A DNA stretch of 64,000 nt from Gordonia hongkongensis (lineage in GTDB: Bacteria > Actinomycetota > Actinomycetes > Mycobacteriales > Mycobacteriaceae), in assembly GCF_023078355.1 (NCBI RefSeq), contig NZ_CP095552.1:1612001-1676000 (forward strand). The letters are read 5' to 3'. A program made the position numbers and the translations under genes. Below the pieces are notes generated by a model. It was not told the origin of the DNA. It saw only the letters and a program-made list of their open reading frames with translations, and searched no databases. Shown here one piece after another: positions 1-64,000 of this stretch; the first letter of the stretch is position 1, and each line of letters opens with the position of its first letter.

Positions 1-2
1 CG

Positions 3-2525
<2,523 letters not shown>

Positions 2526-2655
2526 TTTCGACGCCGGGTCGCTGATCGCGGGAGGCCGCGGCTCGTCGTGGGGGCCGGACGCAAAACCACTCGCCGTCGG
2601 CGGGGAGAGGCTCGTACCGTGTTGTGCATCCGCAGCATCGACGATGAGGTCCGAC

Positions 2656-3273
2656 ATGGCTCCACCACAGACTCTGACGACGCCGAGGCTGCGGCTGCGC
2701 GCACCCGCCGACCGTGACGTCGAACCGATCTTCCGTGCCTGCCAGGACCCGGACATCCAGCGCTTCACACTGGTCCCGGTCCCGTATACGCGTGCGCACG
2801 CCGAACATTTCGTCCGCGACATCGCTCCGGCCGCCGGGTCGTCGGTGTGGACGATCGAGATCCGCGGCGGTGAACTCGTCGGCACCATCGGACTGCGAAC
2901 CGTCGACAAAGGCGTTGCGTCACTGGGCTATTGGTGCGCGCCGTCGCATCGGGGCCATCGCTACCTCACCGAGGCGCTCGCCGCGGTCCTCGACCACGCC
3001 TTCGCCGGCCCCGCCGACGGCGGAGCCGGGTTCGATCGCGTGATCTGGCGGGCGCTGGTCGACAACGTGGCCTCGGCGCGGCTGGCGGCGTCGGCGGGCT
3101 TCCGCTACACCGGCCGACGCCCCGAGGACGAGATCGATCAGCTCCCGCCGGGTCGCCACGTCGGCGATGTGCACACCGCCGTGCTGCGGGCAGGCGAGGA
3201 CCGTACCCCGCAGTCCTGGGACCTCGATGCGCAATCGGACTCAGTTCGACGCGGCGCGCAGTTTCTCCAGTAG
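2656..3273 (+). CDS. GNAT-family N-acetyltransferase (RimJ/RimL type)
   Basis: This is a 205-residue protein beginning MAPPQTLTTPRLRLRAP, the classic N-terminus of RimJ/RimL-like acetyltransferases (Acetyltransf_3). The core shows the beta-strand pair YWCAPSHRGHRYLTEAL, in which RGHRYL is the acetyl-CoA pyrophosphate loop, and ARLAASAGFRYTG near the C-terminus. These enzymes acetylate protein N-termini, amino acids or small molecules; the substrate cannot be told. GAGG lies about 7 nt upstream of ATG 2656; an in-frame ATG at 2644 is an alternative. The 3' end overlaps the convergent gene by 33 bp. Confidence 0.75.
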   Translation: MAPPQTLTTPRLRLRAPADRDVEPIFRACQDPDIQRFTLVPVPYTRAHAEHFVRDIAPAAGSSVWTIEIRGGELVGTIGLRTVDKGVASLGYWCAPSHRGHRYLTEALAAVLDHAFAGPADGGAGFDRVIWRALVDNVASARLAASAGFRYTGRRPEDEIDQLPPGRHVGDVHTAVLRAGEDRTPQSWDLDAQSDSVRRGAQFLQ

Positions 3274-4233
3274 CTCGGGAGCGGCGTCGCGCAGGAACGC
3301 GTCCTGGGTGTCGCCCCCGATCTGCACCAGCGCGATGTCGGTGAACCCCGCCTCCCAGAAGGGTTTCACGGCCTCGACGATCTGGTCGAGGTCCGGGCCG
3401 CAGGGGATGTTGCCGGCGACGTCGTCCGGCGTGACGAACTGCGTCGCCGCGGCGAAGCCCGCGGTGGTGCGCAGGTCGGCGTTGACATCCCACCCGCCGG
3501 CGAACCACCGGAACTGATCGTGGGCGCGCTCGATCGCCTTGTCACGGTCGGGATCCCAGCTGATGGGGATCTGCCCGATCGCGCGGGAGCGCTGGCCGTC
3601 GACGGTCGGGGTCGACGAATGTTCGTTCCAGGCCTTGATGAAGTCGGCGTCGGGTTCGACGGCGATCAGGTGGTCGGCCAATGGCCCGAACGTCTCGATA
3701 CCCGCATTGCCCGCCACTGCGACGCCGATCGGGACGGGCTGGTCGGGCAGATCCCAGATCCGGGCGGCGTCGACCTGGAAGAACTCGCCGCGGAAGTCGA
3801 CGAGCTCACCGGTGTGCAGTTTGCGGATGATCTCGATCGCCTCGGCGAGCATGTCCTGGCGGTCGGCGACCGAGGGCCAGCCCTCGCCGACGACGTGCTC
3901 GTTCAGGTTCTCGCCCGAGCCGAGGCCGAGAGTGAAGCGACCGTCGGCGAGGATCTGCAGCGTCGCAGCCTTCTGCGCGATGATCGCCGGGTGGTAGCGG
4001 ATCGTCGGGCACGTCACGTAGGTCATCAGGTCGACCCGCTCGGTCGCGTGGGCCACGGCTCCCAGGACCGTCCACGCGTACGGGGCGTGTCCCTGGGCCG
4101 AGAGCCACGGGAAGTAGTGGTCGCTCGACACCTCGAAGTCGAAGCCGGCGTCTTCGGCGCCGACGGCGTACCGCACCAGCTCTTTCGGGCCTGCCTGCTC
4201 GGTCATCAGGGTGTAGCCGAAACGTGTTGCCAT
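3241..4233 (-). CDS. F420-dependent G6PDH-like LLM oxidoreductase
   Basis: This 330-residue luciferase-like TIM-barrel protein begins MATRFGYTLMTEQAGPKEL and carries SDHYFPW and LGLGSGENLNEH. That pattern belongs to the family of coenzyme F420-dependent glucose-6-phosphate dehydrogenase (FGD) and its relatives. Such enzymes transfer hydride between a substrate and F420. Whether glucose-6-phosphate is the substrate here is uncertain, because many actinobacterial paralogues have unknown substrates. A GGAG ribosome site lies 5–8 nt before ATG 4233. The gene is convergent with the GNAT (33-bp tail overlap) and divergent from the HAD phosphatase. Confidence 0.8.
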   Translation of the reverse strand: MATRFGYTLMTEQAGPKELVRYAVGAEDAGFDFEVSSDHYFPWLSAQGHAPYAWTVLGAVAHATERVDLMTYVTCPTIRYHPAIIAQKAATLQILADGRFTLGLGSGENLNEHVVGEGWPSVADRQDMLAEAIEIIRKLHTGELVDFRGEFFQVDAARIWDLPDQPVPIGVAVAGNAGIETFGPLADHLIAVEPDADFIKAWNEHSSTPTVDGQRSRAIGQIPISWDPDRDKAIERAHDQFRWFAGGWDVNADLRTTAGFAAATQFVTPDDVAGNIPCGPDLDQIVEAVKPFWEAGFTDIALVQIGGDTQDAFLRDAAPELLEKLRAASN

Positions 4234-4374
4234 GGAGGTCTCCTCTGCGAGATGGGTCGCTTCGGTGTAGCCATGAGTCATGGGTCCGAAACCCGGGACG
4301 CTCGAGACGGTGGTGCCCGGACGACGGACGTTCGACGACGGGGCGCGGTTCTCGACCCCGGAAACGAGGCGCAG

Positions 4375-5043
4375 ATGCCAGACCGGAAAGCGGATGGGTC
4401 GATCGACACCGTGCTGCTCGATGTCGACGGTACGCTCGTCGACTCCACCTACCTCCACGCATTGGCGTGGATGCGGGCCTTCGCTGCCCACGACCTGATC
4501 CCGCAGTGGTGGCAGGTGCACCGGGCGATCGGCATGGGCGGCGACCGTCTCGTCGGCGAGCTGCTCGGCGACGACGTGGAGGAATCACTCGGTGACACCT
4601 TGCGCGACGAGTGGGAGGACGCCTATCGCGATCTGCTGCCCGACGTGCGGCCCCTGCCCGGCGCGGCCGATCTGGTGAGGGGACTGCTGGACGGCGGCTA
4701 CCGGGTGGCGCTCGCGTCGTCGGGCAAGTCGGAGTTCACCGACGCCGCGCTCGAGTCGATGGGATTGTCGCGCAACGACTTCGCCGCCGTGACCACCTCG
4801 GACGACGCCGATTCGTCCAAACCGGCGCCCGACATCCTGTCGGTCGCCCTGGACGAGGCCGGCGGCGGTAAGGCCGTCGTCGTCGGCGACACCGTGTGGG
4901 ACGTGGCGTCGGCGCATCGCCTGCCGGCGGAGTGCGTGGCGGTACGGTCCGGTGGATTCGCGGAGGGTGAGTTGCGCGACGCGGGCGCGGTGCTGGTCGT
5001 CGAGCACGTCGGACAACTCGTCGACCGCGGCTGGCGCCCCTGA
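4375..5043 (+). CDS. HAD-superfamily phosphatase (phosphoglycolate phosphatase-like)
   Basis: The 222-residue protein has all four HAD motifs: DVDGTLVDS (nucleophile Asp and acid/base Asp), ASSGKSEF (motif II), SSKPAPD (motif III Lys) and VVGDTVWD (motif IV). A helical cap lies between motifs I and II, as in subfamily IA/IB beta-phosphoglucomutase and Gph-like enzymes. It is expected to dephosphorylate small sugar phosphates in the cytoplasm; the substrate is unknown. ATG 4375 follows a GAGG at suitable spacing. The frame stays open upstream through antisense of the LLM gene, and that extension is not believed. Confidence 0.82.
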
Positions 5044-5119
5044 TCGACGGCGGCTGGAGCGCCGGACCGACCGCATCGGTGGGCGCGGGGCCGACGCCGG
5101 GGCGCTAGGCTGGATCATT

Positions 5120-6085
5120 GTGTCGCGAACGTCGCTGTCGGTGGTGTCGGACTCCGTCACCGCGCGGGCTCCGTCGAAGGTCAATATGCACCTCGGGGTC
5201 GGTCCGCGCCGCGAGGACGGCTACCACGACCTCGTGACCGTCTTCCAGGCGCTGTCCCTCCACGACGACATCCGGGTCGCCCGGGCCAACGAGATGAGCA
5301 TCACGGTTCGTGGCGAAGGCGCCGGGTCGGTCCCGACGGACGAGTCCAACCTGGCGGTCCGGGCCGCGCTGGCACTGGCCGAGTGGGCGGACCGTCCCGG
5401 CAAGGTCGCGATCGACATCGACAAGACGATCCCGGTGGCCGGGGGCATGGCCGGTGGCAGCGCGGATGCCGCCGGGGCGCTGGTCGCACTCGCCGCCCTG
5501 TGGAAGCTCGACATCGGCCGCGACGACCTCGCCGCCATCGCGGCGGACCTGGGCAGCGACGTCCCGTTCGCGTTACACGGCAACACCGCCCTGGGCACCG
5601 GACGCGGCGAGCGGCTGATGCAGGTCCTCTCCCGCGGTGACTTCCACTGGGTGCTCGCGCTCGCACGCGACGGCCTGTCCACGCCCGCGGTGTACCGCGA
5701 ACTGGATCGGCTGCGCGACAGCCGTTCCGGAGAATGCGCCACCGACGACGAGCGCGACCTCCTCCGCCGCCCCGACGAACTCATGCAGGCCCTGGCGTCC
5801 GGTGACCCGCATGCGGTGGCGCCCCTGCTGCACAACGATCTACAACCGGCGGCGCTGTCGCTGCAACCCACCCTCCGCCGGACCCTGCGTGCCGGAATCG
5901 ATGCCGGAGCACTGGGCGGCATCGTGTCCGGCTCTGGCCCGACATGCGCCTTCCTGTGCGCCGACGAGACCGGCGCGGTGAACGTCGCCGCCGAACTGTC
6001 CGGCGCCGGCGTCGCCCGGTCGGTCCGCACCGCGAGCGGTCCCGCCGCCGGTACGCGCGTCCTCGGAGCCGACGTCCGCCACTGA
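5120..6085 (+). CDS. ispE: 4-diphosphocytidyl-2-C-methyl-D-erythritol kinase
   Basis: This GHMP kinase phosphorylates CDP-methylerythritol in the MEP isoprenoid pathway. The N-terminal block [20 protein letters not shown] is diagnostic. The ATP-binding GHMP loop [17 protein letters not shown] (about residues 103–119) and the late [14 protein letters not shown] complete the fold. GTG at 5120 gives 321 residues. In mycobacteria ispE directly follows rsmA; here about 2.6 kb of other genes intervene, so the operon has been split. Confidence 0.93.
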
Positions 6086-6102
6086 TCGCCTACGGTTGCC
6101 TG

Positions 6103-7258
6103 ATGTCCCGCAGACCCGCCGCAGTCGTCGCCCCACTGCTCGCGGTCAGCGCCGTCGTCACTCTGCTGCTCGCGCTCTGCATCGTGACGGCCGGCCCGTC
6201 GACGGCCGCCGCACCCGCCGACGGTTTCGTCTTCACCACCTCCGAGGTTCCCGACGACGAACTCCCATCGGCGGCCGGCTCGGGCACCCGCCTGACCTAT
6301 GCGACGCGATCAGAACGGCCGCCCGGCGATGTCGAGCGGCGTGTACTGGGTGCCGAAGGGTACGCCGCCCGCCGGTGGCTGGCCCGTCGTGTCCTGGGCA
6401 CACGGGACGGTGGGCCTGGCCGACGAGTGCGCGCCGACCCTGCACCGGCTGGGCGACGGTGTCGAGGCCCCGGTGCGCGCGGCGCTCGACGCCGGGTTCG
6501 CGGTCACGGCAACCGATTACGCGGGGCTCGGGTCGGCGGGGGAGACCGAATACCTCGGCGGTCGCGCGGCGGCTCACTCGGTGATCGACATGATCCGCGC
6601 GGCGCGGTCGGTCGACGCCTCGCTCGGATCACGCTGGGTGTCGACCGGGCATTCGCAGGGCGGCCACGCCGCGCTGCACGCGGGCCGCCTCGCCGCGGAA
6701 TTCGCACCGGAACTGCCGGTCGCCGGCGTCGTCGCGATCGCCCCGGTCTCGTCGCTGGAGAACCTGTTCGGTCTGTTCGGACCCCGCGTGCCCGGCCTCG
6801 GCGCACTCAATGTGCTGAGTGCGCCGTTCCTGTTCACCCTCGCCGGCCTCGACCACGCGAATCCAGAACTCCGCGTCGCCGATTCCCTGACCTCCGACGG
6901 GAAGCGTTTCCTCGACCGCGCGCGTGCCCGGTGCAACGGGGATCTCGTGGATGCGTTGCGGTCGGTGCCGCCGGGCTCACTCGTGGCGTCGTCGTTCACT
7001 GCGGAGCAGGACTTCCGGGACGCCCTGCGGGAGTACGCCGAGGTGCCCGTCTCTGGCTACCCGGTGAAAGTCACGCTCGCACATGGTCTTCTCGATCCCG
7101 TGCTGCCGTACCCGCTGAGTCGTTCGCTGCGGTCCGCGATGCGCGACGCCGGCACGGATGTGGACCTCAAGACCTACGCGCGGGCCGATCACAGCGGCGT
7201 CGTCGACGAGTCGCTGCCGGACGTGCTGGCCGCGATCCGGGAGTCGTTCGGCCGTTGA
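6103..7258 (+). pseudogene. Secreted lipase/esterase interrupted by a frameshift
   Basis: Two overlapping frames make one recognisable protein. Frame 1 from ATG 6103 gives a signal peptide (basic MSRRP, hydrophobic core, AAAPA cleavage region) and runs to GTRLTYAT. The frame then shifts near 6305–6308 and frame 2 continues DQNGRPAMSSGVYWVPKG to the stop at 7258. The second part has the alpha/beta-hydrolase nucleophile elbow GHSQGG, an acidic LAHGLLDPVLP region and a DHSG near the C-terminus, as in the actinobacterial secretory lipase (LIP) family. The change is one extra base or two missing bases at this point. It could be a true mutation, a sequencing error or programmed slippage. There is no classic slippery heptamer that I can see. 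Confidence 0.8.
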
Positions 7259-7288
7259 GGTCGGGCCGACCGGTTCTCGCGGAGTCGA

Positions 7289-9115
7289 TCACTCGACGCT
7301 CTCGCCGAGTTCCATCCAGCGTTCCTCGAGTTCCTCGAGTTCGGTTTCCATGCTGCGGATGCTCTCCGTCTCCGCGGCAAGGCCTTGGTAGTCGGACTGA
7401 TCATGGTCGGCCAGCGCGGTCCGGGCAGCATCGATCTTGCTGTGCAGCTTGTCGATCCGACGCTCGAGCGAGGCGAGCTCCTTGTTGGCCGCGCGCAGCT
7501 CGGCGCCGCTGAGGGTCGAGCCCGACACGCCGCCGTTCCCCGAAGCTGTGGCGCTCGTACCGGATCCGCCCGATGTCGATCCGGAACCCGACGTCTTCGC
7601 CTGTGCCGAGCGGAGTCTCAAGAACTCGTCGACGCCGCCGGGGAGGTGGCGGAGCCCGCCGTCGAGGACGGCGAACTGCTGATCGGTGACCCGCTCCAGG
7701 AAGTACCGGTCGTGCGAGACGACGATCAGCGTGCCGGGCCACGAGTCCAGCAGGTCCTCGAGCGCGGCGAGCATGTCGGTGTCGAGGTCGTTGGTCGGCT
7801 CGTCGAGGATCAGCACGTTCGGCGCGTCGAGCAGGATGAGCAGCAACTGCAGCCGCCGCTTCTGCCCGCCCGAGAGGTCGCGGACCGGGGTCGAGAGCTG
7901 CGCGCCGTCGAAGCCGAGCCGCTCGAGCAACTGCGACGGCGACAGTTCCTGTGCCTTCGACCCGGAACCGAAGGTGTACGTGGTCTGCAACTGCGCGATG
8001 ACCACCCGCACCGGGTCGTCGAGGTACCGGTCGAGGTCGTCGAGGCGTTGGGTCAGGGTGGCGACCTTGACCGTCTTGCCGCGTTTGACCCGGCCGCCGG
8101 TCGGTTCCACGGTTCCGGCGATGAGGCCGAGCAGCGTCGACTTGCCCGCGCCGTTGACCCCGAGTATGCCGGTGCGCTCACCGGGCGCCAGCCGCCACTC
8201 GACGCCGTCGAGGACGGTGCGGTCACCGTAGGAGACCGACACGTCGAGCAGGTCGACGACGTCCTTGCCCAGACGAGCGGTGGCCAGTGACTGCAGGGCG
8301 ACCGTGTCGCGGACCGGTGGGACATCGGCGATGAGGGCATTGGCCGCGTCGATGCGGAACTTCGGCTTCGACGTCCGGGCCGGCGCGCCGCGGCGGAGCC
8401 AGGCCAGTTCCTTGCGGGCGAGATTCTGTCGTCGTGCCTCGATCGCGGCGGCCTGCCGGTCCCGTTCCACCCGCTGCAGGATGTACGCCGCGTAGCCACC
8501 CTCGAAGGGTTCGACGATGCGGTCGTGGACCTCCCAGGTGACCGTGCACACCTCGTCGAGGAACCACCGGTCGTGGGTGACCACCAGCAGTCCGCCGGCG
8601 TTGGCCGGCCAGCGTCGCTTCAGGTGGTCGGCGAGCCAGGTGATGGCCTCGACGTCGAGGTGGTTGGTCGGCTCGTCGAGCGCGAGGACGTCATGCTCGC
8701 CCGCGAGGAGTCGTGCCAGCGACACGCGGCGGCGCTGACCACCCGACAACGAACTGGTGGGCGCTGTCCATTCGACGTCGCCGAGCAACCCGCCGATGAC
8801 GTCGCGGACCTTCGCGTCGCCCGCCCATTCGTGTTCGGGACGGTCGCCGACGACGGCGTGCCCGACGGTCTCGTCGTCGTCGAAGACGTCGACCTGGTCC
8901 AGCACGCCGATGCGGACGCCGCCGCGGACGGTGACGCGACCGGAATCGGGTTGCATCCGTCCGGCGAGCATCGCCAGCAGGCTCGACTTACCGTCGCCGT
9001 TTCGGCCCACGATGCCGATCCGGTCGCCCTCGTTGACCCCGAGGGACACCGACTCGAAGACCTTGGTGGTCGGGTATTCGAGGCCTAGGGTTTCCGCGCC
9101 GAGTAGATGAGCCAC
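7289..9115 (-). CDS. ABC-F ATPase, Uup-like, with C-terminal coiled coil
   Basis: This 608-residue soluble protein carries two ABC cassettes and no membrane segment. Cassette 1 has Walker A GRNGDGKSS (about 37–45), signature LSGGQRRR and Walker B LALDEPTNHLD. Cassette 2 has GVNGAGKST, LSGGQKRR and LILDEPTNDLD. A Ser/Gly-rich linker is followed by a charged coiled coil at the C-terminus (EELEERWMELGE), typical of Uup. ABC-F proteins bind the ribosomal E site; Uup types act in ribosome assembly or rescue and limit transposon excision in E. coli. The GTG at 9115 is chosen because it begins the conserved VAHLLGAE. Confidence 0.9.
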   Translation of the reverse strand: MAHLLGAETLGLEYPTTKVFESVSLGVNEGDRIGIVGRNGDGKSSLLAMLAGRMQPDSGRVTVRGGVRIGVLDQVDVFDDDETVGHAVVGDRPEHEWAGDAKVRDVIGGLLGDVEWTAPTSSLSGGQRRRVSLARLLAGEHDVLALDEPTNHLDVEAITWLADHLKRRWPANAGGLLVVTHDRWFLDEVCTVTWEVHDRIVEPFEGGYAAYILQRVERDRQAAAIEARRQNLARKELAWLRRGAPARTSKPKFRIDAANALIADVPPVRDTVALQSLATARLGKDVVDLLDVSVSYGDRTVLDGVEWRLAPGERTGILGVNGAGKSTLLGLIAGTVEPTGGRVKRGKTVKVATLTQRLDDLDRYLDDPVRVVIAQLQTTYTFGSGSKAQELSPSQLLERLGFDGAQLSTPVRDLSGGQKRRLQLLLILLDAPNVLILDEPTNDLDTDMLAALEDLLDSWPGTLIVVSHDRYFLERVTDQQFAVLDGGLRHLPGGVDEFLRLRSAQAKTSGSGSTSGGSGTSATASGNGGVSGSTLSGAELRAANKELASLERRIDKLHSKIDAARTALADHDQSDYQGLAAETESIRSMETELEELEERWMELGESVE

Positions 9116-9147
9116 CCGACAAACGCTAGTGGGTGACCGGTCTCGGC

Positions 9148-10029
9148 CTAACGGCGGATGGCCCCGTTGATCATGGCCGCGAACGCGACGGCGCCGGCCT
9201 GGTTGACGTGGAAGGGCAGCGCGATCCGATTCGACAGCGCGCTCTCGTACCAGGGATTGATGAGGTTGCAGGCATCGTGTCCCGCCGATCCTCGGTTGGC
9301 GTCGATGAAGGTGCCGCCGACCTCGGTCGACGCCCGCCAGAGCGCGCCGTTGGCGCGGTTGAAGACCTCGCGCATCCACCGGGCGTCGGGGTCACTCAGC
9401 GGGACCAGCGGCCAGCACCCGGTGAACCCGATGAAGCCGCCCAGACCGACGACGATGATCTGGGCGTGCGGCGCCTTGTTCCGGATCGCGCGCAGAGCGG
9501 GGGTGACGCGGTTCTCCATGAGTTCGATCCGCCACCGGACCTCGTTCTCGAGGGCACGGTTGTGGCGGCAGCGCCGGTCGGTGAACGCCGGGGTCCGGCA
9601 CTGGCCGAAGATCGCGCCCCACCGCATGTCGTTGCCGCCGATGCTCACGGTGATCAGCTGAGCGTCGCGCGGAACCAGGTGCAGCTGAATGGGTTTCGTG
9701 CCACCGCTGGTGTGCTGCGGGGCCCGGTGCAGGTGTGCCGACTGCGCGCCCGCACACGAGGCGTCGATGAAGCGTCGCGGCAGGGTCGCGGCGGCGACGA
9801 GGGTGGGGTAGTTGAACGCCGACCGCTTGCATCCGCCGAAGTAGGCGGGCGTCGGGGTGTAGAAGCTGCCGGACGCACGCGAATCACCGAGAGCGACGTA
9901 GGTACCGCCGGTGTAGCGCGTCGGGGCCGCCTGCGCGGGCGCGGCCACCGCCGCCATCATCGACACCACGAACGCGGTGACCAGCACCGTCGCCAAGATC
10001 TGGACCCCGCCCCGAAACCTGCCTACCAC
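9148..10029 (-). CDS. Secreted SGNH (GDSL-like) hydrolase
   Basis: GTG 10029 gives 293 residues starting with a basic n-region, a hydrophobic core (ILATVLVTAFVVSMMAAV) and an APAQA signal-peptidase I site. The mature part shows block I VALGDSRASG with the nucleophile Ser and block III SIGGNDMRWG. The C-terminal FHVNQAG supplies the catalytic His. An even number of Cys residues in the mature part suggests disulfides. This is the extracellular lipase/acyl-esterase family common in mycolata; its substrate (lipid, acylated sugar or cell-wall ester) is unknown. A hairpin repeat lies in its upstream region at 10101–10141. Confidence 0.85.
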   Translation of the reverse strand: MVGRFRGGVQILATVLVTAFVVSMMAAVAAPAQAAPTRYTGGTYVALGDSRASGSFYTPTPAYFGGCKRSAFNYPTLVAAATLPRRFIDASCAGAQSAHLHRAPQHTSGGTKPIQLHLVPRDAQLITVSIGGNDMRWGAIFGQCRTPAFTDRRCRHNRALENEVRWRIELMENRVTPALRAIRNKAPHAQIIVVGLGGFIGFTGCWPLVPLSDPDARWMREVFNRANGALWRASTEVGGTFIDANRGSAGHDACNLINPWYESALSNRIALPFHVNQAGAVAFAAMINGAIRR

Positions 10030-10100
10030 CGAACACCGCTTCCACTGCCCACCGAGTTTGCTCAGGGAATCGTAAGGCACGACCTCGGGTCCGACGACAG

Positions 10101-10141
10101 AGTGCGGGATCCGTATTGGAAACCGGCACGAATCCCGCACT
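10101..10141. repeat. 41-bp hairpin repeat, copy 1 (imperfect)
   Basis: It opens AGTGCGGGATCCGTA and closes CACGAATCCCGCACT; 13 of 15 arm positions pair around an 11-nt centre. A second, perfectly palindromic copy lies at 10900–10946. The two copies bracket the broken AbiEi/DUF559 gene. No other copy was found by eye in the window. Confidence 0.85.
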
Positions 10142-10187
10142 GTGCGGGAAGTGGAACCGGCGCGACGGGGGATGCGTCTACAACTGC

Positions 10188-10887
10188 ATGGCCACTGCAC
10201 CCGAATTGCGGACCTTTGTCCTCACGCGCGACGGCGTGATCACTGCGGCGCAGGCCCGCGAGCACGGTCTCAGTCGTGCCTCGGTGGCCCGGCGGGTGAA
10301 GTCCGGTGAGTGGGTACGTGCGAGTTCCGGCGTCTACCGCCTGGCCGATCATCCGGTGACCGCACGGACCCGGACCCGACTGGCGACCCTGCAGGTCTCC
10401 GCGGACGCCGTTCTCAGCGGACTCGCGGCGGCGTGGTGGCATGGCCTCGTGACCAAACGGCCGACGACGATCACCGTCACCGCTCCCCGAAGCTGGCACG
10501 GTTCGCCGGAGAAGGGGACGGTGGTCATCCGGAGATCCTCGACGCGGCCGACGTCGTGGTCGAGAAGGGACTCACGGTGACCGCGGTGCCGTTGTCCGTC
10601 CTCGAAGGCGCCGTTGAAGGAAAGATGGACGTACTCGACCGGGCACTTCAGAACAAGAAGGTCACGGTTGACGCTCTCCTCGAGACCTACCAGCGGCGAC
10701 GCCGCTGCCGTGGTGCAACCGAGATGGCGAAGATGCTCGTGCTCGTCGGTTCTGGTGCCCGTTCGGCTGCCGAACGGCTGACCGTGAAACTGTTCGCCGA
10801 GCACGACATAGCGGGTTGGGTCGCCAACCACCCGGTGTCCGGTTACGAAATCGACTTCGCCTTCGTCGGGAGGAAGGTGGCGGTCCC
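10188..10887 (+). pseudogene. AbiEi/DUF559-type protein, frameshifted and C-terminally truncated
   Basis: From ATG 10188 the frame encodes a winged-helix N-terminus (RDGVITAAQAREHGLSRASV, then GVYRLADHP). It continues to VTAPRSWHGSPEKGTVVIRR at about 10535, then breaks. The neighbouring frame resumes ILDAADVVVEKGLTVTAVPLSVLE and ends near VSGYEIDFAFVGRKVAV. Alignment by eye with the intact paralogue at 33111–34004 shows a one-base loss (or two-base gain) at about 10533. The last ~55 residues are gone, namely the PD-(D/E)XK-like C-terminal half. The truncation point falls directly beside a hairpin repeat. The family pairs an AbiEi antitoxin-like domain with a DUF559 nuclease-like domain; its function is unproven. 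Confidence 0.85.
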
Positions 10888-10899
10888 ATCACCCCTCCG

Positions 10900-10946
10900 C
10901 AAAGTGCGGGATTCGTACTGGAAACCGTTACGAATCCCGCACTTTG
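10900..10946. repeat. 47-bp perfect hairpin repeat, copy 2
   Basis: The left arm is CAAAGTGCGGGATTCGTA (10900–10917) and the right arm is TACGAATCCCGCACTTTG (10929–10946): 18 of 18 bp pair around the 11-nt centre CTGGAAACCGT. It lies between the truncated AbiEi/DUF559 gene and the tail of the acyl-CoA dehydrogenase. It could act as a transcription stop for either strand, although there is no long T-tract. Confidence 0.9.
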
Positions 10947-10963
10947 GAAGAGCTCTGGACCAC

Positions 10964-12163
10964 TTACAGGCCGAGATCCTTGGCGATGATCGTCTTCATG
11001 ACCTCGCTGGTGCCGCCGTAGATCCGCGTGACGCGGGTGTCGGCGTAGAGCCGGGCGATGGGGTACTCCAGGACATAGCCGTACCCACCGTGCAACTGCA
11101 GGCACTTGTCGATGACCTTGCCGGCGGTCTCGGTGGCGAACAGTTTCGCGCGGGCCGCATCGGGGACGGTGAGCTCACCCTCGTTGTGGAGTTCGAGTGC
11201 GCGGTCGACGAACTGCCGGATGGCCTCGACCTCGGCGGAGCACTCGGCGAGGACGAACTTGGTGTTCTGGAACGCCGCAACGGGTTTGCCGAAGACGTCG
11301 CGCTCCTTGGTGTAGGCGATCGCGTGCTGAACGGCCGCGGCGGCGGTGGCCGACGCCCCGATGGCGATGGTGAGTCGTTCCTGCGCGAGATTGTGCGCCA
11401 GGTACGAGAAGCCGGCACCCTCCTCGCCGAGCCGGTCCTCGACCGGCACCTTGACCGAGCTGAACGAGAGCTCGGCGGTGTCGGAGGCCTTGAGGCCGAT
11501 CTTCTCGATCTTGCGTCCGACGGCGAAACCCTCCGACGAGGTGTCGACCACCAGGATCGACAGGCCCGCACGACGATTCGACTCGTCGAACGGTGCGGTC
11601 CGGGCGACGACCAGGATGCGGTCGGCCAAGGCGCCGCCGGTGATGAACGTCTTCGCGCCGTCGAGTACGTAGTGCGACCCGTCCTCGGACAGCTTGGCGG
11701 TGGTCGAGATGTTGGCGAGGTCCGACCCGGTGCCGGGTTCGGTCATGGCGATCGCGAACATGAGTTCGCCGGAACAGAATCCGGGCAACCACCGCTGCTT
11801 CTGCTCGTCGGTGGCGTACTCGACGAGGTAGGGGAGGATCAGGTTCGAGTGCACCGAGTAACTGCCGAAGGTGACACCGGCCGCCGATGTCTCCTCCGCG
11901 ATCACCATCGAATAGGTGAAGTCCGAGACGCCACCGCCCCCGAACTCTTCGGGTGCCTCGATGCCCAGGACGCCGAGTTCGCCCAGCCTGTTGTAGAACT
12001 CGCGCGGCGGATGGCCCTGCTTCTCCCAATCGTGGTACACCGGCGCGACCTCTTTGGCGATGAAGTCACGGATGGTCTTGCGGAAGGGCTCATGGTCCTC
12101 GGTGAAGATGCGACGCTGCATTGGTCCCTCGAAACTGTTGTGGGCGGACGGGTCTGACGACAT
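10964..12163 (-). CDS. Acyl-CoA dehydrogenase
   Basis: This 399-residue FAD flavoprotein performs the alpha-beta oxidation of an acyl-CoA. The N-terminal helical domain precedes AMTEPGTGSDLANI (FAD-contacting loop) and the middle beta-domain. The C-terminal LHGGYGYVLEYP and YGGTSEVMK include the Glu expected as catalytic base. ATG 12163 has GAGG 3 nt upstream, which is rather short. ATG 12121 (MQRRIFTEDHE) has a better-spaced GAGGG and is a credible alternative start. It follows another acyl-CoA dehydrogenase by 13 bp in the same operon, so the pair may act on related acyl chains or form one heteromer. Confidence 0.9.
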   Translation of the reverse strand: MSSDPSAHNSFEGPMQRRIFTEDHEPFRKTIRDFIAKEVAPVYHDWEKQGHPPREFYNRLGELGVLGIEAPEEFGGGGVSDFTYSMVIAEETSAAGVTFGSYSVHSNLILPYLVEYATDEQKQRWLPGFCSGELMFAIAMTEPGTGSDLANISTTAKLSEDGSHYVLDGAKTFITGGALADRILVVARTAPFDESNRRAGLSILVVDTSSEGFAVGRKIEKIGLKASDTAELSFSSVKVPVEDRLGEEGAGFSYLAHNLAQERLTIAIGASATAAAAVQHAIAYTKERDVFGKPVAAFQNTKFVLAECSAEVEAIRQFVDRALELHNEGELTVPDAARAKLFATETAGKVIDKCLQLHGGYGYVLEYPIARLYADTRVTRIYGGTSEVMKTIIAKDLGL

Positions 12164-12176
12164 TCACCTCAAGTGG

Positions 12177-13373
12177 TCATCGCTCCTGATATTCGCGTAG
12201 GAGCCCCTTGGAGATGATCTGTTTCTGGATCTCGCTGGTGCCCTCGCCGATCAGCAGGAAGGGCGCGTCGCGCATGAGGCGCTCGATCTCGAATTCCTTC
12301 GAGTAGCCGTAACCGCCGTGGATGCGGAAGCTGGCCTGGGTGACCTCGGCGCAGTACTCACTGCACAGGTACTTGGCCATCCCGGCGGCGACGTCGTTGC
12401 GCTCGCCGGAGTCTTTCAGTCGTGCCGCATTGACCATCATCAGGTGTGCCGCCTCGACCTTCGTCGCCATCTCGGTTAGCGAGAACGCAACGGCCTGGTG
12501 CTCGGCGATGGGTTTGCCGAAGGTGGACCGCTGCTGCGCGTACTTCACCGCGAGTTCGAAGGCGCGCTGGGCGATTCCGCAGGCGCGGGCCGACACGTTG
12601 ACGCGCCCGACCTCGACGCCGTCCATCATGTGCGCGAAGCCGCGGCCCGGTTCGCCCCCGAGGATGTCGGTGGCGGGCGCGCGGTAACCGTCGAAGATCA
12701 GCTCGGTGGTGTCGATGCCCTTGTAGCCCATCTTGTCCAGCTTGCGCGGGATGGTCAGGCCTGGGAGTACCTCGCCGAAGCCGGCCGGCTTCTCCACCAG
12801 GAACGTCGTGAGGTTCTTGTGCGGCTTCTCGTTGCCCTCCTCGGTACGGACAAGAGCGGCAACGAGAGTCGACGACCCGCCGTTGGTCAGCCACATCTTC
12901 TGACCGTTGATGACGTATCCGTCGTCTCCGTCCCGCTTCGCGCTGGTCTTGATCGCCGCGACGTCGGACCCCAGTTCCGGTTCGGACATCGAGAACGCGC
13001 CGCGCACCTCGCCCGTCGCCATGCGGGGGAGGAAGCGCTGTTTCTGCTCGTCGGTCCCGTGCTGGCGGATCATGTACGCCACGATGAAATGGGTGTTGAT
13101 CACGCCCGACACGCTCATCCATCCACGTGCCAGTTCTTCAACGCACAACGCGTAGGTCAGCAGGGACTCGCCGAGTCCGCCGTACTCCTCGGGGATCATC
13201 AGGCCGAACAGGCCCATCTCGGCCATGCCGTCGACGATGGCCTGCGGATACTCGTCGGCGTGCTCGAGTTCCTGTGCGGTGGGGATGATCTGCTTGTCGA
13301 CGAACGAACGGACGTTGGCCAGGATCTCCGTCTGGATCTCGGTGAGGCCCAGGGTCTGCGCGAGGCGGGTCAT
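12177..13373 (-). CDS. Acyl-CoA dehydrogenase
   Basis: The 398-residue protein has the family landmarks FSMSEPELGSDVAAI, QKMWLTNGG, and at the C-terminus IHGGYGYSKEFEIERLMRD followed by GEGTSEIQK, with the expected catalytic Glu. MTRLAQTLGL at 13373 is preferred over the longer open frame because GGAG lies about 9 nt before it and the upstream extension is Arg/Pro-rich. First gene of a two-gene dehydrogenase operon (the second starts 13 bp after its stop), divergent from the MFS transporter. It shares with that gene a control region containing several palindromes. Confidence 0.9.
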   Translation of the reverse strand: MTRLAQTLGLTEIQTEILANVRSFVDKQIIPTAQELEHADEYPQAIVDGMAEMGLFGLMIPEEYGGLGESLLTYALCVEELARGWMSVSGVINTHFIVAYMIRQHGTDEQKQRFLPRMATGEVRGAFSMSEPELGSDVAAIKTSAKRDGDDGYVINGQKMWLTNGGSSTLVAALVRTEEGNEKPHKNLTTFLVEKPAGFGEVLPGLTIPRKLDKMGYKGIDTTELIFDGYRAPATDILGGEPGRGFAHMMDGVEVGRVNVSARACGIAQRAFELAVKYAQQRSTFGKPIAEHQAVAFSLTEMATKVEAAHLMMVNAARLKDSGERNDVAAGMAKYLCSEYCAEVTQASFRIHGGYGYSKEFEIERLMRDAPFLLIGEGTSEIQKQIISKGLLREYQER

Positions 13374-13737
13374 GGTGGCTGGTCTCCGAAGTCGGTCGGG
13401 GTGCGCTCGCACCGTCGGGCGGACGTGGTGCGCGACCGGCACGCGTCCGTCTCACAGCATGCCCGGCGGCGGCCCGGCGAAGTAGTCGCGGTGAACTAAG
13501 GGAGCGATAGCGCGAGCCAATGGCTCTCGGCCACCGGCGCCTATCGGTCCGATAGCCATCGCCGATGACCCCGCTCGCAACTCCGTGTCCTCGACACATA
13601 GGCAGCGACAGTCAGGTCGTTCGCCGAGCGAACGTTGTCACATGGGTTCGACCCTGGTTTGAATCGGAACGGATGTGAGCCATAACACTGACGGAGCGCA
13701 TCGCAACCCAGATCACTCGGCTGGAAGAGGTAATGCC
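13374..13737. promoter_or_regulatory. Divergent control region with three operator-like palindromes
   Basis: This 364-bp gene-free stretch lies between the acyl-CoA dehydrogenase operon and the MFS gene. Three short perfect palindromes stand out. They are GAGCC-AAT-GGCTC at 13514–13526, CTATCGG-T-CCGATAG at 13541–13555, and CGTTCG-CCGAG-CGAACG at 13618–13634. Their size fits dimeric regulators (TetR, GntR or MarR type). Neither promoter can be assigned confidently; no consensus -35/-10 pair is clear. Confidence 0.55.
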
Positions 13738-15162
13738 ATGACGGTCTCCACCGCCTCCGGATCAGGAGCCGGCGACAAGCCCGGGTCAGCGGCGCGCACG
13801 GGACCCGCTGGTCCCGCCCACACCGTCGACTTCGAAGCGGCCCAGACGCCGCGAGGTCTCGGCCCACGCGGCGAATCACGCGCGGGCGCCTGGGGTCTCA
13901 CGGCTCTGCTGGTCAGCCTCTACGTCATCAACTACGCCGACAAGGCAGTGCTGGGCATCATCGCGCAACCGCTCCGCGAGGAGCTGGGCCTGAGCTCCTC
14001 GCAGATCGGTCTCGTCGGCAGCCTGTTCTTCCTGACGTTCACGATCGGCGGATTCTTCGCGGGACTGCTCAACCGCTGGATGACCCTGCGCTGGTCGCTG
14101 GTCCTGCTGGCCCTGTGCTGGGCCGCGGCCATGCTCCCCATGGTGGTGGTGGCGTCGTTCGCGGTCCTCGTCCTCAGCCGGCTGTTCCTCGGTCTCGCCG
14201 AAGGTCCGAGTTCGGCGCTCCTGCACACGGCGGCCTACTCCTGGCATCCGCCGGCCCGGCGCGCCTTGCCCGGTGCCCTCCTCGCCGGTGCCGCGTCGAT
14301 CTCGAAGATCGCGATCGCTCCGCTGCTCGCCGTGATCACAGTGAGCTTCGGGTGGCGCTGGGCACTGATCTCCCTTGCCGCCGGTGGCCTCGTCTGGTGT
14401 GTCGTCTGGCTGTCGACCTGGCGCAACGGCCCGTACATCGCGAGTGGGAAGACGTCGAAGGACGCGCCGACCGCGAGTGCCGGCGCCGAACCCGCGACGC
14501 CGTGGATCTCGATCTTCCGCTCACGCACGTTCGTCACCGGCGCGCTCGTCGTGATGAGCGTTTATGCGCTGGTCAGTGTCGTGCTCACGTGGTTGCCGTC
14601 GTACTTCGAAGAGGGGCTGGGGTACAGCCGCCTGCAGTCCGGGTCGATGTTCGCGTTCCCCTCGATCGTCGGCCTGGTCCTGATGGTGCTGAGTTCGATC
14701 ACGAGTGACCGGATGATCTCGAAAGGGGCGACCTCGCGGATGCTGCGCATCGTCGTGCCGTCGGTCGGGGTTCTCGTCTCCGGCGTCCTGCTGTTCCTGC
14801 TGCCCTCGGTTGGCACACCGATCGTCGCGGTCGCGATCCTGTCGATCGGTTATGGCTTCGCGGCCACGGTGTTCCCGCTGTTCAACGCGGCCGTCGCCGA
14901 GATCTGCCCGCCCCGGCAGACCGCCGGAACGCTAGGTGTCTTCCTGGCGATCATGGCGATCGGCGGTCTCGTCGCGCCGTACGCGACGGGTGTCATCGTC
15001 GACGCGGCCGCCACGCCGGCCGAGGGTTACGCCACCGCGTTCCAGGTGCTCGGAATCGTCGCCGCGGTGTGCGCGGTGCTCGCGCTGGTCTTCGCCGATC
15101 CCGAGCGCGATCGTGCTCGGTTGCGTCCGCACGCGCCGACCGTCGAAGGCGCCACCTCGTGA
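13738..15162 (+). CDS. MFS transporter
   Basis: This is a 474-residue integral membrane protein with about 12 predicted transmembrane helices after a hydrophilic, Ala/Gly-rich N-terminal tail of about 55 residues. NYADKAVLGIIAQPLREEL and the loop region after GFFAGLLNRWMTLRW fit the MFS signature between helices 2 and 3. It probably imports an organic acid that feeds the neighbouring beta-oxidation genes; this is inferred from position only. GAAGAGG sits 8–9 nt before ATG 13738. It is divergent from two acyl-CoA dehydrogenase genes. Confidence 0.87.
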   Translation: MTVSTASGSGAGDKPGSAARTGPAGPAHTVDFEAAQTPRGLGPRGESRAGAWGLTALLVSLYVINYADKAVLGIIAQPLREELGLSSSQIGLVGSLFFLTFTIGGFFAGLLNRWMTLRWSLVLLALCWAAAMLPMVVVASFAVLVLSRLFLGLAEGPSSALLHTAAYSWHPPARRALPGALLAGAASISKIAIAPLLAVITVSFGWRWALISLAAGGLVWCVVWLSTWRNGPYIASGKTSKDAPTASAGAEPATPWISIFRSRTFVTGALVVMSVYALVSVVLTWLPSYFEEGLGYSRLQSGSMFAFPSIVGLVLMVLSSITSDRMISKGATSRMLRIVVPSVGVLVSGVLLFLLPSVGTPIVAVAILSIGYGFAATVFPLFNAAVAEICPPRQTAGTLGVFLAIMAIGGLVAPYATGVIVDAAATPAEGYATAFQVLGIVAAVCAVLALVFADPERDRARLRPHAPTVEGATS

Positions 15163-15323
15163 CTTGCGCGTCCCATAGGTAGGGCCTCATCGACTGTGAG
15201 TGTGAATCGACTTGTCTGCCAAGCGCCCCGGTGGTCGGCTCGTCACAGCGGGCGATCGGCGTCCGCCGGCGTGGTGCACGTCGGACACAACTTCATCCCT
15301 TGCCCTGACATCGAGGAGTCCCC

Positions 15324-16457
15324 ATGCGTGATGCAGTGATCGTCGACGCGGTCCGCGCGCCCATCGGCCGCCGCCGCGGCGCCCTGTCCGGTATCCATCC
15401 CGCCGACCTGTCCGCCCACGTACTGGAGGCGCTCGTCGAGCGGACCGGCATCGATCCGGCCGTCGTCGACGACGTCGTCTGGGGATGTGTCAGCCAAGCC
15501 GCCGAGCAGGCGGGCAATGTCGCGCGGACGGCCGTGCTCGCCGCCGGCTGGCCCGAGAGCGTCCCCGGAACCACCGTGACGCGCGCCTGCGGGTCCAGCC
15601 AGCAGGCGGTCAGCATGGCGGCCGCGGCGGTGGTGTCCGGCCAGCAGGATGTCGTGATAGCCGGCGGGGTCGAGTCGATGAGTCGTGTCCCGATGGGCAG
15701 CGCCGCACCGAATGGCGAGCATCAGCCGCCCACGGTCCTCGACCGTTACGGCGTCGACAAGTTCAGCCAGGGGATCGGCGCCGAGATGGTCGCCGCGAAA
15801 TGGGGATTGGACCGCACCCGCCTCGACGGGTACTCGCTGCGCTCGCACGAACTCGCTGCGCAGGCGGCCGACCGTGGTGCGTTCGACGCCCAGTTGGCGC
15901 CGATCCCGGGGGTGCTCGAGGGTGACGAGGGCATCCGCCGCGGTGGGACGCTCGAATCGCTCGCCAAGCTCAAGCCGGCCTTCAGCGAGGACGGCGTGAT
16001 CCACGCCGGCAACTCCTCGCAGATCTCCGACGGGTCGGGTGCCCTGCTGATCATGGCCGGCGAGACCGCGAAGTCGCACAGTCTCACGCCGATCGCCCGC
16101 ATCCACACCGCGGTCGTCGCCGCCGATGACCCGGTGATCATGCTGACCGGACCGATCCCGGCCACGGCCAAGGCGCTCAAGCGATCCGGGCTGTCGATCG
16201 ACGACATCGGGGCTTTCGAGATCAACGAGGCGTTCGCCCCGGTTCCGCTGGCCTGGCAGGCCGAGACGGGTGCCGACATCGAGCGGCTCAACCCGCTCGG
16301 CGGAGCGATCGCCGTCGGCCACCCGCTCGGCGGTTCAGGCGCCATCCTCATGACTCGGCTTGTCCATCACATGCGTGACAACGGCATTCGCTACGGACTG
16401 CAGTCGATGTGCGAAGCCGGTGGCATGGCCAACACCACCATCCTCGAACTGCTCTGA
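15324..16457 (+). CDS. Thiolase (acetyl-CoA acyltransferase)
   Basis: This 377-residue thiolase has the full catalytic set. TRACGSSQQA contains the nucleophile Cys, NEAFAPV the structural Asn/Glu, GHPLGGSGA the His, and SMCEAGGMAN the second Cys. It carries out CoA-dependent cleavage of a 3-ketoacyl-CoA (or the reverse condensation). A GAGGAG ribosome site lies 6–7 nt before ATG 15324. It is followed at 283 bp by an SDR and an acyl-CoA ligase on the same strand; a long palindromic repeat sits in that gap. Confidence 0.92.
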   Translation: MRDAVIVDAVRAPIGRRRGALSGIHPADLSAHVLEALVERTGIDPAVVDDVVWGCVSQAAEQAGNVARTAVLAAGWPESVPGTTVTRACGSSQQAVSMAAAAVVSGQQDVVIAGGVESMSRVPMGSAAPNGEHQPPTVLDRYGVDKFSQGIGAEMVAAKWGLDRTRLDGYSLRSHELAAQAADRGAFDAQLAPIPGVLEGDEGIRRGGTLESLAKLKPAFSEDGVIHAGNSSQISDGSGALLIMAGETAKSHSLTPIARIHTAVVAADDPVIMLTGPIPATAKALKRSGLSIDDIGAFEINEAFAPVPLAWQAETGADIERLNPLGGAIAVGHPLGGSGAILMTRLVHHMRDNGIRYGLQSMCEAGGMANTTILELL

Positions 16458-16546
16458 CCGCGTTCCCTCCGCCCCCTGGTTCGAGAGAAGAGCAGAAGCC
16501 CTGGACCCCTGCTCCCGGACATGCGAACGAGCGCAGGCGGCCCTCT

Positions 16547-16649
16547 CTGCTCCCTGAGGTGCGAGCGAAGCGAGCCTCGAAGGGCGACGTGAGATGCTCA
16601 CCCGCCCTTCGTGGCTCGTCGCTATCGCTCCTCGCACCTCAGGGAGCAG
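16547..16649. repeat. Long palindromic intergenic element, copy A (~103 bp)
   Basis: The outer arms CTGCTCCCTGAGGTGCGAG (16547–16565) and CTCGCACCTCAGGGAGCAG (16631–16649) are perfect 19-bp complements. The interior is also palindromic (GAGCCTCGAAGGGCG against CGCCCTTCGTGGCTCG) and the centre holds GTGAG-ATG-CTCAC. The whole element could extrude as one long cruciform or fold as an RNA hairpin. A partial half-site (GCTCCTCAGGGAT) follows near 16692. Related copies lie at 37221 and 40887. Confidence 0.9.
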
Positions 16650-16740
16650 GGGTTATGCGGCTATTTCGGATCAGGGGTTGGCCCCCGGGCTCGCTCCTCA
16701 GGGATCAGCAACGATCTCATACGAAAGGTATTGGTAAACA

Positions 16741-17505
16741 ATGGAACTAAGAGGACTGTCGGTCGCGATCACCGGCGGCGCATCCGGTCTCGGGCTCGCG
16801 ACTGCTCAGCGCGTCGTCGACGCCGGTGGCCTGGTCACCCTGATCGATCTGCCGACCTCGGACGGTCAGGCCGTGGCCGACGGACTCGGTGCCGCAGCGT
16901 CGTTCGCGGCCGCCGACATCACCGACCGCGAACAGTTCGCCGCCGCACTCGATGTCGCCGACGACCGAGGTGGCCTGCGCGGACTCGTGCACTGTGCCGG
17001 GGCGGGCCGGCGCATGCGCATCCTGGACAAGGAGGGCAAGGCGGGTTCGGTGGAGGACTTCGAGTTCGTCATCAAGCTCAACCTCGTCGGGTCGTTCCAT
17101 GCGCTCTCGCTCGGCGCGGAACGTATCGCGCGACAGGAGCCCGTCGACGGGGAGCGGGGCGCCATCATCATGACCGCGTCGGTCGCGGCGTACGAGGGAC
17201 AGATCGGCCAGATCAACTACTCGGCGTCGAAGGCGGGCATCGTCGGGATGACGCTGGTCGCCGCACGGGACCTGGCCAGCAAGCTCATCCGCGTCAACAC
17301 CATCGCGCCGGGCACGATGGACACGCCGTTGCTCGCCCGGCTGCGCGACGACGTGCGCGATGCGCTTGCCGCGAGCATTCCCAATCCGGCGCGGCTCGGT
17401 AGGCCGGAGGAGTTCGGTCAACTGGCCGCGTCGATCCTGGAGAACACCTATCTCAACGGCGAGACCATTCGCCTCGACGGGGCGATCCGGATGGCACCGC
17501 GGTAA
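16741..17505 (+). CDS. SDR dehydrogenase, 17beta-HSD10 / 3-hydroxyacyl-CoA type
   Basis: This is a 254-residue Rossmann-fold oxidoreductase. TGGASGLGLA is the nucleotide loop and VHCAGAG the central strand. The catalytic Ser lies in MTASVAAYEGQ, with Tyr and Lys in YSASK. The acidic residue after strand 2 (LIDLP) favours NAD(H). The C-terminal APGTMDTPLL and NPARLGRPEEFG resemble type-10 short-chain 3-hydroxyacyl-CoA dehydrogenases, which catalyse the third step of beta-oxidation. The context (thiolase upstream, acyl-CoA ligase 61 bp downstream) agrees. AAAGG lies about 11 nt before ATG 16741. Confidence 0.88.
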   Translation: MELRGLSVAITGGASGLGLATAQRVVDAGGLVTLIDLPTSDGQAVADGLGAAASFAAADITDREQFAAALDVADDRGGLRGLVHCAGAGRRMRILDKEGKAGSVEDFEFVIKLNLVGSFHALSLGAERIARQEPVDGERGAIIMTASVAAYEGQIGQINYSASKAGIVGMTLVAARDLASKLIRVNTIAPGTMDTPLLARLRDDVRDALAASIPNPARLGRPEEFGQLAASILENTYLNGETIRLDGAIRMAPR

Positions 17506-17566
17506 CCCGAATCCCGGCACGTCCGTTCTGCGTCCCCCACAACGCCTTTCGAGAGGATTCATCGCG

Positions 17567-19213
17567 ATGTCTGCCACGGCGCCCACCACTCTCAGCTATC
17601 CCGACGCCACGATGGCGGTGCTGCCCGCGAGTATGGCCGCCCTCTACGGCGAGCGCGCGGCCGTCGTCGACGGCGCGATGACGCTCACGTTCACCGAGCT
17701 CGACGTGCGCTCGGCCGCCGTGGCGTCGGCGTTGCGTGCGGCCGGAGTGAGCGATCGCGATGTGGTCCTGCTGTACTTGACCAACAGCGTCGAGTTCGTC
17801 GTCGCCTACTACGGATCACTCCGGGCCGGTGCAGCGGTGACCCTGGTCAATCCGTTGCAGCCCGTACCGGGTCTGCGACGTCAGATCGCGGAAACCGCTG
17901 CGGTGGTGGGTTTCACGCAGGTCGAGCAGTCCGCGCGTCTCCTGTCCGCCGCCGTCGGCACGGCGTTGACGACGGTGGTGACGGTGGACGGGACCGCGGA
18001 TGCGCCGGAGGGCATCGACACCGTCCCCCTCGCGGAGTTCGTCGTCGGGCACGAGGCGGCCCCGCCGGTCTCGACCACGAGCGACGACGTCGCGCACCTC
18101 GCCTTCACCGGCGGCACCACGGGTGTCTCGAAGGGCGTTCGGGTCCTGCACCGCAACGTGCTCGGCAACGTCACGCAGATGATCGCCTGGCGGGCAGGTC
18201 ATTCCGTGGCGGTGGGAACCGACGGTCTCCTGACCCTCACTCCCCGGTCGTCGGAGAACCCGGGGGTGGTCCCCGGGCATGCGGCGACGGTCGTCGTGTC
18301 CCCGCTGTTCCACGCGCACGCCCTCATCAACATGTCGTTTCTCCTGCTGTGCGGTGCCACGCACGTCTTCGCCGGCCGTTTCGAGCCCGGGCGGATGCTG
18401 GCTCTCATCGAGGCGCATCGGGCGTCGTATGTGACCGGGAGTCCCGCGATGTGGCATGCGCTCGCCGTGCACCCCGACGTCTCCACACGGGACCTGACCT
18501 CGGTGCGGGTGGTCTCCTCCGGCGCGGCGCCGATCGATCACGTGACCCTGGAGCAGCTCGAGAAGGCGTTCCCGGCAGCGGCGATCGTGGAGGGATACGG
18601 CCTCACCGAGGCGACGTGCCTGGTGTCGTCGGCGCCCCTGACGTCCGGGGGTCGATACCGGCTCGGGAGTGTGGGTCTGCCGACGTTCGACACCCAGATC
18701 GAGATCCGCGCCGTCGACGATCCGGCCGTGGTCCTCGCGCCGGGGGAGAAGGGACAGTTGTGGGTGCGCGGCCCGCAGGTCACCGACGGCTATCTCGATC
18801 ACCCTGAGAAGACGGCCGAGCAGTTCGTCGACGGGTGGCTCGACACCGGTGACATCGCCTACCGCGACGCCGACGGGTACCTCTACATCTGCGACCGTGC
18901 GAAGGACATGCTGATCTACAAGGGCTACAACGTGTATCCGCGCGAGCTCGAGGAGATCCTGGTGACGCATCCGGACGTCGGTGCGGCGGCGGTCGTCGCC
19001 CGGGAGGCGGGTGCGGTGGGGCAGGAGCCGGTGGCCTTTCTCGTCGCCCGGGACGGTCACGTCATCGACGCGGATGCGGTGTCGGACTTCGTCGCCGCGC
19101 AGGTGTTGCCCTACAAGAAGATCCGGGACGTGTACGTGGTCGACGAGCTGCCCACCTCGGCGGCCGGCAAGGTCCAGAAGGTGGCGTTGCGGGAGCGCCT
19201 GGCGAACGCCTGA
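17567..19213 (+). CDS. Acyl-CoA synthetase (AMP-dependent ligase)
   Basis: The 548-residue ANL-superfamily adenylating enzyme activates a carboxylic acid to its CoA thioester with ATP. Visible motifs are the P-loop-like AFTGGTTGVSKGV (A3), VEGYGLTEATC (A5), WLDTGDIAYRDADGYL (A7 with hinge) and the C-terminal LPTSAAGKVQK with the catalytic Lys (A10). The tail CDRAKDMLIYKGYNVYPRELEE is typical of 4-coumarate or medium-chain acyl ligases. GAGAGGA lies 9 nt before ATG 17567. It is last in the thiolase–SDR–ligase run and likely supplies the first step of the catabolic module; its acid substrate is unknown. Confidence 0.9.
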   Translation: MSATAPTTLSYPDATMAVLPASMAALYGERAAVVDGAMTLTFTELDVRSAAVASALRAAGVSDRDVVLLYLTNSVEFVVAYYGSLRAGAAVTLVNPLQPVPGLRRQIAETAAVVGFTQVEQSARLLSAAVGTALTTVVTVDGTADAPEGIDTVPLAEFVVGHEAAPPVSTTSDDVAHLAFTGGTTGVSKGVRVLHRNVLGNVTQMIAWRAGHSVAVGTDGLLTLTPRSSENPGVVPGHAATVVVSPLFHAHALINMSFLLLCGATHVFAGRFEPGRMLALIEAHRASYVTGSPAMWHALAVHPDVSTRDLTSVRVVSSGAAPIDHVTLEQLEKAFPAAAIVEGYGLTEATCLVSSAPLTSGGRYRLGSVGLPTFDTQIEIRAVDDPAVVLAPGEKGQLWVRGPQVTDGYLDHPEKTAEQFVDGWLDTGDIAYRDADGYLYICDRAKDMLIYKGYNVYPRELEEILVTHPDVGAAAVVAREAGAVGQEPVAFLVARDGHVIDADAVSDFVAAQVLPYKKIRDVYVVDELPTSAAGKVQKVALRERLANA

Positions 19214-19223
19214 CAGGGTCAGT

Positions 19224-19244
19224 GCCGGCGCCCGAGGCGCCGGC
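19224..19244. terminator. GC-rich hairpin between convergent genes
   Basis: GCCGGCGCC, loop CGA, then GGCGCCGGC: a perfect 9-bp stem in the 45-bp gap between the ligase (+) and the acyl-CoA dehydrogenase (-). It lacks a T-tract, as is usual for actinobacterial stem-loop terminators. Confidence 0.6.
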
Positions 19245-19258
19245 GCACGCGCGTGTGG

Positions 19259-20449
19259 TCAGCGCTGCGCGCGCTTGACCAGGTTGCGCCCGATGATGAG
19301 TCGCTGGATCTCGCTGGTGCCCTCGTACAGTCGGAGCAGCCGCACCTCGCGGTAGATGCGCTCCACCGGGACGTCGCGCATGTAGCCGCTGCCGCCGTGG
19401 ATCTGCACGGCGAGATCGGCGACCTTGCCGACCATCTCGGTGCAGAACAGCTTGGCGGCGGACGGGGCGATACGCCGATCGGTGTCGTCCACCCAGGCGC
19501 GGGCTGCCTCGCGCACCAGTGCGCGCCCGGCCATCACCCCGGACTGCTGGTCGGCGAGCATGGCCTGGACCAGTTGGAACTCGCCGATCGCCGTGCCGCC
19601 CTGGGTCGCGGTCGCGGCCCACGAGACCGACTCGTCGAGTGCGCGCTGTGCGGTGCCCACCGAGAGGGCCGCGATGTGCACCCGGCCACGGGCCAGACTC
19701 ATCATCGCGGCCTTGTAACCCACGTCCTCGCTGCCGCCGACCAGTGCCGACGCCGGCACCCGCACGCCGTCGAAGTGCACGTCGGCGGTCCAGGCGCCCT
19801 CCTGGCCCATCTTGCGGTCCTTGGCGCCGACGCTGAGTCCGGCGGCGTCGGCGGGGACGAGGAACACCGCGATGCCGGTGCCCGCCTCGTCGGCCGGGCG
19901 GGTACGTGCGAACACGACGAACAGATCGGCCAGCGGGGCGTTGGTGATGAACCGCTTCTCGCCCGTGATCACCCAGTCGTCACCGTCGCGGACGGCCTTC
20001 GTGCGCAGTCCGGCCGGATCGGACCCGGCCCCCGGTTCGGTCAGCGCGAACGAGGCGACCACCTCGCCGGACGCGATCTTCTCCAGCCACGCCGACTTCT
20101 GCTCATCGGTGCCGAAGTGGACGAGGACCTGGCCGGCGATGCCGTTGTTGGTGCCGAACATCGAGCGCAGCGCCAGGGAGGTGTACCCGAGCTCCATCGC
20201 GAGTTCGACGTCCTGGGTCAGATCGAGGCCGAGACCGCCCCACTCCTGCGGGATGGCGTAGCCGAAAAGGCCCATGCTCGTCGCCGTCTGGCGGATGTCG
20301 TCGGGGATGGCGTCGGTGTCGAGGATCTCCTGCTCCCGCGGGACCACCACCTCGCGGACGAACTCGCGCGTCGCGGCGAGGATGTCGACGAAGTCCTCGT
20401 CGCCCACCTCGGAGGAGGTCGTCCGCGCTGAATGCATCACTCCGGTCAT
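19259..20449 (-). CDS. Acyl-CoA dehydrogenase
   Basis: This 396-residue member has FALTEPGAGSDPAGL, GEKRFITNAPLAD, IHGGSGYMRDVPVERIYR and the late YEGTSEIQR containing the catalytic Glu. MTGVMHSART from ATG 20449 is selected because GAGAG lies nearby. ATG 20436 is also possible, and the longer open frame reaches into the promoter region of the divergent SDR. It is the third acyl-CoA dehydrogenase of the cluster and is transcribed alone, divergently from SDR–thiolase. Confidence 0.9.
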   Translation of the reverse strand: MTGVMHSARTTSSEVGDEDFVDILAATREFVREVVVPREQEILDTDAIPDDIRQTATSMGLFGYAIPQEWGGLGLDLTQDVELAMELGYTSLALRSMFGTNNGIAGQVLVHFGTDEQKSAWLEKIASGEVVASFALTEPGAGSDPAGLRTKAVRDGDDWVITGEKRFITNAPLADLFVVFARTRPADEAGTGIAVFLVPADAAGLSVGAKDRKMGQEGAWTADVHFDGVRVPASALVGGSEDVGYKAAMMSLARGRVHIAALSVGTAQRALDESVSWAATATQGGTAIGEFQLVQAMLADQQSGVMAGRALVREAARAWVDDTDRRIAPSAAKLFCTEMVGKVADLAVQIHGGSGYMRDVPVERIYREVRLLRLYEGTSEIQRLIIGRNLVKRAQR

Positions 20450-20649
20450 GCTGTCACTCTCGCGGCCGGCGGGCGAGGGGTCCAATACGAAACCGGGATC
20501 GCTGCGATAGCCGTTGCGTATGAGCGCGGAGGGGTCGATCGGGGCGGAACCTCGATAGATTTGTCCCCGCGGCACTCACCACGGGCCGGCGCTTCGCGAC
20601 CGGTTGCCCGACGACCGTCACCCCGCCGCCCTCGAAAGGACTCCGATAC

Positions 20650-21411
20650 ATGTCATCGCACCCGCCCGCCGCCGCGTTGCTGGAGGGTCGTACCGCCGTC
20701 GTGACCGGCGGAGCCCAGGGCATCGGTTTCGAGATCGCCCGCTCGTTCGTCGACGCCGGCGCGCGAGTCGTGCTCGGTGACCTCAGCCTCGACGCCGCGC
20801 AGGCGGCCGCGGACGAACTCGGCGGCCGCGACGTGGCCCGCGCGGTGAGGTGCGACGTCGTCGACGCGGGCGAGGTCGACGCGCTGCTCGCGGCCGCGGT
20901 CGACGGGTTCGGGTCACTCGATGTGCTGGTGAACAACGCCGGGATCACCCGGGACGCGACGATGCGCACCATGACCGAAGACGATTTCGATCAGGTCATC
21001 TCGGTGCATCTCAAAGGCACCTGGAACGGCACACGCAAGGCGGCGGCGATCATGCGCGAGGCCAAGCGTGGTGCGATCGTGAACATCTCGTCGCTGTCGG
21101 GCAAGGTCGGCATGGTCGGGCAGACCAACTACTCGGCCGCCAAGGCGGGCATCGTCGGCCTCACCAAGGCCGCGGCCAAGGAGATGGCCCATCACGGCGT
21201 GCGGGTCAACGCGATCCAGCCCGGCCTCATCCGGTCGGCGATGACCGAGGCGATGCCGCAGAAAGCGTGGGACCAGAAGATGGCGGAGATCCCGATGCGG
21301 CGCGCCGGCGAGGTCGGTGAGGTCGCGAGCGTCGCGCTGTTCCTGGCGTGTGACATGTCGTCGTACATGACGGGCACCGTCCTCGAGGTGACCGGCGGCC
21401 GTTTCATGTGA
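20650..21411 (+). CDS. SDR oxidoreductase, FabG-like
   Basis: This 253-residue classical SDR has [12 protein letters not shown] (nucleotide loop), VNNAGITRD and [10 protein letters not shown] with the catalytic Ser. [19 protein letters not shown] carries the Tyr and Lys, and VTGGRFM forms the C-terminus. LGDLSLD after strand 2 places an Asp where NAD-dependent enzymes have one. The family covers 3-oxoacyl-ACP/CoA reductases and 3-hydroxyacyl-CoA dehydrogenases. Here, 45 bp upstream of a thiolase, the oxidative CoA-ester role is likelier. The ribosome site GAAAGG lies before ATG 20650. Confidence 0.88.
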
Positions 21412-21456
21412 CCGCCGGCCCTGCTCCACGCCTCCTCTGACACCGAAAGGTCACCC

Positions 21457-22716
21457 ATGCGCGACGTCGTCATCTGCGAACCGGTCCGTACCCCGATCGG
21501 CCGTTACGGCGGGATGTTCAAGAATCTCACCGCCGTTGATCTCGGGGTCGCCGCGCTGACGGGGATGCTCGACCGGACCGGACTCGACCCGGAGAAGGTC
21601 GAGGACGTCATCCTCGGTCACTGCAACGGGAACAGCGAGGCGCCCGCCCTGGGACGAGTCATCGCACTCGATGCCGGGTTGCCGATCACAGTGGGCGGCA
21701 TGCACATCGATCGTCGTTGCGGGTCGGGACTACAGGCCGTCATCCAGGCCGCCTACCAGGTGTCATCGGGGGACAACGACGTCGTGGTCGCCGGCGGTGC
21801 CGAGTCGATGAGCAACGCGTCGTTCTACTCGGTGGACATGCGGTGGGGCGGGGCCCGGACCGGAATTGCCATGCACGACAGCCTCGTCCGGGCGCGCTCG
21901 ACCGCCGGCGGCAAGAACTACCCGGTGCCCGGCGGAATGATCGAGACGGCCGAGAACCTGCGCAAGGACTACGAGATCTCCCGGGAAGAACAGGACGAAC
22001 TGGCTGTGGCATCGCACGAACGAGCGGTGCGGGCCCAGAAGGATGGCGTACTGGCCGAGGAGATCATCCCGGTCACCGTGGCTTCCGGTGCGAGTGGGCC
22101 CGCTCGCTCCGCTCCCGGCGCCCGGTCTGGTGACCGGGTCATCGACACCGACGAGCATCCACGCCCGGATGTCTCGGTCGAATCGCTGTCGAAGCTGAAG
22201 CCGATCATGGGCAAGACCGACCCGGACGCGACCGTGACGGCGGGCAACGCCAGCGGTCAGAACGACGCCGCGTCGATGGCGATCGTGACCACACCCGAGG
22301 TCGCGGAGAAGCTGGGTCTACGCCCGCTGGTGAAGCTGGTGTCATGGGGTCTGGCGGGGGTACCGCCGCGCACCATGGGGATCGGGCCGGTCCCCGCGAC
22401 CGAGAAGGCCCTGGCAAAGGCCGGACTGACACTCGCCGACATCGATGTCATCGAGTTGAACGAGGCATTCGCGGCCCAGGCACTCGCGGTCACCCGCGAG
22501 TGGGGTTTCGGCCGGTTCGGTGCCGGCGGCGATTTCGACCGCACCAACGTCCACGGCTCGGGCATCTCGCTGGGCCACCCGGTCGGCGCCACCGGCGGAC
22601 GCATGCTGGCCTCCCTGGCGCGTGAACTGCACCGGCGCGAGGCCCGCTACGGCCTGGAGACCATGTGCATCGGCGGTGGCCAGGGCCTCGCCGCGGTCTT
22701 CGAACGCGTCAGCTGA
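21457..22716 (+). CDS. Thiolase (acetyl-CoA acetyltransferase type) with an in-frame repeat insert
   Basis: This 419-residue thiolase has IDRRCGSGLQA with the nucleophile Cys, NEAFAAQA, GHPVGATGGR with the His, and TMCIGGGQG with the second Cys. It is longer than most relatives because a Ser/Ala/Gly/Arg-rich stretch (ASGASGPARSAPGARSGD) sits between EEIIPVTV and the conserved DTDEHPRPD. That stretch is encoded by 22097–22122, a sequence identical on the opposite strand to an intergenic repeat at 24609–24634. The insert falls in a surface loop and all catalytic residues are intact, so activity is likely. It pairs with the SDR 45 bp upstream. Confidence 0.92.
   Translation: MRDVVICEPVRTPIGRYGGMFKNLTAVDLGVAALTGMLDRTGLDPEKVEDVILGHCNGNSEAPALGRVIALDAGLPITVGGMHIDRRCGSGLQAVIQAAYQVSSGDNDVVVAGGAESMSNASFYSVDMRWGGARTGIAMHDSLVRARSTAGGKNYPVPGGMIETAENLRKDYEISREEQDELAVASHERAVRAQKDGVLAEEIIPVTVASGASGPARSAPGARSGDRVIDTDEHPRPDVSVESLSKLKPIMGKTDPDATVTAGNASGQNDAASMAIVTTPEVAEKLGLRPLVKLVSWGLAGVPPRTMGIGPVPATEKALAKAGLTLADIDVIELNEAFAAQALAVTREWGFGRFGAGGDFDRTNVHGSGISLGHPVGATGGRMLASLARELHRREARYGLETMCIGGGQGLAAVFERVS
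22097..22122. repeat. 26-nt core of the 36-bp repeat, inside a thiolase gene
   Basis: The segment starts GGCCCGCTCGCTCC and ends CTCCCGGCGCC. It is the exact reverse complement of 24609–24634 in the noncoding gap downstream of the LysR tandem. It translates in frame to Pro/Ala/Arg/Ser-rich residues and adds about 12 residues to the enzyme. Confidence 0.85.
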
Positions 22717-22726
22717 CCCCGAGACT

Positions 22727-22765
22727 CACCGGGCCCCACCTGATCCGCACCGGTGGGGCCCGGTG
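22727..22765. terminator. Bidirectional stem-loop between thiolase and LysR
   Basis: CACCGGGCCCCACC (22727–22740) and GGTGGGGCCCGGTG (22752–22765) form a perfect 14-bp stem with an 11-nt loop. It sits in the 58-bp convergent gap and likely ends transcription from both sides. Confidence 0.75.
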
Positions 22766-22774
22766 TTCCACCCG

Positions 22775-23647
22775 TCACCCCGCAGTTTCGCGGACGAGGT
22801 CGACGAAGGCCTGACCGACGGCCGACAGCGACGGCGGGTGGAATGCGATGGCAAAGGGTCGCACCACATTCGGTTCGATCTCACGGATCACGACCGGTTC
22901 GTCGGCCGACTCCGCCACCGATCGTTCGAGTAGAGTGCCGCCGATTCCGGACTCCACCATCGGGAGCCGTTCCTCGCGGATCTCCGACAGCACGGCCAGC
23001 GGCGGGCGGACGCCCCCGACGCGGATCGCCTCCTCGAACTCGTCGGCCACCGAGTAGCCGCGCGGCACGAACACCATCGGGATCGCCGGCAGATTGTTCA
23101 GCGGGATCGGGCCCACGGGTACATCGGTGCCCTGCGGGTAGACGAGCACGTGTTCGTGTTCGCCGATCACGATCACCTCGAGGTCGTCGCCGGCGATGGG
23201 TAGGTGGGCGACGGCGAACTCGCAATGACCGTCCTCGATGGCCGACGCGGCCCTGGTCTCGTCGCGTAACTCGCCGAGTCGCACCGAAACCCGCGGATAG
23301 GCGGCCCGGAACCGGGCGACCAGATCGACGACGGGCCCGACCGCGGTCGCGGCGAAGGCCAGGATCTCGAGGTGGCCGGTGAGTTCGTCCGCCGAGGCGG
23401 AGAGCAGATCGTCGACGGCGTCCATGTCGCGCACGATCTGTCGCGCGGGACCGACCATCGTGCGCCCGGCCGCCGACAGGACCATCCCGCGACCGATGCG
23501 GTGGAACAGCTGGACTCCGAGTTCGCGTTCGAGCGCCCGGAGTGCTTGGGACACGGTGGGTTGCGCGACACCGAGAGCCGACGCGGCCCCGCCGATGCCC
23601 TTGTTCTCGACCACCGCCAGGAAGTACTCGACCTGTCGCAATTCCAT
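22775..23647 (-). CDS. LysR-family transcriptional regulator
   Basis: The 290-residue protein begins MELRQVEYFLAVVENKG, the standard LysR wing-helix start. The recognition helix region is ALGVAQPTVSQALRALE. A linker helix and a periplasmic-binding-protein-like effector domain (about 90–290) follow. It lies 6 bp after another LysR gene in the same direction and converges on the thiolase. It probably controls the adjacent acyl-CoA catabolic genes in response to a pathway metabolite; both target and ligand are inferred. No strong ribosome site is visible, so translation may be coupled to the upstream gene. Confidence 0.88.
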   Translation of the reverse strand: MELRQVEYFLAVVENKGIGGAASALGVAQPTVSQALRALERELGVQLFHRIGRGMVLSAAGRTMVGPARQIVRDMDAVDDLLSASADELTGHLEILAFAATAVGPVVDLVARFRAAYPRVSVRLGELRDETRAASAIEDGHCEFAVAHLPIAGDDLEVIVIGEHEHVLVYPQGTDVPVGPIPLNNLPAIPMVFVPRGYSVADEFEEAIRVGGVRPPLAVLSEIREERLPMVESGIGGTLLERSVAESADEPVVIREIEPNVVRPFAIAFHPPSLSAVGQAFVDLVRETAG

Positions 23648-23653
23648 GGCGTG

Positions 23654-24565
23654 TCACCAATCCCGTGGTTCGGCGGGGTCCGGCGCGATCCCGCAGTGGA
23701 CCTTCGCCGCGGAGATGAAGGCGAGGGCGGCCGGCGAGGGGAGCCCGGATCGCAGCACGAGACCCCATGGTCGGGTGAGCGGTGGGTCGAGCGCGATCCG
23801 GCGGAGTCCCGCAAGCTGTCGGTCGGCCACGGTGCGTGGGAGAACCGTTGCGCCCGTGCCCTTCTTGACCAGACTCCACACCGCGGACGGTAACTGGCAG
23901 TCGACCACCACGTTCTTGGCGTTGTCGTCGAGGAGTCCGCCGAGGAGTTCCGCGCTGATCGGGTCGCTGTGATCGACGACGAGTGGCAGCGAGCGCACCG
24001 CCGACTGCGGTATCGGTTCGGGCAGACCGTCGGCGAGCGTCGTCGGCGCCGCGACGATGAGTTCCTGCTCGGCCATCGGGATGGCGGTGAAGGTCGCGTG
24101 CTCGGCGGCCGAGTCCATGATCCCGATCTCGGCGTCCCCGGATCGCAACGCCGACAACACCCCGGTGGGACTGTCGGCGGAGACGACTCGAACCGACAAG
24201 CGTGGGAACCGTTCCCGGAACAGTCGGACGATGTTGACCACCGGGTCCACACTGAACGCCGCGTAGGTCACGATGTCGACGCGACCGGCGCGCAGTTCCC
24301 GAACCGCGTCGACCTTGGCCTTGGCGCGGTCGACGTCGGCCAGGATGCGCCGGGCGGCTACGTCGAGTTTGCGTCCGGCCTCGGTGAGTTCGAGGCGTCG
24401 TCCGGTGCGGTCGAACAGGGTGACGCCGAGACGTCTCTCGAGCGTGCGGATCGCCTGGGACAGCGACGGCTGTGAGATGTAGAGCGACTGGGCGGCCTTC
24501 GTGATGCCGCCGTGGTCGACCACGGCGACGAAGTAGGTCACGAGGTGCAGGTCCACCCCGGTCAC
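23654..24565 (-). CDS. LysR-family transcriptional regulator
   Basis: This is a 303-residue LysR protein with DNA-binding region YFVAVVDHGGITKAAQSLY then SQPSLSQAIRTLE, followed by the linker helix and effector domain. GTG 24565 is used; a GTG three codons later is equally possible. It is the upstream member of a tandem LysR pair sharing only the general fold with its partner. Two related regulators in one transcript may heterodimerise or answer different inducers. Its promoter region contains two copies of a 36-bp repeat (24571–24636). Confidence 0.88.
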   Translation of the reverse strand: MTGVDLHLVTYFVAVVDHGGITKAAQSLYISQPSLSQAIRTLERRLGVTLFDRTGRRLELTEAGRKLDVAARRILADVDRAKAKVDAVRELRAGRVDIVTYAAFSVDPVVNIVRLFRERFPRLSVRVVSADSPTGVLSALRSGDAEIGIMDSAAEHATFTAIPMAEQELIVAAPTTLADGLPEPIPQSAVRSLPLVVDHSDPISAELLGGLLDDNAKNVVVDCQLPSAVWSLVKKGTGATVLPRTVADRQLAGLRRIALDPPLTRPWGLVLRSGLPSPAALAFISAAKVHCGIAPDPAEPRDW

Positions 24566-24570
24566 TCTAT

Positions 24571-24636
24571 CCGGCGCCGGGAGCGGACCGAGCGGGCCGA
24601 ATCAGCCCGGCGCCGGGAGCGGAGCGAGCGGGCCGA
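24571..24636. repeat. Two tandem copies of a 36-bp GC-rich repeat
   Basis: Copies begin at 24573 and 24609 (GGCGCCGGGAGCGGA…CGAGCGGGCCGAAT), exactly 36 bp apart with one difference in the 26-nt core (C against G). They fill most of the gap between the enoyl-CoA hydratase and the LysR gene. The core recurs in the thiolase gene at 22097–22122, and a close variant occurs at 50421–50447. Confidence 0.85.
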
Positions 24637-24658
24637 ATGAGTACTGCGCCCGGATCTG

Positions 24659-25420
24659 TCACTTGCCGGTCCAGCGCGGCGCGCGTTTCTCGGCGAAGGC
24701 GACCGCACCTTCCTTGGCGTCGTCGGAGACGAACACCGGACCGAGGAAGTCCCACTGCTTCTTGATGAGTTCGGGATCGGTGTAGCCGATCGCCATGGAG
24801 GTGACCTGTTTGGTGGCGCGGACGGCGAGGGGGCCGTTGGCGGCGATGACGGCGGCCAGTTCGCGGGCCCCGGCGAGTGCCTCGCCGGGTTCGGTGATCC
24901 GGTTGACCAGGCCGAACTGGTGGGCGCGTGCCGCGGTGAGCGGGTCGCCGGTGAGCGCGAGTTCCATGGCGAGCTGGTAGGGGAGGATCTTCGGGAGGCG
25001 TAGGAGGCCACCGGCGGCGGCGGCGAGTCCGCGCTTGACCTCGGGGATGCCGAACTTGGAGTCGTTTGCCGCGACGACGAGGTCCGCCGACAACGCGAGT
25101 TCGCATCCGCCGGCCAGCGCCCAGCCCTCGACGGCGGCGATGAGGGGCTTGGTCGGCGGGGCCTCGGTGAGGCCGCCGAACCCGCGTCCGTCCAGCGCGA
25201 CCTTCTCGCCGCGAGCGAAGGCCTTGAGGTCCATCCCGGCGCAGAACGTGCCACCGGCACCGGTGATGATGCCGATGGTGAGGTCGTCGCGCGAATCGAG
25301 TTCGTCGATCGCGGCGGCGATACCCTCCGACACCTCGAGATTCACGGCGTTCTTCGCCTCGGGGCGGTTGATCGTGATGACGGCGACGCCGTCGGCGAAC
25401 TCGGTGAGCACGGCACTCAT
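24659..25420 (-). CDS. Enoyl-CoA hydratase (crotonase family)
   Basis: This 253-residue crotonase hydrates trans-2-enoyl-CoA. The oxyanion-hole region reads GTFCAGMDLKAF and EGWALAGGCELAL, and FGIPEVKRGLAA contains the Glu equivalent to the second catalytic acid. ATG 25420 has AGGAG about 6 nt upstream. It supplies the hydration step missing from the other genes of the 10.9–22.7 kb cluster, and the LysR pair lies directly downstream. Isomerase or other crotonase chemistry cannot be excluded from sequence alone. Confidence 0.9.
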   Translation of the reverse strand: MSAVLTEFADGVAVITINRPEAKNAVNLEVSEGIAAAIDELDSRDDLTIGIITGAGGTFCAGMDLKAFARGEKVALDGRGFGGLTEAPPTKPLIAAVEGWALAGGCELALSADLVVAANDSKFGIPEVKRGLAAAAGGLLRLPKILPYQLAMELALTGDPLTAARAHQFGLVNRITEPGEALAGARELAAVIAANGPLAVRATKQVTSMAIGYTDPELIKKQWDFLGPVFVSDDAKEGAVAFAEKRAPRWTGK

Positions 25421-25454
25421 GGGGACTCCTGGAGTTGGTGGACGGGACGGGCGG

Positions 25455-26579
25455 TCAGGTGTTCTCGGATGTGGAGATCTGTTGCGGCTCAGCCGGTGTG
25501 GGCTCGCCGGCGGCAAACCAGCGGATCGGCTCCGGGGTGGTCGGATCGGTCGCCGTCTCATCGGGAACGCGGGCGTCGAGGACGCCGCGTTCCTGCAGGA
25601 CGACGAGATGGGCGTGGGTCTCCCGCAACGCGAGTCGGCTGAGGGTGAGGGACAGCTCCTCGAACGGACGCGACCACGTCACCGACCGGGTGATCTCCCA
25701 GGCCGTGCTCTCCGGATACCGGGTCACGGTCGAGGCGATCTCATCGAGCCGCTCCTGGTGATGCGTGAGGAGACCGGTGACGCGGTCGCCGAGGCCTCGG
25801 AACCGGTACTCGTGGGACGGCAGCGCCTCGTGGTCACGCATCTTCTCGGTGTTGGCCAGCGAGATCAGGTAGTCGGCGAGGGGACTGTCGGTCTGCATGG
25901 GATTGGTCGAGATGTTCGGACTGATCCGCGGCAGCAGGTGGTCGCCGGTGAAGACGATGCCGGCGGTGTCGTCGGCGAAGCAGAGGTGCCCCGCGGTGTG
26001 GCCCGGGGTCCAGACGGCGCGGAGATCCCAGCCGGGGATGTCGAGCGGGGCGTCCCCGGTCAGCTCGCGGTCGACGGTCCGCCCGTCGGGCAGGCGGATG
26101 AAACCGACCAGCCCCTCGTCGGCGACCTCGGTCGGTGCGCCGAGAGCGCGGAGTTCGGATCGCGCCTGGCCGAGTTGGGTCTCCACCTCGGTATCGGAGT
26201 AGTGGCGCAGGTACCGGGAATCGTTGCGATGCATCCACAGCTCGGCGTCCACGTGCTCGAGTAGACGCGGCACGAGCCCGAAATGGTCGGGGTGCAGATG
26301 GGTCACGCCGATGGACCTGATGTCGGCGAGGTCGTGGCCGGTGGAGCGGATGCCTGCGACGAGGATGTCCCACGACTTGTCGGACGGCCAGCCGGCGTCG
26401 ATCAGTGCGAGACCGCCGTCGGGCAATCCGAGGGCGTAGACCAGGACGTATCGCAACGGATTGGATCCCATGGGGACCGGGATCGACCACAGCTGCGGCC
26501 GGACCTCCTCGACCGGGGGCAACACCTTGTCGGCCCAGGCCTGCTTCTGCAGCGTGCCGGTGACCTCGATCGTGCCCAT
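25455..26579 (-). CDS. Metallo-beta-lactamase-fold hydrolase
   Basis: The 374-residue protein has the MBL zinc motif THLHPDH (His94, His96, Asp98, His99). Further metal ligands appear in TPGHTAGH and in FTGDHLLPRI, and the C-terminal part is helical as in glyoxalase II/thioesterase-like relatives. ATG 26579 has GGGAGG 5–6 nt upstream and is preferred to the longer frame. It sits 34 bp upstream of the enoyl-CoA hydratase on the same strand. It may therefore hydrolyse a CoA thioester or lactone in that pathway, but the substrate is unknown. Confidence 0.85.
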   Translation of the reverse strand: MGTIEVTGTLQKQAWADKVLPPVEEVRPQLWSIPVPMGSNPLRYVLVYALGLPDGGLALIDAGWPSDKSWDILVAGIRSTGHDLADIRSIGVTHLHPDHFGLVPRLLEHVDAELWMHRNDSRYLRHYSDTEVETQLGQARSELRALGAPTEVADEGLVGFIRLPDGRTVDRELTGDAPLDIPGWDLRAVWTPGHTAGHLCFADDTAGIVFTGDHLLPRISPNISTNPMQTDSPLADYLISLANTEKMRDHEALPSHEYRFRGLGDRVTGLLTHHQERLDEIASTVTRYPESTAWEITRSVTWSRPFEELSLTLSRLALRETHAHLVVLQERGVLDARVPDETATDPTTPEPIRWFAAGEPTPAEPQQISTSENT

Positions 26580-26705
26580 CCAGCCTCCCGCCGGGTCCGT
26601 CGCGTGGTGATACCGCTGATGATCGTTGCAGTGATCAACAGTCATCCGATCACGAGAGGCGATCGCGCTCAAGCTGTGGGCGGCTCAGACATCCTGAGGT
26701 AGGAC

Positions 26706-27491
26706 CTATGGATCCAGGTCGGCGAGTCCGGCCGCGGCGCCGTCGCAGCTCGCCGCGACGTCGTGAACCAGTCGCCCGGTGAGTTCCGGTTGGATGAGCG
26801 GGAAGAGATGGCTCGCCCCGGGGACGATGGTCAGCGACGCGTGCTGTGCTGCCTCGACGAAACGTTGTTCGTGGACCCGGAACTGGTCTCGGCTACCGTT
26901 GACGAACATCGTTCGGCCGGGGTAGCGCCGGACCTCGCCGAGCGCGTCGAACCGCTTGATCTCGGCGACGACGTCGGCGATCGACCCCAGTGCCAGTCCG
27001 CCGATCTCCATGTCGGCGGACACCTGACGTCCCACGGCGAGGCGGGTGGCCACCTGACTGATGATCGCCGCCTGACGCGGCAGGAACGCGGTGACCGCAC
27101 CGAACGTCTCGAACGGCGCGGCCAGCAGCGGACTGGGCTGCGCGGTCGCGCACATCGGGACGAGGGCCGCGACGGCTTCCGGATGGCGTCCGGCGACCGC
27201 CATCGCCACGTAGCCGCCCATCGACATCCCGGCCACGACCGCCGGCCGGCCGAACCCGCTGATCTCGGCGAGCACGGCGTCCACCGCGCCGGACATCGTG
27301 AACGTCTCGTCGCGGCGCTGCCCGTGGCCAGGGAGGTCGGGGGTGGCGACCGCGCGCCTCGGGTCGGGACCGGCCACAGCCGCCGCGACCCGGTGCAGGG
27401 TCCCGCCGCTCACGCGCAAACCGTGGACGAGGACGACGGGCGTGGGTTCGACCACCGGCGCGTCGACGGGAACGGGTGCGGGCTCGGCCAT
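26706..27491 (-). CDS. Alpha/beta-fold hydrolase
   Basis: This 261-residue hydrolase opens with VVLVHGLRVSGGT (oxyanion HG), continues with LPGHGQR, and has the nucleophile elbow GMSMGG with Ser90. It ends with the catalytic His in PGASHLFPL. There is no signal peptide, so it is cytoplasmic. The substrate is unknown (ester, lactone or C–C bond). It lies between the ARE-type ABC-F gene (56 bp upstream) and the MBL hydrolase on the same strand. Confidence 0.85.
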   Translation of the reverse strand: MAEPAPVPVDAPVVEPTPVVLVHGLRVSGGTLHRVAAAVAGPDPRRAVATPDLPGHGQRRDETFTMSGAVDAVLAEISGFGRPAVVAGMSMGGYVAMAVAGRHPEAVAALVPMCATAQPSPLLAAPFETFGAVTAFLPRQAAIISQVATRLAVGRQVSADMEIGGLALGSIADVVAEIKRFDALGEVRRYPGRTMFVNGSRDQFRVHEQRFVEAAQHASLTIVPGASHLFPLIQPELTGRLVHDVAASCDGAAAGLADLDP

Positions 27492-27547
27492 CGCACGCAG
27501 TATGCCGCCGAACGGTTCTCGACGCCGCCGGCGTCACCGACTGTTCG

Positions 27548-29152
27548 TCAGCGGTCTGCTTCGACGTCGGTTTGTTCGGCACCGGTCTGCCCCGGCGTTC
27601 CCGCCGGTTCGCCCGGTGGGGGCACCGGTGACACGCGCCGACCGATGCCGATGCGGTCGAGGAACCCGGCATCGTGGGAGACGACCAGCAACGCACCGGT
27701 CCAGGCCTCGAGTGCGTCCACGAGTTGCGTGACGGTGTCGAGATCGAGGTTGTTCGTCGGCTCGTCGAGGATCAGCAGCTTGGGTGTCGGGTCACCGAGC
27801 AGTGCGTCGGCCAGTGCGACGCGCAGCCGTTCGCCGCCGGACAGTTCGGCGAGTGCGCGATCGGCGCGCGCACCCCGGAACAGGAACCGCGCGAGATGCG
27901 CCCGCACCTCCTGCGTCGAGATGTCCGGGTGGGTCCGCGCGAGGTGCTCGGCGATCGAGACGGTCGGGTCGGGGAAGGTGATCTGCTGCGGCACGAAGGC
28001 GAACGGTACGACGACGGATTCGGAGACGATCAACTCCGCGATCAGTGTCGATTTCCCGGAACCGTTGGGCCCCACCAGAGCCACCCGCTCGGGTCCGTCC
28101 ATGCGCAGGCGGTCGTCGACGGCGATCTGGGCGCGCGGGGCCACTTCCGGCGTCGGCACGACGATCCGCGCGGTGCGGTCGGTGCGGATGTCCTCGCGGG
28201 CCTCGTCGAGACGTGTTGCCGCAGAGGCCACGTCGTCACGATGGGCGTTGCGCAGTTTGCCCGCCGACACCTGCGCCTCGCTCCGGCGGTTGTGTGCCAC
28301 GATCTTCGGCACCCGCTTCTCCCGCTCGGCTGTCGCGCCCGTCCGGGCCCGCCGATCGAGTTTGATCAACGCCTCGGTCATCTCGCGGCGCTGCTTGCGC
28401 AGATCGCCGGCCGCGGTGGCAACCGCTGCCTCGGCGGCGTCTTGTTCGGCGTCGATGATCTCGCGGTACCGGGAGTAGGGGCCGCCGAACAGCCGCACCC
28501 GACCTCGGTACAGCTCGACTGTCGTATCGACACGTTCGAGGAGTTCGAGGTCGTGACTGACCACGACCACCGTGCCAGGGAACGACTCGATGGCGTCGAA
28601 AAGCCGGGCGCGGGAGTCGATGTCGAGGTTGTTGGTCGGTTCGTCGAGGAGCAGGATCGTCGGGTCGGCGATGAGTGCGGCGACGATCGCCAGCAGGGTC
28701 GCCTCCCCGCCGGACATGGCGCCGACCGTGCGGTCGAGGTCGGGCGGCAGTCCCATCTGCTCGAGGAGTCCGATGGCACGCTCCTCGACGCCCCAGTCGT
28801 CCCCAACTGCGTCGAAGTCCTGCGGATCTACCGAACCGCTCTCGATTCGTCGTATCGCACAACGAATCTCGTCGATGCCGAGGGCGTGCGCCACGGTCGA
28901 CGACGGGTCGGACTGCGGGTCCTGCACGACCACAGCGACATCGGTCGTCGACGTGTCGCCTGCGATCGTGATGCTGCCCGACGCCGGGCGTGATCGACCG
29001 GCGATCAGGCCGAGGAGGGTGGACTTGCCCGCACCGTTCGCGCCGATGAGGGAGTAGGTCTCGGCGCCCAGGGCGAGGTCGAGGTGTTCGAAGACGACTG
29101 TCCCGTCGGGCCAGGCGAACGAGACGTCGGACAGCACGATGGAAGACGGCAT
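27548..29152 (-). CDS. ABC-F ribosomal protection protein (antibiotic-resistance type)
   Basis: The 534-residue protein has two ABC cassettes and no membrane helix. Walker A GANGAGKST (37–45), a degenerate signature MSGGEATLL and LLLDEPTNNLD form the first. GPNGSGKST, LSGGERLRV and LILDEPTNNLD form the second. The interdomain linker (DAEQDAAEAAVATAAGDLRK to about RRSEAQVSAGKLR) is long and charged, as in ABC-F factors that reach into the peptidyl-transferase centre. Resistance to macrolides, lincosamides or related drugs is inferred. AGGAG lies 5 nt before ATG 29152. The 90-nt leader holds a 3-codon ORF and a three-way-junction structure, which suggests translation attenuation. Confidence 0.85.
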   Translation of the reverse strand: MPSSIVLSDVSFAWPDGTVVFEHLDLALGAETYSLIGANGAGKSTLLGLIAGRSRPASGSITIAGDTSTTDVAVVVQDPQSDPSSTVAHALGIDEIRCAIRRIESGSVDPQDFDAVGDDWGVEERAIGLLEQMGLPPDLDRTVGAMSGGEATLLAIVAALIADPTILLLDEPTNNLDIDSRARLFDAIESFPGTVVVVSHDLELLERVDTTVELYRGRVRLFGGPYSRYREIIDAEQDAAEAAVATAAGDLRKQRREMTEALIKLDRRARTGATAEREKRVPKIVAHNRRSEAQVSAGKLRNAHRDDVASAATRLDEAREDIRTDRTARIVVPTPEVAPRAQIAVDDRLRMDGPERVALVGPNGSGKSTLIAELIVSESVVVPFAFVPQQITFPDPTVSIAEHLARTHPDISTQEVRAHLARFLFRGARADRALAELSGGERLRVALADALLGDPTPKLLILDEPTNNLDLDTVTQLVDALEAWTGALLVVSHDAGFLDRIGIGRRVSPVPPPGEPAGTPGQTGAEQTDVEADR

Positions 29153-29160
29153 GAGCGCTC

Positions 29161-29234
29161 CTGAAGTGGGTCGGGTACACCGACAGGGCGTCGGTGGGGT
29201 CCGTCGGCGGTGCCGACGGCCGGGGCCACTTCAG
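29161..29234 (-). ncRNA. Three-way-junction leader RNA of the ABC-F gene
   Basis: Read on the minus strand, P1 pairs CUGAAGUGG (29234–29226) with CCACUUCAG (29169–29161), 9 bp. P2 is CCGUCGGC-ACC-GCCGACGG (29219–29201), 8 bp. P3 is CACCGAC-GCCCU-GUCGGUG (29196–29178), 7 bp. All three stems are perfect. The last bases of P1 (CAG) are the first part of the CAGGAG ribosome site of the ABC-F gene. The stop codon of a 3-codon upstream ORF lies in the first strand of P1. This arrangement predicts that P1 limits translation initiation and that a ribosome held on the micro-ORF opens it. Existence of the fold is read from sequence; function is inferred. Confidence 0.65.
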
Positions 29235-29242
29235 TTCTTCAT
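29231..29242 (-). CDS. Three-codon upstream ORF (Met-Lys-Asn-stop)
   Basis: ATG AAG AAC TGA lies immediately 5' of the leader hairpin, with AGGAG at 29259–29255, 12 nt upstream (longer than optimal). Its TGA is inside the first strand of stem P1. Short leader ORFs are common ahead of inducible ribosome-protection genes, but nothing proves this one is translated. Confidence 0.35.
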   Translation of the reverse strand: MKN

Positions 29243-29365
29243 CGCGGTGGATCACTCCTGGCGGGTCTGGGGGCAAGTGGTGACCACCGTAGCGGACGCG
29301 CTCGGAGTTGCCAACGGAATTAACCGCCGACGAGTCGGTTCCGGGCTCACCGCTACGGTTGGGGT

Positions 29366-30376
29366 ATGTCATTTCTCCGCACCTCGGTGTCCAACGGCGT
29401 CGGCGAGATCGTCCTGGACCGGCCCAAGGCTCTCAATGCGTTGGACCAGAGCATGATCGACGACATGTACGTCACGCTCGGCGAATGGGGTGACGACGAC
29501 GCGATCGACACCGTCCTGGTCACCTCGGCGAGCGACCGGGCGTTCTGCGCCGGAGGCGACATCCGTGCGATCCGCGAGCACGCCATCGACGGCGACCACG
29601 CCTCGATCAGCCGCTACTTCGCCGGCGAGTACCGGCTCGATCAGCTCGTCGCCGACTACCCGAAGCCCTACATCAGCCTGATCGACGGGGCGGCCATGGG
29701 CGGGGGTCTCGGGATCAGCGTGCACGGCGAGATCAGGGTCGTCACCGAGAAGGCGATGATCGCCATGCCCGAGACCGCGATCGGGTTCTTCCCCGACATC
29801 GGTTCGACCTACTTCCTGCCGCGGCTCCCGGAGGGCGTGGGCATGTGGCTCGGACTCACCGGCGCCCGGATCCGCGGTGTGGACGCGGTCGCCGTCGGAC
29901 TGGCAACGCATTTCGTGTCCTCCGCCGACCTGCCGGCGGTCGCCGACAGCATCCGTTCCGGTGCCCCGCTGGCCGACGCGCTGGCCACGTCGGGGACCGA
30001 GGACACCAGCGACGTGCCGTTGCGCAAGATCGGCGAGTACTTCGCCGACGACAACGTCAACGCCATCCTCGGCGGCCTGCGCGGCGCGGTCGGCGACGAC
30101 TGGGCCCAGGAGATGGTCGGTCTGCTCGAGGGTGCCTCACCCACCAGTCTGTGGGTCACCGCGGCGATGATCAGCGCCGGGGCGAGGTCGGGGATCGACG
30201 AGTGCTTCGACCGGGAACTGCATGCCGCAGAGGAGATCACGAAGACCCACGACTTCCGCGAGGGGGTGCGGGCCGTGCTCGTCGACAAGGATCGCAATCC
30301 CGAATTCGATCCGGCGCGCATCGACGACGTCGATCCCGCCGTCGTGGCCCGGATCGTCGGTGCCAACGCTGGTTGA
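29366..30376 (+). CDS. 3-hydroxyisobutyryl-CoA hydrolase (crotonase family)
   Basis: This 336-residue crotonase hydrolyses 3-hydroxyisobutyryl-CoA in valine breakdown. It has the marks that separate HIBCH from hydratases: AFCAGGDIRAI, GAAMGGGLGISVHG, MPETAIGFFPDIGSTYFLP and a long C-terminal region (about 190–336) with DFREGVRAVLVDKD. GGTTGGGG lies before ATG 29366. It is divergent from the ABC-F gene. Its last codons and TGA stop (GGTTGA) form the first unit of a 20-bp tandem repeat array. Confidence 0.9.
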   Translation: MSFLRTSVSNGVGEIVLDRPKALNALDQSMIDDMYVTLGEWGDDDAIDTVLVTSASDRAFCAGGDIRAIREHAIDGDHASISRYFAGEYRLDQLVADYPKPYISLIDGAAMGGGLGISVHGEIRVVTEKAMIAMPETAIGFFPDIGSTYFLPRLPEGVGMWLGLTGARIRGVDAVAVGLATHFVSSADLPAVADSIRSGAPLADALATSGTEDTSDVPLRKIGEYFADDNVNAILGGLRGAVGDDWAQEMVGLLEGASPTSLWVTAAMISAGARSGIDECFDRELHAAEEITKTHDFREGVRAVLVDKDRNPEFDPARIDDVDPAVVARIVGANAG

Positions 30377-30460
30377 GGTGCCGCCCCGCTGGTTGAGTCG
30401 CCGCCCCGCTGGTTGAGTCGCCTCCCCGCTGGTTGAGTCGCCTCCCCGCTGGTTGAGCTT
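30368..30460. repeat. 20-bp tandem repeat array, about five units
   Basis: Units of consensus CCKCCCCGCTGGTTGAGTCG recur every 20 bp at 30381, 30401, 30421 and 30441, with a partial first unit from 30368 that contains the TGA stop of the preceding gene. There are no spacers, so this is not a CRISPR. The last unit continues into GAGCTTGTCGAAGCCAC, the left half of an inverted element. Confidence 0.9.
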
Positions 30461-30601
30461 GTCGAAGCCACTGGTCGGGTTTGCGAGGTCGGTTGCCGAG
30501 GTGGCCTCGACGGACGCGGCGTCCTCGCTACGCTCGGTCGACGCTGCTCGACCAGCGGGGGTGGCGTCCTTACCACGCTCGGTCGACGCTGCTCGACCGG
30601 C
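30448..30601. repeat. Inverted/direct repeat element downstream of the tandem array
   Basis: GCTGGTTGAGCTTGTCGAAG-CCAC (30448–30471) is partly complementary to GTGGCCTCGAC (from 30501) and to CTCGACCAGC (from 30547). The right half is itself duplicated. GGCGTCC…ACGCTCGGTCGACGCTGCTCGACC occurs at about 30518 and again at about 30563, 45 bp apart with three or four differences. The element fills the gap between the HIBCH-type gene and a convergent lipoprotein gene and may serve as a transcription stop. Confidence 0.7.
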
Positions 30602-30606
30602 AGATC

Positions 30607-31383
30607 TCAGGGCGTGAGCTGAAACCACCCCGACAACGACACGCTGTCGGTCGAGTTGCCCTCGGACTCCGGCTGTTTCGTGGCCGACGACTCGTCGAGG
30701 TCGTAGCGGACGTCGTCGTCGGGTGCGAGCGGGTTGGCCTCGACCCGTGTCGCCGTCGGGCAGGTGAACGAGCCGGCCGCGAGTGAGCCCGACATGCCGC
30801 TCACGCTGAGCTGGCACGCGGACGAGTGGTGGTAGTCGCCGTTGATCGAGACCCCGATCTGGGCGTTGATCGGTCGTGTCAACGGCCCGACGGTCGGACG
30901 CGTCGCGCCCACCGGTGGCAACAGGCCGCCGGTCAGTTCGCTGATCAGGAACTCGATCTGCGCGCCGCCGGTGCCGGCGTCCTTGAACACGAAGAGCAGC
31001 GAGTCCGGCGGCACGTCGGGCCGCGCCGGGCCCCACCGGTCGAACTCATAGCAGTTGGGCTCGTCGGCGGGGGTGGCGCCCACCGCGGGTCCGCGTCGGG
31101 AGTCCGCCGGCGTGTCCGCTACCGCGATTCTGATGTTGCCGTGACGGAACTCGAAGTTCTGGCCACTGCGGTCGACGTTGCCCTGCGGTGGTTTCTCGGT
31201 GCAGAGCGTCGAGTCGACCGGGCGTGCGGTCGGCACCGGCGTCGAGGTGGTGGGCGTGGACTGGTGCGGGGCGTCGGAGCCACAGGCGGTGACGAGCGAC
31301 GCCACCGCCGCGCACATCAGCACGGCGGCGCGCACCGGCCGGCGCCGTGTGCTCGTCGACCGGTCAGTCCGCTGCCGCGACAA
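30607..31383 (-). CDS. Putative lipoprotein of unknown function
   Basis: The product has an Arg-rich n-region (TRRRPVRA), a hydrophobic core and a lipobox LVTACGS at about residues 30–36. A Thr/Pro/Ser linker and a globular domain with three further Cys residues follow. This predicts a lipid-anchored protein outside the membrane. I do not recognise the domain. TTG 31383 overlaps the prfC tail by 20 bp; GTG 31335 would give a shorter, equally good signal peptide. The gene follows prfC on the same strand and may share its transcript. Confidence 0.7.
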   Translation of the reverse strand: MSRQRTDRSTSTRRRPVRAAVLMCAAVASLVTACGSDAPHQSTPTTSTPVPTARPVDSTLCTEKPPQGNVDRSGQNFEFRHGNIRIAVADTPADSRRGPAVGATPADEPNCYEFDRWGPARPDVPPDSLLFVFKDAGTGGAQIEFLISELTGGLLPPVGATRPTVGPLTRPINAQIGVSINGDYHHSSACQLSVSGMSGSLAAGSFTCPTATRVEANPLAPDDDVRYDLDESSATKQPESEGNSTDSVSLSGWFQLTP

Positions 31384-32974
31384 GGGGTTCGAGAGTGAGG
31401 TCGGGGTGTTCCTTCTCGATGTACTGCAGGCGCCACTTGTCGCTGAAGAGCGCGAGAACGGCGCCGTCGGTGCGGGTGAAGACCTCGACGCCGCGTTGCC
31501 GATTCAGTTCGGGCGCGCTGTCGGCATCCGTGCGACGGGCGAGGGTGTAACCGAGCGGCTCGATGATGGTGTCGACGTTGTACTCGGCCTTCATCCGCGC
31601 GGTCACGACCTCGAACTGCATCGGTCCGACGGCGGCGAGCACCGGCGACGCATCACCGCGGGTGTCGTTGCGCAGGACCTGGACCACGCCTTCGCTCTCG
31701 AGCTGGTCCATGCCCTTGCGGAACTGCTTGTACTTGTCTGCGGTGGTGGCACGCAGGGTCGAGAAGTGTTCGGGCGCAAAGGACGGGATCGGCGGGAACT
31801 GCACCTTGGGGCCGTCGTAGAGAGTGTCGCCGGGAGCGAGCGCGGTCGCGTTCACCAGCCCGACCACGTCACCGGGGTAGGCGGTGTCGACCGTCGAGCG
31901 GTCGCGGCCGAAGACGGCCTGGGCATACTTGGTGGCGAACGGCTTTCCGGTCTGCGCATGGGTCACGACCATGCCGCGTTCGAACTCGCCGGACACGATC
32001 CGCATGTACGCCAGGCGATCCCGGTGGCTGGAGTCCATCCCGGCCTGCACCTTGAAGACCACCGCGCTGAACGGGTCGGTCACCGGCCGTGGATTGCCCT
32101 CGACGTCGGCCCACGGCCCGGGCGGGGGAGCGAGCTCCACGAGGACCTCGAGGAGTTGCCGCACACCGAAGTTCAGCATCGCGGACGCGAAGATCATCGG
32201 CGAGGTCTGCCCGGCGAGGAACAATTCCTGATCGTGGTCCTGGCCCATCTCGGTGAGCAGTTCGCTCTCCTCGAGTGCCGAGGTCCACTCGTCGCCCTCG
32301 CGAGCCAGCGCGTCGTCGGCGGACATGATCTCCTCGGGCGCGATCTTCGCGCCGCCCGCGGTACGGGTGAAGTGCACGTACTCGCCGGTGCGCCGGTCGA
32401 GGAGACCACGGAAGTCGCCGGCGATGCCGACCGGGAAGAACAGCGGGGTCGGGGTGAGGCCGATGCGCTCGGTGATCTCGTCGATCAGTTCGAGGGGGCT
32501 CTGACCCGGCCGGTCCCACTTGTTGATCACCGTGATGACCGGGATGCCCCGGTGGCGGCACACCTGAAAGAGTTTGAGGGTCTGCGGCTCGAGTCCCTTG
32601 GCGGCGTCGATGAGCATCACCGCGGCGTCGACCGCGGTCAGCACGCGGTAGGTGTCCTCGGAGAAGTCGGCGTGACCCGGGGTGTCGACGAGGTTGATGA
32701 CGCTCGGGATCTCGGGGTCGGCCTGGGCTGCGGCCGAGTAGTTGAACTGCAGCGCCGTCGAACTGACGGAGATGCCGCGCGCCTTCTCCATCTCCATCCA
32801 GTCGGAGACGGTCGACTTACGTCCGGCCTTGCCGTGGACGGCGCCGGCCTCGCTGATCATCCGCGCGTGCAGCGCCAACGCCTCGGTCATCGTCGACTTG
32901 CCGGCATCGGGGTGGGAGATGATGGCGAAGGTACGACGACGCGTCACTTCGCGACTGATCACCTCGGAACTCAC
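31364..32974 (-). CDS. prfC: Peptide chain release factor 3
   Basis: This is a 536-residue translational GTPase that recycles RF1/RF2. G1 is SHPDAGKST, switch II/G3 is DTPGHADF and G4 is INKWD. The class-specific GRKSTVSDWMEMEKARGIS contains the G2 region. The C-terminal part (GVVQVLRNDTRGDASPVLAAVG) is typical of RF3. GTG 32974 starts VSSEVISREVTRRRTF. Only the lipoprotein gene follows closely. Identity is secure. Confidence 0.95.
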   Translation of the reverse strand: MSSEVISREVTRRRTFAIISHPDAGKSTMTEALALHARMISEAGAVHGKAGRKSTVSDWMEMEKARGISVSSTALQFNYSAAAQADPEIPSVINLVDTPGHADFSEDTYRVLTAVDAAVMLIDAAKGLEPQTLKLFQVCRHRGIPVITVINKWDRPGQSPLELIDEITERIGLTPTPLFFPVGIAGDFRGLLDRRTGEYVHFTRTAGGAKIAPEEIMSADDALAREGDEWTSALEESELLTEMGQDHDQELFLAGQTSPMIFASAMLNFGVRQLLEVLVELAPPPGPWADVEGNPRPVTDPFSAVVFKVQAGMDSSHRDRLAYMRIVSGEFERGMVVTHAQTGKPFATKYAQAVFGRDRSTVDTAYPGDVVGLVNATALAPGDTLYDGPKVQFPPIPSFAPEHFSTLRATTADKYKQFRKGMDQLESEGVVQVLRNDTRGDASPVLAAVGPMQFEVVTARMKAEYNVDTIIEPLGYTLARRTDADSAPELNRQRGVEVFTRTDGAVLALFSDKWRLQYIEKEHPDLTLEPLVAAAD

Positions 32975-33110
32975 GAGGTTCCAGGCTACCGGGCGTGCAG
33001 GGGGCGGCCAAACTCGCTCGCGGCGGAGTGCCGGGGCAGGTTGTGCCGGTATGCGGCACCTTGTGCCCCCGCCCAAAAACTGGGAACCCGTCACCGTTGC
33101 TGTGCGTCTG

Positions 33111-34004
33111 ATGGTCGTGCAGCTTCCACCGGGCCTTCGGCGCCGCGTTCTCGCCCGTGACGGGGTACTGACCATGGCGGATGCGCTCGAATTCGGCCTC
33201 ACGCGGTCCGCGGTCCGGCGTCGAGTCGATTGCGGAGACTGGATGCCGCACACGCGCGGGGTGTATTCGCTCGCTGATCATCCGACGACGCCGGCCACCC
33301 GTGCGCGACTGGCAGTCGCGAGCGTGGGCCGCGGTGCGGCGCTGTCCGGAGCGGGAGCGGCGTGGTGGCACGGGCTCCTCGACGAGCCGCCGAAGAAGTT
33401 CACGGTCACCGCACCGCGATCGCGGCATGGCTCTCCGGTCGAGGGCGTTCGGGTCCGGCGCCGCTGCCTCGCGGACGCGGAGGTGGTGACCCGCAAGGAG
33501 TTGCTCGTGACAGCCTTGCCGCTGTCCGTGCTGGAAGCCGCACTCGAGCGCGACAGCGGAGTCCTCGACAACGCGCTGCTCGTTCGCAAGGTCTCGCTGC
33601 GTCAGCTGCGCGTCGCCGCTGATCGTCGACGTGGCAAGGAGGATGGACCCGCGATTGCGGCCCTCGTCGACGGCGTCGAATCCGGCGCGCGCTCGGTGGC
33701 GGAGCGGCTGGCTGTCGACGTGTTGAGCGCCGGAGGTGTGAGCGGTTGGTCGTGCGGTCACCCGGCCGGCGGGTACTTCATCGACCTCGCGTTCCCGGAT
33801 CGGCTGTTGGCGGTGGAGATCGACGGGATGGCGTTCCACCGCGACGCGGAGACGTTCCAGCGAGACCGCCGACGCCGAAACGACCTCATCGCATTGGGTT
33901 GGACCGTCCTCAACTTCACGTGGAGTGATCTGCGGGAGCGGCCCGACGACGTCGTGGCGCGTGTCCGCCAGGCGCTCGGCTTGCAGCGCGACCGGCCGGC
34001 ATGA
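33111..34004 (+). CDS. AbiEi-like winged-helix plus DUF559 (PD-(D/E)XK-like) protein
   Basis: This intact 297-residue protein has an N-terminal AbiEi antitoxin-like winged helix (RRVLARDGVLTMADALEFGL, then GVYSLADHP). A middle domain follows (VTAPRSRHGSP). The C-terminal nuclease-like DUF559 domain contains FIDLAFPDRLLAVEIDG, a D-x(n)-E-x pattern (VEIDG), then HRDAETFQRDRRRRNDLI. The combination is widespread in actinobacteria, often as lone genes, and is linked by name to type IV toxin–antitoxin systems without proof. No toxin-like AbiEii gene is adjacent. A decayed paralogue lies at 10188. ATG 33111 is chosen by homology with that copy; GTG 33102 and ATG 33051 are in frame. Confidence 0.82.
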   Translation: MVVQLPPGLRRRVLARDGVLTMADALEFGLTRSAVRRRVDCGDWMPHTRGVYSLADHPTTPATRARLAVASVGRGAALSGAGAAWWHGLLDEPPKKFTVTAPRSRHGSPVEGVRVRRRCLADAEVVTRKELLVTALPLSVLEAALERDSGVLDNALLVRKVSLRQLRVAADRRRGKEDGPAIAALVDGVESGARSVAERLAVDVLSAGGVSGWSCGHPAGGYFIDLAFPDRLLAVEIDGMAFHRDAETFQRDRRRRNDLIALGWTVLNFTWSDLRERPDDVVARVRQALGLQRDRPA

Positions 34005-34008
34005 CCAA

Positions 34009-34053
34009 TCCGGGGGCATCATGAGCCGCTGAGCGGATCAAATTGCCCCCGGA
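34009..34053. terminator. Stem-loop between convergent genes
   Basis: TCCGGGGGCA (34009–34018) pairs with TGCCCCCGGA (34044–34053), and the loop holds a smaller CCGC-TGA-GCGG hairpin. It sits in the 63-bp gap between the DUF559 gene (+) and the KAS III gene (-). Confidence 0.7.
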
Positions 34054-34067
34054 CTCGATACGGCGCC

Positions 34068-35084
34068 CTACTCGAACGGAACCGGCGGCATGGTGACGAC
34101 CTGCGCGGCGTAGGAGAGTCCGGCGCCGAAGCCGAGGAGCAGTGCGGTCTGGCCGGGCTGTGCCTTGCCGGTGGACAGCAGGTCTTCCATGGCGAGCGGG
34201 ATCGAGGCGGCGCTGGTGTTGCCGGTGTACTCGATGTCCTTGGCGACGACCGCGTCGTCGCGGAGTTTGAGGTTCTTGGCGAGCAGTTCGTTGATACGGG
34301 CGTTCGCCTGATGCGGCACGAAGACGTCGAGGTCCTCGGAGCCGAGCTTCGCGGCCTCGAGGGCGCGGTGGGCGACCTTGCCCATCTCGAAGGCGGCCCA
34401 GCGGAACACCGCGGTGCCCTCCATGCGCAGGTAGGGACGCTGGGTGCGGTCGCTGTCGAGGAAGGTGACCCAGTCGAAGTCCTGGCGGATCGCGTTGAAC
34501 TGGGAGCCGTCCGAGCCCCAGATCACCGGGCCGAGCTGCTGCTGCTCGGTGGGTCCGACGACGACCGCGCCGGCGCCGTCGCCGAAGATGAAACAGTTGG
34601 TGCGGTCGGTCATGTCCATGGTCACCGAGAGTTGCTCGGCGCCGATGACCAGCACGTGGGTGGCGCTGCCGCCGCGGATCATGTCGGAGGCGAGTGCCAT
34701 GCCGTAGCCGAAGCCGGCGCAGCCGACGGTGACGTCGAAGGCGGGCACGCCGTTGCAGCCCAGTTCGGTCGCGACCTTGGTCGCGCCCGCCGGGGTCAGC
34801 AGCAGGTGGGTGTTGGTGGCGAGGATGACGGCGTCGATGTCGGACCCCTGCAGCAGCGCGTTGGCGATCGCCTTGCGTCCGGCGTTGACCGACATCTCCA
34901 TGACGTTCTCGTCGCGACGCGCGAACCGGCGGGTCTTGATCCCCGTACGGGTGTAGATCCACTCGTCGGAGGAGTCGATGTGCTGACAGATCTCCTCGTT
35001 GGTGACGACGCGTTCGGGGCGGTACGCGCCGATGCCGAGCATGCCGATGTTGTTGATGCCAGTGGTGTCTGCGATGACCGCCAT
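34068..35084 (-). CDS. Beta-ketoacyl-ACP synthase III (FabH-like), paralogue 1
   Basis: The 338-residue thiolase-fold enzyme has the Cys–His–Asn triad. Cys122 is in [11 protein letters not shown], the His is in [11 protein letters not shown], and the Asn is in [12 protein letters not shown]. The start [23 protein letters not shown] is standard FabH. It condenses an acyl-CoA primer with malonyl-ACP or a related nucleophile. GGAAGGG lies 6 nt upstream of ATG 35084. It is divergent from a DrrAB-like exporter, and a second KAS III gene lies beyond that exporter. Housekeeping fatty-acid priming or a dedicated lipid pathway are both possible. Confidence 0.88.
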
Positions 35085-35375
35085 GGTGAACCCTTCCCAA
35101 AACGTGCCCGGCGAATATGTGACCCGACATACGACGGTACTCACACCGCCTCTTACTGGGAAGTAGCGGGACCCCGCCCCTAATCGTTACGGGGTCGCGG
35201 AACGCGGACCGAAGTCGTCCTCGATGAGCGGGATGCTGGTCCGCAGGTCGATCGAACACCGCCGGGGCGTCGGAAAGCGGCCCGCGGTCACGACGATCAG
35301 CACACGATGACGTGCGCGCAGCGCCGAACGCACGAGTCAGTACACCATTCGACGACATCGAGAAGGGGAGTCCGC

Positions 35376-36443
35376 ATGATCCACGCACGCGGTTTGGTCC
35401 AGGTGTTCAGCACCGGGAAGGGAAAGAAAAAGCGCGAGGTGAGGGCCGTCGACGGCGTCGACCTCGACATCGCCGAGGGGGAGGTGGTCGGGTTCCTCGG
35501 GCCCAACGGCGCGGGCAAGACCACCACGCTGCGCATGCTGACGACCCTCCTGCGGCCGACGGCGGGAACCGCAACGGTCAACGGCTACGACGTCGTGGCC
35601 GACCCGGTCTCGGTCCGCCGCAGCATCGGTTACGTCTCGCAGGCCGGCGGCACCTTCAGCCAGGCCCAGGCCGGCGATGAGATCGTCGATCACGGCATGC
35701 TCTACGGGCTGTCCCGGGCCGAGGCGACCCGCCGCGGCCACGCCTTGTTCTCCCAGCTCCAGCTCGACGGCCTGTGGGAACGCCAGCCCAAGAACATGTC
35801 CGGCGGGCAGAAACGGCGACTCGACATCGTGATGGGATTGGTCCACGAACCGTCCCTGGTCTTTCTCGACGAGCCGACCACCGGGCTCGACCCGCAGGCG
35901 AGGGCCAATCTCTGGGACCACATCCGGCGCCTGCGCACCGAACGCGGCGCGACGGTCTTCCTGACGACGCACTACCTCGACGAGGCCGACGAACTGTCCG
36001 ATCGGATCATGATCATCGACAACGGCCGGATCGTCGCCGCGGACACCGCCGACAACCTCAAGGCGCAGGTGTCCGGCGACCTGGTGGCACTCGAGGTCGC
36101 CGACTCCGCGGCCGTGTCCACCGCCGCGGAGAAACTGGCCTCGGTCACCGGTGGCCGCGCGGACGACCGGATCGAGATCGACGGCCGGCACGTCCGGAGC
36201 CGGGTGCCGCGGGCGGGCCGGGCCGTCCCCGGACTGCTGCGTGACCTCGACGCCGCGGGCATCACCCTCGACTCCATCGAGGTCATCCGCCCGACCCTCG
36301 ACGACGTCTTCCTCACCCTCACCGGTCGGTCGCTGCGTGACGCCGAGACCGAGCGGGGCAACGAGATCCATTCGGAAACAACCGATTCGACGAACGCCGA
36401 CGCCCAGTCGGCCGAACTCCGTCAGCAGGGAGCCAACCGATGA
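35376..36443 (+). CDS. ABC transporter ATP-binding protein, DrrA family
   Basis: This 355-residue ATPase has Walker A GPNGAGKTTT, signature MSGGQKRRLD, Walker B LVFLDEPTTGLDPQ and the H-loop TTHYLDEADEL. A long C-terminal extension (about 230–355) contains IEVIRPTLDDVFLTLTGR, the DrrA/daunorubicin-resistance C-terminal motif. Substrates are typically hydrophobic lipids or drugs exported with an ABC-2 permease. GGGGAG lies before ATG 35376. The stop overlaps the permease start (ATGA), so the two are translationally coupled. Confidence 0.9.
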   Translation: MIHARGLVQVFSTGKGKKKREVRAVDGVDLDIAEGEVVGFLGPNGAGKTTTLRMLTTLLRPTAGTATVNGYDVVADPVSVRRSIGYVSQAGGTFSQAQAGDEIVDHGMLYGLSRAEATRRGHALFSQLQLDGLWERQPKNMSGGQKRRLDIVMGLVHEPSLVFLDEPTTGLDPQARANLWDHIRRLRTERGATVFLTTHYLDEADELSDRIMIIDNGRIVAADTADNLKAQVSGDLVALEVADSAAVSTAAEKLASVTGGRADDRIEIDGRHVRSRVPRAGRAVPGLLRDLDAAGITLDSIEVIRPTLDDVFLTLTGRSLRDAETERGNEIHSETTDSTNADAQSAELRQQGANR

Positions 36444-37204
36444 CCACGTTCCTCCGCGAGAGCACCATCGTGTTCCGCCGACAGATCCGCATGAACCTGC
36501 GCAACCCGGCCTGGGTCCTCATCGGGGTGATGCAACCGGTCCTCTACCTCGTCCTCTTCGGGCCGCTGCTGAAGCCCCTCGTCGCGCAGTTCCCGGGCGG
36601 CGCCGACAATCCGTACACGTTCCTGGTCCCCGGTCTGCTCGTGCAGCTCGGTCTGTTCGGCGCGTTGTTCGCCGGATTCAGCCTGATCGGGGAATGGCGC
36701 GAGGGTGTGATCGAGGCCGAACGGGTGACCCCGGCCAGCCGCACCGCCCTGCTCACCGGTCGACTCATGCGCGACATGCTGCAACTTCTCGTGCAGGCGC
36801 TGATCCTGGTGGTGCTGGGCTATCTGATGGGCATGCGCGGTTCGGTGATCGGCGTGATCCTCGGCATCATCATCACGATGCTGATCGGTGGCGCGTGCGC
36901 CGCGGCGTCGAACGCCCTGGCGCTGACCACCAAGAGCGAGGATGTGATGGCGCCGCTCATCAACATGGTGATGATGCCGGTCCTGTTGCTGTCGGGCATC
37001 CTGCTTCCGATGACCCTCGGGCCGTCATGGCTTCAGAGTCTCAGCGACTTCATGCCGTTCCGGTGGATCGTCGACGCGGTGCGCGACACCTTCTCCGGCG
37101 ACCTCGCCAGTGCTCAGGTCCTCTGGGGCGTCCTCGCGTCGCTCATCCTGGCCGGACTCGGAACCCTGTGGGGCACTTCGGTGTTCCGCAAGGAGAACGC
37201 CTGA
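36440..37204 (+). CDS. ABC-2 type permease, DrrB family
   Basis: This is a 254-residue membrane protein with about six transmembrane segments. The first hydrophobic segment is PAWVLIGVMQPVLYLVLFG. EWREGVIEAERVTPASRTAL forms the conserved cytoplasmic coupling region, and MMPVLLLSGILLPM is the ABC-2 signature segment. It begins inside the stop of the DrrA-like gene and forms an exporter with it. Placement between two KAS III genes suggests, but does not prove, export of a fatty-acid-derived product. Confidence 0.9.
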   Translation: MTTFLRESTIVFRRQIRMNLRNPAWVLIGVMQPVLYLVLFGPLLKPLVAQFPGGADNPYTFLVPGLLVQLGLFGALFAGFSLIGEWREGVIEAERVTPASRTALLTGRLMRDMLQLLVQALILVVLGYLMGMRGSVIGVILGIIITMLIGGACAAASNALALTTKSEDVMAPLINMVMMPVLLLSGILLPMTLGPSWLQSLSDFMPFRWIVDAVRDTFSGDLASAQVLWGVLASLILAGLGTLWGTSVFRKENA

Positions 37205-37220
37205 GGCGCGAGCCCGCCCC

Positions 37221-37326
37221 CTGCTCCCTGAGGAGCGAGCTTGCGAGCGTCACGAAGGGTCCTGGTGAGATTCGTCGCCAAGCCCTTCGTGGCTCGTCGC
37301 TAACGCTCCTCGCACCTCAGGGAGCA
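37221..37326. repeat. Long palindromic intergenic element, copy B (~106 bp)
   Basis: The left arm CTGCTCCCTGAGGAGCGAG (37221–37239) and a right arm ending CTCGCACCTCAGGGAGCA (to 37326) pair with one mismatch. The interior keeps the CGAAGGG/CCCTTCG pairing. It lies between the convergent exporter and KAS III genes, so it may stop both transcripts here. It belongs to the same family as 16547 and 40887. Confidence 0.85.
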
Positions 37327-37363
37327 ATGGCTATGTCGTTCCTTCGGATTAAGGGGGCGGGGG

Positions 37364-38425
37364 TCAGTCGAAACTGGTGATCGCGGGGGCCGGGGGAAGG
37401 CTGACGACCGCGCCCGCGTAGCTCAGGCCGGCGCCGAAGCCGAGGAGCAGCGCGGTCTGTCCGCCCCTGGCCTTGCCGGTGGCGAGCATCTCCTCCATGG
37501 CGAGCGGGATGGAGGCCGCCGAGGTGTTCCCGGTGTTCTCGATGTCGTTCGCCATCGGCAGGTCGTCGGGGAAGCCGAGGTTCTTCTTCATCAGGTCGTT
37601 GATGCGGGCGTTGGCCTGGTGGGGCACGAAGACCTCGATGTCCTCCACGCCGACGCCGGAGGTCTCCAGCACGGTGGCGAGGGCCCGGGGCAGGGTGACG
37701 GCCGCCCAGCGGAACACCTTCGGTCCCGCCATCGTCACCACCATGCGACCGACCGGGTCGGTCTCGGGGTCCTTGTCCTGGTAGGCCTGCGCGCGGTCCA
37801 TGTACTCGGGGATGTCCCAGTTCTGGCCGATCGCCTTGGCGTTCTCGCCGTCGCTGCCCCAGACGGTCGGAGAGATGCCGTTGTCCTCACTCGGCCCGAC
37901 GACCACGGCCCCGGCTCCGTCGCCGAAGATGAACGCGGTGTTGCGGTCGGTGGGATCCATGACCACCGACATGGTCTCGACGCCGACGAGCAGGACGTAC
38001 TCGGCGCTGCCGGCGCGGACGGTGTCGGCGGCGACGCCGAGTCCGTAGCCGAAGCCGCCGCAGCCGGCGGCGACGTCGTAGGCGGGGATGCCGTTGAGCC
38101 CGATGTCGGAGGCGACGATCGGGCCACCGTGCGGGATCTTGGTCTTCCAACTGTTGGTGGCGAGAATCAGCGCACCGATCTTCTCCTTCGCCACCCCGGA
38201 GTTCGCGATGGCCCGCTCGGCGGCCGCGGCGGCCATCGAACGCGCCGACTCGTCGCCGCTGATCCATCGGCGGTTGCGGATACCGCTCCGCTCGAAGATC
38301 CACTCGTCGGAGGAATCGAGGACCTGGCAGACCTCGTCGTTGCTGACCAGGCGTCGCGGACGGTAGGCGCCGATGCCGAGCATCGAGACGTTCTGGTGTC
38401 CGGTCTTCACCGAGAGGTTGACCAC
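37364..38425 (-). CDS. Beta-ketoacyl-ACP synthase III (FabH-like), paralogue 2
   Basis: The 353-residue KAS III has Cys122 in VAAGCGGFGYG, the His in [11 protein letters not shown] and the Asn in [13 protein letters not shown]. It is clearly related to paralogue 1 (shared [20 protein letters not shown] start, [20 protein letters not shown]). It differs in a ~15-residue longer middle loop (DRAQAYQDKDPETDPVGR) near the acyl pocket, hinting at a different primer. GTG 38425 starts VVNLSVKTG; AAGGGAT lies upstream. It is convergent with the exporter. Confidence 0.88.
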   Translation of the reverse strand: MVNLSVKTGHQNVSMLGIGAYRPRRLVSNDEVCQVLDSSDEWIFERSGIRNRRWISGDESARSMAAAAAERAIANSGVAKEKIGALILATNSWKTKIPHGGPIVASDIGLNGIPAYDVAAGCGGFGYGLGVAADTVRAGSAEYVLLVGVETMSVVMDPTDRNTAFIFGDGAGAVVVGPSEDNGISPTVWGSDGENAKAIGQNWDIPEYMDRAQAYQDKDPETDPVGRMVVTMAGPKVFRWAAVTLPRALATVLETSGVGVEDIEVFVPHQANARINDLMKKNLGFPDDLPMANDIENTGNTSAASIPLAMEEMLATGKARGGQTALLLGFGAGLSYAGAVVSLPPAPAITSFD

Positions 38426-38494
38426 TGTTGCCGATCCCTTCGCATTGCCCGCCGCAGCGATTCTACGGCCGCGCGGCCGCCGAATTCGGTGTCC

Positions 38495-39064
38495 TCACCA
38501 GGCGTGCACGGTGTTCTGCGCGGACTCCAGATCCTGTCCGAGCAATAGTTCGACGGCGTCGCAACCGTTGGCGATGAGGAGTTCGACCTCGCTCCGAGCC
38601 GAGGACGGAAACGGTTTCAACACGAAATCGGCGGGATCCTGCCGGCCGGGTGGCCGGCCGATGCCGATGCGCACGCGCAGATAGTCGCGCGTACCGAGTG
38701 CCTGACTGAGCGACCGCAGCCCGTTGTGGCCGCCCTCGCCGCCGCCCCGTTTGAGACGGACGGCGCCGAAGTCGATGTCGAGTTCGTCGTGGACGACGAT
38801 CAGGTCGTCAGTCGTGACCGAGTAGAACTTGGCGAGCGGGCCGATCTGACGGCCGGACTCGTTCATGTAGGTGCGGGGTTTGGCCACGAGTACCGACTGG
38901 CCGCCGAGGCGTACCTCGGCGACCTCGGCGCCGGACTTCTTGTGCACCTTCCAGCGCTCGCCGGCCGAGGCGACGAGGCCGTCGGCGACCATCGCGCCGA
39001 CGTTGTGCCTCGTCTTCTCGTACTTGGACCCGGGGTTGCCGAGTCCGACAATGAGTTTCACCAC
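38495..39064 (-). CDS. pth: Peptidyl-tRNA hydrolase
   Basis: The 189-residue enzyme releases tRNA from peptidyl-tRNAs that fall off ribosomes. Conserved marks are [19 protein letters not shown] with catalytic His20, [20 protein letters not shown] and [11 protein letters not shown]. The gene starts with two GTG codons (39064 or 39061). It lies 42 bp after rplY on the same strand, the conserved actinobacterial pairing. Confidence 0.95.
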
Positions 39065-39106
39065 TTACGCAGTTTCACCACCCGAGCCGGGCAGTCCGGG
39101 GTCGGA

Positions 39107-39754
39107 TTACTCCGACTCCTCGGCGGCTTCCTCGGTCGCCTCGCCCTCGGCGTCGCCTTCGGCCGCGGCGTCTGCCGAGCCGTCGGCGTCGGACTCGGTG
39201 GCGGCGAGCTGCGCCTCGGTGACCGACACGATGAGGGTCTCGGGATCGGCGGTGAGGGTCACACCCTCGGGCAGGTCCAGATCAGAGGCGTGCACGGACA
39301 GGCCGATCTCGGCACCCTCCACGCTGACGACGATCTGCTCGGGGATCGACAGGGCGTCGGCCTCGACCTCGACGACGCTGGCGTCCTGGACGACGAGGGT
39401 GCCCGGGGCGGCGTCGCCCTCGACGATGATCGCGATCTCGACGGTGACCTTCTCGCCACGACGGACGATCAGCAGATCGGCGTGCTCGATGTAGTTGCGG
39501 ATCGGGTGGACGTCGACCTGCTTGGTCAGTGCGAGCTGGCTGCTGCCCTCGATGTCGAGGTCGATGACGGCGTTGAGGCCGCTGTTACGCAGGATGGCGG
39601 CGAACTCGCGGGCCGGGAGGTGCAGGTGCTGCGGGTCGGTGCCGTGGCCGTACAGCACGGCGGGGACCTTGCCCTCGCGACGCGCGCGGCGGGCTGCGCC
39701 CTTGCCCTTCTCGGTACGTGTGCTGACGGACAGCTTGCTGGTCTGGGTGGCCAT
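39107..39754 (-). CDS. rplY: 50S ribosomal protein bL25, general stress (Ctc) type
   Basis: The 215-residue long form has an N-terminal 5S-rRNA-binding L25 domain ([33 protein letters not shown]) and a C-terminal TL5/Ctc beta-domain. A very acidic Ala/Glu tail of about 30 residues follows. GAGGAG lies 7 nt before ATG 39754. It is cotranscribed with pth. The tail length is variable in the family and is not needed for rRNA binding. Confidence 0.94.
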
Positions 39755-39992
39755 GACGGTCTCCTCGCGATCGGTGGGTACGTTCTGTCGGCGTCGCGAC
39801 GAGCAACACCGGGCACGAGCTCCGACCGCGGGCATCCACCTGCCCCGAGGGCGTGAGGAGTACTGCGATGGCCGCGCCGATCACGGTGACTGGGTCACCC
39901 TCGCCGAGACAACGGCGACCAGAGTAGTCGATGACCAGCCGGGATGTCACATCGCCCGCTACCGACGCCGCGCTCGGGGATACTGGTCTGCC

Positions 39993-40439
39993 ATGACCTC
40001 ACAGACGCCGATCGAGATCGTGACGACCCTGCTGACCGAGTTCGCGCGGGGCGATGTCCCCGCAGCACTGGAGACCATCGACGACGACATCGCCTACACG
40101 AACGTCTCGCTGCCGACGATCCGCGGCAAGCGAAAGGTGGCCGGTGTCCTGGGCGGGGTGGCGCGCAAGGACTCGGTGGGATTCAACTACCGGATGATCA
40201 ACGTGTCCGCCGACGACACCGGCGTGGTGCTGACCGAGCGCGTCGACGAACTCCGGTTCGGGCGGCTGCATCTCCAGTTCTGGGTCTGCGGCCGGTTCGA
40301 GGTACGGGAGGGCCGGATCACGGTGTGGCGCGACTACTTCGACTACTTCGACATGACCAAGGCGCTCGCGCGGGGCGTCGCGGCACTGGCCGTGCCGTCG
40401 GTGCAGCGGCCGCTGCCCGCGCCGGCCCTGTCGGCCTGA
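39993..40439 (+). CDS. Limonene-1,2-epoxide hydrolase-like (SnoaL-fold) protein
   Basis: This is a 148-residue single-domain cone-fold protein. EFARGDVPAALETIDDDIAY at the N-terminus and FEVREGRITVWRDYFD near the C-terminus match the limonene epoxide hydrolase family. The Arg and Asp of WRDYFD correspond to the catalytic acid region. It may hydrate a small epoxide, lipid or sterol derived. It is a lone plus-strand gene set between minus-strand backbone genes, so it may have been acquired after the backbone formed. ATG 39993 is the first start after the divergent promoter region. Confidence 0.8.
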   Translation: MTSQTPIEIVTTLLTEFARGDVPAALETIDDDIAYTNVSLPTIRGKRKVAGVLGGVARKDSVGFNYRMINVSADDTGVVLTERVDELRFGRLHLQFWVCGRFEVREGRITVWRDYFDYFDMTKALARGVAALAVPSVQRPLPAPALSA

Positions 40440-40463
40440 CCTGAGCGCTGCCGCGCCTCGGAG

Positions 40464-40814
40464 TCAGAGGATCTCGTCGAGCTTCTCGATCGGCCGGGGG
40501 ATGCGAGTGCCCTTGTCGGTCACCACGATCGGACGTTCGACGAGGATCGGGTGCTCGACCATGGCGTCGAGGATCTGCTCGTCGGTGGCCGATGCGAGAT
40601 CGAGCTCCTTGTAGAGGGCCTCGCGTTTGCGGACGGCCTGCGCAGGTGTGATCCCGGCGTCGGCGAACAGTTCGACGAGTTGTTCGCGGCTGTACGGCTC
40701 GTCGAGATACTTCACGACTGCCGGCTCGATCCCGGCGTCGCGCAGGGCCTGCAACGCCTTCCGCGAGGTCGAACACTTCGGGTTGTGATAGATCGTCGCG
40801 TCCACGGGTGACAC
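40464..40814 (-). CDS. arsC: ArsC/Spx-family arsenate reductase-like protein
   Basis: The 116-residue thioredoxin-fold protein has IYHNPKCSTSR with catalytic Cys14, LDEPYSREQL, and the conserved ILVERPIVV with the Arg used in glutaredoxin-linked ArsC enzymes. It could reduce arsenate or be a redox protein of the YffB/Spx kind. No other ars gene is nearby, so an arsenic role is uncertain. The start is GTG 40814. It lies downstream of prs on the same strand, separated by a palindromic element. Confidence 0.8.
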   Translation of the reverse strand: MSPVDATIYHNPKCSTSRKALQALRDAGIEPAVVKYLDEPYSREQLVELFADAGITPAQAVRKREALYKELDLASATDEQILDAMVEHPILVERPIVVTDKGTRIPRPIEKLDEIL

Positions 40815-40835
40815 GGTACTCGGCGGATCTCCGCC

Positions 40836-40886
40836 TGCTTCCTGAGGAGCGCGAATCCCCCCGCTTCCTGAGGAGCGTCAATCCCT
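40836..40886. repeat. Two half-sites next to palindromic element C
   Basis: GCTTCCTGAGGAGCG occurs twice here, 28–29 bp apart, with short differing tails (CGAATCCCCC and TCAATCCCTC). Each resembles the left outer arm of the long palindromic elements and leads into copy C. Confidence 0.7.
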
Positions 40887-40989
40887 CTGCTCCCTGAGGT
40901 GTGAGGAGCGCAAGCGACGAGCCTCGAAGGGCGGGCAACTCGTGCTACGGAGCCCTTCGAGGCTCGCTTCGCTCGCACCTCAGGGAGCG
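40887..40989. repeat. Long palindromic intergenic element, copy C (~103 bp)
   Basis: The left part CTGCTCCCTGAGGTGTGAG then CGAGCCTCGAAGGGC pairs with the right part GCCCTTCGAGGCTCG then CTCGCACCTCAGGGAGC with few mismatches. It lies between arsC and prs, which run in the same direction, so it is not simply an end-of-operon stop for convergent genes. Confidence 0.88.
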
Positions 40990-40996
40990 GGGGCGG

Positions 40997-41974
40997 TCAG
41001 GCGATGCCGTCGAAAAGGCTTGTGACAGAACCGTTCTCGAAGACCTCGCGGATCGTCTGCGCGAGCAGCGGTGCGATGGAGAGGACGGTGAGGTTCTCGA
41101 AGCGCTTCTCGGCCGGGATCGGCAGGGTGTCGGTGGCGATGACCTCCTTGGCGCCGCAGGACGCGAGACGCTCGGCCGCGGGATCGGAGAACACGCCGTG
41201 AGTGGTGGCGATGATGACGTCGCCCGCGCCGGCGTCCTTGAGGACCCGCACGGCGCCGGCGATGGTGCCGCCGGTGTCGATCATGTCGTCGATGAGGATG
41301 CAGGTGCGTCCCTCGACCTCGCCCACCACGCGATTGGACTTGACCTGGTTGGGCACGAGCGGGTCACGCGTCTTGTGGATGAACGCCAGCGGCGCGCCAC
41401 CGAGGGTGTCGGCCCACTTCTCGGCGACACGCACGCGACCGGAGTCGGGGGAGACCACGGCGATGTTGTCGGTGCCGTACTTGCCCCGGATGTACTCGGC
41501 GAGCTGTCCCTGAGCGTGCATGTGATCGACAGGGCCGTCGAAGAAGCCCTGGATCTGGTCGGTGTGCAGGTCGACGGTGATGATCCGGTCGGCGCCCGCG
41601 GTCTTGAGCAGATCGGCGATGAGGCGGGCCGAGATCGGCTCACGTCCGCGGTGCTTCTTGTCCTGGCGGGCGTAGGGGTAGAACGGCAGGATCACGCTGA
41701 TGCGCTTCGCCGAGCCGCGCTTGAGGGCGTCGATCATGATGAGCGCCTCCATGACCCACTGGTTCAGCGGGTACGGGCAGCTCTGCAGGACGAAGGCGTC
41801 CGAACCGCGGACCGAGTCCTCGAAACGAACGAACAGTTCGCCGTTGGCGAAGTCGCGGGCGGTCTGCGGGGTGACCTTGATGCCCAGTTCATCGGCGACT
41901 GCTTCGGCGAGTTCGGGATGGGCACGACCAGAGAACAGCATCAGGTTCTTCTGGTTGTCAGTGGTCCAGGTCAT
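40997..41974 (-). CDS. prs: Ribose-phosphate pyrophosphokinase (PRPP synthetase)
   Basis: The 325-residue enzyme makes PRPP from ribose-5-phosphate and ATP for nucleotide, His and Trp synthesis and for the decaprenyl-phosphoryl-arabinose route of mycolata cell walls. Visible are FSGRAHPELAEAV, RFEDSVRGSDAFVLQS, the flexible-loop YPYARQDKKHRGREPIS, and the PRPP-binding LIDDMIDTGGT. The start is ATG 41974. It is 57 bp downstream of glmU, the mycobacterial order. Confidence 0.95.
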   Translation of the reverse strand: MTWTTDNQKNLMLFSGRAHPELAEAVADELGIKVTPQTARDFANGELFVRFEDSVRGSDAFVLQSCPYPLNQWVMEALIMIDALKRGSAKRISVILPFYPYARQDKKHRGREPISARLIADLLKTAGADRIITVDLHTDQIQGFFDGPVDHMHAQGQLAEYIRGKYGTDNIAVVSPDSGRVRVAEKWADTLGGAPLAFIHKTRDPLVPNQVKSNRVVGEVEGRTCILIDDMIDTGGTIAGAVRVLKDAGAGDVIIATTHGVFSDPAAERLASCGAKEVIATDTLPIPAEKRFENLTVLSIAPLLAQTIREVFENGSVTSLFDGIA

Positions 41975-42031
41975 GAAAACTCTTCTGTTCGTGTTGTTTC
42001 GGATCTGCAGGGTCGAGCGCGGGTCGGGGTG

Positions 42032-43492
42032 TCAGGCCGTCCCGGGGTTCTTGTCGCGTGCCTCGAGGGCCGCGCGCGCCGCCGCGGTGTCGGGCCGCTT
42101 GCGCACGACCCAGTCCTCGATGACGCGTTGTTCGCCTGCCGAGACCGCGAGGGCTCCCGGCGGTACATCTTGCCGCACCACGGTTCCGGCGCCGGTGTAT
42201 GCCCCGTCGCCGACGCTGACCGGCGCGACGAACATGTTGTCCGAGCCGGTGCGGCAGTGGTCGCCGATCACGGTGCGGTGCTTGGCAACCCCGTCGTAGT
42301 TGACGAAGACGCTCGACGCGCCGATGTTGGAGTGCTCGCCGATGGTGGCGTCGCCGACGTAGGTGAGGTGCGGGATCTTGGACCCGGCACCGATGGTCGC
42401 GTTCTTGGTCTCGACGAAGGTGCCGATCTTGCCCGCGTCTCCGAGGGCCGTGCCCGGTCGCAGGTAGGCGAAGGGCCCGACGGTGGCCTCGGCGCCGATG
42501 ACCGCGTCACTGCCGTGCGTGCGGATCACCTGCGCGCCGCGTCCGACGGTGACGTCGGTGAGAGTGGTGTCGGGTCCGATCACGGCGTCGGCGGCGATGT
42601 GCGTGCGCCCGTGCAGCTGTGTGCCGGGCGCGATGTGCGCGTCGGGCTCGATGGTGACGTCGGTGTCGATCCAGGTGGTGGCGGGGTCGACGACGGTCAC
42701 CCCGTCGAGCTGATGACGACGGATGATGCGGCGGTTGAGTTCGGCGCCCAGGGCGGCGAGTTGGGCACGGTCGTTGCAGCCGGCCACGAGCACCGGATCG
42801 GCGACGGTGTGTCCGCGGACGGCCCGCCCCTCGCCGCGGGCGATCTCGACGATGTCGGTGAGGTAGTACTCGCCCTGCACGTTGTCCGTCGACAGCTTCG
42901 ACAACCCGTCGCGCAGCGCAGCGGCGTCGAAGGCGTACACGCCGGCGTTGACCTCGGTGATCGCGCGCTGCTCCGGGGAGGCGTCCTTGTGTTCGACGAT
43001 CGCGGTGACGGCGTCCCCGTCGCGGATGATGCGTCCGTATCCGGTCGGGTCGTCGGCGACGAAGCTCGTCAGCGTGACCGCGGCCCCGCCGTCGGCGAGA
43101 TGGGTGTCGATGAGCGCGCGGAGGGTGTCGGCGTCGAGGAGGGGGACGTCGGCAGCGGTGACGACGACGGTGCCGTCGAAGTCGTCGGGGAGTCCGCCGA
43201 GGCCCACCCGGGCGGCATCACCGGTCCCGCGGGGCGCGTCCTGTTCGGCGATCCCGATCACGACGCCGAGGCCTGCCCCGATCTCGCCGATGGCAGCCGA
43301 GACCCGTTCGCGTTCGTGGCTGACGACGGCGATGAGATGCTCGGGGTCGATGCCCGCGGTCCCGTGGAGCGCGTGGCCGACGAGCGAGCGGCCGCCGATG
43401 GTGTGCAGGATCTTCGGGGTCTTGGACTTCATACGGGTACCGGCACCCGCGGCCAGGACGATCACGGCGACGGACGGCGACGTTCCCGTCAT
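42032..43492 (-). CDS. glmU: Bifunctional GlmU: UDP-GlcNAc pyrophosphorylase / GlcN-1-P acetyltransferase
   Basis: This 486-residue cytoplasmic enzyme makes UDP-GlcNAc for peptidoglycan. The N-terminal uridyltransferase has [18 protein letters not shown], and [10 protein letters not shown] lies at its end. The C-terminal left-handed beta-helix shows hexapeptide repeats, with VRTHGSD-type [32 protein letters not shown] and [12 protein letters not shown] at the acetyl-CoA site. ATG 43492 is preferred by comparison with mycobacterial GlmU; ATG 43534 is 14 codons upstream. Confidence 0.95.
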
Positions 43493-43808
43493 CGAATGCC
43501 CACCCTCTTCCTGATCGGTGACTGCCACGATCATGTCTGTCCGACGGCGCCGGCGGGGGTCGCTGACCGGGTTCGCGGTCGCACGTCGGGTGCGATCCTA
43601 CGCATCGGTACCCGATGGCAGAAATGCAGCGCGCTGTTTGTGGCGAAACCTCGCGACCGGGCCTGATAGAACACATAGGGACCGCAACGCCGAGCGATCA
43701 ATCGGTAGATCATTGCCGTTGTCGCTGACGGAACAGGGTGGGTGCGGGGGAACCAACCATGCGCGCCGGAGTTGTCCGGCTCGCGAAACGACCACACGGA
43801 GGTAGTGA
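43493..43808. other. Divergent glmU/SDR intergenic region
   Basis: This 316-bp stretch has no credible gene. It must contain the glmU promoter (minus) and the promoter of the SDR at 43809 (plus), whose GGAGG ribosome site lies at 43798–43802. I see no strong palindrome or recognised riboswitch. Confidence 0.5.
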
Positions 43809-44564
43809 ATGAGCACGCAGAAGACGGCGATCGTCACCGGGGCCGCACGGGGGATCGGCGCGGCCGTGGCCAAGCGTCTGGCCGACGACGGACTGGCGGT
43901 GGCCGTCCTGGATCTCGACGCCGACGCCTGCGCCGACACCGTCAAGGCCATCACCGACGGCGGTGGCAAGGCCATCGCGGTGGGTGCCGACGTCGCCGAC
44001 GAGGCCTCGGTGAACGCCGCGGTCGAGAAGGTCGTCGCCGAACTCGGCAAGCCGACGGTGGTCGTCAACAACGCGGGCATCACCCGTGACAACCTCCTGT
44101 TCAAGATGACTGTCGACGACTGGGACGCGGTCATGGCGGTTCACCTTCGCGGCGCGTTCAACGTCACCAAGGCTGCTCAGAAGTACATGGTCGAGGCGGA
44201 GTGGGGACGCATCGTGAACCTGTCGAGCACCTCGGCCCTGGGCAACCGCGGCCAGGTCAACTACTCGGCGGCGAAGGCGGGCATGCAGGGATTCACCAAG
44301 ACCCTCGCGATCGAGCTCGGCCGGTTCGGCGTGACCGCCAACGCCATCGCACCCGGATTCATCGAGACCGAGATGACCGCGGCGACCGCCGAGCGCGTCG
44401 GTGTGCCCTTCGAGGACTTCAAGCGCGCCGCAGCGGGCCAGATCCCGGTCAACCGTGTCGGTGTGCCCGAGGACATCGCGCACACCGCGTCGTTCTTCAT
44501 CAGTGAGGGTGCGGGCTTCGTGTCCGGCCAGGTCGTCTATGTGGCCGGCGGCCCCAAGGACTGA
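43809..44564 (+). CDS. SDR 3-oxoacyl-reductase (FabG-like)
   Basis: This 251-residue classical SDR has TGAARGIGAAVA and [13 protein letters not shown]. The catalytic Ser is in NLSSTSALGNRGQ, and [19 protein letters not shown] holds the Tyr and Lys. APGFIETEMT and YVAGGPKD follow at the C-terminus. Asp in LDLDAD after strand 2 favours NAD(H), although FabG proteins usually use NADPH. It resembles 3-oxoacyl-ACP/CoA reductases; the physiological substrate is unknown. GGAGG is 6 nt before ATG 43809. It is monocistronic, ending at a strong stem-loop. Confidence 0.88.
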   Translation: MSTQKTAIVTGAARGIGAAVAKRLADDGLAVAVLDLDADACADTVKAITDGGGKAIAVGADVADEASVNAAVEKVVAELGKPTVVVNNAGITRDNLLFKMTVDDWDAVMAVHLRGAFNVTKAAQKYMVEAEWGRIVNLSSTSALGNRGQVNYSAAKAGMQGFTKTLAIELGRFGVTANAIAPGFIETEMTAATAERVGVPFEDFKRAAAGQIPVNRVGVPEDIAHTASFFISEGAGFVSGQVVYVAGGPKD

Positions 44565-44575
44565 TCGGTCTCAGG

Positions 44576-44625
44576 CCTCGTTTCGACGACGCGATCCCGA
44601 CCGGAGGCGCGTCGTCGAAACGAGG
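44576..44625. terminator. 18-bp perfect stem-loop after the SDR gene
   Basis: CCTCGTTTCGACGACGCG (44576–44593) and CGCGTCGTCGAAACGAGG (44608–44625) pair completely around a 14-nt loop. Position 12 bp after the stop and ahead of the tRNA gene fits a terminator. The absence of a T-run leaves open a repeat or protein-binding role. Confidence 0.7.
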
Positions 44626-44676
44626 TCGCGCCGACGTGAGTGCCGCGGTGCTGTGGCACAATCGTCAGCGCAGTGA

Positions 44677-44748
44677 TCCGCCATGGTGTAATCGGCAACA
44701 CTCCTGATTTTGGTTCAGGCATTCTAGGTTCGAGTCCTGGTGGCGGAG
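44677..44748 (+). tRNA. tRNA-Gln (TTG anticodon)
   Basis: The 72-nt cloverleaf is complete. The acceptor TCCGCCA pairs with TGGCGGA. The anticodon stem CCTGA/TCAGG encloses loop TTTTGGT with anticodon TTG. T-arm CTAGG-TTCGAGT-CCTGG is canonical; discriminator G, CCA not encoded. A CACAAT at 44657–44662 could be its -10. A tRNA-Gln beside glmU is also found in M. tuberculosis (from memory). Confidence 0.95.
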
Positions 44749-44814
44749 CTCATGAGTCGAGGCGCGCTGGAGCCGTCCTGAGGTGCCCGGCAAGCGACGG
44801 GGTCCTGACGAGCC

Positions 44815-46155
44815 TCAGCCCGTCGGATGCGCCAGCCCCAGATTGTCCCGCAGCGTGGTGCCCTCGTAGTCGGTGCGATACACGCCGAGTTCTTGCAGGA
44901 CCGGCACCACCTCGTCGACGAACCGGTCGAGCCCGCCGGGCACGATGTGGGGCACGAGGATGAAGCCGTCCGCGACGTCGGCCTGCACGAAGTCGTTGAT
45001 CGTGTGCGCGACGGTCAGCGGCGAGCCGACGAATGACTGGCGGCCGGTGACCTCGATGATGAGTTCACGCGTCGTCAGGTTCTTCGCCTCGGCGAGGTCG
45101 CGCCACTCGCGGGCGACGGCGACCGGGTCGCGGTGCATACGCACGCTCGCTCGTCCCTTCGCGACCGTGTTCTCGCCCGGGACCGGATCCTCCTGCGGGA
45201 GCGGGCCGTCGGGGTCGTGGGCGGAGAGATCGCGGTTCCACAACTGCTCCAAGAACTTGATCGCAGTCTGCCCGCTGACCTGCTGCAGGCGCACCTCGTG
45301 GGCGAGTTCGGCGGCCTGCGCGTCGGTGTCGCCGACGACGAACGTGGCGGCGGGCAGCACCAGGAGTTCCTCGGGACGCCGGCCGTGGGAGGCGAGCCGC
45401 CGCTTGACGTCGGCGTAGAAGGCTCGGCCCGCGTCGTAGGTGGCGTGCCGGGAGAAGATGGCGTCGGCGGTCGCGGCCGCGAACTCCCGTCCCTCATCGG
45501 AGTCCCCGGCCTGGAAGATGACCGGCCTACCCTGCGGCGGACGAGGGGTCGGAAAGTGCCCGTGGATGTCGAATTGCGAACTCGTGACGTCGAATTCGCC
45601 GGCATCCTCACGAGCCAGGAATCGGCCGCTCGAGGTGTCGGCGAGCACGTCATCGTCGCGCCACGAGTCCCACAGCGTCGCCGCGGCGGTGAGGAATTCC
45701 TTGGCGCGTGCATAGCGCTGGTCCTCGGGCAGATAGCCCCCGCGACGGAAGTTCTCGCCGGTGAACTCGTCCCACGAGGTCACCACATTCCAGGCCGCGC
45801 GTCCGGCGGACAGATGGTCGAGGGTGGCGAATTGCCGTGCGACGTCGACGGGTTCGTTGAAGGTCGAGTTGATGGTGCCGGTCAGGCCGAGGTGGGTGGT
45901 CACCGCGGCCAGGGCGGACAGGACGGTGAACGTGTCCGGTCGCCCGACCACGTCGAGGTCGTAGATCAGCCCGTTCTGCTCGCGGAGTCGCAGGCCTTCG
46001 GCGAGGAAGAAGAAGTCGAACTTCCCGCGCTCGGCGGTCTGGGCGAGATGGACGAATGAGTCGAACTCTATCTGGCTGCCCGACGCCGGGTCGCTCCACA
46101 CCGTGGTGTTGTTGACCCCGGGGAAGTGTGCGGCGAGATGCACCTGCTTGGTCAT
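44815..46155 (-). CDS. NtaA/SnaA/DszA-family FMN-dependent monooxygenase
   Basis: This 446-residue luciferase-like protein starts MTKQVHLAAHFPGVNNTTVW and contains FFLAEGLRLREQNG and INSTFNEPVDVARQFATLDHLS. GRAAWNVVTSWDEFTGENFR and PRPPQGRPVIFQAGDSDEG follow; these are standard for the nitrilotriacetate/dibenzothiophene-sulfone/pristinamycin monooxygenase group. With FMNH2 from a partner reductase it oxygenates sulfones, amines or similar compounds. The start ATGA overlaps the stop of the upstream LLM gene by 4 bp, so the two are cotranslated. The substrate is unknown; sulfur scavenging is a reasonable guess. Confidence 0.88.
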   Translation of the reverse strand: MTKQVHLAAHFPGVNNTTVWSDPASGSQIEFDSFVHLAQTAERGKFDFFFLAEGLRLREQNGLIYDLDVVGRPDTFTVLSALAAVTTHLGLTGTINSTFNEPVDVARQFATLDHLSAGRAAWNVVTSWDEFTGENFRRGGYLPEDQRYARAKEFLTAAATLWDSWRDDDVLADTSSGRFLAREDAGEFDVTSSQFDIHGHFPTPRPPQGRPVIFQAGDSDEGREFAAATADAIFSRHATYDAGRAFYADVKRRLASHGRRPEELLVLPAATFVVGDTDAQAAELAHEVRLQQVSGQTAIKFLEQLWNRDLSAHDPDGPLPQEDPVPGENTVAKGRASVRMHRDPVAVAREWRDLAEAKNLTTRELIIEVTGRQSFVGSPLTVAHTINDFVQADVADGFILVPHIVPGGLDRFVDEVVPVLQELGVYRTDYEGTTLRDNLGLAHPTG

Positions 46156-47324
46156 GCGACACCGGCCTTTGCAGTGGCGAATCGGTTGGACGGGCGGTCG
46201 AGGCCGAGGTGTCCGCGCAGCGTCGACTCGGTGTATCCGGAACGAAAGAGGTTGCGGCGTTGCAGTTCCGGTACGAGCCCTTGCGTGATCGCGCGTAGGT
46301 CCTCGGACAAGGCGGCCGGGTGCAGCCGGATACCGCTGATTCCCGCCACCGCCGCCCAGCGTTCGATCTCGTCGGCGAGTCCGGTCGGTGTACCGGTGAA
46401 CGCAGCACTGTCGGGTGTGAACGGTTCACCGGCCCAGTCGTCCAGTTGAGCCCGACGCCCTTCCGCCTCCTCGTCCGACGCGGCCAGCACCACGGACAGG
46501 TCGACGAACAACAGTGCGGGATCGTCGATCTCACGACCGGCGTCCGAATGGGCGGCACCCACGGCGTCCACCGCGCGCACGGCGTCGTCGACATCGCGGG
46601 GGCTGATGAACCCGACATCGGCACCCCGCCCGATCACCTGTAGGTCGGTGGGATGTGCGCCGGTCGCGGCGACGACCGGCCGCCCCTGCGGCGGGCGCGG
46701 GGTGATGGCGGGGCCCCGCACCGAGAAATGGTCCCCGGCGAAGTCGATGTAGTGCAGCTTGTCTCGGTCGATGAAGCGGCCGGTCGCGACGTCGCGGATC
46801 TCGGCGTCGTCCTCCCACGAATCCCAGAGCAGTCCGAGCACGGTCGCGAAGTCGAGGGCCTCGGACGCGAGATCGGCGAGCACCGCCGGATCGTCGGGAA
46901 ATCGTCGTCGGCCGAACAGCGCGGCCTCGTCCGGGTCCGCGGTCGTACGCAGGAGGACCCCGGCGCGACCCCGACTCACATAGTCGAGGGTCGCGATCGC
47001 CTTCGAGACGTGGAACGGCTCGGTGTGGGTGGCGGTCGCCGTCGGGATCAGCCCGATCGAACGGGTCGTGGGAGCGAGACGGGAGGCGAGTAGTACCGAA
47101 TCGAGTCCTCCCGTCGCCCGGTCGGTGCGGGGATGCCCGCGATGCAGGGCGAAGGTATCCGCGAGGGTGACGAAGTCCAGGAGCCCGGCTTCGGCCTCGC
47201 CGACCAGTTGCTGCCAGTGCGCCGCTGTCGTGAGCGCGTTTGCCCGGGCCCCGGGCGCACGCCACGCACCCGGATGCGACCCGCAACCGTCCAGCGCCAC
47301 GGCGACGCGTACGTGTTCGGTCAT
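46152..47324 (-). CDS. Luciferase-like (LLM) flavin monooxygenase, NtaA-related
   Basis: This 390-residue TIM-barrel protein has the same architecture as its neighbour but is more divergent. Marks are LLDFVTLADTFAL, IPTATATHTEPFHVSKAIATL, SRGRAGVLLRTTAD and PRPPQGRPVVAATGAHP. It ends LFRSGYTESTLRGHLGL, echoing the neighbour's VYRTDYEGTTLRDNLGL tail. It precedes the DszA-like gene with a 4-bp overlap; the two may form a two-subunit or two-step system. A 20-codon ORF upstream ends at its start codon (47389–47327 region), which may couple translation. Confidence 0.85.
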   Translation of the reverse strand: MTEHVRVAVALDGCGSHPGAWRAPGARANALTTAAHWQQLVGEAEAGLLDFVTLADTFALHRGHPRTDRATGGLDSVLLASRLAPTTRSIGLIPTATATHTEPFHVSKAIATLDYVSRGRAGVLLRTTADPDEAALFGRRRFPDDPAVLADLASEALDFATVLGLLWDSWEDDAEIRDVATGRFIDRDKLHYIDFAGDHFSVRGPAITPRPPQGRPVVAATGAHPTDLQVIGRGADVGFISPRDVDDAVRAVDAVGAAHSDAGREIDDPALLFVDLSVVLAASDEEAEGRRAQLDDWAGEPFTPDSAAFTGTPTGLADEIERWAAVAGISGIRLHPAALSEDLRAITQGLVPELQRRNLFRSGYTESTLRGHLGLDRPSNRFATAKAGVA

Positions 47325-47511
47325 CGAGTCTCCCCTCGAGTCGTGTCGTCGATGTGTGTCTCCGTCTCGAACAGAGGCGGCATGACACGGGATTCCAGGA
47401 CCAGGCCATCGGATCGGCGTGGGCCTAACCCTTCCGATGTCCCGCCGATGCCGCTTCGCTGATCAGGATGAGGTGTGTTCGGCACAGGACTCGAGACGGT
47501 CGGGGAGCGGT

Positions 47512-48654
47512 ATGACGGGAGATAAACCCATACCGCTGTCCGTGCTCGACCTCGCGCCGGTCACGGAGGGGAGTGACGCGGCGACGGCGGTGCGCCGCAG
47601 CGTTGCCTTGGCCCGGCACGCCGAACGTCTGGGATATCACCGCTTCTGGCTCGCCGAGCATCACTTCGTGGCAGTGGCCAGCTCGTCGACGACCACGCTC
47701 ATCGGACTCATCGCCGGCGCGACCGAGTCCATCCGCGTGGGATCGGCGGCGGTCCAGAGTGGCCTGCACACCCCGGTGTCGATCGTGGAGGCCTTCGGGA
47801 CCATCGACGCGCTTCACCCCGGCCGACTGGACCTGGGTCTCGGTCGTTCCGCGCAGCGTCGCACCGAGTTGGCGACCGCCGACCGGAGATCCGCACCCCG
47901 CGAGCCCGCACCCCGACAGCCCGACGAGGTCGTCGACGGCCTGCTCATTCCGTCGCCGTTCCCCGTCGAGTCGATCCTGAACGCACCGCGGGTCGTCGCC
48001 GCGTTCGCGGCCTCGCAGTTCGACGGTGCGTCGCCGCCGGACTTCGACGACGCCGTCGGTGATGTCCTGGCGCTCCTGACGGGCGGGTTCAGTCACCGCG
48101 ACGTCGAACTGACCGCGGTGCCGGGGCGGGGCGCTGACGTGGCGGTCTGGATCTTCGGGAGCAGCAAGGGGCAGAGTGCCCAGACCGCAGGTGCGCGCGG
48201 GTTGCCGTTCGTCGCCAATTATCACGTCAGCCCGAGCACGGTCCTGGAGGCCGTCGAGGCGTACCGAAGTGCGTTCCGGCCGTCGCCGGTCCTGGCCGAG
48301 CCGTATGTGGTCGTCTCCGCGGATGTCGTTGTCGCCGCGGATGAATCGACGGCACGGCACCGTGCATCCACCTACGGACACTGGGTGTACGGCATCCGTA
48401 GCGGAGCCGGCGCGCAACCGTACCCGAACCCTGACACGTCGCGTCCGCTCGACGATGACGCGCTCCCGCTGGTCGACGATCGCGTGCGCACCCAGTTCGT
48501 CGGCGACCCCGACACCGTGGTGGACGGGCTGCGCACACTCGCGCGGGTGACCGGCGCCGACGAGCTGCTCGTCACCAGCGTCACCCACGACTTCGACCAT
48601 CGGCTGGCGTCGCATGAGTTGCTGGCGGCCGCATGGGGATTGCGAGGGAAGTGA
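47512..48654 (+). CDS. LLM flavin-dependent oxidoreductase, MsnO8-like
   Basis: This 380-residue luciferase-like enzyme begins IPLSVLDLAPVTEGSDAATA and has YHRFWLAEHHFVAVASSS, VGSAAVQSGLHTPVSIVEAFG and LDLGLGRSAQRR. That is the pattern of the MsnO8/VC_A0859 subgroup of putative alkanesulfonate-type monooxygenases. GGGGAG lies 5 nt before ATG 47512. It is divergent from the two NtaA-type genes and is followed by a small ORF and a PPOX-fold protein, which together could be an FMN-using operon. Confidence 0.87.
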   Translation: MTGDKPIPLSVLDLAPVTEGSDAATAVRRSVALARHAERLGYHRFWLAEHHFVAVASSSTTTLIGLIAGATESIRVGSAAVQSGLHTPVSIVEAFGTIDALHPGRLDLGLGRSAQRRTELATADRRSAPREPAPRQPDEVVDGLLIPSPFPVESILNAPRVVAAFAASQFDGASPPDFDDAVGDVLALLTGGFSHRDVELTAVPGRGADVAVWIFGSSKGQSAQTAGARGLPFVANYHVSPSTVLEAVEAYRSAFRPSPVLAEPYVVVSADVVVAADESTARHRASTYGHWVYGIRSGAGAQPYPNPDTSRPLDDDALPLVDDRVRTQFVGDPDTVVDGLRTLARVTGADELLVTSVTHDFDHRLASHELLAAAWGLRGK

Positions 48655-48655
48655 G

Positions 48656-48850
48656 ATGACCGGCTACGCGGCAGAGGGTTTCGGACGACGCGCCGGTGTG
48701 CGGTCGTCGTTGAGGGCCCTGTTCACCGGCATCCGGCGTCGCGTCGACGTGGACCTTCTCGCCGTGTGTGCGGCGCTGCATCCGGAGGCACCGCCCCTGG
48801 GTCTCCCGCTGGAGTCAGCAAGAACGGTCGGCCGCGAAAAGGTCTCATAA
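48656..48850 (+). CDS. Small Arg-rich ORF, unknown (64 residues)
   Basis: ATG 48656 starts one base after the stop of the MsnO8-like gene (GTGAG-ATG), which argues for coupled translation. The centre, SLRALFTGIRRRVDVDLLAV followed by CAALHP, resembles the RR-x-VDL…C pattern of actinobacterial putative leader peptides found near sulfur-metabolism genes. Those are usually much shorter and lie upstream of their genes. No domain is recognised. It may be a relic or a true small protein leading into the PPOX gene. Confidence 0.4.
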   Translation: MTGYAAEGFGRRAGVRSSLRALFTGIRRRVDVDLLAVCAALHPEAPPLGLPLESARTVGREKVS

Positions 48851-48925
48851 CCGGGTCCCGGTGGCACCATGAGGTTCTCCGGTGACGACGGTCGTCGCCG
48901 ACGAGCAGCCACGAGGACGCCCACC

Positions 48926-49435
48926 ATGTACGAGACCCCGGATGAACTACACGAACTGCAGACCCTTCTCGACGCGTCCCTGTCCCGATCGACAGATCAT
49001 CTGCGGTCCATCATCAGCAGCGAGAACACGGTCGACGCACCGCAATTGGTTGACATCCTGACGGGCATGCGTGTTCTCGCGCTCTCGACCGTGACCGCGG
49101 CGGGCGAGCCGAGGATCAGCGCCGTCGACGGGCATTTCCTCCACGGGAAGTGGATCTTCGGCACGGCGCGCACAGCTGCGAAGGCTCGGCACCTCGCCGC
49201 CCGTCCGGCCGCCAGCGCGGCTCACATCCAGGGCGAGGAACTCGGGGTGTTCACGCACGGGACGGTCGAGATCCTCAACCCGCTCGACGGCGACCGCGCC
49301 GATGACTGGCCCGAGTTGGTGGCCCACTTCAAGAAGATCTACGGCGATGATGCGTTCGACTGGGACGTCGAGGTCATCTACTTTCGCCTGCACCCGCATT
49401 GGATGACGGTCTACGCACCGAGCCAGTCTCATTGA
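48926..49435 (+). CDS. PPOX-fold (pyridoxamine 5'-phosphate oxidase-like) flavoprotein
   Basis: This 169-residue split-barrel protein has the core MRVLALSTVTAAGEPRISAVDG, in which strands and a Gly turn bind FMN or F420. KWIFGTARTAAKARHLAARP and FRLHPHWMTVYAP follow. Members oxidise pyridoxamine phosphate, reduce F420/FMN substrates or bind heme. Position after an LLM gene suggests use as a flavin/F420 partner, but that is inference. GAGGA lies 9–10 nt before ATG 48926; an in-frame ATG at 48869 is also possible. It converges on the osmoprotectant operon with only a 14-bp gap. Confidence 0.8.
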   Translation: MYETPDELHELQTLLDASLSRSTDHLRSIISSENTVDAPQLVDILTGMRVLALSTVTAAGEPRISAVDGHFLHGKWIFGTARTAAKARHLAARPAASAAHIQGEELGVFTHGTVEILNPLDGDRADDWPELVAHFKKIYGDDAFDWDVEVIYFRLHPHWMTVYAPSQSH

Positions 49436-49449
49436 CTGTGAGTCGACGG

Positions 49450-50463
49450 TCAGTCGACCGGGACGATGAAGCCTTCTTTCACGAGCCAGTCGTAGGCGAC
49501 GTCGGAGGGGTCGGCACCATCGATGTCGATGAGTCCGTTGAGTTCCTGCATGAGCTCGTCGGTGAGTTTCGCCGACACCGGAGCCATGAGTTCGGCGATC
49601 TCCGGGTTCGCGTCGTTGACGCCGGTGCTCACCACGAGGCAGCCGCTGTAGGGCAGGAAGAACTTTTTGTCGTCTTCCAGGACGACCAGGTCGAGGTTCT
49701 TGATCCGGCCGTCGGTGGAGTAGACCATGCCGAAGTTGCAGGGTTCGCTCCGTGCGGTCGAGGTGTAGACGACGCCGGAGTCCATGGTCGTCACGTTGCT
49801 CTTGGGCACGCCGCCGGGGGCGTCGAGCGGGATGCCGTAGGCCTCCAGCATGGGGATGAAACCGTCCGCGCGCGAGAGGAACTCGTCGTTGATGCAGAAC
49901 GTCCGCTCGGATTCGGGCAGCTTCGCGATGTCGGACATCTTGGTGACGTTCAACCGTTCGGCCGTCGGTGCCGAGGCGGCGAAGGCGTAGGTGTTGTTGA
50001 ACGACGAAGGCGGTAGCCACTCGACACCGTTGGCGCGTTCGGCGTCACGGACGCGCTCGTACAGCTGCTGCGGATCCGCGATGGTCTCCGTCTCACCGAG
50101 ATAGGTCTGCCAGGCGGTGCCCGTGTACTCCCACACGATGTCGGCGTCACCGTTGAGAACCGCTTGCCGCGAGGACATCGATCCCGGTGCGTTGGTGAGG
50201 TCGTCGACGTCGGCCCCGGCCGCTGCCAGATAGGTCGCGGTGATCTTGCCGAGCAGGACCTGTTCGGTGAAGTTCTTCGACGTCACGGCCACCGACGTGC
50301 CCTCCAGCGGACGTTCGCCGCCGGGAAGGGAAGCGGGACGGAAGGTTCCGGACGAACTCACCAGACCACACGCCGACAGCGTCATCACGAGGGCCGCCGA
50401 CGCGGCCAGGATTGCGAGTGCCCGGGAGCGCAGCGAGCGGGCCGACTGCGACCGTGTCATCAT
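49450..50463 (-). CDS. Osmoprotectant ABC transporter substrate-binding lipoprotein
   Basis: The 337-residue lipoprotein has a signal sequence ending at lipobox TLSACGL. An OpuAC domain (PF04069) follows with SVAVTSKNFTEQVLLGKI, DADIVWEYTGTAWQTYLG and FINDEF-like FCINDEFLSRADG, typical of glycine betaine/choline binders of the OpuC/ProX type. It overlaps the upstream permease stop (ATGATGA). It is the last gene of a four-gene operon. The n-region codons (ARSLRSRA) lie in a close variant of the 36-bp repeat (50421–50447). Confidence 0.9.
   Translation of the reverse strand: MMTRSQSARSLRSRALAILAASAALVMTLSACGLVSSSGTFRPASLPGGERPLEGTSVAVTSKNFTEQVLLGKITATYLAAAGADVDDLTNAPGSMSSRQAVLNGDADIVWEYTGTAWQTYLGETETIADPQQLYERVRDAERANGVEWLPPSSFNNTYAFAASAPTAERLNVTKMSDIAKLPESERTFCINDEFLSRADGFIPMLEAYGIPLDAPGGVPKSNVTTMDSGVVYTSTARSEPCNFGMVYSTDGRIKNLDLVVLEDDKKFFLPYSGCLVVSTGVNDANPEIAELMAPVSAKLTDELMQELNGLIDIDGADPSDVAYDWLVKEGFIVPVD
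50421..50447. repeat. Variant of the 36-bp repeat core in a signal-peptide region
   Basis: CCCGGGAGCGCAGCGAGCGG then GCCGACT matches the 24609 core at all but about three positions. It encodes the Arg/Ser-rich n-region of the lipoprotein. Chance convergence on Arg/Ser codons is possible. Confidence 0.5.
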
Positions 50464-51278
50464 GCGATCCCCCGAGGTGTCGCGACGAGTTCGACGAGGC
50501 GGCCGAGCCAGTCGATCGTCATGGCGAGCAGGGCGACCAGGATCGCGCCCGAGACCAGCAGCTTGGGCAGGAACAGCGTGATGCCGGTGGTGATGAGCGT
50601 GCCCAGGCTGTTCGCGCCGATGAACGTGCTGAGGGTGGCGGTGCCGACCAGGATCACCAGTGCGGTCCGCACCCCGTTGAGGATGACGGGTACGGCGAGC
50701 GGGAGTTCGACCTGGACGAGGGTGCGGACGGCGGACAGGCCGATGCCCCGGGATGCCTCGACGGTCCGTTGATCGACCTGACGCAGTCCGACGATGGTGT
50801 TCTGCAGGATCGGGAGTACCGCGTAGACGACCAGGCCGACGACGGCGGTGTTGAAACCGGTGCCGAGCCAGAAGGTGAACAGCACCAGCAGACCGATCGC
50901 CGGCGCCGCCTGCCCGATGTTGGCGATGTTCACCGCGATCGGGTTCAGCCACCGGAGCGACGGTCGGGTGAGTGCGATACCCAGTGGGATCGCGATCACG
51001 ACGACGATGACGGTGGCGACGAGAGTCAGCTGGATGTGATCGAGGATGGTGGTGCGCAGCGCGGCCCATGACATCGACGCGCTCTCGGTGGTGGTGAACG
51101 TGGTGTTCGCGTACCAGATGGCGAAACCCACGCCGACGACCACGATCACGAGCGGTTCGAACCACACGTCGATGGGGATACGGGAGAGCCGTCGTCGAAA
51201 GCCGCTCGGGACCGACTCCGGGGCAGGCGGTTTCGCGGTCTCGGTGATCCTCGCCTCTTCGGCGATGAAACCCGTCAC
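50460..51278 (-). CDS. Osmoprotectant ABC transporter permease (OpuC type)
   Basis: This 272-residue protein has a soluble N-terminus and about six transmembrane helices. The binding-protein-dependent transport motif appears as TVEASRGIGLSAVRTLVQVE (the EAA loop that contacts the ATPase). It starts GTGA inside the ATPase stop and ends ATGATGA inside the binding-protein start, so the operon is tightly coupled. Confidence 0.88.
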   Translation of the reverse strand: MTGFIAEEARITETAKPPAPESVPSGFRRRLSRIPIDVWFEPLVIVVVGVGFAIWYANTTFTTTESASMSWAALRTTILDHIQLTLVATVIVVVIAIPLGIALTRPSLRWLNPIAVNIANIGQAAPAIGLLVLFTFWLGTGFNTAVVGLVVYAVLPILQNTIVGLRQVDQRTVEASRGIGLSAVRTLVQVELPLAVPVILNGVRTALVILVGTATLSTFIGANSLGTLITTGITLFLPKLLVSGAILVALLAMTIDWLGRLVELVATPRGIA

Positions 51279-52609
51279 CGCTCGGCGCTCGTCTCGGGCG
51301 TGCCCACCGGCGCTGTCGCGGAACCGGCGCCTGCGGCCGGTTCCAGGCCGGGCTCGTCGTCGGCCGCGACGACCGGGGTCTCGACGGGAGCCGAACCCTC
51401 GGCGTGGTCGAGATAGCCGCCGTGGTCGTCGTCTTCCCGCACCGTCGCGAGCTGACCGCGGATCGCTTCCATCACCGAGGCGATGTTCAGCGCACCGACG
51501 ACCGCGCCGCGTCCGTCGGTGACGAGCACGCCACCCTGGCTCGTCGCGAGCATCGAGTCGAGAGCGTCGTTCAGCGTCGAGGACTTGGCGACGACCGGGA
51601 GGCGATGGTCGAGGTAGTCGGAGACCTCCGGCTTGGCGCGGATCTCCTCGACCGACGGCCATGCGCGTGGGCGGCCGTGTTGGTCGACGACGGCGACCCA
51701 GTCCTCGCCGGCCGCCTTGGCGCGGGTCACCACGGCACCGGACGGTTCTCCGACCCGGGCGGTGAGCACCTCTTTGAAGTCGACATCGCGGACGCGGGTG
51801 AGGGTCAGGTGGGCGAGAGTCGCGCCCGATCCCACGAACTCCTCGACGAACGGGCTCGCCGGATTGGCCAGGATCTCCTCCGGCGGCGCGAACTGTTCGA
51901 TGTGACCGCCCTCGGAGAGGATCAACACCTTGTCGCCGAGTTTCGTCGCCTCCTCGAAGTCGTGGGTGACGATGACGATGGTCTTGGCCAGCTCGTGCTG
52001 GATCGCGATCAGCTTGTCCTGCAGGCGTGTTCGGGTGATCGGATCGACGGCGCCGAACGGCTCGTCCATCAGCAGCACCGGGGGATCGGCGGCGAGGGCG
52101 CGTGCGACGCCGACCCGCTGCTGCTGGCCGCCGGACATGTCCTTGGGGAGCCGGTCGGCGAAGGTCGCGGCGTCGAGTCCGACGAGGTCGAGCAGGTACT
52201 CGGTGCGCTCGGCGATACGTTTCTTGTCCCAGTTGAGGATTCGCGGGATGGCGCCGATGTTCTTGCTCACCGACCAGTGCGGGAAGAGTCCGCCGGACTG
52301 GATGACGTAGCCGATGGACTGCCGCAGCTTGTCCGGGTTCTCCGCGGTGACATCGCGTCCACCGATGTAGATGCGACCCTCGGTGGGTTCGATGAGGCGG
52401 TTGATCATCTTCAGCGTCGTCGTCTTGCCACATCCGGACGGGCCGACGAAGGCGACGATGTCACCGGCGTCGATCTCCAGGTCGAGACGGGCGACGGCCG
52501 GCGTGGTGGCTCCGCGGTAACGTTTGGCCACGCCGTCGAGCCGGATGGACTCGCCGGTGACGTTGCGGTTGTTGCCGTTCGGCGCGGACGAGGTGGCGGA
52601 GTCGGTCAT
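51275..52609 (-). CDS. Osmoprotectant ABC transporter ATPase with CBS domains (OpuCA type)
   Basis: This 444-residue ATPase has Walker A GPSGCGKTTT, the Q-loop IQSGGLFPHWSV, signature MSGGQQQRVG and Walker B LLMDEPFGAVDP. Two CBS motifs follow at about 280–400 (DWVAVVDQHGRPR; TSQGGVLVTDGRGAVVG), which sense ionic strength or nucleotides in OpuA/OpuC systems. An acidic, Pro/Ala-rich tail of about 50 residues ends the protein. It overlaps both neighbours by 4 bp. Confidence 0.92.
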   Translation of the reverse strand: MTDSATSSAPNGNNRNVTGESIRLDGVAKRYRGATTPAVARLDLEIDAGDIVAFVGPSGCGKTTTLKMINRLIEPTEGRIYIGGRDVTAENPDKLRQSIGYVIQSGGLFPHWSVSKNIGAIPRILNWDKKRIAERTEYLLDLVGLDAATFADRLPKDMSGGQQQRVGVARALAADPPVLLMDEPFGAVDPITRTRLQDKLIAIQHELAKTIVIVTHDFEEATKLGDKVLILSEGGHIEQFAPPEEILANPASPFVEEFVGSGATLAHLTLTRVRDVDFKEVLTARVGEPSGAVVTRAKAAGEDWVAVVDQHGRPRAWPSVEEIRAKPEVSDYLDHRLPVVAKSSTLNDALDSMLATSQGGVLVTDGRGAVVGALNIASVMEAIRGQLATVREDDDHGGYLDHAEGSAPVETPVVAADDEPGLEPAAGAGSATAPVGTPETSAER

Positions 52610-53250
52610 GAGAGTCCCTTGGAGATGGTGAGTCGGCCGAGCAGAACCAGGAGAGCGTCGAAGACGAGGGCGATGATGACGATCAGGATCGTTCCGGCGA
52701 GCGCCATTTCGAGTGCATTGGCACCACCGAGGCGGGAAAGCCCGTTGAAGATCAGCGATCCCAGGCCGGGGCCGAGGACGTAGGCGACGATCGCGGCGAC
52801 ACCGACGATCATCTGGGTCGACACGCGGATGCCGGTCAGGATCACCGGCCAGGCGATCGGCAACTCGACGGTGAGCAGGATGCGCCATCTCGAAAGCCCG
52901 ATGCCGCGGGCGGATTCGACCACGGCCGGCGGCACGGACCGTAGGCCGACGACCGCGTTGCCGATCACCGGCAGCGTGGCGAAGAAGGCCAGCATCAGAA
53001 ACGACGGCGTCACACCGAGTCCGAACGGCACGATCAACAGGGCCAGGAGGGCAAGCGACGGAATGGTCAGCGCCACACGGCTCGACGTCAGCGTCAGCGC
53101 GCTGGCGAGCGGGAGGCGATAGACCACGGCGGCGATGAGGATCGCCACGGCCGTACCCACGAGCACTGTCTGAAATGACAGCGAGGCGTGTTGATAGGTC
53201 AGAAAAGTGAGTGATCGGGCGTTCTCGCTGAGGTAATCCCACAATTGCAC
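52606..53250 (-). CDS. Osmoprotectant ABC transporter permease (OpuC type)
   Basis: This 214-residue permease has about six membrane helices and the EAA loop VVESARGIGLSRWRILLTVE. It is the first gene of the operon, starting at GTG 53250, and overlaps the ATPase start by ATGA. It pairs with the permease at 50460 as the two membrane halves of a betaine/choline importer. The 149-bp region upstream, shared with the divergent VKOR gene, holds a short imperfect repeat of CGGTGTCCCACCCC. Confidence 0.88.
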   Translation of the reverse strand: MQLWDYLSENARSLTFLTYQHASLSFQTVLVGTAVAILIAAVVYRLPLASALTLTSSRVALTIPSLALLALLIVPFGLGVTPSFLMLAFFATLPVIGNAVVGLRSVPPAVVESARGIGLSRWRILLTVELPIAWPVILTGIRVSTQMIVGVAAIVAYVLGPGLGSLIFNGLSRLGGANALEMALAGTILIVIIALVFDALLVLLGRLTISKGLS

Positions 53251-53399
53251 TGTCGGTGTCCCATCCCCGGTGTCCCACCCCCGGTGTCTGCGTCGACATT
53301 ACGCAGAGTTGAACGAGACTGCCGACATTTGGACCGATCCAGTGTGACTTTCACGCGGCGTGGGTCGATCTCCGCTCGACGCGGTGCCATCCTGGATGG

Positions 53400-54050
53400 G
53401 TGAGTGAGACTGCGCTGACCAGCTCGGAGGTCGGACCCGACGACGATCGGGCCCACCTGGCCGAGGCCGTGCGTTCCTGGACGCGCATCGTCGCCTGGGT
53501 GCTGAGTGTCGGCGGGGCCATCGGCTTCGTCGCGGCGTTCGTGCTGACCGTGGAACGATTCGAACTGGCCGCCGACCCCGACTACGTGCCGTCCTGCAAC
53601 TTCAATCCGGTGCTGAGCTGCGGTTCGGTGATGGCGCAGCCGCAGGCGGCGCTCTTCGGGTTCCCCAATCCGCTGCTCGGGATCGCCGGTTTCGCGGTCG
53701 CGATCACCACCGGGATGGCCTTGCTGGCCGGGGCGCGCCTCGCCGGCTGGTACTGGGCGGGGCTACAGGTCGGGGTCACCGCGGCGATGGTCTTCATCGG
53801 GTGGCTGGTCTATTCGAGCCTCTATTCGATCGGGGCGCTGTGTCCCTACTGCATGGTCGTCTGGGCGGTCACACTGCCGATCTTCGTCCTGGTCAGCGTG
53901 CGCAACGCGCACGCGAGCGGGCTCACCTCGCGGTCCCGTGTCGCGCTCGCCCTGGCCCGCAACCACGCGCCCATCCTCGTCGCGGCGGTCGGCCTCGTGA
54001 TCGTGCTGATCGCGGTGCGGTTCTGGTCGTACTGGTCCAGCCTGTACTGA
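53400..54050 (+). CDS. Vitamin K epoxide reductase (VKOR) family protein
   Basis: This is a 216-residue membrane protein with about five helices. It has the VKOR cysteines: Cys66 and Cys74 in the loop (CNFNPVLSC), and the quinone-site CXXC Cys148/Cys151 in GALCPYCMV. In actinobacteria VKOR replaces DsbB and re-oxidises a DsbA-like partner using menaquinone, driving disulfide formation outside the membrane. No DsbA-like gene is adjacent. The GTG start is at 53400. Confidence 0.92.
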   Translation: MSETALTSSEVGPDDDRAHLAEAVRSWTRIVAWVLSVGGAIGFVAAFVLTVERFELAADPDYVPSCNFNPVLSCGSVMAQPQAALFGFPNPLLGIAGFAVAITTGMALLAGARLAGWYWAGLQVGVTAAMVFIGWLVYSSLYSIGALCPYCMVVWAVTLPIFVLVSVRNAHASGLTSRSRVALALARNHAPILVAAVGLVIVLIAVRFWSYWSSLY

Positions 54051-54106
54051 ACCCGACCTCGCGCGACCGCTCGGAATCTCCCGAGATGCACCACTACGCT
54101 GGGCCC

Positions 54107-54808
54107 ATGGCTATCGGGCGTCCATCGGAGGGTTCGGCGGAGGTGCAGCGCGCGCCGCGGGCGCGGATGACCGGCGCGCAACGGCGATTGCAGCTCATCG
54201 AGGTGGCGCGCGGACTGTTCGCCGAACGAGGTTTCGAGGGCACGTCGATCGAAGAGATCGCGCAGCGTGCCGGTGTCTCGAAACCGATCGTCTACGAGCA
54301 CTTCGGCGGCAAAGAAGGTCTGTACGCGGTGGTCGTCGACCGTGAGATGGAGACCCTGCTGGAGATGGTGACCTCGTCGCTGTCGAAGAACCGCTCGCTC
54401 TATCGCATCCAGCAGGTCGCACTCGCGCTGCTGACGTACATGGAGGAGCGCACCGACGGCTTCCGCATCCTGGTCCGCGGCGACAGCACCGCGAGCACGG
54501 ACGAGACGGCGACCTACTCGAGTCTCCTGAACGACGCGATCAGTCAGGTCGAGCACATCCTGGCCGGGGACTTCGAACGACGCGGCTTCGATCCCGCCCT
54601 CGCACCGCTCTACGCCCAGGCGCTCGTCGGGATGGTGTCGGTGACGGCGCAGTGGTGGCTCGACGTCCGCGAACCGTCGAAGGAGGTCGTGGCGGCGCAC
54701 CTGGTCAACCTGTGCTGGAACGGGCTCACCCGACTCGAACCCGATCCCGAACTCGTCGGGCCCGACTACGTCGAATCGCGCAAGCGGACCACCGTCGACG
54801 ACGCCTGA
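54107..54808 (+). CDS. TetR-family transcriptional regulator
   Basis: The 233-residue regulator has an N-terminal HTH (QLIEVARGLFAERGFEGTSI, then AGVSKPIVYEHFGGKEGLY) and an all-helical ligand domain. By position (after glmU and tRNA-Gln, before mfd) it corresponds to Rv1019 of M. tuberculosis; that gene is reported as autoregulated with its neighbours, to my recollection. ATG 54107 (MAIGRPSEG) is chosen; ATG 54086 in frame is possible. Confidence 0.9.
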   Translation: MAIGRPSEGSAEVQRAPRARMTGAQRRLQLIEVARGLFAERGFEGTSIEEIAQRAGVSKPIVYEHFGGKEGLYAVVVDREMETLLEMVTSSLSKNRSLYRIQQVALALLTYMEERTDGFRILVRGDSTASTDETATYSSLLNDAISQVEHILAGDFERRGFDPALAPLYAQALVGMVSVTAQWWLDVREPSKEVVAAHLVNLCWNGLTRLEPDPELVGPDYVESRKRTTVDDA

Positions 54809-54919
54809 CCGGGGGCCGCTCGCGACCCGGCCCACACCCGACCCGAGGTGCCCGGCACGGGGCCCGGACCGCGTCTATTGTTGATTCACTCTGCGTCCCC
54901 CGGCCGGAAGGATCAACCG

Positions 54920-54967
54920 ATGTCGACCCCGCACGGCGCCGGCCGGCCGGCCGTCGCATCCCGCTGA
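54920..54967 (+). CDS. Upstream 15-codon ORF before the antiporter
   Basis: ATG 54920 encodes MSTPHGAGRPAVASR and ends TGA at 54965–54967. It has a strong ribosome site (GGAAGGA, 7 nt upstream), better than that of the antiporter itself, whose GTG starts 10 bp later. It is probably translated and may couple or regulate initiation of the antiporter. Confidence 0.5.
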   Translation: MSTPHGAGRPAVASR

Positions 54968-54977
54968 GGCGCCGCGC

Positions 54978-56561
54978 GTGGAGACCGTCGGCATCTACCT
55001 GGTCGTCATCTTCGCGTGCGGGTTCCTCGCACGTGTGGCCCGCCTGCCGACCCTCGTCGGCTACCTCGCCGCCGGGTTCATCCTGCACGCACCGGGAATC
55101 GACGAACTGCCGATCATCGACACGATGGCCGAACTGGGCGTCACGATCCTGCTGTTCACCATCGGGCTCAAGCTCGACGTGCGGATGCTGCTCCGGCGCG
55201 AGGTCGTCATCACCACGGCGGCGAACCTGCTCGTCATCCTCGGTCTCACAATGGGTTTCCTCGGCGTCCTGGGTGCCATCGGGGTGCGGCTGCTCGCCGG
55301 CGAGGGCTGGGAGACGGTGGCGCTGTTGGGATTTGCGCTGTCCTTCTCGAGCACGGTGTTCGTCGTCCAGGTACTCGACGAGCGGTCGGAGTCGCATTCC
55401 CTCTACGGCCGGATCGCCATCGGCGTCCTCGTGCTGCAGGACATCGTCGCCGTCGTCTATCTGACCGCCATGCAGGGCGAGCCGCCGAGCCCCTGGGCGC
55501 TGGCCCTGGTGTTGCTGATCCCCGGCGCGTGGATCGTCCGCCGGTTGTGGAACACCCTCGGCCACGGCGAGTTGCAGACGTTGTTCGGGATCGTCATGGC
55601 GCTCGTGCCCGGCTACTGGCTCTTCGAATCCGTGGGTGTCAAGGGTGATTTTGGCGCGATGATCATCGGCGTCCTCCTCGCTTCTCACCCCCGTGCGGGG
55701 GAGCTGTCGCGGACGTTGTTCGGTTTGCGTGAGCTGCTGCTGGTCGGGTTCTTCGTGTCGATCGGGCTGCACGTCACGCCGACGACCGAGACCGTGCTGC
55801 TCGGTCTGCTCCTGCTCATCCTGCTGCCGCTCGAGGGAGCGGTGTACACGCTGGTCCTCTCGCTGTTCGGCCTGCGTCGCCGGACGTCGATCCTCACCGG
55901 ACTCGCTCTGGCCAACTTCTCGGAATTCGGGCTCATCGTGATCGCGACCGGTGTGGGGGCAGGCATCATCGGCGAGGACTGGCTGGTGGTGACATCGGTC
56001 GCGGTGGCGGGGAGCTTCGTGTTCTCCACCCTCGTCAACCGTCGCGGCACGGGCCTGGTGACCCGGCTCTCGGCGTTCGTCCCGACTACGGCCGCCGCCC
56101 GGGCGCACCCCGACGACGCGCCGATCGTCCTGGCACCGGCGCGCGTTCTCGTCCTCGGGATGGGTCGCGTCGGCCACTCGGTCTACGACCGGCTGGTCGA
56201 CGAATACGGCCTACCCGTGATCGGCGTGGAGAACGACCCGCTCAAGGCGAGCGAACTGGCCGAGCAGGGTGTCCGGGTACTCGACGCCGACGCCACCGAG
56301 ACCGACTTCTGGGACCGGGCCGTCGGCGTCGGCGAGCTCGAACTGCTCGTCCTGGCCATGCCCTTCCACGGCTCGAATCTCGTGGCTCTCGAACGGATCG
56401 AGGAGCTCGGCGTCACCGGGACCATCGCCGTCGTCGCGCAGTACGACGACGAACGCGACGAGTTACTCCAGCGAGGGGCCGACGTGGCGTTCCACATCTA
56501 CGAGGGCACCGGCGTCGGACTGGCCGACGCGGCCGCCGAGGCCGCGGGTCTGGAACGCTGA
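54978..56561 (+). CDS. CPA2 cation:proton antiporter with C-terminal TrkA-N domain
   Basis: This is a 527-residue Kef/CPA2-type transporter. About twelve membrane helices (residues 1–370) include VGYLAAGFILHAPGI and FSSTVFVVQVLDE. A cytosolic RCK/TrkA-N Rossmann domain follows: VLVLGMGRVGHSVYDRLVDE, then VIGVENDP and VLDADATETDFW. It likely exchanges K+ or Na+ for protons under nucleotide control. The start GTG 54978 is 10 bp after a 15-codon ORF. It is convergent with the acetyltransferase. Confidence 0.9.
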   Translation: METVGIYLVVIFACGFLARVARLPTLVGYLAAGFILHAPGIDELPIIDTMAELGVTILLFTIGLKLDVRMLLRREVVITTAANLLVILGLTMGFLGVLGAIGVRLLAGEGWETVALLGFALSFSSTVFVVQVLDERSESHSLYGRIAIGVLVLQDIVAVVYLTAMQGEPPSPWALALVLLIPGAWIVRRLWNTLGHGELQTLFGIVMALVPGYWLFESVGVKGDFGAMIIGVLLASHPRAGELSRTLFGLRELLLVGFFVSIGLHVTPTTETVLLGLLLLILLPLEGAVYTLVLSLFGLRRRTSILTGLALANFSEFGLIVIATGVGAGIIGEDWLVVTSVAVAGSFVFSTLVNRRGTGLVTRLSAFVPTTAAARAHPDDAPIVLAPARVLVLGMGRVGHSVYDRLVDEYGLPVIGVENDPLKASELAEQGVRVLDADATETDFWDRAVGVGELELLVLAMPFHGSNLVALERIEELGVTGTIAVVAQYDDERDELLQRGADVAFHIYEGTGVGLADAAAEAAGLER

Positions 56562-56595
56562 GCGACGGTTCACCCCGACCCGGTGGCCAGGCCGG

Positions 56596-57168
56596 TCAGC
56601 TGCCCGCGCCGAGAGTGTCGTCCCCGTTCCAGAGGTCCTTCTGCATGTAGACGCAGTCGATCCACTGCTCGGCCTTGTGACCGATGGCGCGCAGGCGACC
56701 CACCTCGTCGAATCCGAACCGCCGGTGCAGAGCGATCGAGCCCTCACCCCCGGTCGCGGCGATGACCGCGACGATCTGGCGGACGTTGTCCGGGTCGGCG
56801 CGGGCGAGCAGCGCGGACATCAACGCGGTGCCGATCCCGCGCCCCCCGTGACCGGGCCGCACGTAGATCGAGTCCTCGGTCGACAGGTCGTACGCGGGCA
56901 TCGTCCGGAACGTCCCCAGGTAGGCGTATCCGACGACGTGCTCGACCCCGTCGTCGACCGCGCAGGCCACCACGAACGGCCGGCCCGCAGCGGTGATCGC
57001 GGCGTGCTTGGCATGCCACTGCGAGACCGACGGAACCAGGTAGTCGAAGGTCGCGACGGTGTGCTGCACGTAGTGTGCGTAGATGTCCGCGACGGCCTCG
57101 CAATCGTCGATCGTCGCGTCTGACACGCGGATCGGGGGCGAGGTCGCGCCGGAGGTGCGGTCGCTCAT
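56596..57168 (-). CDS. GNAT acetyltransferase, phosphinothricin acetyltransferase-like
   Basis: This 190-residue GNAT has [40 protein letters not shown] (the acetyl-CoA loop [10 protein letters not shown]) and [21 protein letters not shown], the arrangement of PAT/BAR-like enzymes. Those acetylate phosphinothricin, methionine sulfoximine or other amino-acid-like compounds. ATG 57168 is used. It lies between the antiporter (convergent) and mfd (divergent). Confidence 0.85.
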
Positions 57169-57270
57169 GCCGATGAGGGTAGGGCAGGGGCGCCGACGGC
57201 GAGAACTCCGTCGGGACGAGTGCGCCGACCGGGCAGGGCGGGCCGATCGGCGACCCATACAATCGACGGA

Positions 57271-60200
57271 GTGTCGACGCTGTCTGCCCTGTCCGGTCTG
57301 GCCACACTCGCGTGTGCGGACAAGTCCTTCCGCGAGGTGCACAAGCACCGCGACGAGCGCCGACTGGACATCACCGCGCCGGATGCCGCGCGCCCCTTCC
57401 TCGTCTCGTGCCTGGTCACCGATGCGCAGGCGCCGCTGTTGGTCGTGTCGGCCAACGGCCGCGAGGCCGACGATCTGACGGCGGAGCTGGGCGAACTCCT
57501 CGACGACGCCGGGGCCGTCGCACAGTTCCCGTCCTGGGAGACGCTGCCGCACGAGCGGCTCTCCCCGAGTGCAGACACCGTCGGACAGCGACTGGCCGTG
57601 CTGCACCGCCTGGCGAACCCCGGCGACACCCCGCTGCGGGTCGTCGTGACCACTGTTCGCTCGCTCGTCCAGCCGATGGCACCGGGCCTCGCCGACGTCG
57701 CCACGGTGACCCTGCGTGAGGGCATCGAGGTCGACTTCGACGCACTGCTGTCCCAGTTGGTCGAGATGGCCTACGAGCGCGTCGACATGGTCGGCCGACG
57801 CGGCGAGTTCGCGGTACGCGGCGGCATCCTCGACGTCTTTCCGACGACCGCCGATCATCCGGTGCGCGTGGAGTTCTGGGGCGACGAGATCACCGAGATG
57901 CGTGCGTTCTCGGTGGCCGACCAGCGCAGCCAGCCCGAGGTCGAGACCAGCGAGGTGCGGATTCACCCGTGCCGTGAACTGCTCCTGACCGAGAAGGTCC
58001 GTGCGCGGGCCGCCGATCTCGCGGCCGCCGATCCGGGCGACACGACCATGACCGAGATGTTGGGCAAACTCGCCGAGGGCATCCCGGTGGAGGGGATGGA
58101 GGCGCTGATCCCCGCGCTCGTCGACGGCGACATGCAGTTGCTGACCGAGGTGATCCCCGACGGCACACGGGTCCTCATCCTCGACCCGGAGAAGGTGCGG
58201 ACCCGGGCCTCCGATCTGTCGAAGACGGGTGCGGAATTCCTCGAGGCGTCGTGGACCGCCGCCGCCATGGGCGCCTCGGCGCCGATCGACGGCCGGTCGT
58301 CGGAGAGCCTCGGCATCGACCTGCAGGCCAGCGCGTACCGCTCTCTCGACGAGGTGCGGAAGGCGACGCTCGCCGCCGGCCGGCCCTGGTGGACCCTGAG
58401 TCCACTCGCGACCGGCAGCGGTGACGAACTCGAACTGGACCTGGCTCCCGGCCCGGCGCCACGGGGCGACGACCGCGAGATCGCGGCGACGTTCGCGCAG
58501 TTGCGCGCCCACGTCTCCGACGGCAAGACGGCGGCGATCGTGGTGGCGGGCAAGGGCACCGCGCAGCGTGTCGGCGAACGACTGTCCGACGCCGAGGTGC
58601 CCTACGTGATCGCCGAACCCGGGCATCGGCCGCAGCCCGGCGAGGTGACCGTCTTCTGCGCGCCGCTGCGTGCCGGGATCGTCTGTCCCGACGCGGGTCT
58701 CGTGGTGGTCGCCGAGGCCGACCTCACCGGCACACGGGTCGCGAACGTCCGGGACGGCCGCCGGCTGCCGGCCAAGCGGCGCAACCAGGTCGACCCGCTC
58801 GCCCTGGCCGCCGGCGACCTGGTGGTGCACGACCAGCACGGCATCGGCCGGTTCGTCGAGATGATCGAGCGGACCGTCTCGGGTGCCCGGCGCGAGTACC
58901 TCGTCCTGGAGTACGCCTCGAGCAAACGCGGCCAGCCGGCCGATCGGTTGTATGTCCCGATGGACGCACTCGACCAGCTCTCGCGGTACGTCGGCGGCGA
59001 ACAACCGTCGCTGTCGAAACTCGGCGGGTCGGACTGGCAGAACACGAAACGCAAGGCGCGCAAGGCTGTTCGCGAGATCGCCGGCGAGCTCGTACAGCTC
59101 TATGCCGCCCGCCACGCCGCGCCCGGACACGCATTCGGTCCCGACACCCCGTGGCAGCAGGAAATGGAAGACGCCTTCGACTTCACCGAGACCGTGGATC
59201 AGCTCACGGTCATCGCCGAGGTCAAGGCCGACATGGAACGTGCGGTGCCGATGGACCGCGTCGTGGTCGGCGACGTCGGTTACGGCAAGACCGAGATCGC
59301 CGTCCGTGCCGCCTTCAAGGCCGTGCAGGACGGCAAGCAGGTCGCTGTCCTCGTCCCGACGACCATTCTGGCGCAACAACATCTGCAGACCTTCACCGAG
59401 CGGATGAGCGGATTCCCGGTGCGGGTGCGCGGCCTGTCCCGGTTCACCGACGCCAAGGAATCCCGCGAGATCGCCCAGGCGATGTCCAAGGGCGAGGTGG
59501 ATGTCGTCATCGGTACCCACCGCCTCCTGCAGACCGGGATCGTCTGGAAAGACCTCGGACTCGTCATTGTCGACGAAGAGCAGCGCTTCGGTGTGGAGCA
59601 CAAGGAGCACATCAAGTCGCTGCGCACCCACGTCGACGTGCTGACGATGTCGGCGACCCCGATCCCGCGCACACTCGAGATGTCGATGGCCGGCATCCGG
59701 GAGATGTCGACGATCCTCACCCCGCCCGAGGAGCGGCATCCGGTCCTGACCTACGTCGGCGCCTATGCGCCCAAACAGGTCGCCGCCGCCATCCGCCGCG
59801 AACTGCTGCGCGACGGCCAGGTGTTCTACGTGCACAACCGCGTCTCGACCATCGACAAGATGGCCAAGGACATCGCCGCGATGGTTCCGGAGGCGAGAGT
59901 CGTCGTCGCACATGGTCAGATGGGCGAGGACCAGCTCGAACGAACGGTGTCGGGGTTCTGGAATCGCGAGTACGACGTGCTGGTCTGCACGACGATCATC
60001 GAGACGGGCCTGGACATCTCGAACGCCAACACCCTGATCGTCGACCGTGCCGAGAACCTCGGTCTCTCGCAGCTACATCAGCTGCGCGGTCGCGTCGGCC
60101 GAAGTCGTGAACGTGGGTACGCGTACCTGCTCTACAGTCCCGACCGGCCGCTCACGGAGACCGCGTACGACCGGCTCGCGACGATCGCGCAGAACAACGA

Positions 60201-60849
60201 GCTCGGCGCGGGCATGGCGGTGGCACTGAAGGATCTCGAGTTGCGCGGTGCCGGAAATGTGTTGGGCGCCGAGCAGTCCGGACACGTGGCCGGTGTCGGG
60301 TTCGATCTCTACGTTCGTCTGGTCGGCGAGGCGGTGGAGGCGTATCGCGCTGCCGCGGACGGGAAACCGGTCGAATCGCGCGAGACGGGAGAGGTGCGCA
60401 TCGATCTGCCCGTCGACGCGCACATCCCGGTCGAGTACGTCGACTCCGATCGCCTGCGCCTCGAGGCGTACCGCAAGCTCGCGTCGGCGACCGACGACGC
60501 CGCGGTGGACTCGGTTCTCGTCGAACTCAATGACCGGTACGGTCCGCCGCCGGTGGAGACCACTCGCCTCGCGTCGATCGCCCGGCTGCGGTTGCGGTGC
60601 CGGGAGCGGGGGATCACCGAGATCGGTCTCGCCGGACAGGGAATGAAGATCTCGCCGCTGTCGCTGCTCGACAGCGAGCAGGTGCGTCTACGTCGCCTGT
60701 ACTCGTCGGCCACCTACCGGGCGACGACGTCGGTGGTCACGCTGCCCATCCCGCGCACCGGAGGCGTGGGGTCGGCGCGCCTGCGCGACGACGAGCTGAT
60801 CGAGTACCTGACGACCTTCCTCACCCAACTGCGGCCGGACCCTTCGTGA
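57271..60849 (+). CDS. mfd: Transcription-repair coupling factor
   Basis: The 1192-residue DNA translocase removes stalled RNA polymerase from lesions and recruits UvrA. The UvrB-like N-terminal module ([13 protein letters not shown]) comes first, then the polymerase-interacting domain ([13 protein letters not shown]). The RecG-like motor has Walker [14 protein letters not shown] box [10 protein letters not shown] and motif [25 protein letters not shown]-like [21 protein letters not shown] and the C-terminal TRCF domain follow. GTG 57271 gives a length close to mycobacterial Mfd. mazG follows in the same direction after a duplicated 34-bp repeat. Confidence 0.96.
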
Positions 60850-60850
60850 C

Positions 60851-60929
60851 GCGCCCTCCGCAGGCTCCGGGCGCTCCTCAGGGAGCGGGGGTAGCGCGCC
60901 CTCCGCAGGCTCCGGGCGCTCCTCAGGGA
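60851..60929. repeat. Direct repeat of a 34-bp unit between mfd and mazG
   Basis: GCGCCCTCCGCAGGCTCCGG then GCGCTCCTCAGGGA occurs exactly at 60851–60884 and at 60896–60929, period 45 bp. Each unit contains the inverted pair GCGCCC/GGGCGC. The GCTCCTCAGGGAGCGGGGG part matches the outer end of the long palindromic family, so these look like truncated relatives. The repeats fill most of the 94-bp gap and reach to within 15 bp of the mazG start. Confidence 0.88.
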
Positions 60930-60943
60930 AGGGCGTACGACGA

Positions 60944-61852
60944 ATGACGGTGGTGCTGCTGGACCCGGCACGGCCAGATCTGATCCCCCTTCGGGCACGC
61001 TCATGTCTCGCCGGGCCGGTGCAGGTCACCGAGGACGTGCCCGCGGCGATGCTGTGGGAGTTCGACCACGTCGAACCCGTCTTCGACGACGCACCCGTTG
61101 ATCCGGGATCGGTGCTCGTCAGTACCGATCCCGAACATCCGCTGGTGCAGGCGCGAATCGCGCGCGGGGAAGACGTCATCGCGGCGCAGGCGGTCTCCGG
61201 CATGGCGCTTCTCGAGTCCGTGGCGTTGATGGACACATTGCGTCGGAATGGCCCGTGGGAGAGCACCCAGACGCACCACTCGTTGCGGCGTTACCTGCTC
61301 GAAGAAGTCTACGAGTTGCTCGACGCCATCGAGGCCGGTGACCCCGTGGAGCTCCGTGAAGAACTCGGCGACCTCCTGCTGCAGGTGCTGTTCCACGCGC
61401 GCATCGCCGCCGACGACCCGGAGTCGCCGTTCGACATCGACGACGTCGCACGGAGTTTCACGTCGAAGGTGACCGGCCGGACCCCGGGCGTGCTGTCCGG
61501 CGCCCACTCGGATCTGGAGACCCAGATCCGGGAATGGGAGGAACGCAAGGCGGCCGAGAAGCGCCGCGGCTCGGTGTTCGACGGCGTCGCCACGACCCAG
61601 CCCGCTCTCGCCCTGGTGCAGAAGGTCCTCGAACGGCTCACCGCGGCCGGTTATCCCGTCGACACCATCCCCGCGGAGACCCTGACCGTGACGGTCGTCG
61701 CCGGCGGCGACAGCGTCGAGGCGCAGGCCCGGGACCGAGCGCTCGCGTTGATGGCCGACGTGCGCGCGGCAGAAGCGCGTGCGGCCGAGCGAGACGTCAC
61801 CCTCGACTCGCCCGAGGCGTGGTCGGCCGTACTGGGCGAGAACCCGGCCTGA
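60944..61852 (+). CDS. mazG: Nucleoside triphosphate pyrophosphohydrolase MazG
   Basis: This 302-residue protein hydrolyses (d)NTPs to NMPs, clearing oxidised nucleotides. An N-terminal actinobacterial extension (about 1–85) precedes the MazG core. That core has TLRRNGPWESTQTHHSLRRY, the metal-binding LLEEVYELLDAI and REELGDLLLQVLFHARIA, and the family's VFDGVATTQPAL. The order mfd–mazG matches mycobacteria. ATG 60944 has GGAAGGG about 11 nt upstream, inside repeat-derived DNA. Confidence 0.93.
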   Translation: MTVVLLDPARPDLIPLRARSCLAGPVQVTEDVPAAMLWEFDHVEPVFDDAPVDPGSVLVSTDPEHPLVQARIARGEDVIAAQAVSGMALLESVALMDTLRRNGPWESTQTHHSLRRYLLEEVYELLDAIEAGDPVELREELGDLLLQVLFHARIAADDPESPFDIDDVARSFTSKVTGRTPGVLSGAHSDLETQIREWEERKAAEKRRGSVFDGVATTQPALALVQKVLERLTAAGYPVDTIPAETLTVTVVAGGDSVEAQARDRALALMADVRAAEARAAERDVTLDSPEAWSAVLGENPA

Positions 61853-61870
61853 TCATCAAGCGGCGCAGTT

Positions 61871-61907
61871 GTCGCGTTTCGTTGCGATCCGCGCAACGAA
61901 ACGCGAC
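61871..61907. terminator. 16-bp stem-loop between mazG and the amidohydrolase
   Basis: GTCGCGTTTCGTTGCG (61871–61886) pairs perfectly with CGCAACGAAACGCGAC (61892–61907) around a 5-nt loop. CAGT/ACTG flanks extend the stem past a single mismatch. It lies in the convergent gap, so it probably stops both transcripts. Confidence 0.75.
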
Positions 61908-61946
61908 CACTGTCGCGGGGTTTGGGGAGATGAACCGGATCGAGGC

Positions 61947-63284
61947 TCAGACGGACAGTGCGGCCAGCTGTTTCGTGAACTCCCCCTCGTCGATTCGCGT
62001 GTGGCGTCCGTCCTCGACGACGATCTCGCCGCCGACCATCACCGTGTCGACGATGGACCGTGATCCGGTGGTGAGCAGCGACGCGCCGGGATCGCGGACG
62101 GGGAGGGTGGCGTAGTCGCGGTCGAACCGCACCAGCGTGAGGTCCGCGGGCGACCCGACTGTCACACCGCCGGTCACCGGCGACAGACCGAGCGCGTAGT
62201 TGGCGCCGCCGCAGGCGATGTCGAGCATCTGGGGGAACCCGAGCAGGTCCGCACGCCGGTGGACGGCACGTTGCAGGTAAGCGGCGATGCGCAGCGTCGC
62301 CAGCATGTCCTGGGTGTCGTTGCTGGCGGCGCCGTCCACGCCCAGCCCGACCGCCAGGCCGCGCTCCAGCATCGCCGGGATCGGGGCCACCCCGCTGCCG
62401 AGACGCATGTTCGACAATGGATTGTGCGACACCGCCACCTTCCGGGCGGCGAGGGTGCGCTGGCCGGCGTCGTCGAGCTCGACGCAGTGGACGGCGAGCA
62501 CGCGGTCCCACAGGAAGCCGTTGCGGTCGAGGTGGTCGACGGCCCCGAAGCCGGTGTGCTGCCGACACATCTGCTCGTCGGTGCCGGTCTCGAGCAGGTG
62601 GATGGAGACCGGCAGTCCACGTTCCTGCGCGAAGTCGCGGATCGTCCGCATCCCGGCGTCGGTGACCGAGCGCGGATTGGGTACCGCCAGGGCCATCGAG
62701 ATCGCTGACCCGGCAACCTCGTTGCGGAGATGGTCGACGTGGTCGAGGACCTCGCCGAGGGGTTGCATCAGCCGCGGTTCGAACCCCCACTTGCGGCTCG
62801 GGTCGGTGCGGTCGGCGACCCCGCGGCCGAGGATCGCCCGGATTCCGGTGTCGCGCAGTGCCCGCACGACGGCGTCATGGATCTCGTGCGACGGGTGCGG
62901 CCACATGTGTTCGACCACGGTCGTCGTGCCCGATCGCAACAGTTCGAGGCAGGCCGAGACAGCGGCGAGGTAGGCCCGCTCGGGTGTGATCGCCACCGAT
63001 TCCTCGCCCACGGCCAGCAACCATTCGAGCAACGGTGTGCATTCGGCGATTCCCCGCATGAGCGACTGCTGGAGGTGCGTGTGGGTGTTGACGAACCCGG
63101 GGATGACGTAACCGTTACCGGTTCCACCGCCCGGACGGGCGGTGGGTGCGATCGCGGTGACGATCCCGTCGACGACATGGACGTCGTGATGGGCTTTCCA
63201 CTGCCCGGCCGTGTAGACGGTGACGTCGCGAAAGGCCGGGGCCGCCGCGGTGACGGCGGCCCCGGGCAATGATGTGTCGGTCAC
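61947..63284 (-). CDS. Amidohydrolase/deaminase (8-oxoguanine deaminase / AtzA-TrzN type)
   Basis: This is a 445-residue metal-dependent hydrolase. The metal pair is in FVNTHTHLQQS, and further ligands are likely in SIHLLETG (His), SHNPLSNMRLGSG and GVDGAASND (Asp). The C-terminal beta-sandwich reads VGSPADLTLVR. Members deaminate or dechlorinate purines, triazines and similar rings. GTG 63284 overlaps the stop of the upstream dioxygenase gene by 4 bp, so the two act in one pathway. Nucleobase or N-heterocycle breakdown is the likely theme; the exact substrate is unknown. Confidence 0.85.
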   Translation of the reverse strand: MTDTSLPGAAVTAAAPAFRDVTVYTAGQWKAHHDVHVVDGIVTAIAPTARPGGGTGNGYVIPGFVNTHTHLQQSLMRGIAECTPLLEWLLAVGEESVAITPERAYLAAVSACLELLRSGTTTVVEHMWPHPSHEIHDAVVRALRDTGIRAILGRGVADRTDPSRKWGFEPRLMQPLGEVLDHVDHLRNEVAGSAISMALAVPNPRSVTDAGMRTIRDFAQERGLPVSIHLLETGTDEQMCRQHTGFGAVDHLDRNGFLWDRVLAVHCVELDDAGQRTLAARKVAVSHNPLSNMRLGSGVAPIPAMLERGLAVGLGVDGAASNDTQDMLATLRIAAYLQRAVHRRADLLGFPQMLDIACGGANYALGLSPVTGGVTVGSPADLTLVRFDRDYATLPVRDPGASLLTTGSRSIVDTVMVGGEIVVEDGRHTRIDEGEFTKQLAALSV

Positions 63285-64000
63285 TTCGCGAAGTTCGCGG
63301 CGATGCGCTGGGCGAGGTAGTCGGCGGCGGTGATCGGCGGGTAGGTGCCGCCCGCGCTCTCGATCAGCACGTCGGAGTTCGCCTGGGCGAAGTACGCGAG
63401 CGTGTAGCGCGGACCGGTGTACTCGCCCCGTCGGGGAGCCCGGACCCGATGGAAGTTCGACGGCAGTCGGTCGTCGGACCAGCGCATCAGCATGTCGCCG
63501 ATGTTGCAGGTGATGGCGTCGTCGGACGGCTCGACCGACGTCCAGGCCTGACCGTCGGCCTCGGCTCCCGGTAGCACCTGCAGGCCTCCCTGACCGGACC
63601 GCTGGAACAGCAGGGTCAGTGCGTCGAAGTCGGTGTGTGCGCCGGCGCGCCAACTGTTCTCGGAGTCGATCAGTTCGTCGGGGAACGCGTAGTAGTGCAG
63701 CAGCCGCAGGGTGCTCTGGTAGGTGTCCGCCGTCGGGTCGTGCGCCCGGGTGAAGAAGTCGCGGTCGAGACCCAGACGCTCGGCGAAACAGCTGAGCAGG
63801 GTCATGGCCACCGACCAGCACCGGTGCTCGAAATCCTCGATGGTGGAGCGGAATCCGGCGAGCTCGCGCTCACTCGGCCACAGTCCGTCCATGCGGGGCC
63901 GGGTGAACTGGTAGGACTCCTTCTGGTCCGGTGTGCCGATCGACGGGCGTACCTGGGTGCGGTACTCCCAGCCCGCGTTCTGGCCCTTCTTGAGCGGATA
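63281..64000 (-). CDS. Isopenicillin-N-synthase-family 2OG-Fe(II) oxygenase, 5' end outside window
   Basis: The frame is open to the window edge and gives 239 residues. The jelly-roll core has the iron facial triad HTD…H (GAHTDFDALTLL and SNFHRVRAP) and the Arg for 2-oxoglutarate in GPRYTLAYF. The upstream part reads QNAGWEYRTQVRPSIGTPDQ. It is an oxidoreductase of the IPNS/ACC-oxidase family. Coupling to the deaminase suggests oxidative catabolism rather than beta-lactam synthesis. The internal ATG at 63892 is not the real start. Confidence 0.88.
   Translation of the reverse strand, partial: YPLKKGQNAGWEYRTQVRPSIGTPDQKESYQFTRPRMDGLWPSERELAGFRSTIEDFEHRCWSVAMTLLSCFAERLGLDRDFFTRAHDPTADTYQSTLRLLHYYAFPDELIDSENSWRAGAHTDFDALTLLFQRSGQGGLQVLPGAEADGQAWTSVEPSDDAITCNIGDMLMRWSDDRLPSNFHRVRAPRRGEYTGPRYTLAYFAQANSDVLIESAGGTYPPITAADYLAQRIAANFAK

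Follow-up and report, generated by a model that had tools for sequence, protein, structure and literature searches.

A short leader precedes an ABC-F gene on the minus strand of Gordonia hongkongensis contig NZ_CP095552.1, and within it a three-codon upstream open reading frame (uORF) is followed by three perfect stems that run into the Shine-Dalgarno (SD) sequence of the gene. This raises the question of which parts of the leader form a conserved element, and whether a ribosome on so short a uORF could control access to the ABC-F initiation site. The window, i.e., the whole stretch of DNA that was analyzed, comprises 64,000 nt; coordinates refer to the window, and features lie on the minus strand unless stated otherwise.

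The ABC-F gene, its promoter, and the three-codon uORF

The ABC-F gene (27548..29152, start codon ATG at 29152-29150) was taken from the list of open reading frames and encodes a protein of 534 aa with two stretches matching ABC_tran. The initial annotation had called the gene ARE-type, a label that is likely and at the same time unsettled, given that the best NCBIfam model, the ribosomal-protection ABC-F model ribo_prot_ABC_F (NF000355), scored 289.6 bits and so stayed under its cut-off of 380. In a tree of 88 ABC-F proteins, from which the LmrC, TiaA, and Are5sc reference sequences were absent, the protein could be positioned no more closely than among homologues with the are5sc and tiaA uORF peptides in their leaders. 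This tree was made by a quick method that left 27 of its 85 inner branches open, with one protein (L021) entered as a partial sequence and another (L008) as its larger piece only. The product is probably a ribosome-protection protein, with a presumed role in resistance. The divergent neighbor is a 3-hydroxyisobutyryl-CoA hydrolase gene (29366-30376, plus strand; NF004127), and prfC, encoding peptide chain release factor 3, lies nearby on the minus strand (31367-33253; NF001964, 585 bits against a cut-off of 473).

Read along the minus strand, the leader consists of an AT-rich patch, TTGGCA, 17 nt, TACGGT, AGGAG, the uORF, a hairpin region based on the helix P1, and the ABC-F ATG. By scripted scoring, the best hexamer pair was the −35-like TTGGCA (29309..29314) and the −10-like TACGGT (29286..29291), which would place the transcription start near 29280; a generic promoter scan under a stricter rule called none in 28900-29500. 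Among 35 Gordonia leaders, the spacer between the hexamers was 17 or 19 nt in 32 and 18 nt in 3. The conserved promoter-like hexamers lie upstream of the uORF, and we saw no sign of a transcription start downstream of 29234, which the initial annotation had named as an observation that would speak against its reading. The AT-rich patch TTAATT (29318..29323), a WhiB7-type motif, is located just upstream of the −35 hexamer, and positions −8 to −5 before this hexamer were 69-100% A/T in the 35 Gordonia promoters, against a background of 35%. WhiB7 is described as binding an AT-rich motif just upstream of the −35 hexamer (PMC3905903), and ABC-F genes are named within the WhiB7-regulated set of Mycobacterium abscessus (PMC10727445). 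The genome contained 8 WhiB-family matches, one of which (L277) ends in RGRPRKNVA, an AT-hook-like tail, and on account of this tail may be WhiB7-like. Judged by the conservation of the motif, the promoter of the leader is probably of the WhiB7 type.

The uORF itself, Met-Lys-Asn-stop (ATG-AAG-AAC-TGA), occupies 29231..29242 and is preceded by the SD AGGAG at 29255..29259, and the SD of the ABC-F gene, also AGGAG (29158..29162), is part of a CAGGAG that ends at 29158. On direct reading of the minus strand, this uORF, stems of 9, 8, and 7 bp, and the CAGGAG site were found exactly where the initial annotation had put them. For comparison across the genus, we built a covariance model (R1) from 12 leaders with P1 as its only structure. 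It scored 32-107 bits on four left-out leaders, among which L004 is almost identical to L005, a member of the training set. R1 matched 35 of 59 Gordonia genomes, with one match each (the training set makes up 12 of these 35 leaders), and the same 35 genomes gave the leaders of the plain MAFFT alignment A4, each located directly before the ABC-F gene.

All 35 leaders in A4 carried the uORF pattern [AG]TG-AA[CGT]-NNC-TGA, with AAC, AAG, or AAT as codon 2 throughout, one GTG start, and the encoded peptides MKN, MNS, MNI, MNN, MND, MNA, and MNR. The distance from the uORF to the ABC-F start was 68-94 nt, and AGGAG or AGGGG was found upstream of the uORF in 34 of the 35 leaders; the exception was L012, where the sole SD candidate is a GGAG right behind the −10-like hexamer. 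A short, SD-preceded, and conserved uORF is, in other words, present between the promoter and the ABC-F gene. The leaders L016 and L017 lacked a three-codon uORF although their proteins fall within the Gordonia clade of the protein tree. In L012 (genome G006), no more than 9 nt separate the uORF from the −10-like hexamer upstream of it, which suggests that the uORF is nearly leaderless.

The P1 helix and access to the ABC-F initiation site

P1 is a helix of 9 bp, whose 5′ arm (CTGAAGTGG, 29226..29234) takes in the uORF stop codon and whose 3′ arm (CCACTTCAG, 29161..29169) ends within CAGGAG. It begins one base ahead of the uORF stop and ends 8 bases ahead of the ABC-F ATG. In A4, 87.0% of the P1 cells were paired, and the covariation of P1 was 0.209 compared to 0.118 in shuffled alignments (0 of 500 as high), with slid controls reaching at most 0.127, in a comparison in which kinship was not modeled. 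Mapped on the 88-protein tree, the pair at alignment columns 36-108 (GC in 29 leaders, AU in 6) required four changes, between GC and AU only, and the pair 35-109 (GC in 20, AU in 14, GU in 1) required three. Minimum free energy folding gave P1 in every leader but L012 (34 of 35), and part of the helix was recovered unguided by RNAalifold on alignments of 16 and 35 rows. The helix is ragged: its two outer pairs fail in 6 and 8 of the 35 leaders and the two inner ones in 13 and 11, counts in which the A4 rows L120 and L121 are out of register by two columns. Comparison thus showed that P1 covaries across Gordonia leaders, and the compensatory changes whose absence would have counted against the initial annotation were present in this stem.

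A second helix may link the two start codons. In the free fold of the window, the uORF start region (29236..29246) pairs with ABC-F codons 3-6 (29146-29135, with one bulge), and in 27 of the 35 leaders the folding model paired the ABC-F start codon itself with the uORF start region in an outer helix (P0), with a mean probability of at least 0.6. The eight leaders without this start-codon pairing were that of the window (L001), L006, L012, L064-L067, and L078. Complementarity between the two start regions was higher within a leader (−9.35 kcal/mol) than after swapping between leaders (−7.00 kcal/mol), with none of 10000 permutations as low when kinship is ignored.

We modeled the cost of opening the ABC-F site with a full initiation footprint (−18 to +12 around the ABC-F start) and with a narrow measure extending from the SD to the AUG. 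For the full footprint, the mean cost over the 35 leaders fell from 20.0 kcal/mol in the free RNA to 8.4 kcal/mol with the uORF start occupied, compared to 10.4 and 10.0 in shuffles, and the drop exceeded that of all 20 shuffles in 33 of the 35 leaders. By the narrow measure, the mean fell from 14.5 to 7.0, with 26 of the 35 leaders exceeding all shuffles, and a ribosome at uORF codon 3 had a similar effect (14.5 to 7.2), whereas masking 23-32 nt in the loop changed little (14.5 to 14.1). With a ribosome on its uORF, the leader of the window went from 19.8 to 8.5 kcal/mol for the full footprint, and only this measure set it apart from shuffles; by the narrow measure it was unexceptional (10.3 to 6.5), its free cost being matched by 5 of 20 shuffles and its drop of 3.8 by 1 of 20. 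With the RNA of the window folding freely, the ABC-F SD is no more than half paired (0.50 unpaired). L012 showed almost no modeled effect (5.3 to 4.7, narrow measure). In the folding model, and there only, a uORF-bound ribosome opened the ABC-F site. Taken with the covariation of P1, the modeled energies relative to shuffles indicate that, through pairing of the uORF region, occupation of the uORF would alter access to the gene. The comparison (P1 covariation) and the folding model (opening costs) support what the initial annotation had proposed, namely that a ribosome halted on the micro-ORF melts P1 and so exposes the ABC-F initiation site.

Given that the uORF lies opposite the ABC-F start site, a ribosome stuck on the uORF should open that site. 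We consider it probable that the leader is a compact translational attenuator that senses stalling at the start codon, and it would work as follows. Without drug, a ribosome would clear the three-codon uORF fast and depart. The free RNA would then form P1, with the uORF stop facing the ABC-F SD, and the outer helix, in which the uORF start is paired with the ABC-F start region, and with both helices formed the ABC-F initiation site would be closed. A drug that arrests ribosomes on a start codon or immediately past it, most likely a lincosamide, a pleuromutilin, or a streptogramin A, would park a ribosome on the uORF. Because the footprint of this stalled ribosome would cover the 5′ strands of both helices, the ABC-F site would stay open and the ribosome-protection protein would be produced. 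The position and length of the uORF would be decisive for such a mechanism, and its peptide sequence of little weight. Transcription would probably be raised as well via WhiB7: since a WhiB7-type promoter motif, a putative WhiB7-like gene, and a translational leader occur together, drug control is likely to have two layers, with WhiB7 acting on transcription and the leader on translation.

Translational coupling could make use of the same arrangement, in that a ribosome ending on the uORF would re-start on the ABC-F gene, so that the uORF sets basal expression and senses no drug. P1 does bring the uORF stop beside the ABC-F SD, and the uORF was retained in 35 of 35 Gordonia leaders, as coupling would require. 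However, the match between the uORF-start and ABC-F-start regions within each leader would be left unexplained, as would the drug stalling reported for the tripeptide uORFs of homologues (PMC12421871), and we regard coupling as rather unlikely.

Known leaders and relatives in other genera

The initial annotation had considered a three-codon uORF unusually minimal as a sensor. This was overstated, since three-codon uORFs are reported for vmlR, cplR, vmlR2, and are5sc (PMC9226507, PMC10201436, PMC12421871). In Bacillus subtilis, the vmlR uORF is given as Met-Ile-Asn, and of three tripeptide variants described, two were at least equal to MIN and the third was poorer (PMC9226507); the cplR and vmlR2 uORFs are given as MR[I/M] and MK[L/Q], respectively (PMC10201436). 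Like the Gordonia leader, those of vmlR and cplR have a tripeptide uORF, and the inducing drugs are reported to stall initiating ribosomes. They differ in having, as described, an anti-antiterminator or antiterminator, a terminator, and SD-masking hairpins in sequence, whereas the Gordonia leader has one imperfect hairpin that holds both initiation sites. In Escherichia coli toiL-topAI, a uORF likewise pairs with the ribosome-binding site of the downstream gene and start-codon stalling frees the site, but the uORF is reported to sense drugs at later codons too, and the gene belongs to a toxin-antitoxin system and not to the ABC-F family (PMC12121999). Attenuation at lmrC has been described as well (PMC8546547). 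The tiaA leader, with the uORF MVGDDDISG, appears from the published account to act at the level of translation (PMC12421871); it differs in its nine codons, and the leaders L023-L025, which by eye carry MVGDDDISG or a close variant, fall on a starred branch of their own in the tree. In the Gordonia leader, a single compact hairpin unites a tripeptide uORF with direct pairing to the ribosome-binding site that follows. Three-codon sensors were already known, and it is the compact Gordonia form of this antibiotic-sensing leader type that is new; among the titles and abstract openings listed by full-text searches, which reach few subscription journals, none describes a leader of this kind for Gordonia or Nocardia.

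The nearest known relative is are5sc of Streptomyces coelicolor, which also has a three-codon uORF ahead of a homologous ABC-F gene. For its Met-Leu-Val uORF, start-codon stalling by lincosamides, pleuromutilins, and streptogramin A compounds has been toeprinted, and regulation is reported to occur at the level of transcription, with a 232-nt 5′ UTR (PMC12421871). Should the Gordonia uORF likewise control a terminator, as in vmlR, cplR, and are5sc, the leader would be a transcription attenuator. Besides the reported transcriptional regulation of are5sc (PMC12421871), Streptomyces homologues lend this some support: of 16 Streptomyces records, 11 had a Met-Leu-Val uORF (TTG-CTC-GTC-TGA), which lay 160-206 nt ahead of the gene in all but one, L210, where the distance was 111 nt. 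In contrast, no more than 68-94 nt separate the uORF from the ABC-F start in the 35 Gordonia leaders, the uORF stop lies within the SD helix, and a scan for intrinsic terminators (the Rho-dependent type lies outside its scope) found no terminator-like site before the gene in 28900-29500. Terminator-based control was dropped for this last reason, and we judge it very unlikely.

We then compared leaders of this ABC-F family across the order. SD-preceded uORFs of exactly three codons were present in 54 of 150 leaders, Gordonia included, against 2.1 ± 1.3 in shuffles, an excess that relatedness inflates. With the same inflation, uORFs of nine codons (20 of 150 against 1.5) and of four, eight, and ten codons (11, 8, and 7 against 1.9, 1.5, and 1.4) were also above shuffles. 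The tripeptides outside Gordonia included MLS in Nocardia grenadensis (L198; TTG-CTC-TCA-TGA, behind a similar GGAG context) and MIS in Nocardia colli (L238), the others being MLL, MLF, MIF/MIL, and MEx. Two records of the leader set were left out, L243 (main start not found) and L080 (contig ends inside the gene). For modeling, we took 44 uORFs, each from a different leader out of a set of 193; 41 of them were scored (17 near, 24 far) and three were dropped because no main-gene SD was found. The 17 near leaders, all from outside Gordonia, were picked by uORF, SD, and distance (uORF at most 130 nt away), blind to structure; their opening cost fell from 13.3 to 6.5, compared to 8.8 to 8.3 in shuffles, and 12 of the 17 beat all 10 shuffles. 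The effect was weaker in the 24 far leaders (10.7 to 8.0 compared to 8.6 to 8.5, with 16 of 24 above all 4 shuffles). In other actinobacteria, this uORF geometry is retained but the tripeptides differ.

These tripeptides also bear on whether the leader might sense an amino acid or general translation stress, with slow decoding at codons 2-3 opening P1. The invariable AAC, AAG, or AAT at codon 2 in the 35 Gordonia leaders would agree with such a sensor, as would the lowered modeled cost with a ribosome at codon 3. However, other genera carry Leu, Ile, or Glu at codon 2, so that no amino acid is common to the uORFs, and AAC may be retained in Gordonia for pairing with the ABC-F start context. 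An amino-acid-specific leader was dropped because the tripeptides differ between genera, and a sensor of this kind seems to us still more doubtful than a terminator.

Sensing of start-codon stalling by a translational attenuator could be taken one step further, in a reading that is possible and that we offer tentatively, leaning slightly against it. The uORF would mirror the ABC-F initiation site in antisense, with start facing start and stop facing SD, and its three-codon length would follow from the spacing between SD and start and from the footprint of the ribosome, not from the peptide. Such a peptide-blind sensor would turn up repeatedly in ABC-F leaders of actinobacteria whose tripeptides are unrelated (MNx, MLS, MLL, MIF, and MEx) and would be interchangeable in evolution with the terminator-based Streptomyces version. 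If true, this would account for the uORFs of exactly three codons in many ABC-F leaders and would provide a simple geometry for sensing start-codon stalling.

In eight further leaders (L089, L090, L096, L099, L101, L103, L126, and L216), there were three-codon uORFs encoding MIF, MIL, or MFL without a clear SD, and in this group the uORF stop region pairs with the region of the ABC-F start codon (TGAGAC/GTCTCA).

Inner hairpins and distribution of the leader

Two hairpins are located within P1 in the window. P2 (8 bp) is formed by CCGTCGGC (29212..29219) and GCCGACGG (29201..29208), and P3 (7 bp) by CACCGAC (29190..29196) and GTCGGTG (29178..29184), and both occur in the clade of the window only. 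All three stems were part of the minimum free energy fold predicted for 29120-29300 (z = −3.15; none of 200 dinucleotide shuffles was as good). The closed three-way junction of the initial annotation held up in so far as the three stems are in this fold, but P1 does not close the junction directly, because an extra 3-bp helix (29222-29220 with 29174-29172) does so between P1 and the junction. A pair of hairpins within P1 was found in 6 of the 35 leaders (L001, L002, and L064-L067, i.e., the clade of the window), the other 29 having one, and across all 35 the loop within P1 varied in length and sequence while P1 and the uORF stayed. In the six-leader clade, 97.5% of the P2 and P3 cells were paired (94-100%), with one double change among 162 cells, and RNAalifold found neither stem on the 16- and 35-row Gordonia alignments. 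Covariation, which had been suggested as a check on all three stems, was seen for P1 (0.209 against 0.118) but not for P2 and P3, in which the single double change was all there was. The view of the junction as the key element or a ligand site could not be upheld, as no more than 6 of 35 leaders, all from a single clade, have both inner hairpins. The three-way junction lies outside the general conserved element, and the conserved unit is the SD-preceded three-codon uORF together with a P1 that reaches the ABC-F SD. A riboswitch whose junction binds a small molecule is hardly credible and was dropped: the perfect stems of the window with their z score and the 94-100% pairing of P2 and P3 in six leaders would suit it, but the hairpin pair is confined to those six with almost no compensatory change, the variable loop offers no conserved junction or binding pocket, and no Rfam family reached its gathering score in the leader.

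Within the genus, an ABC-F homologue was found at E ≤ 1e-100 in 52 of the 59 genomes, and in the 17 of these 52 without an R1 match the protein was 45-56% identical to that of the window. One genome (G065) has two ABC-F copies, a 70% copy with the leader and a 47% copy without an R1 match. In G022, the source of L008, the leader is present and the ABC-F gene matches as two pieces; because these overlap in different frames, the gene looks interrupted or mis-assembled.

Across 397 genomes of the order, R1 under stricter filters gave three good matches, all in Gordonia, and three weak ones elsewhere (E 0.03-0.07). The weak matches (G200, G430, and G410) were set aside as chance, since no uORF motif starting with ATG, GTG, or CTG was found nearby. 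Because R1 matched only Gordonia well among the 397 genomes, the exact leader sequence looks confined to this genus. The leader L022 scored 13.5 bits with R1 (E 0.39). Six leaders of distant Gordonia ABC-F homologues (L019, L020, L026, L111, L114, and L119) have a short GTG ORF of 2-10 codons about 7 nt past a −10-like hexamer, as if leaderless, and three of these six ORFs encode M/VEIEVDRI.
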